Source: Trematomus loennbergii (lineage: Eukaryota; Chordata; Actinopteri; Perciformes; Nototheniidae). Taken from it: 64,000 nt of DNA. The notes under the pieces were generated by a model. The model ran no database searches and was not told where the DNA came from. It worked only from the letters and a program-made list of their open reading frames with translations. Below, in pieces: positions 1 to 64,000 of the stretch (position 1 is the first letter of the stretch; each line of letters starts with the position of its first letter). The stretch spans positions 310,001 to 374,000 of the forward strand of contig JAAOOA010000064.1 of assembly GCA_012861695.1 (NCBI GenBank). The letters are read 5' to 3'. Both the position numbers and the translations under genes were made by a program.

Positions 1-92
1 CTAATGAGGAGGAGGGGAAAGAAGGCATCGAGGTCTCCTATTGGCCCTAAGCTATAGAGCGCCACCCAGACAGTTAAGGGAAAGTTAAGTAA

Positions 93-233
93 GGGATAAT
101 GTGCAGCGACGCGGTCATTATGGGTAAAAGAACACCGACAGGCAGATCAGGAGCCCGACGCGAAGCGGAGGGATCTAGATCGGCATGAAGGTGTTCTTTT
201 ACCCATAATGACCAAGTCGCTGCACATTATCCC
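93..233. mobile_element. Palindromic MITE-like element
   Basis: The block begins GGGATAATGTGCAGCGAC and ends with its reverse complement. The arms are about 45 bp each (93–139 and 189–233) and also share GGTCATTATGGGTAAAAGAACACC, read here as two shorter matches either side of one mismatch region. The roughly 50-bp centre is not palindromic. This hairpin form is typical of miniature inverted-repeat DNA transposons. It lies inside the left inverted-repeat arm. No coding content. Confidence 0.6.
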
Positions 234-234
234 G

Positions 235-872
235 CTTATTACATGGCCACATTCTCAACAAAGTAACGATATGACTCCCAATATTAATTGAAATGCTTTT
301 ATTGTTTTAGAAAATGTTTTTAATGATTAAAAACATAGTTGTAACTGATTTAAAATGACATTCATCCGCTACGAAAAATAGTCCGTTGTTGATGTTTGAA
401 CTAGGCTGTTGCAACGGCAGGAACTGCTTCGATAGCGTTTTTGAGGAGCTTTTTGATTACAGATTTGAAAACATCGTTGCTTGCTTTAAAAGTAGCACAA
501 TTCATTATGTCAAACCTTGGAAAGTATCTAGATATCCCTGCCCTAATGCAAAAGTAACTGGCAACTGAATATGTGTCGCCGTTTGATGTCTATGTCTGGA
601 CCGCTGCGTAAAAAGGAGGGTTTCTGCCCGTTAATTCTCCGCTGTTTCCTTGTCGCTCTTGTCTTGTCAGTTCGAAAAGCAAACTGCATGCAGTTTGCTT
701 TTCTGCCAAACTGTATACAGTTCAATCGACCGGACTTCTTTCTGCAGATTTGAGCGTCCTTAACAACGGTCATAAATCCTTGACAGCGGTCTGTCTGTTC
801 TGGATTAACAACGTGTCACGTGTTCTGAATTGACCAATCAGAATCGAGTATTCAACTAAACCATGTAATAAG
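235..872. mobile_element. Possible non-autonomous DNA transposon with 12-bp terminal inverted repeats
   Basis: CTTATTACATGG at 235–246 is matched by its perfect reverse complement at 861–872. The interval is absent from the partner arm near 10,555, which supports an insertion. Inside lies a perfect 28-bp palindrome at 675–702, centred on ACTGCATGCAGT. Short ORFs of about 60–76 codons overlap the palindrome on both strands and have no recognisable similarity, so I treat them as chance. Confidence 0.4.
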
Positions 873-1156
873 GGACATTTAATTTACAGCGCTGAGCGAA
901 CAATCCTCCGTGTTTGAACCTCTTAAATCGCTGCATAGCCGATTTATTTGGACTGGATTATCCCAGAGAGGCTAAACATTCTTTATAACACAGTTTGAGA
1001 TTTGTGAAACCTTAATTCTATTTGTAAAAATGTTAAAAAGGGAGATTTTAGTGCTTTTTATCTAGACCACATTGGACCAGGTCCTAATCTAAAACCCTAC
1101 AAATCTAAAAATGTTTGGTTTTTGTGACCACACTGTAAAAAAAGAAATTGTAAAAA

Positions 1157-1197
1157 AACGGACATTTCTGGCGACGGGGGCGCCAGAAATGTCCGTT
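1157..1197. repeat. Perfect hairpin, 17-bp stem
   Basis: AACGGACATTTCTGGCG and its exact reverse complement are separated by a 7-base G-rich loop. It sits in AT-rich non-coding DNA. It could be a very small palindromic element or a hairpin of no function. Confidence 0.7.
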
Positions 1198-1277
1198 AAA
1201 AAAAGGAAAAAAAACTGTAAAATAAAATACGGAGATAACATGTAAAAAAGTTACTTACCTTACCACAAGTAGCCTCT

Positions 1278-1625
1278 ATTACTGTAATTTTACATGAAAT
1301 CTTTTTATTTTAACATATATGTGTTAGAATAGTCATAAACCTCTAGAAAACGGAATTATTATCTTTAAAAAATACATAAAATTACTTTAATTATTACAAA
1401 AAAGTACCGTGTATTTAAGACCATTTACCATTAAAACACAAAGAAAAGAATGTCATTTTACTTTGCAAAAGCCTTTGTTGCCAAACAAAATCTGTAATTT
1501 CACAGGAAATCTTTTTCTTTTAACATATATTGTTAGAATAGAGTTATACACCTCTAGAAAAACTGAATAAATATTTTTTGAAATGATCAAAAAAGCTGAA
1601 AGAAAGAAGATTACTGTTGTCATTT
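1278..1625. repeat. Diverged ~210-bp direct repeats, AT-rich
   Basis: The segment around 1,278–1,360 recurs at about 1,488–1,565 (CTGTAATTT, AAATCTTTTT, TTTTAACATATAT, ACCTCTAGAAAA). A further piece at 1,415–1,472 recurs at 2,507–2,564, on the far side of the LINE fragment. The LINE therefore landed inside this tandem repeat. No gene is visible. Confidence 0.6.
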
Positions 1626-1641
1626 GAAAAAATACCGTAAA

Positions 1642-2506
1642 TTCAAGATTCAAGGCTTTATTGTCATTTGTACATTAGCTTCAGTGTAGACATGGCAATG
1701 AACACTGAAGTCACAGGCTCCTCCACAGTGCAACATATATATAGAACATAGAACAAACAGAATAGAAATAGCGCAAGAAGAGTCTATATGCAAGTAAACG
1801 GAATATGATTGCACTGCCGTACCAGGCCGTGATGCAGCCAGTCAGGATACTCTCTATGGTGCACCTGTAGAAGATGCAGAGTATCCTGGAGTCCATGTTG
1901 AACTTCCTCAGCCTGCAGAACAATTACATCATAATGTCCAGGGACTTTTCACACTGAGAGAAAACATACACATGTTGAGAGGAAACTGCATCTTTTTAAA
2001 ACCACCCATTCGAACAAATTCCAAACGTCATTGCATCACAACAGAAGGTGTTCATCTGTGGAATAACTGTAATGATGAGCTGAAATACTGTGCAACTTTA
2101 TCTAAACAGTGATGAGTCCATGTCAGGTCCTCAGTGATGAGTCAGGTCTTCAGTGATGAGTCCATGTCAGGTCCTCAGTGATAGTCCATGTCAGGTCCTC
2201 AGTGATAGTCCAAGGTCCTCAGTGATGAGTCAGGTCCTCAGTGATGAGTCCATGTCAGGTCCTCAGTGATGTGGACCCCGAGGAACCTGTAGCTGCTGAC
2301 TCTCTCCACCGTAGTCCCATTGATGGCGATGGGGGCGTGTCCCTCTCCTGCTCCTTCCTGTAATCCACAATCAGCTCCTTTGTTTTGCTGACGTTGAGAT
2401 GGAGGTTGTTATCCTGGCACCAAGATGTCAGGTTTTCGACCTCCTCTCTGTACGCCGTCGTGATCAGGCCGATGACGGTCGTGTCGTCAGCAAACTTCAT
2501 GAAATC
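1642..2506 (-). pseudogene. Truncated LINE reverse-transcriptase fragment
   Basis: On the minus strand 2,515–2,300 reads a reverse-transcriptase core with the catalytic FADDTTV, followed by an AYREEV…LTSWCQDNNLHLNVSKTKE segment. About 400 bp on, 1,923–1,711 reads RKFNMDSRILCIFYRCTIES and LTGCITAWYG. Both are hallmarks of the L2/CR1/Rex1-like non-LTR reverse transcriptases of fishes. The part between is lost and replaced by a minisatellite, and the upstream endonuclease is absent. The 3' end (low coordinates) runs into a short tail near 1,642. The repeat unit on both sides (1,415–1,472 and 2,507–2,564) supports insertion into older repeat DNA. It cannot encode a functional protein. Confidence 0.85.
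2105..2275. repeat. Minisatellite inside the LINE fragment
   Basis: Irregular copies of CCTCAGTGATGAGTCCATGT, some shortened, recur about eight times at 20–32-bp spacing. The array replaces part of the LINE reverse-transcriptase frame and is presumably a local slippage expansion of LINE sequence. Confidence 0.8.
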
Positions 2507-2767
2507 TAAGACCATTTACATGTAAAACACAAAGTAAACATGTCATTTTACTTTGCAAAAGCCCAAGTTTACATTAACTGTCCGATGTTTTGTAGAAAAA
2601 AAATCACAAATATATACAATATATTATTGAAAATAATATACATCACAAAATAAAAACAATAAATAAAATATATTTGAAGTAATAATAAAGCAGAATAGAC
2701 CGGCAATGAAACATTTCAACATTTAACAATAGCCAACATTTTGTTCAAAAGATAACGATTATAAACA

Positions 2768-2951
2768 CTAAAGAAATCTACCAGTTATGTGCGTGCGTGT
2801 GTACATGACTGTGTGTTTCAACTCTCTCCATTCAAAGTCAGCGACGTTTGTAATTAATGAATGCACCTTTATCTTTATCGAGTGCTGTTTGTGTTTGTAT
2901 TCCTTCCTCTCCACTCTAGTCCCATTGTCCGGATTGATCTTGAATAGGCAC
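2768..2951 (-). CDS. Last exon of an uncharacterised fish gene
   Basis: Minus strand. A splice acceptor (TCTTAACAG) precedes 2,951, and translation gives CLFKINPDNGTRVERKEYKH… to a stop at 2,768. Joined to the exon at 3,685–3,809 the frame is continuous across an R codon (FLQR–CLFKINPD). From memory, fish genomes hold many uncharacterised proteins ending in this pattern (AAYY…EFLQR…INP…G). I do not know their function and give none. The stop may be later than in intact relatives, since the last ~15 residues look like read-through. Confidence 0.5.
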
Positions 2952-3684
2952 CTGTTAAGACAGAAGTACACTTACATTTAGTGTTTAATTACACATTCTG
3001 TGGATGATACAGCCATTAATTGTCTTTACAGTTATACAGCTTGAAGTCAAAGGGCAATGCTACTCTTAAATGTACTTTTCATTAACTGCTATGATCATAT
3101 CTGTGCATTTAAAGCATTGGTTTGAATAGTTTTGTTATATAAAGTCGTCACTTGGCATCACTATCACACTGGACAGTATCGCAGCAGGTCTGTAAACAGG
3201 AGCAAGCGGTCACTTGAAGATCATTTGAATGTGGGTAGCTACGAGTGCCATCTTGAGAGTGTGTAACTGGGGCAGATGAGGTGCGTGTCAGTAGCAGAGA
3301 GCGGTGTAAAGCATCGTAGTTAACCGAAAGAAGTTCTAATGTGTTTGTTCACTGCAATAATACCAGGTTTTCTTTTGTTGTCGACAAAGGGCCCTCTTTC
3401 CGTCATTTTCATTGAGCTGAAGTAAACATACCACCGATTGGCTAAGAGTGAGTTTGAGCTTTTAGGGAGGAGCCAAAGCACACCACTGCAAAGGAAAGGG
3501 GTACGCTGAATTTACAACCCAAGACAAAACGAGAGCATAATGCGAAACAGAATGCAGCACAATAATCTTTTTATCTCGATTATCTTGTTTTGTCAGGAGC
3601 ACTTATCGTGTCTCAGAAATGTGCACAATCCTCTACTCTGTGGTTTAAGATGGAATTACTTAATAATTACAATTCAAGTCTTAC

Positions 3685-3809
3685 CTCTGCAAGAACTCCA
3701 GGGTAGCTCCCAGTTCTGAGCGATAACTGATGTTGAGGCAGTAATATGCTGCAAACATCAGCATCAGGGCGTCGACAACATTCAGGACACTGCCACTGAC
3801 GATGGTCCT
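3685..3809 (-). CDS. Internal exon of the same uncharacterised fish gene
   Basis: Minus strand. It encodes RTIVSGSVLNVVDALMLMFA followed by AYYCLNISYRSELGATLEFLQR. The splice donor is CAGAG|GTAAGAC and a candidate acceptor AG lies just upstream at 3,811–3,810. The junction with the exon at 2,951 keeps the frame. Only the last two exons of the gene are visible. A plausible further exon at about 4,506–4,573 (acceptor CCCCTCAG, donor CTCAA|GTAAGA) is out of frame or holds a stop. A CpG-richer block with a donor (CAGAG|GTAACGG near 5,951) might be a 5' exon. Whether the gene is intact is unknown. Confidence 0.5.
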
Positions 3810-4662
3810 CTGCTATCATATACTGTCCAGCTGTCAGGGGAGAACTCCCTTAAGGTACACAACAGGAAAAAGTCACAAAACATTTATAAATCCAAAAATA
3901 TTTAGTGCAGATTGTTTTTGTTTTTTTACTGGTGATCACATGGCCAATTGTATTTTAGGAATGATCAGCTCCTGCAGCTTTCTTTTCTTTCTTAAGTGTT
4001 TCCTAATGTTAACAGTGTAGAAAATGTCACATCATAAAGGGATAGTTTGGGTGTTTAAAGTGGGGTTTTATAAAGGTACTTATCCATAGTCAGTGTATTA
4101 CCAAGAGTAGACGATGGCCGGCAGGGGCGGGCTGGGAAACGGTGGACCTCTGTCGCCTGTCAGCTTAACTTCAATGATGCCGTTTAAAAACAGCAAACCG
4201 ACCCGGCCGTTCGGGATTCTACAGATGGTCAGTCCGCCCCTGCCGGTACCGAAGTGGGCCGAGTGGCCCGACCGGCCCATCGGGATTCGCCCCGAATGTC
4301 CCGATGGCCAGTCCGCCACTGATGGCCGGGATGCCCCGAGCAACCACCTGGAAGCAAAGCAATGTACTGCTCTGGACAGGGTCAGCAGAAAAACATATTT
4401 TAGCCACCTCTTGATGATTTCCATATCCTTTCACTGTTTGCATAGCAATACCATATAGGACATTGAGAATTTATAACACTTGTAATATGGCAAGAAATCT
4501 TACTTGAGGATCTCTGGCTGCTGTTTATTCTTGGTAGGTTGCAATTACTGGTACTGCAGCTACAGTAACAGCTGAGGGGAAAAAAAGAGACACAAGTTTG
4601 CACATGCTTAGCAAAAATAACTTAAATAACACAGCAGCAGCTTTAAGTACAGTAATACCACT
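3810..4662. other. Non-coding stretch with a GC-rich repeat patch
   Basis: No convincing gene. Bases about 4,115–4,340 are much more GC-rich than their surroundings and repeat variants of GATGGCCAGTCCGCC and GCAGGGGCGGGCTGG in both orientations. That is typical of the ends of non-autonomous hAT-like repeats in fishes. ORFs of 108–114 codons on both strands through this patch are shadows of its base composition. Confidence 0.4.
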
Positions 4663-5498
4663 CAGAGTTCTCGTTATGACCGGTCAAATATGCTGAAGAC
4701 CGGCAAATCGAAATCTCTCCAGTCAAAATAATTTCCCTTTAGCACAATACCGCATCAGTTGCGCCACTTATGTGACAGACAAGAATAGTATGTGACAGAC
4801 AAGAATAGTCAATTCTAATGTCTAACATTTAATGTGGAGAAAGAGTGTCCTGTATGGGTTGATTGTGCGTTGATCTGTTGGCAATGTCTCGGGGTTCCGG
4901 TGGGCATGTAAACAAATGCATAATGCTGCGCTATACTTTGCGGCCTCACCCGGTTGCATAGCGACGCTTATTGTTTAGGTGTCTTATAATAAGCAGGTAG
5001 TCATATCATTAGCTAGAACTAGCTAGATCTGATCGATATGGACATAAACGCGAGTGAAGTCTAATCTGACTGGAGCAAGAGATCAGCTGCTGCTGACGAG
5101 TCGACACCCAGCTCTGCATGATCATCTGCAGCGGTGAGCGGAACAAAACACACTTCAGGTTAGAATATCACGTAGCTATTTTAATTACCTCTCAAACTAC
5201 CTAAACTAGTTATAGATATGTTTAGTTTTACTGGGTTGCTCAACTGAGCGCTCTCTCTCCCTCAGGAGAGGGAGAGAGAGCGCTCAGTTTATTATTCCCG
5301 TGTTATAAATTACTGTACACTTTTGAATAATGTAGTTAATCTACTAGAATTAGTTTGTTTAATATCGAATCATATCAATTTGTTTAAAAGCTCAATAAAT
5401 AAGAAGACCTTTGACCGGCACTTTTCTCATTTTGTCCGGAAGATTTAAACTTTAACGGACATGTTGACCGGCAAAAAAATATTCTAACGGGAACTCTG
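4663..5498. mobile_element. Non-autonomous DNA transposon, CAGAGTTC ends
   Basis: The left end CAGAGTTCTCGTTATGACC is matched by the reverse complement of the right end (TTCTAACGGGAACTCTG). Internally, both flanks carry GACCGG and GGACATGTTGACCGG motifs. A related copy of the right part lies at about 45,267–45,365, with the same GTCCGGAAGATTTAAACTTT stretch, so this is a dispersed family. An 8-bp target duplication could not be confirmed. No protein is encoded. Confidence 0.6.
5243..5288. repeat. Perfect hairpin with 20-bp stem
   Basis: ACTGAGCGCTCTCTCTCCCT is followed by a 6-base loop and its exact reverse complement. It lies within the CAGAGTTC-ended element. It may be the fold-back centre of that element. 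Confidence 0.8.
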
Positions 5499-7047
5499 CC
5501 ACTTCAAGTATAAGACCTGAGTACTTCTACTCTTATTCAAGTACAAGATCAGAGAACTTCTCCCACCTCTGATTATAGCCTTAACATAGGATTTAAAAGA
5601 TATGGATAATGTGCAGTGTGTGTAACATTATGCCCACAAAAAAATCGATTATAAAACTAAGGATTGAGCTAACATTAGGAGTTAGTGACAATGTATGCTA
5701 GTGAGCTAGCTAAACTATTTATTAAATAATATTGCGAAAAAGTAACTCTGAAACATTCACTGCACATCAGCTCAGCCACTCGAGCACCATTAGTAGCTAG
5801 CTAGCTGCTACCTAGCTATGGTAACGTTAGCTAACATTACTTTGTTTTCGGTCGTTAAACAAAATGTATACCATAGCTAGGACTTTGACGTTTGCAATGT
5901 TTTAAGTCTTGAGTGTTTTGAATCCGTTGATAAATAGTTTTTTACCGTTACCTCTGAAAGTGCTTATTCCTCTCCTCTGGGCGAGCCACATGCAGTGCTC
6001 TTCACCTCCTGCGTGCTAACTGAGTGGTCTCTGTAGTATCAGTGCCTCAAAGCATGATGGGTAAGTGCAGCAAAAGTCTCGTCTCTGATTGGCTGCAAAT
6101 CGATTGCCCTGAAAATCCTTTGATGAACATCCAATCCTTGTATTATTTTAAGAATTGGTAACGCCCACCATAAAGATTAATTTAAAAGTAAAAAAATGGG
6201 GTGCAAACTATTTACATTGCAATTATAATTGTTTAATTCTTTGGATTTTATTTTCTTAATTTACAAAATGACAATGTAACTAGTTGATAAATAATAAAAC
6301 AAACACTGAAGGCCTTCCAAAGACACAAGCAAAATATGTTATAAGACTTCTTTATTGTCAGTTTATTCTTTTAAATTGAGAATAGAGAACACTGATAACT
6401 AATGTTGGTGCACATTTATATAAGTTTGATTATGATCAGGAATATCCCATCTGTACTTTGCAGTCCTGTCCCAAGTACAAGTTAAGTAGGTATTAATCAA
6501 CGTGTACATATATTTTTAGTCATGCATAGTACTGCCTTCCTGTTTGCTTTATTTTTGAGAAACCTATTCTGCACCTACCTGGGTTTTAAGAGAGTCCAAT
6601 ACCCCATGAGACTGTTCAGTCTCATAAAACATGCTCAATTTACTTTTTGAAAACACAAGCTCACAATAAAGTCAGATGGGAGATCTACAGAAGCAAAGTG
6701 TGATAGACAAAGATGCATTCCTATATTAAACAAACAGAAAATAAATCTTTGTTGTTCCACGAGGTAGTTGTAGCCATAGCAAATGGATTAACAAGTGAAT
6801 TTAGGTACTTAACCTTCAACTACCTGCTGCCTGAAATCCCTGTGACATCACTGTAGATTGTTGTAACCAACTAGCTGTGTGGGACATTATCACAATACAT
6901 ATTTAAGTTAATTGACTTGGATTGTAAATGTATTTCGCTGTAGCTACTAGCTTTGTCAACATGCTTTGGTGAAGGCCTATTCTTTCAATGTGATGCATTG
7001 AATAGTTGGATATTATTAGACGTCTAAAAGGACAACATTGTTCGTTT
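5499..7047. other. AT-rich non-coding DNA
   Basis: No ORF of substance. It contains a run of AGCTAGCT-type short palindromes (5,690–5,880) and a CCAAT-bearing, slightly CpG-richer patch at 5,960–6,110. The latter could be the promoter side of the minus-strand gene at 2,768–3,809, but the evidence is only base composition and one candidate splice donor. Confidence 0.3.
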
Positions 7048-7925
7048 TACTGTAATTGCAATGCTAATACCAATTTAGCATAGTGGTAGCACTAACTGCT
7101 AACACGGTTTTGATATTCAGAGTCTGGCTGTTAGTGCATGTTCAATGTATGGGCTAAATTGTACATGCTAGTGTGATAAGGCCTAGGGGAAGATGCTAAT
7201 GTTATTTAACTTCTAGATCCTTTCATTTTTTACTTAGAGTGAAACTCAATATGTTTTTTGCATACTGTGCGCCAATCACTCTGTGTTTTAAATATTGAGT
7301 CACACATTTTAGAACATTGATACATTTCTAAAAGCTACTTTCCTAACAAACATGGTGCAGTTGTAGCAATCGCTACGAGAATGCACTCTGTGTTAGCTGC
7401 ACAAGGCACTTTGCGGTAGCTTCACGTCTCTGATGATCTGAAAAGCTAAATGATGTCAGAAATGTACACAGCTTTTTCTTGTGTTGAAACAGATCAGCAG
7501 GTCAATGTTACTTGGGTTGTGAACGCACAACAGTTGGTTGTTTGTTAGTAGAGTTGCTTTACTGTAATCGCAATGCTAATACCAATTTAGCATAGTGGTA
7601 GCACTAACTGCTAACAAGGTTTTGATATTCAGAGTAGGCTGGCTGTAAGTGCTTGCTAGCATGTTCAATGTTATGGGCTTATGCTAGTGTGATAAGGCCT
7701 AGGGGAAGATGCTAATGTTATTTAACTTCTAGATCCTTTCATTTTTCGCTTACAGTGAAACTCAATATGTTTTTTGCATACTGTCTGCCAATCACCGTTA
7801 GCTGCACAAGTGACTTTGCGGTAGCTTCGCGTCTCTGATCATCTGAAAAGCTAAATGATGTCAGAAATTGGCACAGCTTTTTCTTGTGTTGAAAGAATCA
7901 GCAGGTCAATGTTACTTGGGCTGTG
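7048..7925. repeat. Tandem duplication, ~510-bp unit
   Basis: The sequence from about 7,048 (CTGTAATTGCAATGCTAATA…) to about 7,530 is repeated from about 7,561 to 7,925 with scattered substitutions and deletions (for example CACTTTGCGGTAGCTTCACG against GACTTTGCGGTAGCTTCGCG). It is non-coding. Divergence of several per cent suggests an old segmental duplication rather than an assembly artefact. Confidence 0.85.
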
Positions 7926-9261
7926 AACGCACCGAACACCAAAACTGCTCCCTGGCGCCGGCTATCTGGCAGCCTCTCTGCGATCCCCTCTCCTATCCGC
8001 ATGTGGTTGTGTTTGTGCATGTATATGCTCTGTGTGTTTGTGCATGTACAGTATATCCTCCCTGTGTGTGTAATGTGTTTAAACACAACAGAGTGGGGGA
8101 AGACATTTCCCTCTGAGTGATGAATACATTATCTTCTTCTTCTTCTTCTTCTACTTAGAAATCATAAGTGAATGGTCACATTAGGTTTGCCTGCAGTGAA
8201 TGCTGACAGCTATGAGCTAGTTTATAGATGTATCATGGCATAGCCAAATGTCTCCTAATAACCCACAGGCTGTTACTGGTGGGTTATAGTATCATTTTAT
8301 ATCTGAATTGTGCTCTGGTAGGAATTCGCACCCAACATGCTAACAGCCAAGTTTTTTTTTAACTTAAATTAAGCAAAATTACTAAATATTTCTTTCTTTA
8401 CTCATATATTTTCTTGCAATTATACATTTTTTAAATGAGTATTAACAGTATTTGTTATGTATTTGACAGTTATATATAGCCATAACAAAAGTATTTTCTA
8501 GTAAAATTACAGAAAATACAGCTAATTTTGCCAACAGAAAATCATTTATTTTACGGTTAGTTTTGTTAAATTCGCATTTAAAAACTGCTAAAAAACAGAT
8601 AAATAATGTATTCCATTTCTACAGTTTTTTTTTGTTAAAATACATGACACATTTCAATAAACCGTTTATTCTTGTAAATTGAATATGATTTTCTGTAATT
8701 ATGAAATACAATAAAAACTGTAATTTTTTTGGGAAAAACTGTAAAAAAACATTTTTTTTTTACACTGGAGGTAAAATAAGATATGAATGAACAACAAAAA
8801 ATAAAATAAGTTACATTTATTTGTTATTGGTCATGGGTTATTGGTTATGTTCATATACTTATTTGATTATTAAAATGTAAACCGCTCTTTTTCAAATGGG
8901 TGTTTAGAGTTGTACCCCCTAGATCTAGTCTCTAGTAATTCTGCTCAAAGTGCACCAGATTGAAGCATTTTACTTTAAAATGTTAAAACAAATCTTTCCG
9001 GGGGGGGCATACCCCCGGACCCCCCTAGAGGATGTGACGTCCACCCGCCAATTAAAACATGTTCATACAATAATGAATACATTTTAAACCTTTTTGATGT
9101 ATATAACCAATATGTCAATACGTTTCAGTTTTTGTAGTGTATTGGTCTTTTGTAGAGATTTTTCATTTATTCTTTATATATTCATTGTGTATTGCTTGCA
9201 GGGGGGGGGGGACCAAATCATAATCTCGCCTAGGGCACCAAAATGTCTAGGGCCGGCCCTG
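7926..9261. other. Non-coding stretch with short repeats and a probable hAT end
   Basis: Contents: a CTT microsatellite at about 8,131–8,152; AT-rich DNA to 8,990; a hairpin of CCGGGGGGGGCATACCCCCGG type at about 8,999–9,026; a run of 12 G at about 9,200. It ends with TCTAGGGCCGGCCCTG at about 9,246–9,261, which resembles the 3' terminus of a fish hAT repeat. I could not find the matching 5' end. Confidence 0.35.
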
Positions 9262-9493
9262 CATGGTTTTATGTGGTCTAGATGCGAAAAAGCACTGAAA
9301 TCTCCCTTTTAAAAATGTTCACAAATAGAATTAAGGTTTCACAAATCTCAAACTGTGTTATAAAGAATCTTTAGACTCTCTGGGATAATCCAGTCCAAAT
9401 AAATCGGCTGTGCAGTGATTTAAGAGGTTCAAACACGGAGGATTGTTCGCTCAGCGCTGTAAATTAAATTTCCCTTAACTTTCCCCTTAACTG
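9262..9493. repeat. Right arm of the inverted repeat, first block
   Basis: Reverse complement of 873–1,076. The last ~67 bp (TTCAAACACGGAGGATTGTT onward, 9,427–9,493) recur in direct orientation at 10,519–10,588. So the ACTAGT array between them is bracketed by a direct duplication of the repeat-arm sequence. Confidence 0.75.
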
Positions 9494-9757
9494 GGCTGAG
9501 AGATCGCCGTGACTTCCGTAAATATTAGTCTTGGCAAATATGGAGAGGTTGTTTATCTTCATACGGACCTATCGTTACCCTGATTTTAAGATCTGTCTAG
9601 TGTTTCTGCTTTATTCATTTCATGAGCACTAAATACCCGACTGATACCTCACGTCTTCGAGACGTTGCTAAAAACATTGCAGGAGAATGCTCTCCCTCAC
9701 AGAGCTGAACTGACCAATCAGAATCTGGGTCCCGCCTGCTTCATTTGCATATGGCTG

Positions 9758-10518
9758 ACTAGTTAACGTGTCGGCCATATGCACGGCAACTAGTTAACTA
9801 GTGGATACATATTGCAGCTTACACGTTAACTAGTGAAGGCAAAATGTGCACTAGTCGCACTAGTTGAAGCGTCTTTTGGTCTTACAAGCTGACTAGTGAG
9901 GCTCAAAATGTGCACTAGTTAACTAGTGAGGTCCAAATTGTCCACTAGTTGCACTAGTACAATTCTTTGTACCTTACTAGTTAACTAGTTACACACACTT
10001 TATCTCACTAGTTAACTAGTGGAGCCTTAGAGGAGTCACTAGTAAACTAGTGACACCAATGTTTTTCTTACTAGTTAACTAGTGGAGGGCATTTTATCTC
10101 ACTAGTGAGGTTCTGTTATGAACATGTTAGACTTTGACCTTACATGTTACACATTTTTCTTACATGTAAGGCCTTTCCTTCGACTAGTTTGGCTTTTTGT
10201 GCACTAGTGAGCAACTGTATGCAACTAGTGAGATGTTGATTCGACATGTATGGCTTTTTCCCAAACTAGTGGATATTGTGAGCCCACTAGTTGTGGTTTT
10301 CTTCTCACTAGTTCAACACAATGGCTAACTAGTTGACATGTACGTGCAACTAGTTAACTAGTGAATTGTCAAAAAATGCACTAGTCAAATGTATGACTTT
10401 GAAACAATTTCACGAGTTAGACAATATGTCTAACTCGTGAAATCAAAGAGCCAACTAGTGCAGGCAGCTGCCGTCTAACATCCAGGAAATTGAATAAATA
10501 CTCAAATGGCTTGCCATA
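9758..10518. repeat. ACTAGT palindrome array A
   Basis: The 14-bp palindrome ACTAGTTAACTAGT, its half-site ACTAGT, and variants (TTAACGTGT, ACATGT) recur at roughly 20–40-bp spacing, with unrelated spacer sequence between. The array ends with a hairpin at 10,408–10,444 (arms TTTCACGAGTTAGACA and its complement). A tail of about 60 bp follows, containing CAACTAGTGCAGGCAGCTGC and AATGGCTTGCCATA. The same tail ends array B at 12,206, so the arrays are two copies of one repeat type. No gene is visible. Confidence 0.85.
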
Positions 10519-10656
10519 GGTTCAAACACGGAGGATTGTTCGCTCAGCGCTGTATATGAAATGTCCCTTAACTTTCCCCTTAACTGTCTGGGTGGCGCTC
10601 TATAGCTTAGGGCCAATAGGAGACCTCAATGCCTTCTTTCCCCTCCTCCTCATTAG
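10519..10656. repeat. Right arm of the inverted repeat, second block
   Basis: Its first ~70 bp duplicate 9,427–9,493. The rest (TGTCTGGGTGGCGCTCTATA to CCTCCTCATTAG) is the reverse complement of window bases 1–90. It directly joins array A on its left and array B on its right. Confidence 0.75.
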
Positions 10657-12206
10657 CATTCTGTGCAACTAGTTAGACCCTCCAGAAAACGCGATTATGC
10701 GATCGCATAATTTACCGCATAATCAGCAAAATAGCGCATATTTTTAAAAGGCCGCATATTTCTTAAAAGGTCGCATAATCCCCGCATTTTTCCTCACAAA
10801 ATTGAGGAAAAAAAAAGTTAACGTGAAGTAGTGATGTCATCAGCTCGCGCAGACACCGTAGAGTGAATGTGTGGAACTCACACGAGAGAGAAAAGCAACA
10901 AGATCAGCGCCATATAGATTATTATATAGCCTACTATTATACTATTATTATTATATACTATTATAATTATACTATTATACGGCTCTGACCAAGATGAACA
11001 AATCGAATCCATCCCATTTGCCTACGAACATTTCTGCTAAAGACCGGGCTAAGCAGTACGCAGATGTCTTGCACGAAAGTGGGGGGAAACTATTCTGCAC
11101 CCGGTGCAACTGTGTGTTGGAACATAAAAGAAAATCGACGGTGACGACCCACTTTGGTTAATGAAAACATTCTAAAATGCTTTCTGCTGCTGCGGACAAG
11201 AAAGTCAAACAACTCACGTTCGCCGAGGCATCAACCTCCAAAACCGTTTCGAGGGCCACAAGAAACGAGGTGAGTAGCCTACAAGATTGAAGCTGGTCAG
11301 ATAACGAACGGGTAAATGAAAACAGAATGAGGCGGAGGTGTGTGTGGTGTGTGTATCATAGGAACTCTTTAAAAGGGCTTCCTTTCATTCAGTAGTAGCC
11401 TAGTAGGGTGTGGGAGAAGAATCACCTTTTTTCCGCCTCCCGCATATTTCGCAACTTTTCGCAACTTCTCCGCATATTACTCATAAAAACCCCGCATGTT
11501 TAATCGCATAATCAAGGATTTTAGCCCGCGTTTTTCTGGAGGGTCTAACTAGTGCGACTAGTGCACATTTGGGATCCACTAGTACTACTAGTGAACATTT
11601 TGAGCCGCACTAGTTCACTAGTGGAATTTAAATGTATCTCACTAGTTAACTAGTAAAGGGCAAAGGGTTCACTAGTTAACGTGTAGAAATTTTGAGCCCC
11701 ACTAGTTAACTAGTAAGGTCAAAGAGGCGTCGACTAGTTAACTAGTGAACCTTGTGCCTTGACTAGTTAACTAGTGAGCGATTCTGGCTGCCACTAGTTA
11801 ACTAGTGCAGACAAATGTATGCCACTAGTTAACTAGTTGTGCTTCTTTTGTGTAACTAGTTAACATGTCAGAGCTTTTGCAGCGCACTAGTTAACTTGTA
11901 AGACTTTTAGCGTCACTAGTACGGTCAGAGGGCCACTAGTTCATCAAAAAGCTTACAAGTTGGGACTTTGGTGCTACTAGTGCTGCTCCTGGTGTCACTA
12001 GTAAGGCTTATGTGCTAACTAGTCGGACAAAAGTGCCACTAGTTGCTGAAAAAGAGTGACTAGTGTAATGTTTTATTTAACTAGTAAAGCAGAGTGCCAA
12101 ACTAGTTTGACCATATGTCTAACAAGTGAAATCAAAGAGCCAACTAGTGCAGGCAGCTGCCGTCTGATATCAAGGATATGGAATAATACTCAAATGGCTT
12201 GCCATA
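10657..12206. repeat. ACTAGT palindrome array B, interrupted by a hAT element
   Basis: It has the same repeat logic as array A: about 30 ACTAGT sites, many as ACTAGTTAACTAGT, with variable spacers. A hAT-like element at 10,675–11,545 splits it, and the array resumes as AACTAGTGCGACTAGTG. It ends in the shared tail at about 12,140–12,206. Array sequence is free of long ORFs. Confidence 0.85.
10675..11545 (+). mobile_element. Non-autonomous hAT-like transposon with a relic CGGBP1/BED-type finger exon
   Basis: The ends are inverted: AGACCCTCCAGAAAA at the left against TTTTTCTGGAGGGTCT at the right. The flanks are AACTAGTT and AACTAGTG, an 8-bp duplication with one mismatch, as expected for hAT. 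From 10,994 a first exon reads MNKSNPSHLPTNISAKDRAK, then CTRCNCVLEHKRKSTVTTHF. This is the Cys-x2-Cys…His finger that opens hAT transposases related to CGGBP1. Two in-frame stops (TAA, TGA at about 11,159–11,164) precede KHSKMLSAAADKKVKQLTF and a splice donor GAG|GTGAGT at 11,270. The catalytic part is missing, so the copy is dead. Confidence 0.75.
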
Positions 12207-12374
12207 CACGCAGCCACACAGACACAGGAGGAAGAAGAAATATCTGCACACAAATGACATAACGACCCAGGGTCGTAACACCATTCAAAGTCACATGGCA
12301 GCTGTTCTTTGGATCCCGTAAGATATAAGATAAATATTTTCTTTCTTGGTATCTTTGCTCTGCAGGTAGAAAAG

Positions 12375-12666
12375 ATGGAGACACCTAAAGTCCTATTAAA
12401 AACTTTAAAAGATTTGAAGGAAGAGGAATTTAAAGAATTCAAGTGGCACCTGGAGAAGAAGGTCCTAGAACTCCCAGGAATCCCAAAGAGTGAACTAGAG
12501 AAAGCAGACCGGATGGAAACAGTGGATCTGATGCGTACGTACTACGGCAGACACGACATTAAAGTGACCAGAGAAGTTTTGAAGGAGATCCCGAGGAATG
12601 ATCTATTAGAGGCATTATCAGAATCCTCATCAGAATCCTCATCAGAATCCTCATCAGACCCTAAAG
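12375..12666 (+). CDS. PYD exon of the NLR locus
   Basis: It begins METPKVLLKTLKDLKEEEFK just after an acceptor-like TTTGCTCTGCAG, so an untranslated exon probably lies upstream. Residues 1–75 form a typical pyrin/death-fold domain (EFKEFKWHLE, IPKSELEKADRMETVDLM). That domain normally recruits ASC-type adaptors. The exon ends in an ESSS repeat (three units, 12,617–12,655) and donor AAAG|GTAGGT in phase 1, which fits the next exon at 14,153. There are no stops within the exon, so this piece alone is intact. Confidence 0.85.
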
Positions 12667-14152
12667 GTAGGTCTTTAAAAAAGAGTGTACCAAAATATAG
12701 ATATATATAAATATAATTTTTTTTATTTTTCACAGCCATGCATCATGTTTTTAGACTCCTGATATACCCCTCAGAGAACCATCACCTCCACATGGTGTTG
12801 GGGCTGAGGTACCCCTGAAAGCAGAGAGGTCAGGGTCACTAGTTTCTGGCAGGGTCACCCTGTTGGTTCCAGGTGAGGGGTAGTAGAACCTTTATAGATC
12901 AGCATTTTAGGAATCCAATTACCTTGCAAAATATATCGCCTTTCGTCTCTTCCTAACCACAATTCCTTAACCTTTGTGAAACATCTTGGGGTTAATGATA
13001 GGTCTTAGGGAAAGAGACTGCTGTGCTTTGAGAATCCGACCGCACTGACACTATCCAACGTCATTATGACGCGCCAGCCAATCTTATTAAGAAGGAGAAT
13101 TCTACCACTGAACCACCAATGCTATATCAACGAGTTCCTGGTGGGACATTGGAGATATGTAATACAAGTGGGTGATGCTAAAAGCCAGTGTTGGGGAGGG
13201 GATGGATCAGAGGAATGACCAGAAAGTCATCAGTGGGCTCTGAAATGGCAGTGAGTCCTTGAGTGCTACGTTTTCCCAGGAAACGGCCAATTCTGTTAGG
13301 AATGAGGTTTGTCCTGCTGAACTGTCAGATGTCTCAGGAGGGGGAGTCATGGATAAACCCGGCTGTTTTCCACAGTGTAGGTTAGCTGCTGACTCAGTCT
13401 CAGGATGTTGAATGGGACTGATGCACACTGAGTTCAGGAGGCAGAGCTGAGGGCTTGGAGAACAGCTGTTGTTGCTCAGGTGGTCAGAAGGGGCCACAGC
13501 GACACACTGTGGAGGTTTGTCCTGACATAGGATTGGACAGTTGTGATTTAAATTCCTGTTCAATGTTGCATGGAGGCAGACAGTGTCATTGTCCATGCTT
13601 TAAAGGGGACTGTAGGGTAAGCTCTAAACATCAGAGGAGCACATTGCTCAATCTCACTGGGATTGCTCACTGCAGATTCTGTCCTAGTCATTACTAACGG
13701 CCCAGCCCCCTACAGGTGGAAGGAGGTATCATTTGCCGTCCAACATGACTTGGGGAGGAAGGGACGGGTTATTACTGTGACCCCCCAGGGTGTCTTGTAG
13801 ATGGTAGGCTACTGCAGGAGTATACTGCGACACAGTAAGAGCCATCCACTTCCTGTATAACTGGAGAGAGAGCTGTGTCCACACCCTCAGTGGGTGTTGG
13901 GATCTGCTGGTATCGTGCCTCATCTCCCAGCAGCAGGAATAAGAGTCAGTCAGGTTCAGGGCCATGGTTCTCTGTGGGAAAACTGATGGTTCTCTGTGGG
14001 GTGGAACTTATACTGGACAATGTACAGATAATTATGCAACACGATCCAGTGACTTGATATAAGGAAAATAACCTGCTATTTTGTCAGAAATGGGTCCAAT
14101 TAGAAGGAATATTTTGATGTGTCTTTCGGTAAATGTCTTCTTATTCATTCAG
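12667..14152 (+). other. First large intron of the NLR locus
   Basis: A possible small exon lies at 12,775–12,872 (acceptor CCCCTCAG, donor TTCCAG|GTGAGG; one frame open), but it is not needed for phase. Bases 13,207–13,965 hold minus-strand open frames of 129 and 78 codons with no family I recognise. They may be a decayed insertion. Confidence 0.4.
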
Positions 14153-15925
14153 ATATTCTCACTAAGTGCCAAGGTGAACTCAAATCAAACCTGAAGAAAA
14201 CATATGAAAATATCAAATTTATGGAAAAATCTGAATCCCTACATAAAATCTACACGGAGATCTACATCACCAGGGGAGACACCACAGAGGTCAACAAGGA
14301 ACACGAGATCAGACAGATCGAACAAGCATCCAGGAAACCAGACAGATCAGAAACACCCATCAGACAAGAAGACCTCTTTAAAGGCTCAACTGAAAGAGGT
14401 AAACCAATCAGAGTGATGACAAAGGGTGTGGCTGGCATTGGGAAAACAGTCTTAACACAGAAGTTCACTCTGGACTGGGCTGAAGGCAAAGCCAACCAGG
14501 ACATCCAGTTCATATTTCCATTCACCTTCAGAGAGCTGAATGTGGTGAGAGAACAAGTACAGCTTGGTGGAACTTGTTCATCACTTCTTCTCTGAAACCA
14601 GAGAGGCAGGAATCTGCATGTTTGATCAGTTCCCGGTTGTGTTCATCTTTGACGGTCTGGATGAGTGTCGACTTCCTCTGGACTTCCACAACACTGACAT
14701 CCTGACTGATGTCTCAGAGTCCACCTCAGTGGATCGGCTGCTGACAAACCTCATCAGGGGAAGCTGCTTCCTTCTGCTTGCCTCTGGATAACCACACGAC
14801 CTGCAGCAGCCAATCAGATCACTGAGTTTGTGGACATGATGACAGAGGTCCGAGGGTTCACTGACCCACAGAAGGAGGAGTACTTCAGGAAGAGATTCAC
14901 AGATCAGGAGCGGCCGGCACCATCATCTCCCACATCAAGACCTCACGAAGCCTCCACATCATGTGCCACATCCCAGTCTTCTGCTGGATCTCTGCTTCAG
15001 TTCTGGAGGACATGTTGAAAACTGAGGAGGAGAGCTGCCCAAGACCCTGACTGAGATGTACATCCACTTCCTGGTGGTTCAGTCCAAAGTGAACGTCAAG
15101 TATGATGGAGGAGCTGAGACAGATCCACACAGGAGTCCAGAGAGCAGGATGAAGATGATGGAGTCTCTGGGAAAACTGGCTTTTGAGCAGCTGCAGAAAG
15201 GCAACCTGATCTTCTATGAGTCCGACCTGAGAGAGTGTGGCATCGATATCAGAGCAGCCTCAGTGTACTCAGGAGTGTTCACACATGTCTTTAGAGAGGA
15301 GAGAGGAACGTACAAGAACACAGTGTTCTGCTTCGTCCATCTGAGCGTTCAGGAGTTTCTGGCTGCTCTTCATGTCCATCTGACCTTCATCAACTCTGGA
15401 GTCAACCTGCTGAAAGAAGAACCAACAAACTCCGGCTGCTAAAGTCTTCAGACCCAAACCTAAACTAACAGATCTCTACCAGAGTGCTGTGGACCAGGCC
15501 TTACAGAGTCCAAACGGACACCTGGACTTGTTCCTCCGCTTCCTCCTGGGTCTTTCACTGCAGACCAATCAGAAACTCCTACGAGCTCTGGTGATGCAGA
15601 CAGGAAGTAGCTCAGAGATCAACCAGAAAACAGTGAAATACATCAAGAAAAAGATAAGAAAGAACCCGTCTCCGGAGAAAAGCATCAACCTGTTCCACTG
15701 TCTGAATGAACTGAATGATCGTTCTCTAGTGGAGGAGATCCAACAGTCCCTGAGATCAGGAAGTCTCTCCACAGATAATCTGTCTCCTGCTCAGTGGTCA
15801 GCTCTGGTCTTCATCTTACTGTCATCAGAAGATGATCTGGAAGAGTTTGACCTGCAGAAATACTCAGCTTCAGAGGAGGCTCTTCTGAAGCTGCTGCCAG
15901 TGGTCAAAGCCTCCAGGAAAGCTCT
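14153..15925 (+). pseudogene. FISNA–NACHT exon, multiple frameshifts
   Basis: The acceptor TTCATTCAG precedes 14,153. FISNA motifs (YENIKFMEKSESLHKIYTEI, QEDLF) lead to a Walker A GVAGIGKTVLTQKF (about 14,427–14,468) and a Walker B VVFIFDGLDECRL (about 14,635–14,673). Downstream come [23 protein letters not shown] and [16 protein letters not shown], then the winged-helix/superhelical region (FVHLSVQEFLAAL) and the usual closing LSPAQWSALVFILLSSEDDL and KLLPVVKASRKAL. Frame changes are needed near 14,555, 14,760, 14,910, 15,035 and 15,420. The donor GCTCT|GTAAGT is at 15,926. All NACHT landmarks remain, so decay is recent or the indels are sequencing errors. Confidence 0.85.
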
Positions 15926-16011
15926 GTAAGTGGAGATCAAACTACATTAACTAGGAACAGGTTGAGACATGAGAATAAAACTCTTTGTGTTCACTGCTGA
16001 TCTTTCCCCAG

Positions 16012-16185
16012 GCTGAGTGGCTGCAACCTGTCGGAGAGAAGCTGTGAAGCTCTGTCCTCAGTCCTCAGCTCCCAGTCCTCTAGTCTGAGAGATCTGGACC
16101 TGAGTAACAACGACCTGCCGGATTCAGGAGTGAAGCTGGTATCTGCTGGACTGAAGAGTCCACACTGTGAACTGAAGACTCTCAG
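16012..16185 (+). CDS. LRR exon 1 of the NLR locus
   Basis: A 174-bp exon with AG/GT borders encoding [20 protein letters not shown] and [20 protein letters not shown], ending LKTLR. This is the standard RI-like LRR cassette of vertebrate NLRs. Its length is divisible by three and its frame is open. Confidence 0.85.
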
Positions 16186-16216
16186 GTCAGTATTCAGCCG
16201 ATATGTTAACAGTCAG

Positions 16217-17683
16217 CAGAGGTGGGAGTAAGTCCTACATGTGCAAGTCATGAGCAAGTCTCAAGTCTTGACCTACAAGTATCAAGCAAGTCCCAAGTCA
16301 CTGTGGTGAGAGTCAAGCAAGTCAAGTCAAGTCATTGCTCAGGTCAAGTCAAGTCAAGTCAAGTCATACGAAATTCTGATGAATAAGCCGAGTTTCCACA
16401 TTTAAATCAGTTAAAAGACAGTGGTTATGAAAATGGATTTAACCCACACTATGATCTTCATTACATACACAGTTAATCGTTTGAAATCTAATTTAGACCG
16501 ATGACAATCATATTAGATTCATATTAACCCTAGAACTGCAGACAATATAGCTAGGACTCAATATAGCTAGGACTCAATATAGCTAGGACTCAATATAGCT
16601 AGGAGTCTGTTCAAAAAGGCAGAATTCCAGGTAAGAAAATCATATATGGCATTTGCCATTACACATATTTAATTTACATTTTAATTCTGGCAACACTAGA
16701 ACCGCCAACAGCGTCAGCACCTACATAGATATCATTTTCAAATCATTTAATTTGTTCCTCTTCATAATTTCCTTATAAACTAAGTAGGACGATTTAAAAC
16801 TCAGTTAATTGGGTTAATTTAGAAATTGCTTCAATTTATCATCATAACAGATCAAAAAGTTCAGATTCATTTTACAATAAATCAAGAAATGATGCACTTC
16901 TACAAACAAACACAACATAATTAAAACATTTAAACAAACTACTAAAAGTAGATGAACTACATTATTCAACAGTTTACAGTAACTTCTGATAACACAGGGG
17001 AAATAAACGAGGCATCTCTTTTCCTCTCCCTCTCTCTCTCTCCTGACAGCCCGTCAGTATCAGGGTTAGTACAAATGAATCCCTTGGTGGTTCTAGTGTT
17101 CATTTACCGTTTTGTCTTCTCTTTGCTTAATCGATTTGAAACCAAGTCTAACGTAGCTTAAACTCAACGTTAGCTTTCTAGCTAACACAACACATTCACG
17201 CACCTTTCTCTGTGGGTTTTTTGTAGTGACGAATGAAGTTGGATGTTGTGGTGGTCGTGTCACTGATCTTTATGCTGCAGACCCTGCATACCGCTGTTCT
17301 TTCTTATTAGCGTCATCCACAACATAATCCTTGAATCCAAACTTCACTATTTTGGAGTAACGCTAGCCGCTGCCATGTTAACTGACACTCCTGCCGTAGT
17401 GGGTTGCCAGGTTTGCGCGCACGGCGCTATAATCAGCCAATCACATTTTTCGAAAAAACTAAACGTAATATCTCACTACAAAAACAAACGCAAATATTTA
17501 ATTTTAAACAGACAAGTCCTTTCAAGTCATCTGTCTCAAGCTTAAGTCAAGTCTCAAGTCATGAATACCAAGTCAAAGTCAAGTCAAGTCTTTTATCAAT
17601 GTTAGTCAAGCAAGTCTCAAGTCCAAAATATGCGACTCGAGTCTGACTCGAGTCAAGTCATGTGACTCGAGTCCCCACCTCTG
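16217..17683. mobile_element. hAT-like non-autonomous transposon in the NLR intron
   Basis: The ends are CAGAGGTGGGAGTAAGTC at the left and ACTCGAGTCCCCACCTCTG at the right (inverted). They are flanked by a perfect 8-bp duplication ACAGTCAG (16,209–16,216 and 17,684–17,691). Subterminal regions are rich in CAAGTC/AAGTCAAGTC direct repeats at both ends (about 16,240–16,360 and 17,515–17,660). The 1,467-bp interior encodes no transposase I can see. Confidence 0.9.
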
Positions 17684-18022
17684 ACAGTCAGTGGTTTTGT
17701 TCAGCCATTTCTATCGACTAATTTCCAGTTTTATCAAATTAGAATAATAATACATTTCGATTCTCCTTCGGTTTTTTGTTTATTTTTCTTCTTCAAAACA
17801 ATAAACCACAAAACCATGATAACAATCTGATTATATTTGAAGACAGATGGCGTCACTTATCTACATCTCAATGTATCTGACTGATTGACAAACACAAACA
17901 TGCACAGACAAACAGATGGTATCATTTGACAAAGGAACTAGAAAAGATTGTATGTTGAAACTTTGCGCTCAATCACATTTAATATTAAAGGAATGTTGTC
18001 ATATTTATTCATTTCTTTCAAG

Positions 18023-18195
18023 GTTAACTGGCTGTAACCTGTCGGAGAGAAGCTGTGAAGCTCTGTCCTCAGTCCTCAGCTCCCAGTCCTCTAGTCTGAG
18101 AGATCTGGACCTGAGTAACAACGACCTGAAGGATTCAGGAGTGAAGCTGCTGTCTGCTGACTGGAGAGTCCACACTGTGAACTGGAGACTCTCAG
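18023..18195 (+). pseudogene. LRR exon 2, 1-bp short
   Basis: Nearly identical to LRR exon 1 in nucleotide sequence (CTGTCGGAGAGAAGCTGTGA onward), but 173 bp instead of 174. A base is missing in GTCTGCTG-ACTGGAGAGTC, which shifts the last ~20 codons. The acceptor TTTCAAG and donor CTCAG|GTCAG are present. The high identity with exon 1 shows recent cassette duplication. Confidence 0.8.
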
Positions 18196-18343
18196 GTCAG
18201 AGTTCAGCTTTTTATTTTCAAGCAGTTCAATTATTTTCATCCAGCTTTTTGTTCATGTTGATGAAGATGGTCCACCTCTGTATGATTTTCCTGCTGAGGT
18301 GACTTTTAAGAACACTGAGTTTACTGTATTCCCTGATTCCAGT

Positions 18344-18515
18344 CTGTCCGGCTGTCTGGTCACAGAGGAAGGCTGTGTTTCTCTGGCTTCAGCTCTGAGC
18401 TCCAACCCCTCCCATCTGAGAGAGCTGGACCTGAGCTACAATCATCCAGGAGACTCAGGAGAGAAGCTGCTGTCTGCTGGACTGGAGGATCCACTCTGGA
18501 GACTGAGACACTCAG
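18344..18515 (+). pseudogene. LRR exon 3, frame lost near its end
   Basis: It encodes LSGCLVTEEGCVSLASALSS and HLRELDLSYNHPGDSGEKLL. It is a 172-bp exon, two short of the usual 174, with AG/GT borders. It belongs to the second LRR cassette type of fish NLRs (VTEEGC…ALSSNPSHLREL). The final codons (LEDPLWRLRHS) are out of the usual register. Confidence 0.8.
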
Positions 18516-19424
18516 GTATGGACAGACTGACTTCCTCCTATTTTTCTAATTCCATCTCTTTCATCTCTGGTCTTCCATCATGAAGGACGTCTCATTTCCC
18601 TTGATTATGTTCACTGCAGTGAGTTAACCTTCAAGTCTTATTACATGGAAACAGCCATTCAGTCCAAACATCAGAACCACTGGTTTCCTGGCTCTAGGGA
18701 GGATAATGATGGTCAGTTTATGGATTTGGTTCTGACTGAGATATCTCACCAACTGCTAAATGTGTTGAGATGAGATTCTGTTTGACATTTTAGATTCCCA
18801 GAGGGACGATCCGGACTCTTTAATATGCGTTCATTTGACGTAGGTTATTTTTGTGCTTATTAATTGTTTCACTTAGTTGTTTGTTTGTCTGTTTTTTGTT
18901 TCGTTAAACTTGGGGAGGTTGGTTCGGTTTTGTTTGTTTTCGGCAGCCAGTGTCTCTGCCAGTCGGCATCTCGGCGATCTATCCCAGCTGACTCGGACGC
19001 AAAGCATCAAAATCTGCGAATCTGTAAAAATGGATGAGTTTGACTACATTATATTCGCCACGTTGTCAGTCATGAAGTGCTTTAATGAGCGACCCGGTAA
19101 ACTGAGGGCTCAAGCTAGCCGAGGAAGTGGCAAAGAAGGGATGTCCTTTAGTTTTGTTGAATCAGCTTCATATGTGCACGTTGTCTTGGTCAGGAGGAAT
19201 GCATGTGCTTCTTTGGTGTTTAGCAGGAAAGCACATACAACAAGGATTGCTACTGTTTGGACCACAGTTTTGGTTTTCTGCACATTATGAGCTTTGAGCT
19301 TTGTTCTTAACACAGACCTGGAAGTGAAAGTAGTCTGTGTCACAACAAGCAAAGGATCCGCAGAGAGACGGAAACACTCATTTCCTCTTTCTCTCCGTTA
19401 TATAATAATCCTAAACAAAACGCA

Positions 19425-20117
19425 ATGCCACCAAAAAAGATTCCTCCGCATGCTGAGGAGGTTGACGACATTAAACGATCGTTAGACATGTTGACGGAGG
19501 AGGTATCTGTTGTAAGACAGCAACAGATAACATTATGAGCCTGGTGGAGGAAGTTAAAGCCCTGAGGCTACAAAACTCCGAAAAGGAAAAAAGGATATTC
19601 TTGCTGGAAAATCGGGTGGATGAGCTGGAGCAATACACCCGAATCCACAACATCATAATCACTGGACTGGAGACGAAACCCTGCTCATACACCCAGGCGG
19701 CGATGAGGATGACCGGAGTGGACACAAGTGAGGAGGATGCTACATCTGTGGAGCTACAGGTGACGGCCTTCCTCAACTCCAAGGGAATAGAGATTGACAG
19801 CGACAACATCGAGGCCTGTCACCCGCTACCACACAGAAATAAAACAGATAAACCGGCAATAATAATAAGGTTTGCCAACAGAAAACAAAACTGAACTTCT
19901 GAAACAGGGAAGACGGCTTAAGGGCTCGGATGTATATATGAATGAACACCTCACTAAAATAAATGCTGAGATCGCCGGAAAGGCCCGATTCCAGAGAAAA
20001 CAGCGAAAAATACATCAACATGGACTGCAAAGTGCAACATCTCCATCAAGCTTCACGGATCCCCAGAACAAAGTGTTCATCATCAGGGACCTGGAGGAAC
20101 TGGAAACATATCAATGA
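19425..20117 (+). pseudogene. LINE ORF1 remnant (coiled coil/RRM-like)
   Basis: It starts MPPKKIPPHAEEVDDIKRSL and is then frameshifted. The longest frame runs 19,535–19,894 with a coiled coil (EEVKALRLQNSEKEKRIFLL) and an RNA-binding segment (RIHNIIITGLE, IEACHPLPHRNKTDKPAIII). It continues in another frame as RRLKGSDVYMNEHLTKINAE. ORF1 proteins of this type coat LINE RNA and act as nucleic-acid chaperones. Two or more frameshifts make it non-functional. Confidence 0.8.
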
Positions 20118-20232
20118 AACAAATCAGACCAGGTCACAGAAATAAAACACTACCATGACCATTCCAGATAATAAACACATCTCTCTATCAAGACTATAAA
20201 CGTTTGCATATACAGAGCATAACACACAGGAC

Positions 20233-20571
20233 ATGGAAAATGACATTGATCCGGAAAACAACTTACTGAACAATATCAACAACAGCTGCAACTATTTCAC
20301 AGAAGAGCAATTCAATATAACGTGTCAATCAGAAGAGAACATATCAATGATCCACTTCAATAGCAGAAGCCTAGATGCCAACTTCCTCAACATTAAAGAA
20401 TATCTAAGTCAGTTTAAGAACCCATTCAACATCATAGCAATATCAGAGACCTGGATCAGTGCTGAGAGAGGTGTGGACTTTGAGATGGATGGCTATGAAC
20501 TGAATTATACAAACAGAAGGAATAAGAGTCGAGGGGGTGTGGCAATCTATGTGGATAAAGGAATGAACTAG
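20233..20571 (+). pseudogene. LINE ORF2 start, APE endonuclease fragment
   Basis: A 112-codon frame ending in a stop at 20,569–20,571. It contains MIHFNSRSL, FNIIAISETWI (with the catalytic Glu of SETW) and RGGVAIYVDKG, the first half of an apurinic-type endonuclease domain. The rest of the endonuclease, with the DH-type motifs, is truncated. A further ~120 bp (CMERSKHVIVSCIYRAPG) lie downstream in another frame before the TTAA insertion. Confidence 0.8.
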
Positions 20572-20772
20572 AAGGTGGTGGAGAGCATAACAACAGCTGT
20601 TGATGATTTGTTTGAATGTGTTACAGTAGACATGTGTATGGAAAGGTCTAAACATGTTATTGTGAGCTGTATATACAGAGCTCCTGGAACCTGTATTGAC
20701 ACATACAGATAGGATAGAAACATGTTTACTAAATCATTACAAAACATGATGTTTATCTTAGGGTTAGGTTAA

Positions 20773-22325
20773 CCTCTTAAGCCCTGAGCCTGTTTTTCAG
20801 GTCTCAGGCTCGAAAATGACATTCCCAGAACAAATGACCATATCTTCCCTTCTCAAAGGGTTAAATTAATAATCTTTATTCTCAAAGTAATGATAAACCT
20901 GTGAGTTGGATGTAGAAAAGTCAGAATCAATATACAGATGGAATCAATATACAGATGGAGATATACATGGAGAATATACAGTACCTCATATACCCTTCCC
21001 TCCATCCTTCATCCATCTCTCCTTCCCCTGTCCCTGGTATAACTGAGCATATCTAAGAGTATACATCATATGTTGTATGTATTACTGTTGGTATGTATGC
21101 AAATGTATTCTGCTCCCTGACTCAAATGGTGTGTGTGGTGAGTGGTTGGTGTTTATGGGTATGTGTGTGTTCTTACCTGAGGCCTGGAGGACGGGGGCTG
21201 TGTGTGTGTGCGTCGTGGCCGCGGTCGGGAGGCTGTGTAGTGCCTCAGAGTCTGTCCCTGGGTGGGTAGAGGCTCCATTGGGGAAGCGGGGGGTCCAGAG
21301 CTGAGCATCTGTAGATGTTTTTTATTTTAAAGAAAATTCAGATTTTACATAGTAAAAAACTGTAAATTATAGTGTCCGTCCAAAAACTATTTTTTACAGA
21401 TAGTGAAACTACCCTTGGATGATGGGTTAGTAGACTAAAAGCTTTAGGAATCCAAAGTACAACATATAATAAGTACCCTGTATCAAGATTGATGCAAAAC
21501 AAGTGAAATTTGACCTTTTTAGAGAGATTTAGCCAAAAACCCCCACTTCTGGGGTCATTTGGGTGGATTTGACCTATCTCTGGCCCCCTTGGTCGATTTT
21601 GATGAATGAAATCTCTTTATAACCGCTAGAGCCAATGGAATCGAGGGAAAGTTATATACACACCAAAACGTTAACAAATAAGGAGTGAGAGTGACGCGTT
21701 ACAAAAACCGGAAGCTGCATACACTCTGGTGGCTACCATTAGCAGCTAACTTTTCCGCTCCGATTTTTACATAAAAATGGAATTATGGATTATAAATAAT
21801 TTTTTAAAAGGTACAAGTACATTATCAACCTTTGGATCAACAGTTGTAGATTTTTTTTTTTCGTTTTAATGCCATTGAACACGTCTTTTGACCTAATTGA
21901 CAGCTACGGTGAGACGATCTGCCGTAAAAGCCCCGTAAAGGTACGTGTTGTGATGTCTGTGTTTGCTTCCCCTGTCGCAAGTTGGGATCGCTCAGTGATG
22001 ATACTATACCTAAATAATCAGTGGAGTCTCAGCTTTAATAGGCTATATTGTATGTGCAGCTACGATAAGTAATAAGGGTATCTTTATCTTGAATTGTGTG
22101 CCGCAGTTCGTTAGATTTTTTTCGCTCAGGGGCCATTTAGACCCTTCTTATGAGACTTGTGTTTAGTTTTGGTAAAAATGGTTCATATCTTCAGTTAGCT
22201 GAGATTATTCCCGTTAATCTGGTGCTACACATTAATAGTTTCATAAATGTTAAGAAGCCTGAGACATTATCTCGAAAACAAAAAGGTGGGAGGGGTCCAA
22301 TGGGGGGACCGCCGTGCTTAAGAGG
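20773..22325. mobile_element. TTAA-target transposon copy 1 (CCTCTTAAGC termini)
   Basis: The ends CCTCTTAAGC and GCTTAAGAGG are inverted and bracketed by TTAA on both sides (20,769–20,772 and 22,326–22,329). That target is used by piggyBac and Kolobok superfamilies. The body matches the copies at 41,401 and 42,566 at high identity, except for about 375 extra bp (about 20,936–21,312) interrupting CAATATAGATG. It carries the conserved short ORF MPLNTSFDLIDSYGETICRK (21,869–22,072), followed by a donor-like AAAG|GTACGTG. No transposase is visible, so it is non-autonomous. Confidence 0.9.
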
Positions 22326-22706
22326 TTAAAGACTTAAGAAGACTTCATCAATGCATTGTACAGTATGGGTTTGTATCCTAAAATCACCAGACCTAGTACA
22401 ATCACTTCTCTGCTATATGAATAGACAACATATTCACAAACATTATGGAGAACAATACAGCAGGGACTACTATATAGTGACATCAGTGATCACCTGTTCT
22501 TATTGTCTATCACTGCAGTTATAAGAAACCTAAAGTCTCCAGCCATTTCAAATACAAAAGATTGAGAACTGAAGAAAACATAAATGCATTAAAGAATACT
22601 TTAATCACAATTGGAGGGTAGTATATGAGAGAGACGATATGGACAAGGCCTATGAGGAATTTCTAAACATTTTGAAATCACTTTGTGACAAAAAGTGTCC
22701 TGTGAA

Positions 22707-22985
22707 ACAATGCAGAGAGACACAAACAAAGTGACCATGCATGGATCACTGATGGCCTAAATAATGCAGAGAGACACAAACAAAGTCACCGTGCATGGAT
22801 CACTGATGGCCTAAACAATGCAGAGAGACACAAACAAAGTCACCGTGCATGGATCACTGATGGCCTAAATAATGCAGAGAGACACAAACAAAGTCACAGT
22901 GCATGGATCACTGATGGCCTAAACAATGCAGAGAGAGACACAAACAAAGTCACCGTGCATGGATCACTGATGGCCTAAACCAGGG
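22707..22985. repeat. Minisatellite, ~54-bp unit, five copies
   Basis: Units start AATGCAGAGAGACACAAACA and contain GTGCATGGATCACTGATGGC, with few differences. The unit matches LINE ORF2 sequence just upstream (KKCPVKQCRETQTK), so a piece of the LINE has been amplified in tandem. Confidence 0.9.
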
Positions 22986-23736
22986 GTCGGCAACCTTTTT
23001 GATATGAAGTGCCATTCTAAAAAAAAAAATTATCAGCGTGCCGACGATCGTGAATTATCAACGGAGGGGGGGGGTGTTGAAAGCTCGACGAAAACACTCG
23101 TGAAAAGTGATATGATATATGCACATTACAAAAAAGGGCTCTAAGAGTAATCAATAATGTTGGATATCTTGAACACACTCATTCATTATTCTTGAAGTCA
23201 CACACACTGAAGTTTACTGATCTGGTTACATTTCAAACTGCATCATGTACAGAGCAAGAGATCATCTACTTCCTAGGACACTACAGACGTTGTTCATAGA
23301 CAGAGAGGGGGGTATCATCTGAGAGGAGATCTACATCTGAAACAACTCAAGGTCAGAAGAACTCTGAGAAGAGCAGAACAATCTGGGGGGGGGGGGTTTC
23401 ATGGAGCGGCTTGGAGCAGGAGTTCAAACAAAGCACACATAGCATTCACTTTGAAGGATGCACAGAAACACTTCTTTGGGAAAGTATGAGAATGAAGAAA
23501 GGAGATTGAAGAGGAGAAATGATTGTAAATGTATAAATGTAAATATGTAAGTAGGAATAACTTTCAGAGATGATTGAAAGGATAATCATTGATCAGCAGG
23601 AAGTGAGGGGGATCAATAAGCATCTGCTCCCTCCTGCTCCCTTCGGACACATAGGATTTATTATTATGATGAACATTGATAAATACTTTATTCTAACAAT
23701 ACGCTGTTCTGTTTCTCACATGTGTTCTTCCTCCAG

Positions 23737-23783
23737 GCTGGACCATGGAGGAGAGCAGAGGTTCAGAGCAGGTGTGAGGAAGT
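23737..23783 (+). CDS. Linker exon before B30.2 in the NLR locus
   Basis: After acceptor CTTCCTCCAG, 47 bp encode LDHGGEQRFRAGVRK and end at donor GAAGT|GTAAGT. This short exon (usually VDHGGE-like) joins LRRs to the PRY–SPRY exon in fish NLRs. The donor phase fits the B30.2 exon at 26,816 (RK–Y–SCGLTLD). Confidence 0.75.
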
Positions 23784-23815
23784 GTAAGTGTGGATCAGTC
23801 AGCTTCTCTCTAGAG

Positions 23816-26678
23816 CAGGGGTAGCCAACACGGTGCCCGCGGGCACTTAGTCGCCCGCAGGGGCAACGTGAGTCGCCCGCGGGGCATGTTCTAAAAATAG
23901 CTCGCCAAGCAAATCCAAAATGTATAAAATACACAAAACAAAAAAGGAAATTAATTAAAAGAATCGACCCTATGCATAAACGAAACCTCAATCATAGCGA
24001 ACTCTATCTACTTACTACAACTCTATATCTATCTAACACCCTCCTCCCCCCACCCCCACAATGAATATCGACCAATCACGTTCTTGCTTGATTTGCGGGA
24101 CCAGCGTTGCAGTCTGGAAAAAAGGCACCTCCCCGCTGATGTCCCTTCTGGCAGAATCTACACAACACATCAGCCCCATTGAGCAGCCTATCATGCAGCC
24201 TATACAGCACATGAGGGGCAGAGCTTTACTCTTATGGAATGCCATTTAAGCCAAAATTAAATAAATAAATAAATACATAAATAAATACATAAATAATTAA
24301 ATAAATACATATATATATATATAAATATGCCTATGAAATACATTCTGAAATAAATAAATGAGGCAATAAATATGTATACATGTACATTTAAATACACATT
24401 TATTTATTTCATGGGACTTTTATTTCATAATGACACATTTATTTATTTCAGGGGACTTGTATTTCATAATGAGACATTTCCATTTCTTATATGCAAATGA
24501 ACGGGGCGTGGTTAGCTCACAGATCCAGACCAAAGCAACAGCACCGCAACACTGACTCAATAGCTCTTGTTTCACACTCAGCCTGGTTTAGCTCTGGTTC
24601 TTCCTGTTTCAGCCGCAGCGGAGCCGGCTCTAAACACCGGACACCGGTTCTTAGCTGACCCCACTTGGCTGCCCGGCAAGAACCAAGAACCACGCTCACG
24701 TCGGAAGGGGGCGAGATTAACCTGAGCCATAATAACAGTTTATGGCGAGTACGGAAAATGAAAGTTGTAACCAGCAGTAGCGCTGAGCAAAGTGACTAGA
24801 ACGCAACCACACACTTATAAACAAACACACTTTATAAAGTCAGGCAACACTAACCAGGCTTCGTGTGATTCTGTTTATTTGTACCTTACTTTGACCATCC
24901 GTTCTCTGTTATTGATCATTGTGGAGAGCAGGCAGACGTTTTGTTTTGTATTATAGCAGCTATCAGATGGAATCAATACATGGGCTGCCCAGGTTGTCAT
25001 GTCCGACTATCACAAGTAGAATCATAATGAAAGGTCAAATGTGCCTGTAGAAAACGGCTTATGCCACAATAGGATAGCAACAAGTAGTCAAGATAGTCAG
25101 TTCAGCTTCGGTTGCTGTTGCATAACTGCGGTCAACTCAGCCGTCTCTGGCCTTCGCTTGGTCAAATCAGCAGCTATTCATTTTTGAGTGCGCAATTAAT
25201 AGCGCCTTTACGGTAAACTGACACTGTTTGACTCAGTCCTAGTTTGACTGCTACAATCAAATGAAGTATGCTACTTTTACTGTGTACTTTTTGGGTAATA
25301 CTCTCTCAAAGTCCCTGAGAACAAACTCATGCCACTTCTGCTATATTTGATGAGATAAAATGATTTGTATCCATAAGTTCTTAATAAAATTGGTACTGTT
25401 GGACTCAGTACTTGTTAGACTACTACCACAAATACAATGAAGTAGGCCTACTTTTATTGTGTACTTTTGAGTAATACTCTGTCAAACTCCCTTCCAGAGT
25501 ACAATCATGCATGTTTTTAGCTATCTTTGATGAGAGATAAAATGGTATTTTGCCATAAGTTCTTAGTTAAATTGATAGCCTACTGTTGGACTCAGTACTA
25601 CTTGGACTACTACCACAAGTACAATCAAGTACTTTTACTGTGTACTTTTTGAGTAACACTAGGTCAAACTCCTGTCCTGAGTACATTCTTTCATGTATTC
25701 TGCTATCTTTGATAAGAGATAATATCTATATTTCAGGTATTTATTTAAATAAGAAGTGACCTTTGAATAAATATTGCAAAACAAAGCCTATATCACCTGC
25801 AGGCTTAGCCGTGTGTATTTCTTCCTGCACTACAAGATTTTGATGTATACACATCTGGGCCATTTATTGTGTAATCTCTCCAAACATATACAAATGCCTG
25901 TATTGGAGTCAAAAAGGTGCAGTAGAAGGACTTTAGCAGCATCATAAGAGGCCAACAAGAGTGACTGGGTGTGTCACTGTGCTGAAGGAAGGTTGTGAAC
26001 AGCTATCCAGGATAGTCTCTAAAGACTTTCCAAGGGGTAACAATGCTGCTGCTGGAGTACTGATGTAGTGGATCGAGTGTTGATGTCATCTGTCTACCTT
26101 CTCCTCTTAAAATACTCTGTCTAACATTATCTGTACATTACATTACATTACATTACATTACATGTCGCTTTTATCCAAAGAGACTTACATACATTCAGTA
26201 CTGTGGACAATCCCCACAGGAGCAATTTGGGATGAAGTGTCCTCCCCTGATTCGAAGTCCAGCACACTACCCACTGAGCCACAGCCTCCCAGTATTGTGA
26301 ACGCTTTTAACGCTTATTAAATATAGCAGAAAACATGCATTATTCTACTCAGGAGGGGAGTTTGACAGGGGATCACTCAAACACTTGATTGTACTTGTGG
26401 GAGTAGTCCAAGTAGTACTGACTCCAACAGTCCCAATTGTATTAAGAACTTATGGCAAAATACCAAAATACCAAAATACATCCATGTTCTTTGAGTAAAC
26501 ACTGAAGGGGTCCCACAGACCCAAACAGACACAAAGGTTAAAGGTTAGCATGTCATCATGTTAAAATGTGCTAAATATATACACTGCAAAAAACAACAAA
26601 AAGAGGAGTAAAAGTAGCTCACGACTTGTTTTATTTTTTGAAAGTAGCCCTCACCCTAAAAAAGGTTGGAGACCCCTG
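23816..26678. mobile_element. hAT-like transposon, 2,863 bp, in the last NLR intron
   Basis: The ends are CAGGGGTAGCCAACACGGTG and the inverted AAGGTTGGAGACCCCTG. They are flanked by a perfect 8-bp duplication CTCTAGAG (23,808–23,815 and 26,679–26,686). The interior lacks a recognisable transposase. It contains AT-rich AAATA repeats (24,255–24,470), three to four diverged ~160-bp direct repeats built on GGACTCAGTAC…GTGTACTTTT…CATAAGTTCTTA (about 25,220–25,690), and an inverted copy of the same unit at about 26,320–26,460. The direct/inverted pattern resembles an internal fold-back. Confidence 0.9.
26137..26290. repeat. Teleost dispersed repeat (CATTA…GCTTTTATCCAAAG)
   Basis: CATTACATTACATTACATTA precedes GTCGCTTTTATCCAAAGAGA and CTTACATACATTCAGTACTG. 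A block ending CACTACCCACTGAGCCACAG follows. The GCTTTTATCCAAAGNGACTT core is a common interspersed repeat across fish genomes. It is nested in the 23,816–26,678 hAT. Class assignment is uncertain. Confidence 0.6.
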
Positions 26679-26815
26679 CTCTAGAGACACAGATGATGGA
26701 GGTGCTATTTATTCATTAGAACATGACCTCTTGAAGCTTTATAGAAAGATCACTGACAGAGAGGAAAGCCTTCAGGTGAGTCTGGTGATAAACTGCTGTC
26801 TGTGTCTCTCCTCAG

Positions 26816-27388
26816 ATTCCTGTGGACTCACCCTGGACTCAAACACAGTGAGCAGGTTCCTCAAACTGTCTGAGGACAACAGGAAGGTGACACGTGTGGA
26901 GGAGCAGCAGCCATATCCTGATCATCCAGAGAGGTTTGAGTGCAAGGCTCAGCTGATGTGCAGAGAAGCTCTGACTGGTCGCTGTTACTGGGAGGTCGAG
27001 TGGAGAGGATGGGTTATGATAGCAGTGACTTACAGAGGAATCAGGAGGAGAGGAGGGGGAGATGAATGTGTGTTTGGAGAGAATGATCAGTCCTGGAGAC
27101 TGTTCTGCTATGATAGAGGTTACTCTGTCAGGCACAATAAGAGAGGAACATACATCTCCCCTCCTCCTCCCTCCTCCTCCCTCCTCCTCCTCCTCCTCCT
27201 CCTCCTCCTCTGGTAGAGTAGCAGTGTATCTGGATCATGCTGCTGGCTCTCTCTCCTTCTACAGAGTCTCCTCCTCCTCACTGATCCTCCTCCACACCTT
27301 CAGAGCCACATTCACTGAACCTCTCTATGCTGGGTTTACGTTAGATGTTTCCTCCTCAGTGTCTCTGTGTCCTCTGTGTCCTCTGTAG
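26816..27388 (+). pseudogene. B30.2 (PRY–SPRY) exon of the NLR locus, frameshift in a TCC run
   Basis: The acceptor TCTCCTCAG precedes 26,816. PRY motifs LTLDSNTVSRFLKLSEDNRK and QPYPDHPERF lead to SPRY motifs GRCYWEVEW and SWRLFCYDRG. At 27,155–27,215 a TCC/CTC repeat encoding poly-Ser has slipped. The frame ends in Leu-rich sequence and a stop, whereas the +1 frame resumes with GRVAVYLDHAAGSLSFYRV, RATFTEPLYAGFTL and a natural-looking stop at 27,386–27,388. B30.2 is the presumed ligand-binding end of fish NLRs. Slippage at this microsatellite explains the break. Confidence 0.85.
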
Positions 27389-27435
27389 GAGGAGACCACT
27401 TCCTGTCCTGGGTCACATGATGTTTTAAATGGAGG

Positions 27436-27700
27436 CTTCTCTGTTCCTCCTCCTCCTCCTCCTTCCTCCCCTCCTCCTCCTCCTCCTCCTCCTCCTCCTC
27501 CTCCTCCTCCTCTCTCCTCCTCTCCTCCTCTCCTCCTCCTCCTTCTCCTCCTGCTCCTCTCCTCCTCTCCTCCTGCTCCTCCTCCTCCTCTCCTCCTCCT
27601 CTCTCCTCTCCTCCTCTCTCCTCCTCCTCCTCCTGCTCCTCTTCTCCTCTCCTCCTCCTCCTCCTCTCCTTCTCTCTCCTCCTCCTCTCCTCTCTATCTT
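27436..27700. repeat. Imperfect TCC/CTC microsatellite
   Basis: About 265 bp of CTC/TCC-dominated pyrimidine tract just after the NLR stop codon. Open frames of 117–124 codons (poly-Leu/Ser on plus, poly-Glu/Arg on minus) are products of the repeat and not genes. Confidence 0.95.
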
Positions 27701-28937
27701 GCAGCATCAAATAATTATGACATTGACTTCAAAATGTAGCTTTTCACTATTTTCGACCATATATAGCAATTGTTCATGTTAGCTCTAATAAATGCAGTTT
27801 TTCTGGTGTCTTTACAAATGCATCCTGTTTTTGAGAATCATTGATCTATTCCATAAAGAAAAAACACCCCACAAGCAATGGCATTACGTAAAGAAACATT
27901 TAAAGAGTTAACATTCTGATAATGAATGAATATTGGTATTTGGTAGTTATGATAAGGGTGGTTAAGGATCTTAGCATTTCACTTCAATACATTTTTCGGG
28001 GGCTGACTTTTTTTCTCTAAGGACATCAGAGCAACTCTTTTATAAGGTCTAAAACTAACCAGTCTGTCAAAATATCCAGTCAGTACCAACAATGCCACCC
28101 CCAATATAAAATCATCTATAATTTGACCTAAGGTCCACATGTGCAACTAAATAAACAAGCACCATTTGCTGAAGAAAGACTGATATTTGTTCAACAGCTC
28201 AGAGAAGTAGTAGTTCATTTGTCAATAGCCATAAACTAGGTATGAAAAGTTTTTGAACACTATATAAGTGCATTTTCAGCGGTATTAACAATAGGTACTT
28301 CAGCAGCCCAAGATTTCAAAAGGTCAAATGATGTGTTTAGTCTCTTTAAAATGTGACGGTACATAGATTTTGGTCTAAACTTTACAATGATATATTACTT
28401 TAAGCTTTTGGAGTAGGTTGCCCTCTTTCATACTGGCTCTATGCGTAAACATGTAGATTTTCTTTTGAAAGAATTGCAATGATATAGGGTTGAAATAAGG
28501 AGTAATAGCATATAGAAAGCTTATATTCTTGCAATGCTATAATGCATTTTTCAAAACTATAGACCTTTAAAAAGTCACTATGAGACATGGTCCATCTACA
28601 TTGGCACAACCAACCCCCTGGCTCATTAACTAAGTATAGTTTATAACCTCAATGATTGAGTTATACATTCATATGTTATCAATTCATCTGTTCATTGCTT
28701 TCACGATGATGAATAGCTTAACTGTTATTTTTACACAACAGTAAGAAAATACCAATTCAAATGTCCAGAGGCATAGACATTACATACACAATGATATAAA
28801 ACAGAAAAACAACAAATCCTCATATTTACAAAGCTGGACTTATTTATAAATATTGTTATTGCTTCATCAATTGTATTGATGTAATATCTCAAAGTGAGAG
28901 TATTCACAGAGAGGCACAACTTAAAGATCAGACAGAA
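27701..28937. other. AT-rich non-coding DNA after the NLR gene
   Basis: AATAAA-like signals occur soon after the microsatellite (for example CTAATAAATGC at about 27,786), and one could serve the NLR transcript. Otherwise there are no ORFs above background and no repeat I can name. Confidence 0.4.
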
Positions 28938-29123
28938 TGGCCGTTTCTCAATGTCGAGTAAACCTGCTGCAGAGCCACTATTTCAAGTATACTACGTCAT
29001 CGAGTGGCGCCGAATGCTGGGCATTTAACATGCATTTAAACAGTCATTCGGCGCCACTCGATGACGTAGCATACTTGAAATAGTGGCTCTGCAGCAGGTT
29101 TACTCGACATTGAGAAACGGCCA
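28938..29123. mobile_element. Palindromic MITE with ~78-bp arms
   Basis: It starts TGGCCGTTTCTCAATGTCGA and ends with the exact reverse complement. The arms hold CTGCTGCAGAGCCACTATTT and CATCGAGTGGCGCCGAATG, and almost all positions pair across a ~28-bp centre. Near-perfect arms imply recent origin or gene conversion between them. GGCCGTTTCTCAA-type ends are frequent in fish Harbinger-like MITEs. The target duplication is not clear. Confidence 0.85.
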
Positions 29124-30257
29124 CAAACTGACTGAGCAGCTCCATCGGCTCCTGTGTTCACTGGTAAGTTTCTAATGCGTACAAGAACGTTTCTTTCTAT
29201 ATCCCCTTAGGGGCTCTGTATGTTGCAATATATTTACAAGATGTTTTGACAGCAGCATTTGTTTTCCTCGAAGGGAAACCAAACAGTGCAGCTGATCATA
29301 GTTTTAGCTGGTGCTTTCAGGAATATTACAGCTAAATACAAGCTACAGTATGACAACCAATGAGCAAGTCCCTCTCATGTGCGTTTGGAAAGTAACAAAT
29401 GTGCGTCTGTTCACCCATTTTTTAAATCATGCATTTCTGCTCTACCCTGTCACCTGTTTCTCTATTAGAGTACCAGGATGTAGACAGAAGCCGCAACCAA
29501 AGTACCCATTAAACTGTGTGGTGTTTTGCATTGTAGGTCTTGCCTTTGAGTCTAGCAACAAAGTCCAACAGCTTTGCTGTTCACACAGGTTCCATTTTCC
29601 CTCCAAGACACCTTTGGAGGCCAATGTTTTTGCCTGATCAACAAAGGGTCTGAGAAAAATAGACACGACAGACTCATGGGAACCAAACCAAAGACCTGTA
29701 AGCATTACATTCTGCGCGGGCGGTGCGCGCTTTGTGATGTGCAACAACATGTGACAAACAACAAAAACGTGTGAGTTTTAACAACATGTTTATTTATTGA
29801 CTTTTCATTCCTGTATGGCAATATTCATTTTGCACAAAGATGGCACTGTTTGTCAGAGCACTTCATCCTTCTGGGTTATATATAGAGGATATTACCTTTT
29901 TTTAACACGGTATTTATTGTGAAATACATGCCTTGTACATGCCATAGTGTTGGATGATTTATCCGACTAAGATATTTTAATTAGGTAGAAAATAGTGATA
30001 TACAGTGTAAAAGTCCTGCATTTGTGGCACCCCTGGGATGTGTGACCACATTCATATAATTATTATTATTATTTAGAGTTAGAACATGCATTTATTTTGT
30101 ACATCTGTTCTTTTCATTTCACTAACGGGGTCGATAGATGCAGTAAGTAGTGAGGCGGAACGTTTGTGTTCGATTCAATGGTTCCGGGGGACCGATTAAA
30201 GCGACGGACGTTCCCGGGGTTTCCTCAGAAGTAATCTGGAAGGAAACTGAACACAAC
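29124..30257. other. Non-coding flanks of the CACTA fragment
   Basis: Apart from the exon at 29,454–29,695 this stretch is AT-rich without recognised genes. An ATT microsatellite lies at about 30,058–30,075. Confidence 0.4.
29454..29695 (-). pseudogene. CACTA/EnSpm-type transposase exon fragment
   Basis: Minus strand. After acceptor CTTACAG the exon reads LWFGSHESVVSIFLRPFVDQ, then LLLDSKARPTMQN and QFNGYFGCGFCLHPG, to a donor AACAG|GTGACA. The D-x-x-ARP…QFNG-x-xGCG-C-x-HPG signature is that of CACTA/EnSpm-like transposases in fish (the region before DUF4218). The exon itself is open, but no neighbouring exon was recognised, so I call it a relic. Confidence 0.7.
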
Positions 30258-31242
<985 letters not shown>

Positions 31243-31871
31243 ATCGTGTCCTCATTACTTCTGTTTCACCTGCACCATACAGGTTGGTAAACTGTGCATA
31301 AATCACAATGAATCCCCATAAGGTTTGCGAAGATAATATGTAACGGCCTGCTAACAGTTAAAGACTTTGTAGCGCTGTTTACATGTAAAACCGTTAAATA
31401 GTGTGTGTGTATTAGCCTAGCTTCCCCGGTACGCCGCCATTTTGGGGACAACGTGATCTGACGCAGTAAGGATACAAGTTTGTCAGTATATCTGAAGGCT
31501 CCCGTACACTGAGTATTTACATGCATGTATAGTGATTGTGAGTTTGTAATAAATATGTACTTTGTAAGGGTTATAAGTTAGTTACTGTTGGTAAAACAGT
31601 AAGGTTGTTTGTTACACTTAAATATGTTTCAGTAATGCATTTTAGTGACCTGCCATTAATGGCAGAAGGTAAATAGTCAACATGACAGGTTAGAGGGGTC
31701 ATGAAATACTACTTTTAAGTGAAAGTAAAAAGAAGAGTAGTATTAATACAGGTTAATACTGTATACAAATGTATTTAAGGTACACAGATGTTATTGAATG
31801 TGAATTCTGGGGTTATAAGTGGGTTTAAGTTGTAACATTTAGGTAACACTTTGAGTGCAGTTCACCTGAGT

Positions 31872-32326
31872 ATGGCATCTTTTAATTTGGAGTCAGATCT
31901 AAAGGCTGTCATTGTGGATGAGTTGATGGAAAGGGGTAATCTTGTGCTGCCTGCACCGTCTGATGCTTTGCCTAAAACTGGGAAGACTCAGAAGCTTGAG
32001 GCGGAGCCTTCAGCTGCTCAGGCAGAGGGTCGTGACAGTGAGGACGATGGGCGGTTTACACCACTGCACACGTTGCCTCGCCATGAACCTCTATTCCCTG
32101 GTAGCTCCGTAGACTCCCGAGAGGGGGCTAAACTAAAGGTCCGTGTCGCACGTCTCCAGTTAGAGGCAACAGACAGAGAGCAGAGCAGGCAGACACAGTT
32201 CCAGCTGGAAGTCAGGAAGCAGTAGCTGCTCTTTCGTTGGAGGAAAGTCTTGACTATGACTCCGTTAAAACTGCCATCCTCAGAGTGTACAAACTCGTTC
32301 CCGAAGCTTACCATCAGAAAAATTAG
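31872..32326 (+). pseudogene. Gypsy-type retrotransposon gag fragment
   Basis: It opens MASFNLESDLKAVIVDELME. A charged central part (KLKVRVARLQLEATDREQSR) is interrupted after VRK by a stop. In another frame ALSLEESLDYDSVKTAILRV and YKLVPEAYHQK follow to a stop. The latter is the capsid/SCAN-like segment (…LVPEAYRQ…) found in many fish Gypsy-group gag proteins. Much of the middle is deleted, and no protease, reverse transcriptase or second LTR was seen. Upstream 31,290–31,860 might include its leader or LTR. Confidence 0.7.
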
Positions 32327-32571
32327 TTGTGGTTTTTAGTATGGCCACCCTTGTGTGGAGTGAGTCTGTTAGTCCTTCGAGTCATTCGAGACGTTTAGAG
32401 TCCTTCAATATTTTACTCAGTATTTTAGTAGTTGTCAGAAATAGCCAGAAATGGACACCCTGGGGTAAAGTAAATGTACCCTGAAAACAAAGCACTTGGA
32501 TCAAATGTATTCAGTTACTGTTGTATTATACGATGTTGCCTTTGTCTAATTGGGCTTTTATCCATGTTTCC

Positions 32572-34846
32572 AGAAAATACAGAAGAAGCAAAAAGAAAAG
32601 ATCTCTTGGCCATATTGCAGGAGAGGAAAAAAGAAAACAATTGTCTCCACTCTGCCCAACACAAACAAAACAATGCAGAGAATATACTCCCTCCGATGAC
32701 TCCGATGATGATGGAGCGGTTGTGCCTCAACAACTCTTTGAGGAGGCAAAGCTGAAACAACGCCTCTATCACAAGAAATTGAACAAAATGAGTGCAACTG
32801 AATGAAAACCAAAAAAGTAAGTCATAAGGTTTTTAGTTAAAGTATATATGTATGGCATATTATGATAGACAAAATAAACGTTTTCTATTGTTATTGAGTC
32901 ATGAAATGATTATATTCCCAAAGTGTCTGCGTTTCAGTTCATTGTGTGATGTGATATTTAAGTGTACTTGTGTCAAAGTTGCATGGGATGAGGCTGCTAC
33001 TTGTTTAAGTTACATCATTACAATATACCATCCAGATACGAGCTTTCAGTGATTGCTGAATATTAACAACATGTGTGCAAGTGGACTACGACTATAGATA
33101 ACGAACTACTAGATGTACTTAATATTAGTTTTTGTAAGTTAGCTCCTCATAACATATTCCCTTCTGTCTTAGGCTGGAGGAGCAGGAGAAAGTGACACAC
33201 TGCGGTTTTAAATATCAAGTTGCAGCAACATCTTTTCAAACAGCTGAACCCCACAGCAGATGAAAGTAGTGGTGAGATTGATTTGTGTTGTTCTTATTAC
33301 ACGGTCCTTATAGGATGCCATTTGATCAACATGTTGAATTTGTCATGGTTGATTCCTGAAAGAAATGTGATAGTCAAAGATTGAAGAATTATTTAATTAC
33401 ATAAAATGTTTTCTGTAATTATGAACCATTTTATCTTAAAATAATGTTCCACTAATGAACAATTATGATGCAAACAATATGTGTTTGAACAAGTTTTGTC
33501 CCATAATATAATTGTATAGACTTTCATAGACTAGTTTCCAGAAATGGGAATAAACTGTCTCTACTTGCTCGGCTAAGCGCTAAGCCATTTTTAACTTTTG
33601 AGAGATGTTTTTTACGATGAGTTCAGCGGCACCTCTCAGCATCCATTTGACATCAAACTCTAAAAATAATAAAAATAGTTTTAAGCTGTTTGATCTTTTA
33701 TGGGGTTAATCATCTTTTATATTTGTACAGAAAGTGACAATGAAATAAAGAAAGAAAGCCTGTAAGACTTAAAATAAGGTTTATGATGCTTACTTTTATT
33801 TGTTCGTATGTTTTCAATCACTTTTCAAATTGGTGACATGGTGGCTTGTCTCCTCTCTTACTGTCAAAGATCCCGGTGCCCAAAGAAGACCATCATTGGT
33901 TAGTGTTACCTCCAAAGTGCCTTCTGATGTTAAGACATGTTTATTGCAATGTTCAACAGTGCAAATGAAAGGACAAAGCTGGCATTAGTTAAGTTAAATA
34001 TTTGTGTCTGACTTCTTCTTCTTGCTCTGATAAGACTTGTTATTAATGATGTGATCACTTAAGAGCTGCTCTGAAATGTAAACTCAACTGTTAAAGCAAG
34101 TGGGTGGATTTCAACGAGGTGCAACTGTTACCTGTCTTCACCTTATGCTCTATAACATTACAGAGGCAATGAGTTGGCACCATGTCAATCCCCAAAAGGA
34201 GATGAGGTACAATATTTGGTTTAGTTTACAAGTATACCGTGCACTAACAAGTACAACTACTGAACATGCAGTATATTCAACGTTGTACCCCTCTCAGATT
34301 CTCCAACATTGAACAACCTGTAAAGTATAACATTCAATTGGGAGAAGATATGAAAGTGCGTCCAGAGGTCTGGTCACATATCGAAGCTAACACGCGGGAC
34401 TCTCTCTTCGTGAAAGAGTTGGCAGTGGCAGTTTGGGGCACGAAGACGCTTCGGGAAAGGAGCCAGGGAAGCAGTGCCCGAAGTCCACCCGGCAGCCTTT
34501 AACCCCAAAGAAGCTCACATCTGTGAAAGGTATGGCAATCTAAGAGCACTAGCCTTGCTCTTTGTTGAATTGGAAGGACTTGGTTATTTGTCATTTATAT
34601 TGAACATTAATATAATTCATTTTAATTGATCATATTTCCTTTGTGGAAAGTCCTGGTCCTGCTTTGTTCGGACTGATACATTTTAGACATATTTGATTTT
34701 CAAGTACTTCTTTATTTGTCCATTTCATTTGAGTCTGCTTCAAGAGGTGGCTTTCAAAAAGAAACTTGGAGGAGAGCGAAATGAAGGCCAGATGGGCGAA
34801 GGCTGGACACTACATCACGGCAAAATACCAAACCTCTGAAGACTGA
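32572..34846 (+). pseudogene. BEN-domain gene, several exons, one frameshift
   Basis: Exon near 32,572–32,805 (acceptor TGTTTCCAG): KYRRSKKKRS…TPSDDSDDDGAVVPQQLFEE. Probable exons lie at 33,174–33,273 (LNIKLQQHLFKQLNPTADES) and 33,871–33,910. The BEN domain begins near 34,320 with NIQLGEDMKVRPEVWSHIE and DSLFVKELAVAVWG…LRERS. One base later in register it reads GKQCPKSTRQPLTPKKLTSV to a donor at 34,531. The last exon gives FKRWLSKRNLEESEMKARWA and GHYITAKYQTSED, stop at 34,844. BEN domains bind DNA and chromatin partners. A single-base shift near 34,460 breaks the domain. In fishes BEN genes of this size are multicopy and often travel with mobile DNA; that link is inference here. Confidence 0.7.
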
Positions 34847-35658
34847 GAATGCTTTATTATTTATAGGACTTTATTTATTTGTAATTAATTAGTTGATATT
34901 GATGTGTTAATGTGTTATTGTAATTCGTTTTTTATTTTTTAAATATTTAATTATATTTATTATTTTTGAATTAAAATGCAAATGTTGTATTTATGTGTTT
35001 ATCTGATAAAACCTACGTCAGAAATGAGCATGCTTGTCATATGTCTATCTCCATAGAGGCTGAATCATCATGTTAATCACATAGCTATCATATGCCTCAA
35101 ACAGTCCTGATGCTCTTCTAGGTAATCATACATCCTGTCATGTTCACAGCTACAGTTGGGATACCTTTGTTATCATGTGTACTCTCATGTTGGAAGAGGA
35201 CATTCAGGATTTTCACAACAAATACTCAAATCTAAAAGCTCACAGCCCTGGCCACTGTCTCTCTCATAACTAAGAGGCAGATAGCATGTTAACAACAGGA
35301 GGAATGTATAAAGTATATGTACGCAAATTGAACCCAGATCATTTGAGAAGTCGAATGCAGGGTTGTTTTATCATAATCTCTTGACCCCCCACTGCAGGTG
35401 TGATGGAGAGGTGATGTTCCAGTCGGAGGAGTGTGTTGTTAACTTATTGTATTTTGCTATAACATTATATATATACAACTATTTGTTACTATTTATTCAA
35501 TTTACTTATCTTTGTTGTTACTGCAATAAATGACACAGTGAACAAATCTTTAATATGTTCATGTACTCTGGTATATATACCATCATACTAGTATTTATTG
35601 TGGCTCTGTATTCTTTCAGCATGCCCCCAGCATAGTATGTGTAATACTATCATTAAAC
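34847..35658. other. AT-rich non-coding DNA
   Basis: TTTATTT-rich sequence after the BEN gene, with AATTAAA-type signals near 34,970 that could end its transcript. No further gene recognised. Confidence 0.4.
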
Positions 35659-35936
35659 ACAACATACCGTGCTGGTGGATCATGCTGGTCCCCAGAGTGA
35701 TCCGTGCTGGTGGATCATGCTGGTCCCCAGAGTGATCCGTGCTGGTGGATCATGCTGGTCCCCAGTATGATCCATGATGGAGGATCATGCTGGTCCCCAG
35801 TATGATCCATGATGGTGGATCATGCTGGTCCCCAGATGATCCATGATGGTGGATCATGCTGGTCCCCAGTATGATCCATGATGGTGGATAACCAGCATGG
35901 ATCACTCTGGGGACCAGCATGATCCACCAGCATGGA
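35659..35936. repeat. 34-bp minisatellite with a terminal inverted copy
   Basis: Units GATCATGCTGGTCCCCAG + (A/T)GATCC(R)TG(C/A)TGGTG repeat about six times on the plus strand. The final ~50 bp (35,889–35,936) are the reverse complement (CTCTGGGGACCAGCATGATC). The array can therefore fold back on itself. Confidence 0.9.
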
Positions 35937-36288
35937 CCATACATATCTTCAGTATGATAGCTGTCTAACAGAACTTCGGGTAGTCACACCTACATTTAAT
36001 GTGCAACGTTAATAGAGGCGGAACTAATCTGCGGTGTTGTTTGTGTTACACCTGTTTTATTAATCGCCATACTTGGCAATCGCAACTCCAGAGCAACGCA
36101 TGCGGTCTAGTGATATTTCTGGATGCAAGAAAACTAAAGGAACAAGATGCAGCCTAAGCTATCAGCCCCTCTGCAGTAGGTGACGAGCAGCGAGGTACGT
36201 GTTTGCTGGTTGTTTGTGGTTGAGCTGCGGGTTATGTGTGTTTATGTAATATGTATGTATGCTATACGTTAGCTTGTGCTACATACTA

Positions 36289-36815
36289 TGTGTGGGGGAA
36301 ACTTCTGTGTAGCAATGCATTGGGAGTCACCGACTCAGGAAGGAGACACAATGAGAGTTGGAGCTTTGATGTCAAACACTGATGGGTTTATTCAGAGTAT
36401 CGGCCGGAGGATTCACATCACAAGTCAAAGAGTCAGAGGTTCTGACTACACGGTAGAGTTGCCACGTCAATTCTGAAGAGCCTCTCTCTATGCTAGACCT
36501 TTTAACTGGTTCACAGAGAGTACTCAACATCTCTGAAGGAGTAGACTAAACAGCTGGGAACACTGAGCCACCTGCGTCCGACAATCATGGCCTCAAAGAT
36601 TTCACATCTTAGAGTCCACAAACACCGATAAAGAAGTGCCTCAGTGTTCTCACAACAATTACCATTCGTGCCAGACATGTTGACCGGTCCCAAACTGGTG
36701 ACAACAACACATATGGCACCAATGCCTTTCCTTAAAGGAGATAACAGACGTCAGAGTAGATCATAAAACGTCACAGAGTAAAAGGTTAGATATCTAGAAG
36801 AATTATTCCTTAACA
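36289..36815 (-). mobile_element. Retroviral-type LTR (minus strand)
   Basis: Read on the minus strand it starts TGTTAAGGAATAATTC and ends GTTTCCCCCACA, the usual TG…CA borders. It holds a TATA-like TTAAAAGG (about 36,493–36,500) and an AATAAA signal (36,388–36,393) placed ~100 bp from the 3' end, as in U3–R–U5. A purine-rich tract lies immediately upstream (36,816–36,830). The left and right flanks do not show a matching short target duplication, which argues against a solo LTR. It is best read as the 3' LTR of a provirus or LTR element whose internal part is decayed. No gag, pol or env was recognised in 36.8–39.4 kb. Confidence 0.6.
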
Positions 36816-36830
36816 GTTCCTCTCTTTTTA
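36816..36830 (-). promoter_or_regulatory. Candidate polypurine tract
   Basis: The minus strand reads AAAAAGAGAGGAAC directly before the TG of the LTR. That is the position and composition of the plus-strand priming site of LTR elements. The call depends on the LTR call. Confidence 0.5.
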
Positions 36831-39436
36831 TCATTTTTGATAACCTTAAAACATTAGTCTAAGAATAATTTTGGTCAATACTTAAATCAATAGGCGTCTT
36901 CAGATTCGAGTGTGGTCTCACCTTACATTCAATTACATCACAAAGTAGAATAAGATTGAAACATTCAATCACAATGATTGATACAGCCAATCATAATAGG
37001 AACAATTATCTCTCATCAGTGTTTGGAGCATCTTTTGTCAATAAGCACAATAATGAACACACATAAAACGCAGATACATAATAGCAAAATATTTGTTTTA
37101 AACTAATATCTTTTATCATTTAAACCATTAGTTAATGTCATTTATCAAACTATAAAATCAAAACCAGAAACAGCTTAAAGATTTGCTTTAAGGCGATCAC
37201 TAGTCAAAAGCATTTAAAACTTAGGATCATCAGAGATCCAGCTAAGGCATAACATTCACAGGTGATTTGATCAATCTGTAATCTGCAAAGTTGCAGTGTC
37301 CTCAATTTTAGGATTACTTTACATTTACTTAATTACGCTTTAGTCAAGAGTAAGGCACTCAGTCTTAGTAACATCAATACATTCATTTTAGTCAAGTACA
37401 TTGTTCAAAATCTGAAAAGGAAAAGTTAGGCAAATATTCAAAGACTTTTGTAAAAACCTGGAAAGGAAAGATTAAACATTCTTAAAACTTTAATTCATAC
37501 ATTTGTAAATGCTACAACTGATCTGTACCAAATTAAGTCTATCAATTATTCTTATTAGCCATACTTACCTGATCATCTACTTATGGTACTTGGAAAGGGT
37601 TCTTCTGTGTTTATCTAATGTTGAATATAGAATATCAATTTCTTTAAATTATACTTCTCTAATTTGAGGATCAAATATGCTACATAATTGTTATATGAAT
37701 TATTATAAATATTTGTTTTGGGCCAAAACTGAAATTAATCCAGTACTTGAAACATCATTTTATGTCTGTCTGTGCATGGGTAATACATTACAGAGTAGTG
37801 TTGTTAAGCCTGATTGCTGGATGATTAAGGATATTAACATTATCTGTGATAATATTAGAAATACCTTATTATTCAATACCTTATAATCTGAAAATATTTA
37901 TTTATTAATTTTGTTTAGTGTGAAAGTGTAATCTGATCTGACTAAATATATTTATCACCACTATTTAACACATGTCTGGTCATTGGAAATATAAAGACCA
38001 ATCATTAATTGTACATCTTTAAACATCTGGTCATTCAATTCAAAGTTCATCTTTGTACGAGAGCTAATCAAACTCAATATAAATAAGTTATTTCTATTGA
38101 GTTTGATATCTGTTGCTCCTATCTGTTGTCCTGCTACGTTATAACGTACAGAACAACAGATAGGAGCAGCTGTTGACACCGCCAACAACTAGGGGGCAGC
38201 AGAAGCGCCAGAGTGAGTGATTGACGTTTGAATGAGAGAGAGTAGATGGAGAAGGAGTGGAAACAAAACTAGATCGCAAATATGGAGAAGGAAAGTTATG
38301 TTTAATCACTTAAAGAAACACCCTTTGAGAGGAGGACACTGGAGGGAAAGCTGAGAGTAACAGAGCTCGGACCTGATCAGCCTGACATAGGCAGGGCAGG
38401 AGTTGTACCGTGGTTATTGTATGAGTCAAATGTACAACCTGCGAATGTTGTATAAGTCAAATGTCAAACTTTTGCCAATTGCCATATTAAAACATCAGCT
38501 GCAATTCACGACATGAAGAAGGCAGTCTCTGCATAGCATACAGGCTAATGGAGATGCAGTTATTTCCAGCATTCTTTATTTACCATTCATTCAAGTATTT
38601 GATGCCTTTTGTCTCTAATGTACAGGAGGAAGAGTGATAAACTGTCTGTCTAGTTGGCTTACATAACAGTTCAAGTTTACAGCCTAAAAAACATGGAGCA
38701 TTTTTTCCCCTTTTATTCCTTTTTATGTCAATTTGCACATTTCATGGTGATGCTCAGCCTCTCCCCTTAACTCCTAACAGTCATCATCTGTCAACCACAA
38801 CACAGAGAAATACTGATATAAATGTGTGTGTAGTTGTTGATGCCTGCAACACGTCTTTTTGTCCGGTCGGGTCTTGGAAGACCGGAAGCTGTGGGGTTCA
38901 TAAAAACATCTTCTTACTCAATATGAAGCCATGATTATTGTTTTTATTTTACATCGTATAATGTCTGACTTTTTTTGCCGTCTGGGGGAAAAGAAATGTC
39001 TCAGAGCCTCAGAATACTGACATCTGTATTTTTTTAATCTTTTTTTCCTTCTAATTTGTTATTCTTTTCTAAATAACACACTGTTATTTACTCAACAATA
39101 ACACACAATTATCCTTGTTTTTATTTGTTTAATTCCATAATCTCTGGCTTTTTTGGCGTCCGTCAGGAACTGAATTTAAAATCGTTCTGTGTGACACGAA
39201 AAAAAGGGGAAATCGTGTTGGTGAACACGAATCAATAGATGAAATGTCGTGATAACACGAAATGCCGTGAGACTGGGTTGGATATTCATGCCAGCATTGA
39301 AATCCAGAAAGTAACAATGGAACCCACTCAGTCACTTCCGAGTGTGCCAAACTCAGACAATCGTCAAGAGAGAGAATGTTAACCCCAAAAATGCTGGAGT
39401 TGAAGCAAAAGGAAGTATCTTAACTAGAGAGCAAAT
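36831..39436. other. AT-rich DNA without recognisable genes
   Basis: This would be the internal region of the minus-strand LTR element, but its short open frames (at most 75 codons) show no retroviral motifs. A hairpin lies at about 38,108–38,171 (GCTCCTATCTGTTGT…ACAACAGATAGGAGC). Bases 38,170–38,400 are less AT-rich and may be another repeat. I see nothing else. Confidence 0.4.
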
Positions 39437-39440
39437 TTAA

Positions 39441-40460
39441 AGGGGACCTATCATGCAAAATGCACTTCGTGATGTCTTTTATACATCAACATGTGTCCCC
39501 GGTGCGTCGGGGAACTCACGCAGCGTCAGAAAATAAAACCCTCTCTCTTTCCTCCGTACCCAAATCTTTTAAAAACGGGTGTACAACGAGCATACAGATT
39601 TCCATCCGAACTGACGTGTCCATCCGAGGTGACGTCAGCGGACCCACAGAAAGTTGCTATCAGAAACAATGCCTGACGTGTTTTGGACGTAATCTCGTCT
39701 TTGATTACATTAGCAAGCCTCGCTAACACTCAGAGCTAACCTGTACTGAAGAGCACATGTGTTTAAAAAGCAGGAATTAAAAAAAGAACTCCCCTTGTGA
39801 TAAACCCGCAAGAGAAAAAGCAATTTTAGCTCCATACTATTTCAGAAATAATCCTTGATGTGGTTTAAACAGGATGGCGTTTTATCACAACCGAATTTAA
39901 CTTTATCTCCGTTGGCATAATCTACATGGTTCAAGAGGCGCACACGGTAAATGTTTCTCTTTTGTTGATATGTGTGACTGTTCATTTCTTATAGTTTACA
40001 TACGTCTTCGGAGAAAGAGAGCGAGAGGGAGAGAATAAACCTTCAAAAGACATCAGTATGTTCGTGGCCTTATTTATTGGACCGGTGTAGCTACACTTCC
40101 TATATTTGTGCGTAAATCGGTGGTTAAAAGCCGAAAAGCATCACATTCACCTCCAGAGTTCCCCCATAATGTTGCTGAACACCGGGGACGATACTGAGGT
40201 GCGAGCTCCCTGCACGCAGCATGAGAAATTGCATTGCTTTTTTGTCGAGGGAACTGGAAGAAGCTTACTTAACCCGGGTTTTAGGACGCGTCACTGTGGC
40301 ACTCTATTTGGATCAGGCTGGAGCAGGCGGGAGTTAGACTCTGACGTCACTGTCGAGACGTTAGTGGCCGACACCGCCTACTATGGGCTTCTCAGCAACT
40401 CTGCAGAATCCTATGGGGACGTCACGGACACTACGTCCATTTATATATACAGTCTATGGT
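39441..40460. mobile_element. TTAA-target element, AGGGGACCTATCATGC end (5' end clear, 3' end uncertain)
   Basis: TTAA at 39,437–39,440 is followed by AGGGGACCTATCATGCAAAA. The reverse complement of this end closes the element at 45,902. The first ~150 bp (GTGTCCCCGGTG, GGGAACTCAC, CCCAAATC) match 45,770–45,895 in inverted orientation, so the two are members of one family. The 3' end was not found; the family resemblance fades by about 40,460. Non-coding. Confidence 0.55.
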
Positions 40461-40927
40461 TTATATACAAAACAGGTTTTATTAAAGAAATTCAGAACTG
40501 TATTTAAAAACATGAACATTAACAAATTAAACGAGAACGAGTTATTTCTTTAAAAAAACTTGAATGTATCCTTATTTTCAGGAAGAGGTATTTTCAGAAA
40601 ATGTAAAACAAATGTATTAAATAACCAAAACGATAAGGAATGTCTCTTACCTTATAAATATAAATACAAAAATGTAAAACAAATATTTAAAAATGAAATA
40701 ACATACATACAGAATATACAAAATATCAACATTTGCATTGACTGTGCACCGAACACTGAGGGAGGACGTCATGTTTTCAGAGCAAAGAGATGACATACGT
40801 CCAACAGACAGAAGGATGTAGGAGGGGCGCTGTGGAGAAGACGACGACCACAACACGCTGCCCTCAGCAGAAAAAACACTTCCTGGTAGCGGCCGCTCAA
40901 CACACGAGGACACAGAATCAGACATCT

Positions 40928-41367
40928 TCATGACTCTTGGAGGATTTCTTCTTCTGTGTCCCTTGAGAGACTCCGGTCTTCTTTTTCTCCTTGCCATCTT
41001 TTCCTTCGACACCAGTGTATCTTCACTCATTTTATTTTTCTTCTTCTTCTTCTTTTTCTTGGGCTCAGACGGTGTCTCATCAGTTTGTTCTTCAATCAGG
41101 GTAAGAGTGCTGCTCTGTCTTCTACAAGAAGAGTACGTCCAAAAAGACAGCGCCTGAGATGGAAAGCATCAACGCTGTGTCTACTCTTCCTTGTTGGTGT
41201 TTCTGTCTTCTCTTTCTCCTCCATTGTCTTATTCTGTGTGTTCTGTTTATTGGGAGTGATGTTTTTTGCGGGAGGCTTTGCCCGGGATTTCCTCACTCTC
41301 TTTTCCACTGGTGGTGGTGCAGCCGAGTCCAGCGCATTGATGGTGTCCATCTTGGCCATGTCTGCAT
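40928..41367 (-). pseudogene. Lysine-rich gene, downstream exon (frames shifted)
   Basis: Minus strand. After acceptor TGTCAACAG the exon reads DADMAKMDTINALDSAAPPP and VEKRVRKSRAKPPAKNITPN, ending in a stop at 41,096. A second frame continues with TLIEEQTDETPSEPKKKKKK and MSEDTLVSKEK, and a third with KDGKEKKKTGVSQGTQKKKS to a stop near 40,930. The composition suggests one basic nuclear or nucleolar tail broken by two single-base shifts. It joins the 44,114–44,262 exon in frame. I do not recognise the family. Confidence 0.45.
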
Positions 41368-41400
41368 CTGTTGACAGAGTAAACATGATGAAGACATTAA

Positions 41401-43749
41401 CCTCTTAAGCCCTGAGCCTGTTTTTCAGGTCTCAGGCTCGAAAATGACATTCCCAGAACAAATGACCATATCTTCCCTTCTAAAAGGGTTAAATTAATAA
41501 TTTTTATTCTCAAAGTAATGATAAACCTGTGAGTTGGATTAGAAAAGTCAGAATCAATATAGATGTTTTTTATTTTAAAGAAAATTCAGATTTTACATAG
41601 TAAAAAACTGTAAATTATAGTGTCGTCCAAAAACTATTTTTTACAGATAGTGAAAACTACCCTTGGATGATGGGTTAGTAGACTAAAAGCTTTAGGAATC
41701 CAAAGTACAACATATAATAAGTACCCTGTATCAAGATTGATGCAAACAAGTGAAATTTGACCTTTTTAGAGAGATTTAGCCAAAACCCCACTTCTGGGGT
41801 CATTTGGGTGGATTTGACCTATCTCTGGCCCCCCTTGGTCGATTCTGATGAATGAAATCTCTTTATAAGCTAGAGCCAATGGAATCGAGGGGAAGTTATA
41901 TACACACCAAAACGTTAACAAATAAGGAGTGAGAGTGACGCGTTACAAAAACCGGAAGCTGCATACACTCTGGTGGCTACCATTAGCAGCTAACTTTTCC
42001 GCTCCGATTTTTACATAAAAAATGGAATTATGGATATAAATAATTTTTTAAAAGGTACAAGTACATTATCAACCTTTGGATCAACAGTTGTAGATTTTTT
42101 TTCTTTCGTTTTAATGCCATTGAACACGTCTTTTGACCTAATTGACAGCTACGGTGAGACGATCTGCCGTAAAAGCCCCGTAAAGGTACGTGTTGTGATG
42201 TCTGTGTTTGCTTCCCCTGTCGCAAGTTGGGATCGCTCAGTGATGATACTATACCTAAATAATCAGTGGAGTCTCAGCTTTAATAGGCTATATTGTATGT
42301 GCAGCTACGATAAGTAATAAGGGTATCTTTATCTTGAATTGTGTGCCGCAGTGCGTTAGATGTTTTTTGCTCAGGGGTCATTTAGACCCTTCTTATGAGA
42401 CTTGTGTTTTGTTTTGGTAAAAATGGTTAATATCTTCAGTTAGCTGAGATTCTTCCCGTTAATCTGGTGCTACACATTAATAGTTTCATAAATGTTAGAA
42501 GCCCTGAGACATTATCTCGAAAACAAAAAGGTGGGAGGGGTCCAATGGGGGACCGCCGTGCTTAACCTCTTAAGCCCTGAGCCTGTTTTTCAGGTCTCAG
42601 GCTCGAAAATGACATTCCCAGAACAAATGACCATATCTTCCCTTCTAAAAGGGTTAAATTAATAATCTTTATTCTCAAAGTAATTATAAACCTGTGAGTT
42701 GGATGTAGAAAAGTCAGAATCAATATAGATGTTTTTTATTTTAAAGAAAATTCAGATTTTACATAGTAAAAAACTGTAAATTATAGTGTCCGTCCAAAAA
42801 CTATTTTTTACAGATAGTGAAAACTACCCTTGGATGATGGGTTAGTAGACTAAAAGCTTTAGGAATCCAAAGTACAACATATAATAAGTACCCTGTATCA
42901 AGATTGATGCAAACAAGTGAAATTTGACCTTTTTAGAGAGATTTAGCCAAAAAACCCACTTCTGGGGTCATTTGGGTGGATTTGACCTATCTCTGGCCCC
43001 CCTTGCTCGATTTTGATGAATGAAATCTCTTTATAACCGCTAGAGCCAATAGAATCGAGGGAAAGTTATATACACACCAAAACGTTAACAAATAAGGAGT
43101 GAGAGTGACGCGTTACCAAAACCGGAAGCTGCATACACTCTGGTGGCTACCATTAGCAGCTAACTTTTCCGCTCCGATTTTTACATAAAAAATGGAATTA
43201 TGGATTATAAATAATTTTTTAAAAGGTTACAAGTACATTATCAACCTTTGGATCAACAGTTGTGGATTTTTTTTTTTTCGTTTTAATGCCATTGAACACG
43301 TCTTTTGACCTAATTGACAGCTACGGTGAGACGATCTGCCGTAAAAGCCCCGTAAAGGTACGTGTTGTGATGTCTGTGTTTGCTTCCCCTGTCGCAAGTT
43401 GGGATCGCTCAGTGATGATACTATACCTAAATAATCAGTGGAGTCTCAGCTTTAATAGGCTATATTGTATGTGCAGCTACGATAAGTAATAAGGGTATCT
43501 TTATATTGAATTGTGTGCCGCAGTGCGTTAGATTTTTTTCGCTCAGGGGTCATTTAGACCCTTCTTATGAGACTTGTGTTTTGTTTTGGTAAAATGGTTC
43601 ATAACTTCAGTTAGCTGAGATTCTTCCCGTTAATCTGGTGCTACACATTAATAGTTTCATAAATGTTAAGAAGCCCTGAGACATTATCTCGAAAACAAAA
43701 AGGTGGGAGGGGTCCAATGGGGGACCGCCGTGCTTAAGAGGTTAAGAGG
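41401..43749. mobile_element. TTAA-target transposon copy 2, split by copy 3
   Basis: It starts CCTCTTAAGC after TTAA at 41,397–41,400 and runs to GCTTAA at 42,560–42,565. The last four bases of its terminus, GAGG, lie at 43,746–43,749 beyond copy 3 and are followed by TTAA. The body is ~95% or more identical to copies 1 and 3. It carries the longest version of the shared ORF (42,030–42,317, MDINNFLKGTSTLSTFGSTV then MPLNTSFDLIDS). It lies in an intron of the lysine-rich gene. Confidence 0.9.
42566..43741. mobile_element. TTAA-target transposon copy 3, nested in the end of copy 2
   Basis: Flanked by TTAA at 42,562–42,565 and 43,742–43,745. The target was the TTAA within copy 2's own terminal repeat (GC-TTAA-GAGG). 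Both inverted ends (CCTCTTAAGC/GCTTAAGAGG) are complete. The shared ORF reads MPLNTSFDLIDSYGETICRK (43,262–43,489 from the first ATG) with an 11–12-base T run upstream that varies between copies. Confidence 0.92.
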
Positions 43750-43753
43750 TTAA

Positions 43754-44113
43754 ACCAACGACTAGGTGGCACAAATGCTTAAAAGAAAACATCAACAGTA
43801 TCCACACAGCTTCTGTGCACAGCTCTGATGTTATTCATTGGAGTTGTGGTTTTCCATCTTCCAAAATGTCCAGCATTTTCCAACCCTCTTAACTTTCCCA
43901 CCTTTGATTCTATCTCTTTCTCAATGTAAAAAATACATATGTTTCTCTTATCTCGGGAGTATCTGACTTAATCTTAATTATTTAATGTCTTTGGGAATAT
44001 TACCATTAGCTTAATTTGAAAGCGCTAGGAAATTATGATTGGAAAACTATGATTGATCTTATCCTTTACACACACTTGCACAACAATGCCCTTTTGTCAG
44101 ACCCACGCCCTAC
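43754..44113. other. Intron remainder, non-coding
   Basis: AT-rich sequence between the TTAA elements and the upstream exon of the lysine-rich gene. Nothing further recognised. Confidence 0.4.
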
Positions 44114-44262
44114 CTGTCATCTGCTGGAGGAGTTTCTTCCATTTACCTACGTCCAGACTGTCAGAGTCAGAATCCTCCTCCAGCCACAGTTTGGGTCTTG
44201 GATTCTTTTGCCTTGATTTCTCCAGATTTACTTTGACTTTTTTTCCTTTTTGCCAGCACAGT
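44114..44262 (-). CDS. Lysine-rich gene, upstream exon
   Basis: Minus strand, acceptor TTTCATCTAG, donor ATGACAG|GTAGGG. It encodes LCWQKGKKVKVNLEKSRQKN, then KLWLEEDSDSDSLDVGKWKK and LLQQMT. It ends in phase 1, and the next exon at 41,367 supplies AT to make D (QQMT–DADMAKMD), so the splice is coherent across the 2.7-kb intron that holds TTAA copies 2 and 3. The acidic DSDSDS run plus Lys-rich tail is typical of nuclear proteins. No function assigned; upstream exons were not found. Confidence 0.5.
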
Positions 44263-44469
44263 CTAGATGAAAAAAAGAAAAGAAACAACAGCCTAATAAG
44301 TAAAGTTGAACAAACATGCGTTTGAACAAGTTACTAAACCAGTGAAACAAACATCCATTAGTTTAAGCCAGATACTTGGCATCTCATCTTGGGTGCAAGT
44401 TCATCAATGTTGATACCAAGTCCATCTGAGACCTGTGTACACCTTCAGACAGCCTACAAGTGAAACACA

Positions 44470-44930
44470 CATTGTTTTAGTGATGTGTCGGTCGCTAACG
44501 AGCCGATTCTTTTGAACGGCTCTTTGGTACGAACGAGGTGAACCGAGTCGCACTTGGTGAGAGCCTTCTTGTTATCGTTCAATCGTTGGTCCGCACTCAC
44601 TGCCTGCCAAAAAGCTTGATTTTGTTCCCCAAACGTATTCTGTGAAGACCCGCCCCTACTCTGACTGGTAGGTTTCAGCACGAGGAGTGAGATGGGGTGG
44701 GTCTTAACGGAATACGCGAGAGAGAGAAGTCATAACAAGTGGTACAGGACAGGTAGACAACGTGTTTTTCGGATAGAGAATGAGCCAACACGAAAACGCA
44801 GCAGCATTTGGATTCACTTCAACCAAAAGCGCACCATTTGTGAAGGCAAAATATCCTTTAAAGCAGGGTCAACAAATAATCTCCATCGCCACTTAAAAAC
44901 ACAGTATCTAATATTAAGAGTTGTGTGAAT
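44470..44930 (+). mobile_element. hAT (ZBED-type) transposon fragment with BED finger
   Basis: The left end TAGTGATGTGTCGGTCGCTA then CGAGCCGATTCTTTTGAACG is a familiar hAT terminus in fishes. From 44,692 the plus strand encodes RKRSSIWIHFNQKR…ISFKAGSTNNLHRHLKT. This is a BED zinc finger in which the usual C-x2-C pair is degraded and the H-x-H end is retained. The catalytic domain is absent. A short frame ending at 44,926 makes it a dead, 5'-only copy. Confidence 0.7.
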
Positions 44931-44963
44931 TTCATTCAAGGCAAGGCAACTTTATTTACTTAA

Positions 44964-45902
44964 AGGAAACCTATCATGCTATATTTAAATGATATATTGT
45001 AGGGCCATACCTATATAAGGTATATTTATACGTTTCTGTTTTCAAAATACCAAACAGATCATGCATTTTAGCCATGCCTCATTTCGCTCTATGTGCTGTT
45101 TGCTGTCTACGGGTCTGATTCTGCTGACCACGCCCCCCTGCAGGAGAGGGGAGACGTGCTCTGATCAGCTGCTGGGCTGTCAGAAGAGGGGGAGAAAAAG
45201 AGATCTCCGTCCTCCGTGTTTTATTATATAGAGTCGTTATTCATTTGTTTTAAAGCTCAATAAATAACAAAGAAGATCTTTGACCGGCACTTCTAATTTT
45301 GTCCGGAAGATTTAAACTTTAACGGACATCTTGACCGGCGAAAGTAACTGAAACTGAAACTCTGCCGCACGGTCCCCTCGTTCCTTGGAAGAGGCGGAGA
45401 GGTGGGTGTTTGTCATCTGCTGGTGGACTAACCGGAGAGAATTACAGTGCTTGCCTCGACGGGGAGGGATTGCATTGAATTAAAGCAGCAGGAGCAAACG
45501 CTTGCCTCGGGGAGGGAGAAAGAAAGCCACAGCGGAGAATAAACAGACGGGTAACCATGGTAACCAAGTCTTCTTCGCTGCTTTTGTGGCAGACTCCAGC
45601 GCCACTTACAGGCCTGGCATATGTACTACAGCGTCTCCAGCGCTTTCGACCGGGAATGGCCGGGGCTGTCTCCTCCTGATTGGTGGAGTTGGCCCAATAG
45701 CCGTAGCGCCACCGTCCTGACGTCAGGACAGTGTTCAAATCTGGATCAGTTTTTATCAGATCCGTTGCAGCCCCTTTTTTAGAGATTTGGGTATGGAGGA
45801 AAATAGAGAGGGTTGTGTTTTCTGACACTTGGTGAGTTCCCTGGAACACCGGGGACACATATTCATGTAGAAAAGACGTGCATTTTGCATGATAGGTCCC
45901 CT
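44964..45902. mobile_element. TTAA-target element, complete, ~939 bp
   Basis: TTAA at 44,960–44,963 and 45,903–45,906 flank inverted ends AGGAAACCTATCATGC and GCATGATAGGTCCCCT. It is related to the element at 39,441, in opposite orientation. It contains a piece of the CAGAGTTC-ended repeat (about 45,267–45,365). TTAA targets and these ends fit Kolobok- or piggyBac-mobilised MITEs. Open frames up to 155 codons on the minus strand have no recognisable similarity. Confidence 0.8.
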
Positions 45903-46357
45903 TTAACACATACAGAGGGTAAATTCAAAGTAGTACATTCACTGACATGAATGACATGGATATGGCGCCACCTTGTGTCATGTTTACAATGCAGATTATT
46001 GACATTAGGTCTGGCAATACAGTCAATCATTATCCTGGTGATTATTTCTAATTATAATGAACTTCCAAATTAGTCAGTATAATGATTTCAATAATGACAA
46101 GCAACGTGTGGTTAGTATTTATTGTTGTAAGGTAATGTAGCTAGCTTGTTAAACCCACTAGCTAAGTCATAATGGATAATGTTAGCTAGAATTGGCATCC
46201 TATTTTGTAAAACCTACCATTAGGCATAATTGGTCACTTCAGTTTGTTAATGTTATATCCCCGAAGTGTGATTGCGTAACTAGCGTGGGGACTTTATTTA
46301 CATAGCTAATGGCGCAGTTGCTATTTATTTTCATGTGTAATGTTGGTGTGTTTCAAG

Positions 46358-47313
46358 ACTTTGGGAGACAACGGTACTGCATGTCACGAAGGGACAGATT
46401 CACCTACAGCCAGTGATGCTGGGCTTATAGACCCAGAGCAAGAGGTCGTCTCTCCACTGGTTCCTCAACCAACATCTGTGCTTCACTGCGGCTCACAGTG
46501 TAACCTCAGACCTTTCCATCGTTCATCAGGTAGTGTAAATGTAACACAGAAGTAGCGCGCCCATTTGACACCAAAACGCGGTAAAGACTCGGCATAGCTT
46601 TGTACATGTTATAAACATATTAGAAAAACATCTCAGTATGATGCAGGCTGTTACAACTCCAACACTTGCTATGACCTCAATAATTAACATATCAATGAAT
46701 TAAAACATCTCAGCCCGAATGTCAACAAAACCTGAACATAAGCTTTGTAAAGGTAGATGTTATGGCAGGGCTGTTGCATTGGATTGCATTACATTGTACA
46801 AGTGTATCTAATAAAGTGGCCACTGAATGTATGATGTTTCACAATTATATAAGGCCAACCTCTTTTTATCCTAGCTGTCCAGGTACAGCCCAGGATGGTC
46901 AGTGTGGGGTGTCAGACAGAATCTCCACTGCCCAGTCCTGCACACAGTGATGAGTCCTCCTCTGTTTCCATGGACCACCCTGGGGATATGCCATGGAGCC
47001 CAGAGGAGGAAATGATGAGCGAGTCGTCTGACGAGGAACCATCAAAAGAGCCACTGCAGCAAACTAATTTTGATCTCAAGTAAGGCTTCTTTTAATTTGA
47101 GATGATGTGTATTACCAAATTGTGTCAGTCAGAAATAACAAGTGTTTTTTTTCTTTTTTCAGTGCTGCTGACAAGTTCATTGTGTGCCAAAGCCAGCTGA
47201 TGTCCTTGTTCACCATTTGCCCTGCCTGTTGTGGGGAAACCCAGGGTTATGTGGAGCAGCAAGAGGGAACGTATATCAAGATAAAACAAGAGGATATGTG
47301 TGAATTCCACTGA
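46358..47313 (+). pseudogene. Kolobok-type transposase gene, 5' part (three exons)
   Basis: Exons 46,358–46,529, 46,875–47,079 and 47,163–47,313 have AG/GT borders and join in phase throughout. The product is acidic, with VGCQTESPLPSPAHSDES and MDHPGDMPWSPEEEMM. It ends KFIVCQSQLMSLFTICPACC, GTYIKIKQEDMCEF and a stop at 47,311. The KFIV…L…LF…CP-x-C…GT-x-I…KQ block is the conserved zinc region of fish Kolobok transposases. About 130 residues that normally follow are missing here. The C-terminal half lies at 58,657–60,261, beyond a Harbinger piece and the tyrosine-recombinase element. No THAP domain was found upstream. Confidence 0.75.
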
Positions 47314-47424
47314 TGTAAAAATAAAGGTTGTATCATAACCTGTATGTAAATGTTTGTTTTATTTTTATGTTTTATCAATTCACTGTGTATATACTTCATT
47401 AGTTTTATGGTATAATTGACTGAC

Positions 47425-47975
47425 TAACGGACCGTCCACACAGCAGCGTTAAAAAATCTTGAAACGCTTCTGCCCATTCACTTTGAATGGGGTGACGTCA
47501 CTTTGCCTCACTTTTCGCCGAACTGCATTGTGGGCAGGCGAGCGGAGATTTTCAGGATTTTCAGGATTCAAAGTTGAGCAATGTTCAACTTTTGAAGCTG
47601 AGGTGGAAGCGTCAGCCAATCAAATCCTGTGTATGCAAATCTGACAGTTCAAGCGCTAGCCAATCAAACCGCGTGTATGCTGAGAGAGACATACCGCAGG
47701 TCATTTCCTCATATTCCAAAAAATGGAGGAGAAATGAGCGGTAGGGAATCACCCGGTGCTTTATGACCAGTCCCTATTTACCTACCGGGATATAAACCGG
47801 ATAAGGGAATGCTCTGGTTTTCGGACAAAATTAACATGGGATCACTCCCGTCACTGGACGTACTTCGTCTCACTGGAATAGTAACGGTCATAGTCAATAT
47901 AAAATCGTCCCCATGTATCCGGCCAATGACGGGAGAGTTTTGAAAGAGACAAAACACTGTTCCATACATTTAAAA
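47425..47975 (+). mobile_element. Harbinger-type fragment with MADF/Myb-like exon
   Basis: It begins near CGGACCGTCCACACAGCAGC, a typical Harbinger-like start. Around 47,721 the plus strand reads MEEK, a stop, then VGNHPVLYDQSLFTYRDINR. This is the N-terminal half of the MADF (Myb/SANT-like) DNA-binding protein that accompanies Harbinger transposases. The reading frame decays after ~40 codons. No matching 3' end or DDE transposase was seen. It abuts the left repeats of the tyrosine-recombinase element. Confidence 0.65.
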
Positions 47976-48125
47976 ACACTTAAACAATTAAACAATGTTT
48001 ACCCCAGGATTCAGGCATCTTCCCTGGCTTGTAAAGTGCAGTTATGCGCCTTGGAGGTATTGCACTATTTACAAAATGTATACCCAGGATTCTGGCCCCT
48101 TCCCTGGCTTGTAAAGTGCAGTTGT

Positions 48126-48578
48126 AAAGTCTTGTTAGAAACTGGTGAATCTGTTTAAATGCAGGCAGCAGAGACACTGCTTTTAGCGGGGTCTCAGAGA
48201 GCCAGACACCCAGGATACAGCACCTCGCTGTCTTACCCAGAAAACAGGGCTCTGATCAGGGCTAAAGTCTTGTTAGAAACTGGTGAATCTGTTTAAATGC
48301 AGGCAGCAGAGACACTGCTTTTAGCGGGGTCTCAGAGAGCCAGACACCCAGGGTACAGCACCTCGCTGTCTTACCCAGAAAACAGGGCTCTGATCAGGGC
48401 TAAAGTCTTGTTAGAAACTGGTGAATCTGTTTAAATGCAGGCAGCAGAGACACTGCTTTTAGCAGGGTCTCAGAGAGCCAGACACCCAGGGTACAGCACC
48501 TCGCTGTCTTACCCAGAAAACAGGGCTCTGATCAGGGCTAAAGTCTTGTTAGAAACTGGTGAATCTGTTTAAATGCAG
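48126..48578. repeat. 138-bp tandem repeat, 3.3 copies
   Basis: Units start AAAGTCTTGTTAGAAACTGG at 48,126, 48,264, 48,402 and 48,540, with only one or two substitutions between copies. The last copy is truncated at AAATGCAGG, where the 113-bp family begins. Confidence 0.95.
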
Positions 48579-50085
48579 GAGACCTCCAGCAGAAGTCCCT
48601 AACAGTGGGACTCTGGTTATTTCACAGCTCCAGGAGAGACCAGGGGAAAATCACCTGTCTGTGCCCGCTCACAGACCCCCAAAGTACGGACTCATGACCT
48701 CCAGCATGGCCCCCTAACAGTGGGACTCTGGTTATTTCACAGCTCCAGGAGAGACCAGGGGAAAATCACCTGTCTGTGCCCGCTCACAGACCCCCAAAGT
48801 ACGGACTCATGACCTCCAGCATGGCCCCTAACAGTGGGACTCTGGTTATTTCACAGCTCCAGGAGAGACCAGGGGAAAATCACCTGTCTGTGCCCGCTCA
48901 CAGAGCCCCGAAGACGGACTCATGACCTCCAGCATGGCCCCTAACAGTGGGACTCTGGTTATTTCACAGCTCCAGGAGAGACCAGGGGAAAATCACCTGT
49001 CTGTGCCCGCTCACAGACCCCAAAGTACGGACTCATGACCTCCAGCATGGCCCCTAACAGTGGGACTCTGTTATTTCACAGCTCCAGGAGAGACCAGGGG
49101 AAAATCACCTGTCTGTGCCCGCTCACAGACCCCCAAAGTACGGACTCATGACCTCCAGCATGGCCCCTAACAGTGGGACTCTGGTTATTTCACAGCTCCA
49201 GGAGAGACCAGGGGAAAATCACCTGTCTGTGCCCGCTCACAGAGCCCCGAAAGACGGACTCATGACCTCCAGGATGGCCCCTAACAGTGGGACTCTGTGC
49301 ATTTCACAGCTCCAGGAGAGACCAGGGGAAAATCACCTGTCTGTGCCCGCTCACAGACCCCCAAAGTACGGACTCATGACCTCCAGCATGGCCCCTAACA
49401 GTGGGACTCTGTGCATTTCACAGCTCCAGGAGAGACCAGGGGAAAATCACCTGTCTGTGCCCGCTCACAGACCCCCAAAGTACGGACTCATGACCTCCAG
49501 CATGGCCCCTAACAGTGGGACTCTGTGCATTTCACAGCTCCAGGAGAGACCAGGGGAAAATCACCTGTCTGTGCCCGCTCACAGAGCCCGAAGACGGACT
49601 CATGACCTCCAGGATGGCCCCTAACAGTGGGACTCTGTGCATTTCACAGCTCCAGGAGAGACCAGGGGAAAATCACCTGTCTGTGCCCGCTCACAGACCC
49701 CAAAGTACGGACTCATGACCTCCAGGATGGCCCCTAACAGTGGGACTCTGTGCATTTCACAGCTCCAGGAGAGACCAGGGGAAAATCACCTGTCTGTGCC
49801 CGCTCACAGAGCCCCGAAGACGGACTCATGACCTCCAGGATGGCCCCTAACAGTGGGACTCTGGTTATTTCACAGCTCCAGGAGAGACCAGGGGAAAATC
49901 ACCTGTCTGTGCCCGCTCACAGACCCCCAAAGTACGGACTCATGACCTCCAGCATGGCCCCTAACAGTGGGACTCTGGCATTTCACAGCTCCAGGAGAGA
50001 CCAGGGGAAAATCACCTGTCTGTGCCCGCTCACAGAGCCCCGAAGGACGGACTCATGACCTCCAGCATGTCCCCATAACAGTGGG
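48579..50085. repeat. ~114-bp tandem repeat, 13 copies
   Basis: The unit contains ACCTCCAGCATGGCCCCTAA, CTCCAGGAGAGACCAGGGGA and TGTCTGTGCCCGCTCACAGA. The copies are 112–116 bp and nearly identical. The plus strand gives overlapping repetitive ORFs of up to 169 codons (38-residue period), but single-base length differences shift the frame every few units. I therefore read it as satellite and not as protein. Confidence 0.95.
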
Positions 50086-50169
50086 ACCTCCATAACCTTG
50101 CACACCCTGAGTCCCCGGGCCCCCACACTTAAGCACTCCCCCACGGACTAAACACAGGTATTCACACCC

Positions 50170-50515
50170 ACCAGAACCTCGTGCCCCTGGTGACCCTAAA
50201 GGGGGTGGATTTTGTGGTGCTTCTATGTCCGCCCATCAGCATCCATAGTCGGCCTTCTTCACGGCACCACCACCCCTTCTGTTGAGGGTATTCTCGTGCC
50301 CCTGGTGACCCTAAAGGGGGTGGATTTTGTGGTGCTTCTATGTCCGCCCATCAGCATCCATAGTCGGCCTTCTTCACGGCACCACCACCCCTTCTGTTGA
50401 GGGTATTCTCGTGCCCCTGGTGACCCTAAAGGGGGTGGATTTTGTGGTGCTTCTATGTCCGCCCATCAGCATCCATAGTCGGCCTTCTTCACGGCACCAC
50501 CACCCCCCTTCTGGG
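50170..50515. repeat. 115-bp tandem repeat, left block, three copies
   Basis: Units begin CTCGTGCCCCTGGTGACCCT and contain GTCGGCCTTCTTCACGGCAC. A diverged set of the same unit is at 56,810–57,175 in the same orientation on the other side of the recombinase gene. Confidence 0.92.
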
Positions 50516-50844
50516 CTGGAGGTTCAAACACTTTAACTTTTGTTCACCCTCCTCTGGCTTACACCTCCTCCGCCAACACTTGAGCGCTCATCACAGGGTT
50601 CAGCACCCCGGTGCTGATGGAAAGTGGCACTTTATCTGCCCCTGGTAACCATCAAGGTTATTGTTTTTTTTTTTTTTTATTTTATTTGAACACACACCCT
50701 AAAACATCAACCACACACCCTAAAACATCAACTATTTACACGTTGCAGTAACAAAAATGACAGTACACACAGACTAAAACATCAACTATTTACACGTACT
50801 ACTGCTGCTATAACAGTACTACTAAATTTCTTAACCTACGTTTT

Positions 50845-51400
50845 AAAGTGCAGTTATGCGCCCTGGAGGTGTTGCACTATTAACAAAATGTATGCCCAGG
50901 ATTCTGGCACCTTCCCTGGCTTGTAAAGTGCAGTTATGCGCCCTGGAGGTGTTGCACTATTAACAAAATGTATGCCCAGGATTCTGGCACCTTCCCTGGC
51001 TTGTAAAGTGCAGTTATGCGCCCTGGAGGTGTTGCACTATTAACAAAATGTATGCCCAGGATTCTGGCACCTTCCCTGGCTTGTAAAGTGCAGTTATGCG
51101 CCCTGGAGGTGTTGCACTATTAACAAAATGTATGCCCAGGATTCTGGCACCTTCCCTGGCTTGTAAAGTGCAGTTATGCGCCCTGGAGGTGTTGCACTAT
51201 TAACAAAATGTATGCCCAGGATTCTGGCACCTTCCCTGGCTTGTAAAGTGCAGTTATGCGCCCTGGAGGTGTTGCACTATTAACAAAATGTATGCCCAGG
51301 ATTCTGGCACCTTCCCTGGCTTGTAAAGTGCAGTTATGCGCCCTGGAGATATTGTACTATTTACAAAATGTATACACAGGATTATAATAATAATTATATA
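50845..51400. repeat. 80-bp tandem repeat adjoining the recombinase gene, seven copies
   Basis: Exact 80-bp period with starts at 50,845, 50,925, 51,005, 51,085, 51,165, 51,245 and 51,325. Six copies look identical; the seventh is diverged (GATATTGTACTATTTAC). The array ends ~25 bp beyond the recombinase stop codon. It could supply the gene's transcription end or recombinase binding sites; both are inference. Confidence 0.97.
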
Positions 51401-51423
51401 CACGGTATACATATTCACAATGT

Positions 51424-54204
51424 TTAGCGGGATTCAGGGGACCAAAGGCGTCTAATTCTTACGGTGCACCAGGGCAAACAGGTTGAGTCCACGGCCCCTG
51501 CCCCATCATCAGGAGTGTCAACCAGCCCCGGTCCCGACTTCATTGGCCTCTTTCCCTCCCGCTTCCGCTTCCGCTGCTGCTGCCGCTCCAATGACCCATC
51601 AGGTGAAGATGATGGAGCAGTACTGTTATAGCAGCCCTCTTCGGAGGTCTCCCCATCTGACAGCGGTAGACATCCTTCTGATGATGATGCAGCTGCTGCC
51701 GCATCTGATGACGCCCTGAACATGGAGCGGATTCTCAATGCCTCCTTTATTCCCGGCGCATTCGCGTAGAACCGGTCCGCCGTGGTTACGTCGTGACACA
51801 TAAACCTGGCGAGAATCGACCGGCTTTCTGGATCTTGGTGATGCTTGATATTGTCAGCCAGGGCAGTGCGCAGGATTGTGAAGGTGACGGCTGTTTCTAG
51901 CCCAGCATCAGCCCATGCCCTCTTCAAGTGAGCGTTCAGGTTCTTGGAGGCCCGATTCCCCCTTGTGAAAAGGAAGAATTCATTCTGAGGACCCAGCAAT
52001 ACCTTTTTAATCCCCATCCACCGCATGACCCAGCTAAACTCCTCTACTGTAAGCGCCAGCTGTGCTTCGCCATATGTCTTGGCCGTCTTGTGATCCTGCA
52101 CATGGATGATGTAGCCCTCAGCAGTTCCCCTTATGGCTGCCTCTAAGACCTCACTGTTTTTCATGTTTGCGTACACGCCCGTACGGTGGCCATACAGGAG
52201 GCTCCAATGGAGGGTGAGATAGCCATAGAGAAGCTTCTGGGTGGTTGAGGTCGGCGTGCCGGCCATCAGGTCGAGGAGCTCCGGGATGCGCTTCTCAGCG
52301 GCCGCCATGGCGGCGAGAAGCTCCGCCTGGCTCGGCAGACGATCCAGTTTGTTCCTCTTCACCTTAAACTGATGTAGAGTGACTGCCTTATTCAAGTGTT
52401 TCATGTTGGCTTTCACCTCTCTCATTATGTGGGTCATATCAGACTGGGTGAGCTTGCACCCCCGGGGCTTTGACTCAGACATGTACCCCATGAACTGGTG
52501 CACATTCTTCAGGAAGAACTCTGATGTTGTGACTGCCCGGCCCGGCTTTACAATATACTCGCTCCAGCCACGGATCATCTTCATGTTTCTTAGGAACAGC
52601 CAGTCTGACAGGCGGTTAACACCATGGGCCATGTATACTATGAAGTTCTTTATCCGGCTGATCTTCGACACAACATTGTCTTTCTGTTTTACTGTCGGAG
52701 CGACACCCAAACAATGATCCAAGTATGTCTGAAGGTACGCCTCCATGCTTCTAGGCAACGTGATTTCACGCATGGTATTCCCCCGTCCACACCCAGTGGA
52801 CCAGTAATTTGAGGGAGAGGGCAAGTCATTAGCCAGCTTAGAGGCACGGGTCTTCCGGCATACAGGGGTCTCGCTACCGGAGGCTACTGCAAACATGACA
52901 GTTTCCACCGGGGTCTTCACAGGGGTCTCGCTACCGGAGGCTACTGCAAACATGACAGTTTCCACCGGGGTCTTCACAGGGGTCTCGCTACCGGAGGCTA
53001 CTGCAAACATGACAGTTTCCACCGGGGTCTTCACAGGGGTCTCGCTACCGGAGGCTACTGCAAACATGACAGTTTCCACCGGGGTCTTCACAGGGGTCTC
53101 GCTACCGGAGGCTACTGCAAACATGACAGTTTCCACCGGGGTCTTCACAGGCGTCTCGCTACCGGAGGAAACTGGTAATATGACAGTCTTCACTGGGCTC
53201 TTCACAGGGTTCTTGACCGGTCTCTTTCCACCGGAGGCTACTGCAAGCATTACAGTCTTCACTTGGCTCTTCACAGGGTTCTTTACCGGTGTCTTCCCAC
53301 CGGAGGCTACTGCAAGCATGACAGTCTTCACCGGGCTCCTCACAGGGGTCCCGCTACCGGAGGTTACTGGGGAATGCATGACAGTCTTCACCGGGGTCTT
53401 CACAGGGGTCCCGCTACCGGAGGTTACTGGGGAATGCATGACAGTCTTCACCGGGGTCTTCACAGGGGTCCCGCTACCGGAGGTTACTGGGGAATGCATG
53501 ACAGTCTTCACCGGGGTCTTCACAGGGGTCCCGCTACCGGAGGTTACTGGGGACTGCATGACAGTCTTCACCGGGGTCTTCACAGGGGTATTGCTGCCTG
53601 AGGCTACTGTGTTTATGCCGGAGGTACTTGGGATTGCCAGGCCCTTAAATCGTATACATTCGTCCTCTTCCTCAAGAACAGCAGCACTCTGCTTCCTGGG
53701 TTTTAGCTCCTTTTTCAGCCTGGAGCGCAGGGTCTTCACCTCATCATTGAGGGCATCCTTCTGAGCCCTCAATGCCACATTTTCCAGCATCACCTGCCTG
53801 CAGTCCTCGTTGTCACACTCGGTATGTGGGGAGAAGGGTGGAGGGTGCCCGGGGTATTCCCCCTCATTGTCTATATCCAATGATGTAGCCATTCCAATGA
53901 TGGGGTTAGTCTCACGGAGGTCATGGAGCAACTGCAGTGCCACACTATGCTTCAGCCTTGCCATGACCTGCTGTGCCTCATGTCGGGACAACTCAGGGTG
54001 GTCATGTTTTACATGACGGTCCAGTCTCTTCCCAGCGTACGAACACCCAGCGATGGGACAGGGTTTGGTCCGAACATTTATCCTTCCACTGGCTATTTTC
54101 AGGAGGATTCCCCTCTCCTCCAAGTTCCGCACTGCATGCTTGTGCTTAAGGTGTTTGTTCAATGCCAGATAGAAGAGTCTGCACACCGGGCATTCAGATG
54201 ACAT
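51424..54204 (-). CDS. Zinc-finger tyrosine recombinase, Crypton-like
   Basis: Start chosen at MSSECPVC (54,204) because TGTGTTTCAG, a splice acceptor, lies just upstream. An earlier in-frame ATG at 54,237 would add 11 residues. Counting from that earlier ATG (937 residues): two C2H2-like fingers (C16–C19…H29/H34; C60–C65…H75/H80), a coiled-coil-like stretch (~165–200), about 12 in-frame repeats of 19–22 residues (TPVKTPV-[K/E]-TVM, ~225–455), then the recombinase fold. Catalytic candidates: R685 (YGHRTGV), K717 (QDHKTAK), R790 (TILRTAL; Thr where His is usual), H815 and Y824 (MCHDVTTADRFY, H+9 = Y). Tyr codon at 51,766–51,768. The Ser-rich, basic tail may hold a nuclear signal. No reverse transcriptase is nearby, so this is not DIRS or Ngaro. 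Its likely role is to cut and join the element's DNA in the nucleus. Confidence 0.85.
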   Translation of the reverse strand: MSSECPVCRLFYLALNKHLKHKHAVRNLEERGILLKIASGRINVRTKPCPIAGCSYAGKRLDRHVKHDHPELSRHEAQQVMARLKHSVALQLLHDLRETNPIIGMATSLDIDNEGEYPGHPPPFSPHTECDNEDCRQVMLENVALRAQKDALNDEVKTLRSRLKKELKPRKQSAAVLEEEDECIRFKGLAIPSTSGINTVASGSNTPVKTPVKTVMQSPVTSGSGTPVKTPVKTVMHSPVTSGSGTPVKTPVKTVMHSPVTSGSGTPVKTPVKTVMHSPVTSGSGTPVRSPVKTVMLAVASGGKTPVKNPVKSQVKTVMLAVASGGKRPVKNPVKSPVKTVILPVSSGSETPVKTPVETVMFAVASGSETPVKTPVETVMFAVASGSETPVKTPVETVMFAVASGSETPVKTPVETVMFAVASGSETPVKTPVETVMFAVASGSETPVCRKTRASKLANDLPSPSNYWSTGCGRGNTMREITLPRSMEAYLQTYLDHCLGVAPTVKQKDNVVSKISRIKNFIVYMAHGVNRLSDWLFLRNMKMIRGWSEYIVKPGRAVTTSEFFLKNVHQFMGYMSESKPRGCKLTQSDMTHIMREVKANMKHLNKAVTLHQFKVKRNKLDRLPSQAELLAAMAAAEKRIPELLDLMAGTPTSTTQKLLYGYLTLHWSLLYGHRTGVYANMKNSEVLEAAIRGTAEGYIIHVQDHKTAKTYGEAQLALTVEEFSWVMRWMGIKKVLLGPQNEFFLFTRGNRASKNLNAHLKRAWADAGLETAVTFTILRTALADNIKHHQDPESRSILARFMCHDVTTADRFYANAPGIKEALRIRSMFRASSDAAAAASSSEGCLPLSDGETSEEGCYNSTAPSSSPDGSLERQQQRKRKREGKRPMKSGPGLVDTPDDGAGAVDSTCLPWCTVRIRRLWSPESR
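52868..53640. repeat. Coding minisatellite in the recombinase gene
   Basis: Five 57-bp units (from 52,868, each starting GTCTCGCTACCGGAGGCTAC on the plus strand) are followed by more variable units and four 60–66-bp units (GTCCCGCTACCGGAGGTTAC). All lengths are multiples of three, so the frame is kept. Units are nearly identical in DNA, indicating recent expansion or homogenisation. Confidence 0.95.
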
Positions 54205-54239
54205 CCTTACTGAAACACACATAATGAATTTGATCAAAA

Positions 54240-54704
54240 TGATGTTATAGTTCTCCGTTTATATGCGTTAGCGTGAGCGGTGGTTGCGACACTGGGTCCG
54301 ATGCATCAATTCATGGTGCATGGACGAAGGGAAGTATTGGGTTACCACCGGGTCAGATGGTCCCACTTCCGCACCAACGCGGGGCTGGTGATGGCAACAT
54401 TGGGTCCGATGCATCCATACATGGTGCCCCGACCATGAGAGGGTTTGGGGTACCCCGGAACCAGGCACCACCCCAGCAGGAAACGGGTTGTATGGTCAAA
54501 GGAGGAAAGAGTGATAGAACCGGGGTAAAGCAAAGAAAGTGTCCGACAATAGTGACTTGTGAGGCGGCCAGAGAGTCTGTCATATCTCGGTCCTATCCTC
54601 CAGGCAACGCTGTGGCCAAAACTGGGCTAAAAACAAAAAAAACTAAAAAATATTCATCCAGGGAAATTTGGGTGAAAATGAAAAAAAAGTACCCGGAAAT
54701 AGTG
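54240..54704. other. Presumed 5' region of the recombinase gene
   Basis: It contains two diverged copies of GGGTCCGATGCATC…CATGGTGC (54,293–54,325 and 54,403–54,427), ~110 bp apart. The upstream exon and promoter of the minus-strand recombinase gene should lie here. I could not identify a TATA box or the donor that would pair with the acceptor at about 54,209. Confidence 0.4.
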
Positions 54705-55110
54705 CTTCATTAGCCAGCAGCAGTCCCCTGTCGACTCATGTGACATTCCTCCAGGGTTACATAGAACCAGGGTGTGGGGTCCGAGCCATCTCCGAGACAT
54801 CTCTAGTCCGTGTTGATAATGGGGGAAATGTACCCCAAAATAGTCCTTCATTAGCCAGCAGCAGTCCCCTGTCGACTCATGTGACATTCCTCCAGGGTTA
54901 CATAGAACCAGGGTGTGGGGTCCGAGCCATCTCCGAGACATCTCTAGTCCGTGTTGATAATGGGGGAAATGTACCCCAAAATAGTCCTTCATTAGCCAGC
55001 AGCAGTCCCCTGTCGACTCATGTGACATTCCTCCAGGGTTACATAGAACCAGGGTGTGGGGTCCGAGCCATCTCCGAGACATCTCTAGTCCGTGTTGATA
55101 ATGAGGTACC
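54705..55110. repeat. 141-bp tandem repeat, three copies
   Basis: Units start TAGCCAGCAGCAGTCCCCTG at 54,711, 54,852 and 54,993, nearly identical. 141 is a multiple of three, so both strands stay open over 150–190 codons. The two frames mirror the repeat and carry no family signature. Confidence 0.95.
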
Positions 55111-55124
55111 CCCAAAAAAGTGCA

Positions 55125-55990
55125 TCATGACTCAGCAATCATCACACTCAACTTTGGTGAGAACCGGGGAAAGGGGTCAAAATGTAAAAATTATACCCCA
55201 AAACAGTGCTCATGACCCCGCAGGAGTCCCCCGCGGACTCCCCTGACATTCCTCCATGGTCGTAATCACCCAACTCAACTTTGGTGAGAACCGGGGAAAG
55301 GGGTCAAAATGTAAAAAATACCCCAAAACAGTGCCTCATGACCCCGCAGGAGTCCCCCGCGGACTCCCCTGACATTCCTCCATGGTCGTAATCACCCAAC
55401 TCAACTTTGGTGAGAACCGGGGAAAGGGGTCAAAATGTAAAAAATATACCCCAAAACAGTGCCTCATGACCCCGCAGGAGTCCCCCGCGGACTCCCCTGA
55501 CATTCCTCCATGGTGGAAATCATCCAACTCAACTTTGGTGAGAACCGGGGAAAGGGGTCAAAATGGAAAAATTGTACCCCAAAGTGCCTCATGACCCCGC
55601 AAGAGTCCCCCGCGGACTCCCCTGACATTCCTCCATGGTGGAAATCATCCAACTCAACTTTGGTGAAAACCGGGGAAAGGGGTCAAAATGTAAAAATTAT
55701 ACCCCAAAATAGTGCCTCAAAATCGGGTAGAGTCACCGGGAAAGTGCCCTCGCATTCCTCCAGGGCTCAAAATGTCGCACTTAAACTATTTGGAGAACCG
55801 GGAAAATGTAAAAAATACATCCCAAAATAGTGCCTCATAATCGGGTAGAGTCACCTGCAAAAGTGCCCTCGCATTCCTCCAGGGCTCAAAATGTCGCACT
55901 TAAACTATTTGGAGAACCGGAAAATGTAAAAAATACATCCCAAAATAGTGCCTCATAATCAGAGTCACCTGCAAAAGTGCCCTCGCATTC
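55125..55990. repeat. ~128-bp tandem repeat array, with a diverged distal subfamily
   Basis: Five units built on CAACTCAACTTTGGTGAGAA, CCGGGGAAAGGGGTCAAAAT and GAGTCCCCCGCGGACTCCCC (a 14-bp palindrome-like core) run from 55,145 to 55,720. A second type (AATCGGGTAGAGTCACC, CTCGCATTCCTCCAGGGCTC) follows in three copies to 55,990. The two types share CATTCCTCCA and CCCCAAAATAGTG, so they are related. Confidence 0.9.
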
Positions 55991-56790
55991 CTCCATGTCG
56001 AACTTAAAGTATTGGGAGAACCAGGCTGGGGGGTCTTGAGGCACAAAATGAGGCCCACTCAGAGTGCTTGGTGAGCGGATACATTCTTCCATGATTTCCA
56101 ACAGCCGTTTTTTTTCTGAGTCCACCCAAAAACTGGGTTTCTGATTTCGTGCGGAAGGTAGTCTGAAAAGTATGGATGAATCTTTTTGACAGAGAAGTGG
56201 AAATGAAGCCCAGGGACTTTTTCCCCTTCTCCGTTGTACCAACCATCGGAGAAGGGGAAAAATCGGCCCGAAGCGCCAAACACCTGGCCACTACTCCCGT
56301 TGGCACTTAGAAAAAATTTGACAATTTTTCAAAACTTCATTTTTGATTATTTTAAGATATAATTAAGCGTTTTCTTCACTTTTTTTGCTTTCCACGGGTG
56401 GGGGCGCCTGGCAGGCCGCCTATGAGCACCCAAATTCGGCCTGGATCATCCAGGATTTGTGGGAAAAAATCCATAAACTGACTAAATCACCCAGAGAGGT
56501 CCCCTACCTAGCCCAAATATATATAATACAAATACATTTAAATAGTAAAAGGTGCACTTGTGCTCTGCATTACCCGGAATTTTATTTTCATAGCCCCATG
56601 ATAGTGATTAAAAATCATTTTCATGGGAAAAAGTGTTAAAACGCCTGATTAAATTATATGCAGGACCCCAGTGAGCTCCAGACTATGTGCATTGTGTTGG
56701 GGAACCATATAAATGATAGAATAAATGCATTTAAATGCAAAAATAATGATTTAAATCATTTTAGGGGGACAATTGTGGAGAGGAGCCTGA
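55991..56790. other. Unique spacer in the right repeat arm
   Basis: Non-repetitive apart from CATCGGAGAAGGGGAAAAA, which pairs with its reverse complement (TTTTTCCCCTTCTCCG) as a hairpin at about 56,217–56,262. A single copy of the CCTATGAGCACCCAAATTCG unit lies at 56,417–56,455. Minus-strand frames of 74–118 codons have no recognisable motif. Confidence 0.4.
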
Positions 56791-56794
56791 AAAT

Positions 56795-57215
56795 GACTCT
56801 GCAGCAGGCCGCCTATGAGCACCCAAATTCGGCCTTTTCACGGCACCACCACCCTTCTGTGAAGGGTATTCTCGTGCCCCTGGTGACTCTACAAGGGGTG
56901 GTTTTTATGGTGCTTCTATGCCCGCCCATGAGCACCCAAAGTCGGCCTTCTTCACAGCACCAACACCCCTTCTGTGAAGGGTATTCTCGTGCCCCTGGTG
57001 ACTCTACAAGGGGTGGTTTTTATGGTGCTTCTATGCCCGCCCATGAGCACCCAAAGTTGGCCTTCTTCACAGCACCAACACCCCTTCTGTGAAGGGTATT
57101 CTCGTGCCCCTGGTGACTCTACAAGGGGTGGTTTTTATGGTGCTTCTATGCCCGCCCATGAGCACCCAAAGGCGGCCTGGATCATCCAGGATTTGTGGCC
57201 TAAGCTCCATAAAAC
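56795..57215. repeat. 115-bp tandem repeat, right block
   Basis: Three full units (CTCGTGCCCCTGGTGACTCT at about 56,870, 56,986 and 57,101) plus partial flanking units. They are the same family as 50,170–50,515 and same orientation, but with GAGCACCC in place of CAGCATCC. The last unit runs into GGATCATCCAGGATTTGTGG, also seen at 56,440. Confidence 0.92.
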
Positions 57216-57589
57216 TGACTACATCACCCAGAGAGGTGAAAGAGGACACATTGACCCCAACAGTAAGTGCTTGAAACGTGGCTAAAGCTGTGTTAAACTG
57301 TGGGGTAACATGTTTCAAATGACAGCACACTGCTGCTTGTTGGCAGGCTGACTCAGTTCACTTGTCTCACACACACCCAGGGGGGGAAAGATAACACTTG
57401 TACCCAGGAAAGAGTCCTCAAAACGTGGCTAAAGCTGTGTCAAACTGTGGGGTAACATGTTTCAAATGACAGCACGGTGCTGCTTGTTGGCAGGCTGACT
57501 CAGTTCACTTGTCTCACACACACCCAGGGGGGGAAAGATAACACTTGTACCCAGGAATAAGTCTTTGAAAGGCGGGGAAAAGTTGTTTG

Positions 57590-57660
57590 AAATAGTATAA
57601 TACCTCCAGGCCGCTTAACTGCACTTTACCACCCAGAAATAATGTTTAAATGGTCGGGGA
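57590..57660 (-). repeat. Inverted 80-bp-family unit, right arm
   Basis: The reverse complement reads GTAAAGTGCAGTTAAGCGGC then CTGGAGGTATTATACTATTT, matching the left-arm unit (GTAAAGTGCAGTTATGCGCC, CTGGAGGTGTTGCACTATT). A second inverted copy is at 58,505–58,575, with the same flanks on both sides. Confidence 0.8.
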
Positions 57661-57686
57661 AAGTATTTTTAAATGTCTGGAAGAGA

Positions 57687-57812
57687 GTTTTAGACAGTCA
57701 TTTTGCACGAAATCATTTAACATAGACGCTCTCCTGAAAATGCACAGAATATGTGCTTTTTCAGGAGACCGTTAATGTTAAATGATTTCGTGCAAAATGA
57801 CTGACTAAAACT
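57687..57812. mobile_element. Fold-back (MITE-like) insertion, ~126 bp
   Basis: GTTTTAGACAGTCATTTTGC and ACGAAATCATTTAACAT pair with ATGTTAAATGATTTCGT and GCAAAATGACTGACTAAAAC. An inner pair TCTCCTGAAAA/TTTTCAGGAGA extends the stem. It interrupts the right repeat arm near 57,690. Confidence 0.85.
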
Positions 57813-58656
57813 CCGGAATAAGTGTTTGAAAGGCGGGGAAAAGTTGTTTAAAATAGGCTGATACCTCCAGGACGCATAACATGGGTAAAAAGTGTGTTAA
57901 AAGGTCGGGGAACATGTTTCAAATGACAGCAGACTGGTGGTTGTTAGCAGGCTGGCTCAGTTCACTTGTCTCACACACACCCAGGGGGGGAAAGAGGACA
58001 CATTGACCCAGGAGAAAGTGCTCAAAACGTGGGTAAAAGTGTGTTGAAAAGTGGGGGTACATGTTTCAAATGACAGCACACTGCTGCTTGTTGGCAGGCT
58101 GACTCACTTCACTTGTCTCACACACACCCAGGGGGAAGAAAGAGGACACATTGGAGCACACATGACCCAGGAAAGAGTGCTCGAAACGTGGCTAAAGCAT
58201 AGTCAAAACTGTGGGGTAACATGTTTCAAATGACAGCACAACTGCTGCTTGTTGGCAGGCTGACTCACTTCACTTGTCTCACACACACCCGGGGGGAGAA
58301 GAGGACGCATTGGAGCACACATTGACCCAGGAAAGAGTGCTCGAAACGTGGCTAAAGCATAGTCAAACTGTGGGGTAACATGTGTCAAATGACAGCACAC
58401 TGTGCTTGTTGGCAGGCTGACTCAGTTCACTTGTCTCACACACACCCAGGGGGGAAAGATAACACTTGTACCCAGGAATAAGTCTTTGAAAGGCGGGGAA
58501 AAGTTGTTTGAAATAGTATAATACCTCCAGGCCGCTTAACTGCACTTTACCACCCAGAAATAATGTTTAAATGGTCGGGGAAAGTATTTCAGATCAGATG
58601 TGCTTTCGTCTGATGTGACACGGTTAGTGATAGGACTGCATAATGTTGTTTTACAG

Positions 58657-60261
58657 AGCTCAGAGGTCCCAAGCAGCACCTGGTGTGAACTAGAGGGTCT
58701 GAAACGCAGCATTGACTTCCTTAAGGAGCAACACATGCAAGTTTCAGCCCTTATTACGGACAGAAATCGCCAGGTAAAGACACACAAGAACGAACACAAT
58801 ATGTACACACAAGATTCTTGGCGCACCATATTAACAGCAAAAAATACATTTTCTTACTAGTTAGTAAGTAATTAAGGTGTTGTGTTTCACTCTTTAGGTT
58901 GCCAAGTGGGTGTGGGAGGAGTTGTGTCCAGGAGGAACAAGTCATTTCTTTGATATCTGGCATATTGGTAAAAGTATGTATCTTGATGTTGGTATGTTTG
59001 ATTAGGCTCGCTTTTGTTTATAATTACATTTTCTTTTTTAACATTTTGTTTCTGTTGTGAAACAGGTCTAGGGAAAGCTTTGGATGCTGCTGCAAAGGAG
59101 AGGGAGTGTGAGGACCTGAAGCTGTGGAGGCCAGCCATCATTAATCACCTGTACTGGACTGCAGCTTCCACTCCTGATGGAGATCCAGATGTGATGGAAG
59201 CCAAGTGGCAAAGTATGGTGAATCATGTTCAGGACATCCATGAACACGGCACTCCTGCATTTCCCTGCTGTGCACATCCACCTCTGGAGGGAGAAGCAAG
59301 GGACAAGGAGTGGCTGGAACCAGGTACAACGTTGCTGACAATTCTTAGTCGTCCAACTGCTTGTTGGTGCTTAGTTTATTTTGGTTCCAGAGCACTCCAT
59401 CAATATATAACCCAAAGTGTGCTAACACATTAACAAGGCGTTATATAAATAACACCTGATAGTATCACACAATCGTGCTTTTATCAGTGTAGGTAATAAA
59501 TGCATATGTAGACAATTCTAGTAACATCAGAACACAATCTGTGTTTATGCACAACTGCAGCCATTAAACTGGAGAGGGTGACTTCAAGAACAGCATTGGT
59601 GAAGGATGTTCGGAAGTTGTCTCCAGACCTATTCCCTGGAGGCATTTCACTCCCTCATCCTCCACTTTGCACCAAAGCACACTGGGTTCTCCTTCCTTGG
59701 GATGTACAGCAGGTAAATATGATGTGATGGTGAAAGAATGTGTACGGCTTAGGGACAACTTGTGAACTGCATAATCTGCTTTTCTACAGGCTTCTCATGG
59801 CAGCCCTGCACTTTAACCACAATAGCAGCAGAGAGGTTGCTCGAACCAGTGATGGTGAGGTGCGTTATGCAGTTTGCTACCCAACGTTCTGCAAAGGTGG
59901 CTGGGTAGTTCGCCCTATCAAGGAGAAGCCATCATACGGTTAGCTGTTTTACTCGGTCCCTAAATATTATTTATTGTGTGATGCATCTATAATATCACTG
60001 AATGTGATCACTTGGTTCCTTCCTTCAGCATACGCTGCAGCCCTGATGGAGTCTCTGAGAGAGGGCTACTCCAGGTCACCAGAGACTCTACGAGAGAGCA
60101 GTGCAGTCGTGTCCTCCACTGCCCCTGCCCCCCTTTCCACTTCCTGCCAGGAGATCGCCAAGGATGAGGCAGTTGGCCTTTATCTTGCACGGCATTCCCG
60201 GTTTAACACAGGAAATGAGTGTGAAAGCAGCAGATTCTGTGGTTCACAGTTTTCAGGTTAA
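58657..60261 (+). pseudogene. Kolobok-type transposase gene, 3' part (six exons)
   Basis: Exons at 58,657–58,773 (SSEVPSSTWCELEGLKRSID), 58,898–58,973 (VAKWVWEELCP…FFDIWHIGK), 59,066–59,323 (LGKALDAAAKERE, NHLYWTAASTPDGDPDVMEA, KWQSMVNHVQDIHEHG), 59,561–59,712, 59,790–59,938 (LLMAALHFNHNSS) and 60,029–60,261. The order ELEGL…TDRN-x-Q…FD-x-WH…NHLYW…KW-x-S-x-x-NH…LAALH-x-N is the Kolobok transposase core, including presumed catalytic acidic residues (D of TDRN, D of FDIWH). Exon 59,561 is shifted after LSPDLF: another frame gives LEAFHSLILHFAPKHTGFSF, so the copy is inactive. Splice borders are otherwise normal. The first exon's acceptor lies ~60 bp after the last recombinase-element repeat. 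Confidence 0.85.
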
Positions 60262-60387
60262 GATTATTCTAAATTGACATTTGTTTATTTGTTAGATAAA
60301 ACCTGGTAAGAGATTTTGATGAAATCTGGTAAATAATTGGGCCAAGGATCAAGTTATTTAATTAAAAAAGTGTTCTCAACATTGCAA

Positions 60388-60412
60388 GATAGCCTCTCTT
60401 TCTCTTTCTCTT

Positions 60413-60456
<44 letters not shown>

Positions 60457-60460
60457 TCTC

Positions 60461-60555
<95 letters not shown>
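60388..60555. repeat. (TC)n microsatellite
   Basis: About 165 bp of TC with occasional TTTC and TTCC interruptions. It explains the poly-Ser/Leu and poly-Arg/Glu frames crossing it. Confidence 0.98.
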
Positions 60556-60734
60556 CAGGTGTCCATGATGGAGAGGAGGTTGTGTGGCTCAGGCTCTATC
60601 TGTTTGGCTACACCTGGAAGCTGCTTGACATCCTCTCGGATCCATTTTCGTCATGTTTACATTTATATGTATAATTTTGTAATGGTACTCTGTACGCGCA
60701 ACAACTATAGCATCTCCAGGGTCTGTCCAGGGAC

Positions 60735-60895
60735 AGGGATCCCTCGGTTGCTCTTCCTGAGGTTTCTTCCATTTCCACCCCCGTGAAAGGTTTTTTTGGG
60801 GAGTTTTTTCCTTCTCTGTATGTTGTACAGATTGTAAAGCCCCCGAGGTAAATTGTGATTTGTGATATCGGGCTATATAAATAAAATTGACTTCA
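60735..60895. repeat. Teleost interspersed repeat (CTTCCTGAGGTTTCTTCCAT)
   Basis: It contains CTGAGGTTTCTTCCATTTCC, GGGGAGTTTTTTCCTTCTCT, TGTACAGATTGTAAAGCCC and a terminal GGGCTATATAAATAAAATTG. This block is widespread in fish genomes as the 3' end of a retroposed repeat. It lies between the convergent Kolobok and P2X7-like genes. Its AATAAA could serve as a poly(A) signal for the plus-strand gene. Confidence 0.65.
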
Positions 60896-61061
60896 AAAAT
60901 TGACTGATGAAAAAAAGTTTGTATTTATACAGTTATGTTCACTAGTGTTAGGCTGCTGCTGCATGCAGGCCTAACCATGCAGTATCTGTTCGATTATATA
61001 TAGCTGATCTAAACTTCTTAAGATGTTTTTATACAATAAGACACTATGATTGTGATACATT

Positions 61062-62328
61062 TTATTGATCGTCACCAAAATGAGGCCACTCAAAACCTTT
61101 GTAAGTTCCTCCTCCTTCTGGGAACTGTCTTCTGATGGCAGACACAACACATGAGGGTAAGGGCTTCCTAATGTGCCTGCCTAGAACTCCATAGGCCCAG
61201 CGGATGACCTGCCTGTAAGCTGTGTAGCGGTATTGCCTGGGGATAGGGACATAATATCTACAGGTAAACTTGATAGCCTTGTTAACATCATCAACAAGTG
61301 TGATATAGGTGGTGATGGTGTAATTATGGTAACATTGTAATAGAGAAACAGACAAATTAGTCAATTGAGTTTTGATATTGTCTCCAATTAATTATCTACA
61401 TATAAATATATACTTCATAGCTGTACTATTTTGCAATTATTATTAAACCCTTTCAACTTGACATAAAAGATGCAGTATAATTAAAATCTACAGGTTCTGG
61501 GTTTTGAAACCTGCTAAACACTCGGGGTCAATAGCAACTTTATTATCTTGGGCCACTAGGCTTTAATAGTATTTATCTTTTTTAATTGTAATCTAAACAT
61601 ACTCATGTCTGCTGGCCTGGAGCGGGCCATGCTCCTGCCTGAAGTTCATGTCGGCTATCTGTAGCACAAAGGGATTCAGACAGCATGCTTCAAAGCCTGG
61701 GTGCAGTGTCAGTCATGTTATGTCTGGTCTGGGGGTGAGGTTCTCCACCAGGGCCCAGAAGGCCTCCACCTCCCTGCAGCACATACTCTCCACAGCTGAG
61801 GTCATGGGCTGGCATTTCCCACACAAGCACCTATCAAACAAAACGTTTAAACCGTATTACATCTCTCTCCCCCCCTTCGCTGCTCTCTCTCTCCCATCCG
61901 GTACAGCTCCGTAAGACGTAGTGTGGAGTTGCATTAGGTAACGCAAAATACGGCTGATACTTGCGCATTAGTTTCTGTTATGGATCAGTATTAACAGTCC
62001 TGCCAGTAACGTTACTATATTATCATACTACTTTAGTTATAGCCTGATATAAGATAGCTAACTTTACAATGTTGTGATGTGACCGACGTTAGCTAACATT
62101 AACTGTAGCTAACGCCGGTCACTCACCAAGACAGCTGCCCTGTTCTCCACTGTTCTCCTCACACCACAGCTCCATTTCTCTCCGATGGCCGTTATTTCTT
62201 CTAATCCTTGGCTGCTCCTGGTCTCTTGGACGCCTAGCAGGCTCATAATTATAAGGTTGTGGTCCGTCATATGCATTCGAATATACATGTTCAACCTCTT
62301 CTGTGTCAAAACTAGCATTGTGATCCAT
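61062..62328 (-). pseudogene. P2X7-intracellular-domain-like gene (three exons)
   Basis: Minus strand. Exon 1 (62,328–62,127): MDHNASFDTEEVEHVYSNAY…, donor CTTG|GTGAGT. Exon 2 (61,830–61,603): CLCGKCQPMTSAVESMCCRE, then HPGFEACCLNPFVLQIADMN, with a TGA replacing the usual Cys codon before LTLHPGFE. Exon 3 (61,236–61,062): QYRYTAYRQVIRWAYGVLGR and KPLPSCVVSAIRRQFPEGGG, to a stop. This C-x-CG-x-C…CC…HPGF…CLN…YR-x-x-AYRQ…LPSCV…IR-x-x-FP pattern is the zinc-binding cytoplasmic region of P2X7 receptors, without channel or membrane segments. It also occurs in many intron-poor fish genes tied to transposons. Exons 2 and 3 join in frame; exon 1 is off by one base. It is convergent with the Kolobok gene. 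Confidence 0.75.
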
Positions 62329-62359
62329 GTTTATTCATACTAGACCGGCCGCTCTCCCC

Positions 62360-62375
62360 CATGTGACGTCACATG
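62360..62375. promoter_or_regulatory. Perfect CRE palindrome upstream of the P2X7-like gene
   Basis: CATGTGACGTCACATG, a 16-bp perfect palindrome with TGACGTCA (CREB/ATF site) at its centre and E-box-like CATGTG flanks. It lies about 32 bp upstream of the minus-strand ATG in a GC-rich patch. A promoter role is inference from motif and place. Confidence 0.5.
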
Positions 62376-62679
62376 CGGGAGGTCACATGGGAGGCTTTTT
62401 TTATGCGGAAGTAAAAATGTCTTACAAAAACGACGCCAGATGTCACTGTAGTGTATATTTATATTTTTTGAAAATCATTTATTCACTGGTGTGTGAAAAA
62501 AGACCACAAAGATAAAAGCATAAACGTTAAGATAGAAACGAAAACATGTTCACAGCAGAGTAACAATTATGAATATATGTTTGTAGTTCTCAACGTGAGT
62601 ATCCTCGTCATTCGGTTTGTGTCGCTGTATCGACGCCAGTGGCGGCTGGTGGCCTTTTTTTTGGTGGGGCTCTTGACAT
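62376..62679. other. Non-coding flank
   Basis: A partial second CACATG repeat (62,394–62,398) follows the CRE palindrome. Near 62,637 CCAGTGGCGGCTGGTGG resembles a hAT-type terminus. No gene. Confidence 0.35.
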
Positions 62680-63000
62680 ATAGGCCGTGTCTCAATTCAG
62701 GGTTTCATCCTTCGAAGGGTGCATTCGTAGACCGCATACGTCACTTCCACCGAAAGAAGGCTGTCCCAATTCAAAAGAAAGATGAGACTCCTCCGAATGC
62801 GGCCCACGAATGCAGCCTACTTTTCCCCAATTTGAAGGATACATCTGATGGACACTCCGCGGCCTACCATATCCCAGGGTGCAATGCGCGCAGGGAAGAG
62901 TGAGTTTTTTTCAAATGAAATGGCTTCCGGTCCAGCAGAGTGGATTTAAAGCAGCAGCAAGCGGAGGAATCACTAATAAATGTGAGTATTGGGTTTTAAC
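62680..63000. mobile_element. Harbinger-like element end
   Basis: It begins GGCCGTGTCTCAATTCAGGG and contains CCTTCGAAGGGTGCATTCG and GTCCCAATTCAAAAG, sequences common to fish Harbinger-like elements. A splice-donor-like AAATG|TGAGTATT follows at about 62,978. The 3' end is outside or beyond the recognisable part; the 69-bp repeats at 63,765 may belong to it. Confidence 0.5.
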
Positions 63001-63764
63001 TTACTTTAAATTAACTAACGTCACACACGTCAAACCCAAGGGGCATTAAAAACGTACATTTTTGTCAAATAATACGGATAAATATGTGACGCTAACTAGC
63101 TAGCTGGACGTACTGCACTGTTGTTTACACTTATTTTTAATTCAATTCAGAAGTTTACTAAAGTCATACAGAGATCTTGGCTCTGTTATAGATAAGTTAT
63201 ACTTTATATTACATAAATAGACCAAAGTGAAAACATTTAGACCGGTATAGCCTACAGTACGGTGGGATTTATAAAAGGCTACCCTGACGTGTAGCTGCTG
63301 TTAGCTTTATGTATTTCTCTGACATGTTGCAATGTTTTACTGTTTATTAAACTTTGGACAACATTACAACCTTTGTGTTCAGCTCATGCTGCTTTGAGGT
63401 AGGCTAAAAGAAAAGCCTATTTTAAATATTTCCACCAGATTTGATCATCTTTTATATGGTTAAAGTTTATTTAATGTATCCTAATCCATAATAATAAGAC
63501 AATCACAAATAGACAGCAGCCTTTTGCTTGATGTTATTTGTGCCGTGCTGTCAAAGGGATGCACATGTGACTGTCATTTCATCTCTTTAGTTTTTAAAAA
63601 ACCAGAATAGTACATCATTTTAAATGATCCTTTAGGGATTGTTTGTCTGAAATGCTTAGTTACATTTTGCAATAATACTTCTGCAATCCTGTGTTTAATA
63701 TGATTAATTCACTTTTTTATTTTTCTCTTGTTTTTCTCTGTAATTAGTAAATTCTGGAGAAATG
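63001..63764. other. AT-rich non-coding DNA
   Basis: No ORF or repeat recognised. It could be an intron of the element that starts near 62,680. Confidence 0.35.
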
Positions 63765-64000
63765 GATCTGCTGGAGAAGGACCCCTAATCTGAAAGTGCA
63801 CAGCGGATCATCAGGACAGAGCTGCCATCCATCTGGACCCCCGTGGTGCTGGAGAAGGACCCCTAACCCCAGCGGATCATCAGGACAGAGCTGGCATCCA
63901 CCTGGACCCCTGTGGTGCTGGAGAAGGACCCCTAACCCCAGCGGATCATCAGGACAGAGCTGCCATCCACCTGGACCCCCCGTGGTGCTGGAGAAAGCAA
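63765..64000. repeat. 69-bp tandem repeat running off the window
   Basis: Units contain GGTGCTGGAGAAGGACCCCT, AACCCCAGCGGATCATCAGG and ACAGAGCTGCCATCCACCTG. The first unit is longer (it has CTGAAAGTGCACAG). At least three copies run to the last base of the window, so the array is truncated by the window edge. Confidence 0.95.

Follow-up and report, generated by a model that had tools for sequence, protein, structure and literature searches.

A probable Crypton-like tyrosine-recombinase transposon of ~10 kb with satellite arms, and insertions that appear to lie in its own copies, in the genome of Trematomus loennbergii

The stretch of Trematomus loennbergii DNA analysed here (the window, 64,000 nucleotides of contig JAAOOA010000064.1) contains one copy of a repeated element. 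This element, ~10 kb long and coding for one tyrosine recombinase (YR), is very probably a DNA transposon that forms circles, targets itself and has been mobile recently, perhaps until now. The ends, ~900 copies of each, insertion at YTNM^TC, head-to-tail junctions and the repeated use of an internal palindrome were read directly from the copies, and a circle and a strand exchange would connect them. An earlier note on this DNA had no means of seeing how many copies there are, where they insert, or that they form tandem chains and have an internal landing site.

The recombinase gene (51424–54237, minus strand) is an intact open reading frame (ORF) of 937 codons, confirming the long ORF with R, K, R, H and Y in order that had been noticed before. 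The 937-aa protein has an N-terminal Cys/His (zinc-finger-like) pair, variable repeats of 19–20 aa and a C-terminal YR domain (residues ~490–860). The repeats are encoded by a 57/60-bp tandem repeat at 52862–53609, and length differences between gene copies, with open frames of 925–963 aa, were mainly found in this repeat type. Alignment with relatives placed R685, K717, R790, H815 and Y824 in YR order; we take these to be the catalytic positions, their meaning being adopted from Cre. The HxxR motif is TxxR in the window recombinase. The catalytic residues were kept in those relatives of 33–47% identity that cover these positions. In a fold search, the predicted fold matched XerH, Cre and the lambda and Tn1549 integrases; a YR catalytic fold with ordered R-K-R-H-Y, as predicted here, is what marks a tyrosine recombinase. 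Sequence searches against solved structures matched no recombinase, the fold search alone having found them, and the NCBIfam search gave no match.

Named relatives came from Gymnodraco, Pseudochaenichthys, Brachyistius, Scophthalmus, Liparis, Lates, Melanotaenia, Fundulus and Poecilia. The fish relatives were annotated as uncharacterized or hypothetical, one also as “Tyr recombinase domain-containing”, and none carried a transposon name. A protein match with a bacterial DNA-binding domain (P0006), which aligned to the repetitive part of the query, was discarded as chance. An icefish gene model annotated as alpha-tectorin-like (P0005) had a stretch, corresponding to 11% of the query, that was 72% identical to the N-terminal part of the recombinase; it may represent either a chimeric gene model or an exonised element. 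In the ORF lists of the window copy and the other copies, outside which short or spliced genes would fall, the YR was the only long conserved ORF, and no reverse transcriptase (RT) was recognised.

Comparison of the copies gave TCCCTCTTAGGTGCCTTRCAAACAATGGACG as the 5′ end of the element and ...GTCCGAAAACCAGAGCATTCC-CTTA-TC as its 3′ end. The earlier note had put the left end in the window at 47976. Homology among the copies reaches further, to the true 3′ terminus at 47800–47823 (minus strand; in ORF orientation ...AAACCAGAGCATTCC-CTTA-TC, with CTTATC at 47800–47805). The right end proposed there is no terminus either: element homology stops at a breakpoint (58589/58590), and ~340 bp of the 5′ end found in other copies, terminal TCCCTCTTAGG included, are missing. 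Comparing the termini CCTCTTAGG and CATTCCCTTA showed no inverted repeat between them, inverted units being subterminal only. Rfam (gathering threshold) and tRNA scans gave no match, and no relative was found in the viral contigs scanned.

On either side of the element, at 46850–47400 and 58600–59750, there are pieces of a transposase-like gene that has introns and is itself repeated, and another dispersed repeat (47424–47728), outside the element, lies between the element and the left gene part. Of 19 further places matched by the left gene fragment, 17 were full-length (94–100%); three of the 19 are on the same contig (C64), which suggests a locally duplicated region. A paralogue 184 kb away (C64:173089) is 99% identical over the left part. 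The flanks had been read as the two halves of one transposase type, and they are indeed parts of one repeated gene, but by comparison with this paralogue ~0.6 kb was lost and the second repeat lies between. The paralogue is uninterrupted at that place. The insertion into a “Kolobok” transposon, a label of the earlier note, stood as far as the gene context is concerned, but the copy is nested and deleted, without a clean insertion, and Pfam gave no transposase match. The likely order of events is insertion of the flank repeat into the gene, then of the element into the flank repeat, and finally a deletion that removed the 5′ end of the element together with neighbouring DNA.

In the host genome of 1.21 Gb, pattern searches found 918 copies of the 5′ end (up to three mismatches) and 866 of the 3′ end (up to two mismatches), and the reversed patterns gave 0 matches for both. 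A protein search in the same genome detected at least 49 full-length or near full-length genes, 99–100% identical, a lower bound because only the best candidates were counted; an internal stop was absent in 48 of the 49 copies scored. Ten further copies, drawn from the best matches, were fetched besides the window copy. Ten copies, among them the window copy but not C135 with its assembly gap, were compared over 1400 nt of the ORF; identical sequences were found in 28 of the 45 pairs, and the mean difference was 0.029%. Judged by these sequences many copies are very young, and the family as a whole is probably less uniform, since the compared copies were among the best matches. Three places in the host genome (G000:C1836:76672-78222, G000:C2:31879595-31880779 and G000:C3564:773671-775068) matched a surfperch relative (P0013) slightly better than most family copies did, and are perhaps other families of the same lineage.

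Among the copies, similarity falls abruptly at both element ends, and the flanks are mostly unrelated. We checked 62 3′ ends, a sample that omits some of those listed, among them the ones on C19, C24, C47 and C49. A 5′ end was found upstream on the same contig for 48, and within 20 kb for 36, at a median distance of 9.98 kb (range 8.3–17.3 kb). The close end counts and the distances in this sample gave no sign of a large population of short non-autonomous copies. For the remaining 26 3′ ends, no perfect 5′ end was listed at a distance of up to 20 kb; these copies may be 5′ truncated like the window copy, or may have an altered TCCCTC block.

The tandem-repeat arrays noticed on both sides of the gene are real. 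On the 3′ side there are arrays with units of 138 bp (48125–48579), 114 bp (48581–50087) and 115 bp (50178–50506), and an 80-bp array just past the stop codon (50844–51383). On the 5′ side follow a 141-bp array (54685–55103), 128-bp and 118-bp arrays (55137–55995), a second 115-bp array (56809–57178), and 147/159-bp arrays with a hairpin (57274–58459). The latter are part of a ~920-bp higher-order repeat, present on the 5′ side of the window copy and of C56. The hairpin (57685–57813), near the 5′ side of the element, has arms of 62 nt, 92% complementary, and a loop of 5 nt; a similar one lies ~200–320 bp from the 5′ end in copy C325. The 80-bp family had been described as inverted between the two sides. 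A unit near the 3′ end (47984–48085) is indeed inverted relative to 57575–57676 (102 nt, 71%) and, from 47998, relative to 58496–58583 (72%), but these units are subterminal and not the termini.

The arms were surveyed in 11 copies, the window copy and ten others. The 80-, 114- and 3′ 115-bp units occurred on the 3′ side in 10 of them, the exception, C135, ending at a gap in the assembly; all 11 had 141-bp units on the 5′ side. Units of 128 and 159 bp were present in 10, the exception here being C56, where a second copy in inverted orientation makes up the 5′ side and a single 141-bp unit was found. The numbers of units vary between copies. The satellite arms belong to the element, which upholds the view of a large YR DNA transposon with the arms as part of it, and no ORF copy without arms was found among these 11 best-match copies. 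Not every array is constant: the expectation that the 80-, 114-, 115-, 138- and 141-bp arrays travel with the ORF was borne out at other loci, but the 5′ 115-bp array accompanies the gene in only 3 of 11 copies and 138-bp units are absent from C1624 and C135.

From 44 5′ junctions examined, 36 distinct ones were kept, after dropping four in tandem and four with repeated flanks (L032, L039, C325, C2010); the 5′ end of copy C56 lay outside the fetched stretch. TCCCTC was preceded by YTNM in 26 of the 36 and by a T at −3 in 35, as compared with ~10% and 31% for TC in 47 kb of the window. Six junctions were in the element itself, three in the palindrome and three in its 5′ array; without them, the counts were 20/30 and 29/30. 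The base directly before the insertion was C in 21/36 and A in 10/36. Most right junctions (21/25) began with CTTATC, the other four having a one-base indel (L051, L060, L072, L086), and that of copy C706 read TATC.

We compared the joined flanks (21 pairs and two left flanks) with the window and the fetched loci, and found an uninterrupted relative for four independent sites (C17, C21, C48 and C51). For C17 it is a repeat in the window (21341–21499, 41589–41746 and 42755–42913), for C48 it is window 45456–45616, and for C51 the element's own palindrome. A target in the 5′ array (C58, C5) gave no clean empty site. The four empty sites read YTNM|TC or nearly so (ATCA in C17, ATTC in C48), and thus insertion adds the element plus one TC, the TC being common to both junctions of the filled sites. 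The insertion is precise, at YTNM^TC or nearly so, with no other duplication at these four sites.

In a chain on C60 the second element has TCCGTT at the place of TCCCTC (L082), and the right junction of C27 reads TCCCTC where the uninterrupted palindrome has TCCGAT. These two cases suggest that the six bases TCCCTC are an exchanged block; the overlap usual for YRs is given as 6 to 8 bp in a section of PMC3212892. The 5′ ends in the fetched loci had TCCCTC in 47/48 and TCCGTT in 1/48. The 5′ junction sample consists of perfect matches to a pattern that itself contains TCCCTC, and the share of target-derived left junctions is not readable from it. For this reason, left junctions that all keep TCCCTC are not taken as a sign of one-sided strand exchange, and the sample lends no support to one-sided or copy-out exchange.

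The element's own 3′ end together with the core fits the YTNM-TC target rule. The head-to-tail junction CCAGAGCATTCC-CTTA-TCCCTCTTAGGTGCC was found 140 times (67 + 73; control 0), with no mismatch among the matches listed. These junctions were spread across dozens of contigs, and chains with units ~10–12 kb apart were seen on C1409, C1796 and C2068. The internal palindrome (56218–56262) has one CCCCTTC^TCCG site per arm and is a self-landing site of other copies. Directly after its 10-mer TTTCCCCTTC there were 79 5′ ends (control 0). All 19 stretches fetched that were long enough had their insertion in that palindrome; one arm was hit in 16 of them, the opposite arm in 3, and the variants of the host copy differed. 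At L094, one palindrome copy seemed occupied in both arms, with an apparent inverted 5′ end of another element upstream of one insertion. The intact half-site occurred 1933 times (974 + 959; control 1), among the matches listed mostly in pairs 24 bp apart; at about two per element, it is element-borne.

Altogether, 219 of 918 5′ ends (24%) seem to be located within copies of the element (140 in chains, 79 in the palindrome). With ~1.5 × 10^7 YTNM-TC sites in the genome (window density times genome size), the other 699 ends correspond to a rough rate of ~5 × 10^−5 insertions per site. By an equally rough estimate, ~4% of the palindrome half-sites and ~16% of the 3′ ends are occupied; allelic and later duplicates soften these per-site figures. 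A tentative idea, which we think rather less likely than not to be right, is that self-targeting provides a safe haven, with a target that mimics the element's own 3′ end, a dedicated palindromic landing pad, and about a quarter of the insertions going into copies and building tandem satellite-rich arrays.

According to the favoured reading, the recombinase would circularise the element by linking its two ends, giving CATTCCCTTA-TCCCTC-TTAGGTGCC, and this circle would recombine into a chromosomal YTNM-TCNNNN site with TCCCTC as the likely six-base overlap. Because the target is similar to the 3′ end of the element, existing 3′ ends, yielding tandem chains, and the palindrome would be favoured. 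Accessory binding sites may be provided by the inverted subterminal 80-bp units, and the other arrays would be carried along, changing length. The most serious rival, though an improbable one, derives chains and nested copies from segmental duplication and unequal crossing-over instead of repeated self-insertion. Recurring flanks speak for it: C325, one C1 site and one C2 site have a common left flank, two C1 sites have another, and C31 and C2010 share both flanks. Against it, the chain junctions are on dozens of contigs, the palindrome insertions that were sampled are found in either arm and in host copies that vary, and duplication does not by itself create the first chain at exactly YTNM^TC.

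The one TC more in filled than in empty sites could also mean that a DDE transposon moves by cut and paste and duplicates a 2-bp TC target, with the recombinase as cargo or resolver. We consider this very unlikely, as no DDE gene was recognised in the ORF list of the window copy, which covers ORFs of 100 aa or more and of which only the recombinase was profile-scanned. In addition, the termini lack inverted repeats, 140 exact chain junctions are unexpected for DDE insertion, and the catalytic residues of the recombinase are conserved in those relatives that cover them. Slightly less probable still is a rolling-circle, Helitron-like element with a 5′ TC, precise insertion and a passenger YR gene; tandem chains are present, and read as TCCCTC...CTTA the insertion duplicates nothing. 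Helitrons have a 3′ CTRR end and an A^T target. Here, the 3′ end is CTTA and the preceding base is not A as a rule, and no HUH/helicase gene was recognised in the same ORF list. That the gene repeatedly entered independent host satellites has hardly any probability: the arrays are many and long, but the same arrays stand in the same orientation at unrelated loci, and similarity drops abruptly outside the element ends.

With its YR, no recognised RT and termini without inverted repeats, the element would qualify as a Crypton under a working definition, published Cryptons being compared by description only. Its best reading is Crypton-like in mode, working like a circle-forming YR element. With the Crypton superfamily (CryptonA/F/I/S/V) it shares being a eukaryotic YR DNA transposon without RT, with a proposed circle model and with termini that are not inverted repeats. 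For DUF3504, typical of CryptonA, Pfam scans at E up to 1–5 gave no row for the recombinase, which is weak evidence. The relevant sections of Kojima and Jurka 2011 (PMC3212892) give direct repeats of 4–6 bp for fungal and oomycete Cryptons and report that terminal repeats were not detected in animal ones; medaka families are named and circles proposed, and several conserved vertebrate genes derive from Cryptons. Salmon families appear in a passage of PMC5753468, and one in PMC4157794 gives a few dozen copies per species. Unlike in these descriptions, here the ends and the site are resolved, and there are ~900 copies, satellite arms, tandem chains and an internal landing site.

Target choice is shared with the cnidarian, target-specific CryptonV, some families of which are microsatellite-specific according to part of PMC8869645; compared by description, the target here is instead YTNM-TC and the element itself. 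The Tn916/Tn1549 family differs in that its members are conjugative elements of bacteria. In the fish element, most right junctions keep CTTA as an invariant piece of the 3′ end, and the exchanged block would be TCNNNN. The SE elements of Vibrio are also circle-making YR elements with a 6-bp spacer, as would be the case here. According to sections of PMC9345347, they have a pair of YRs and make strand-biased circles that leave no empty sites; neither feature was seen for the fish element. DIRS/Ngaro retrotransposons share the YR, but no RT was recognised among the ORFs here. No description of the element was found in the open-licence papers searched.

For animal Cryptons, the section of PMC3212892 concerned did not settle what the ends are or how integration works. 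In the fish element, the ends, the insertion point and a target rule can be read to the base from many near-identical copies, and the intact recombinase is directly testable. The internal landing pad, together with chains of satellite-bearing units, offers a concrete route from a transposon to a satellite array.
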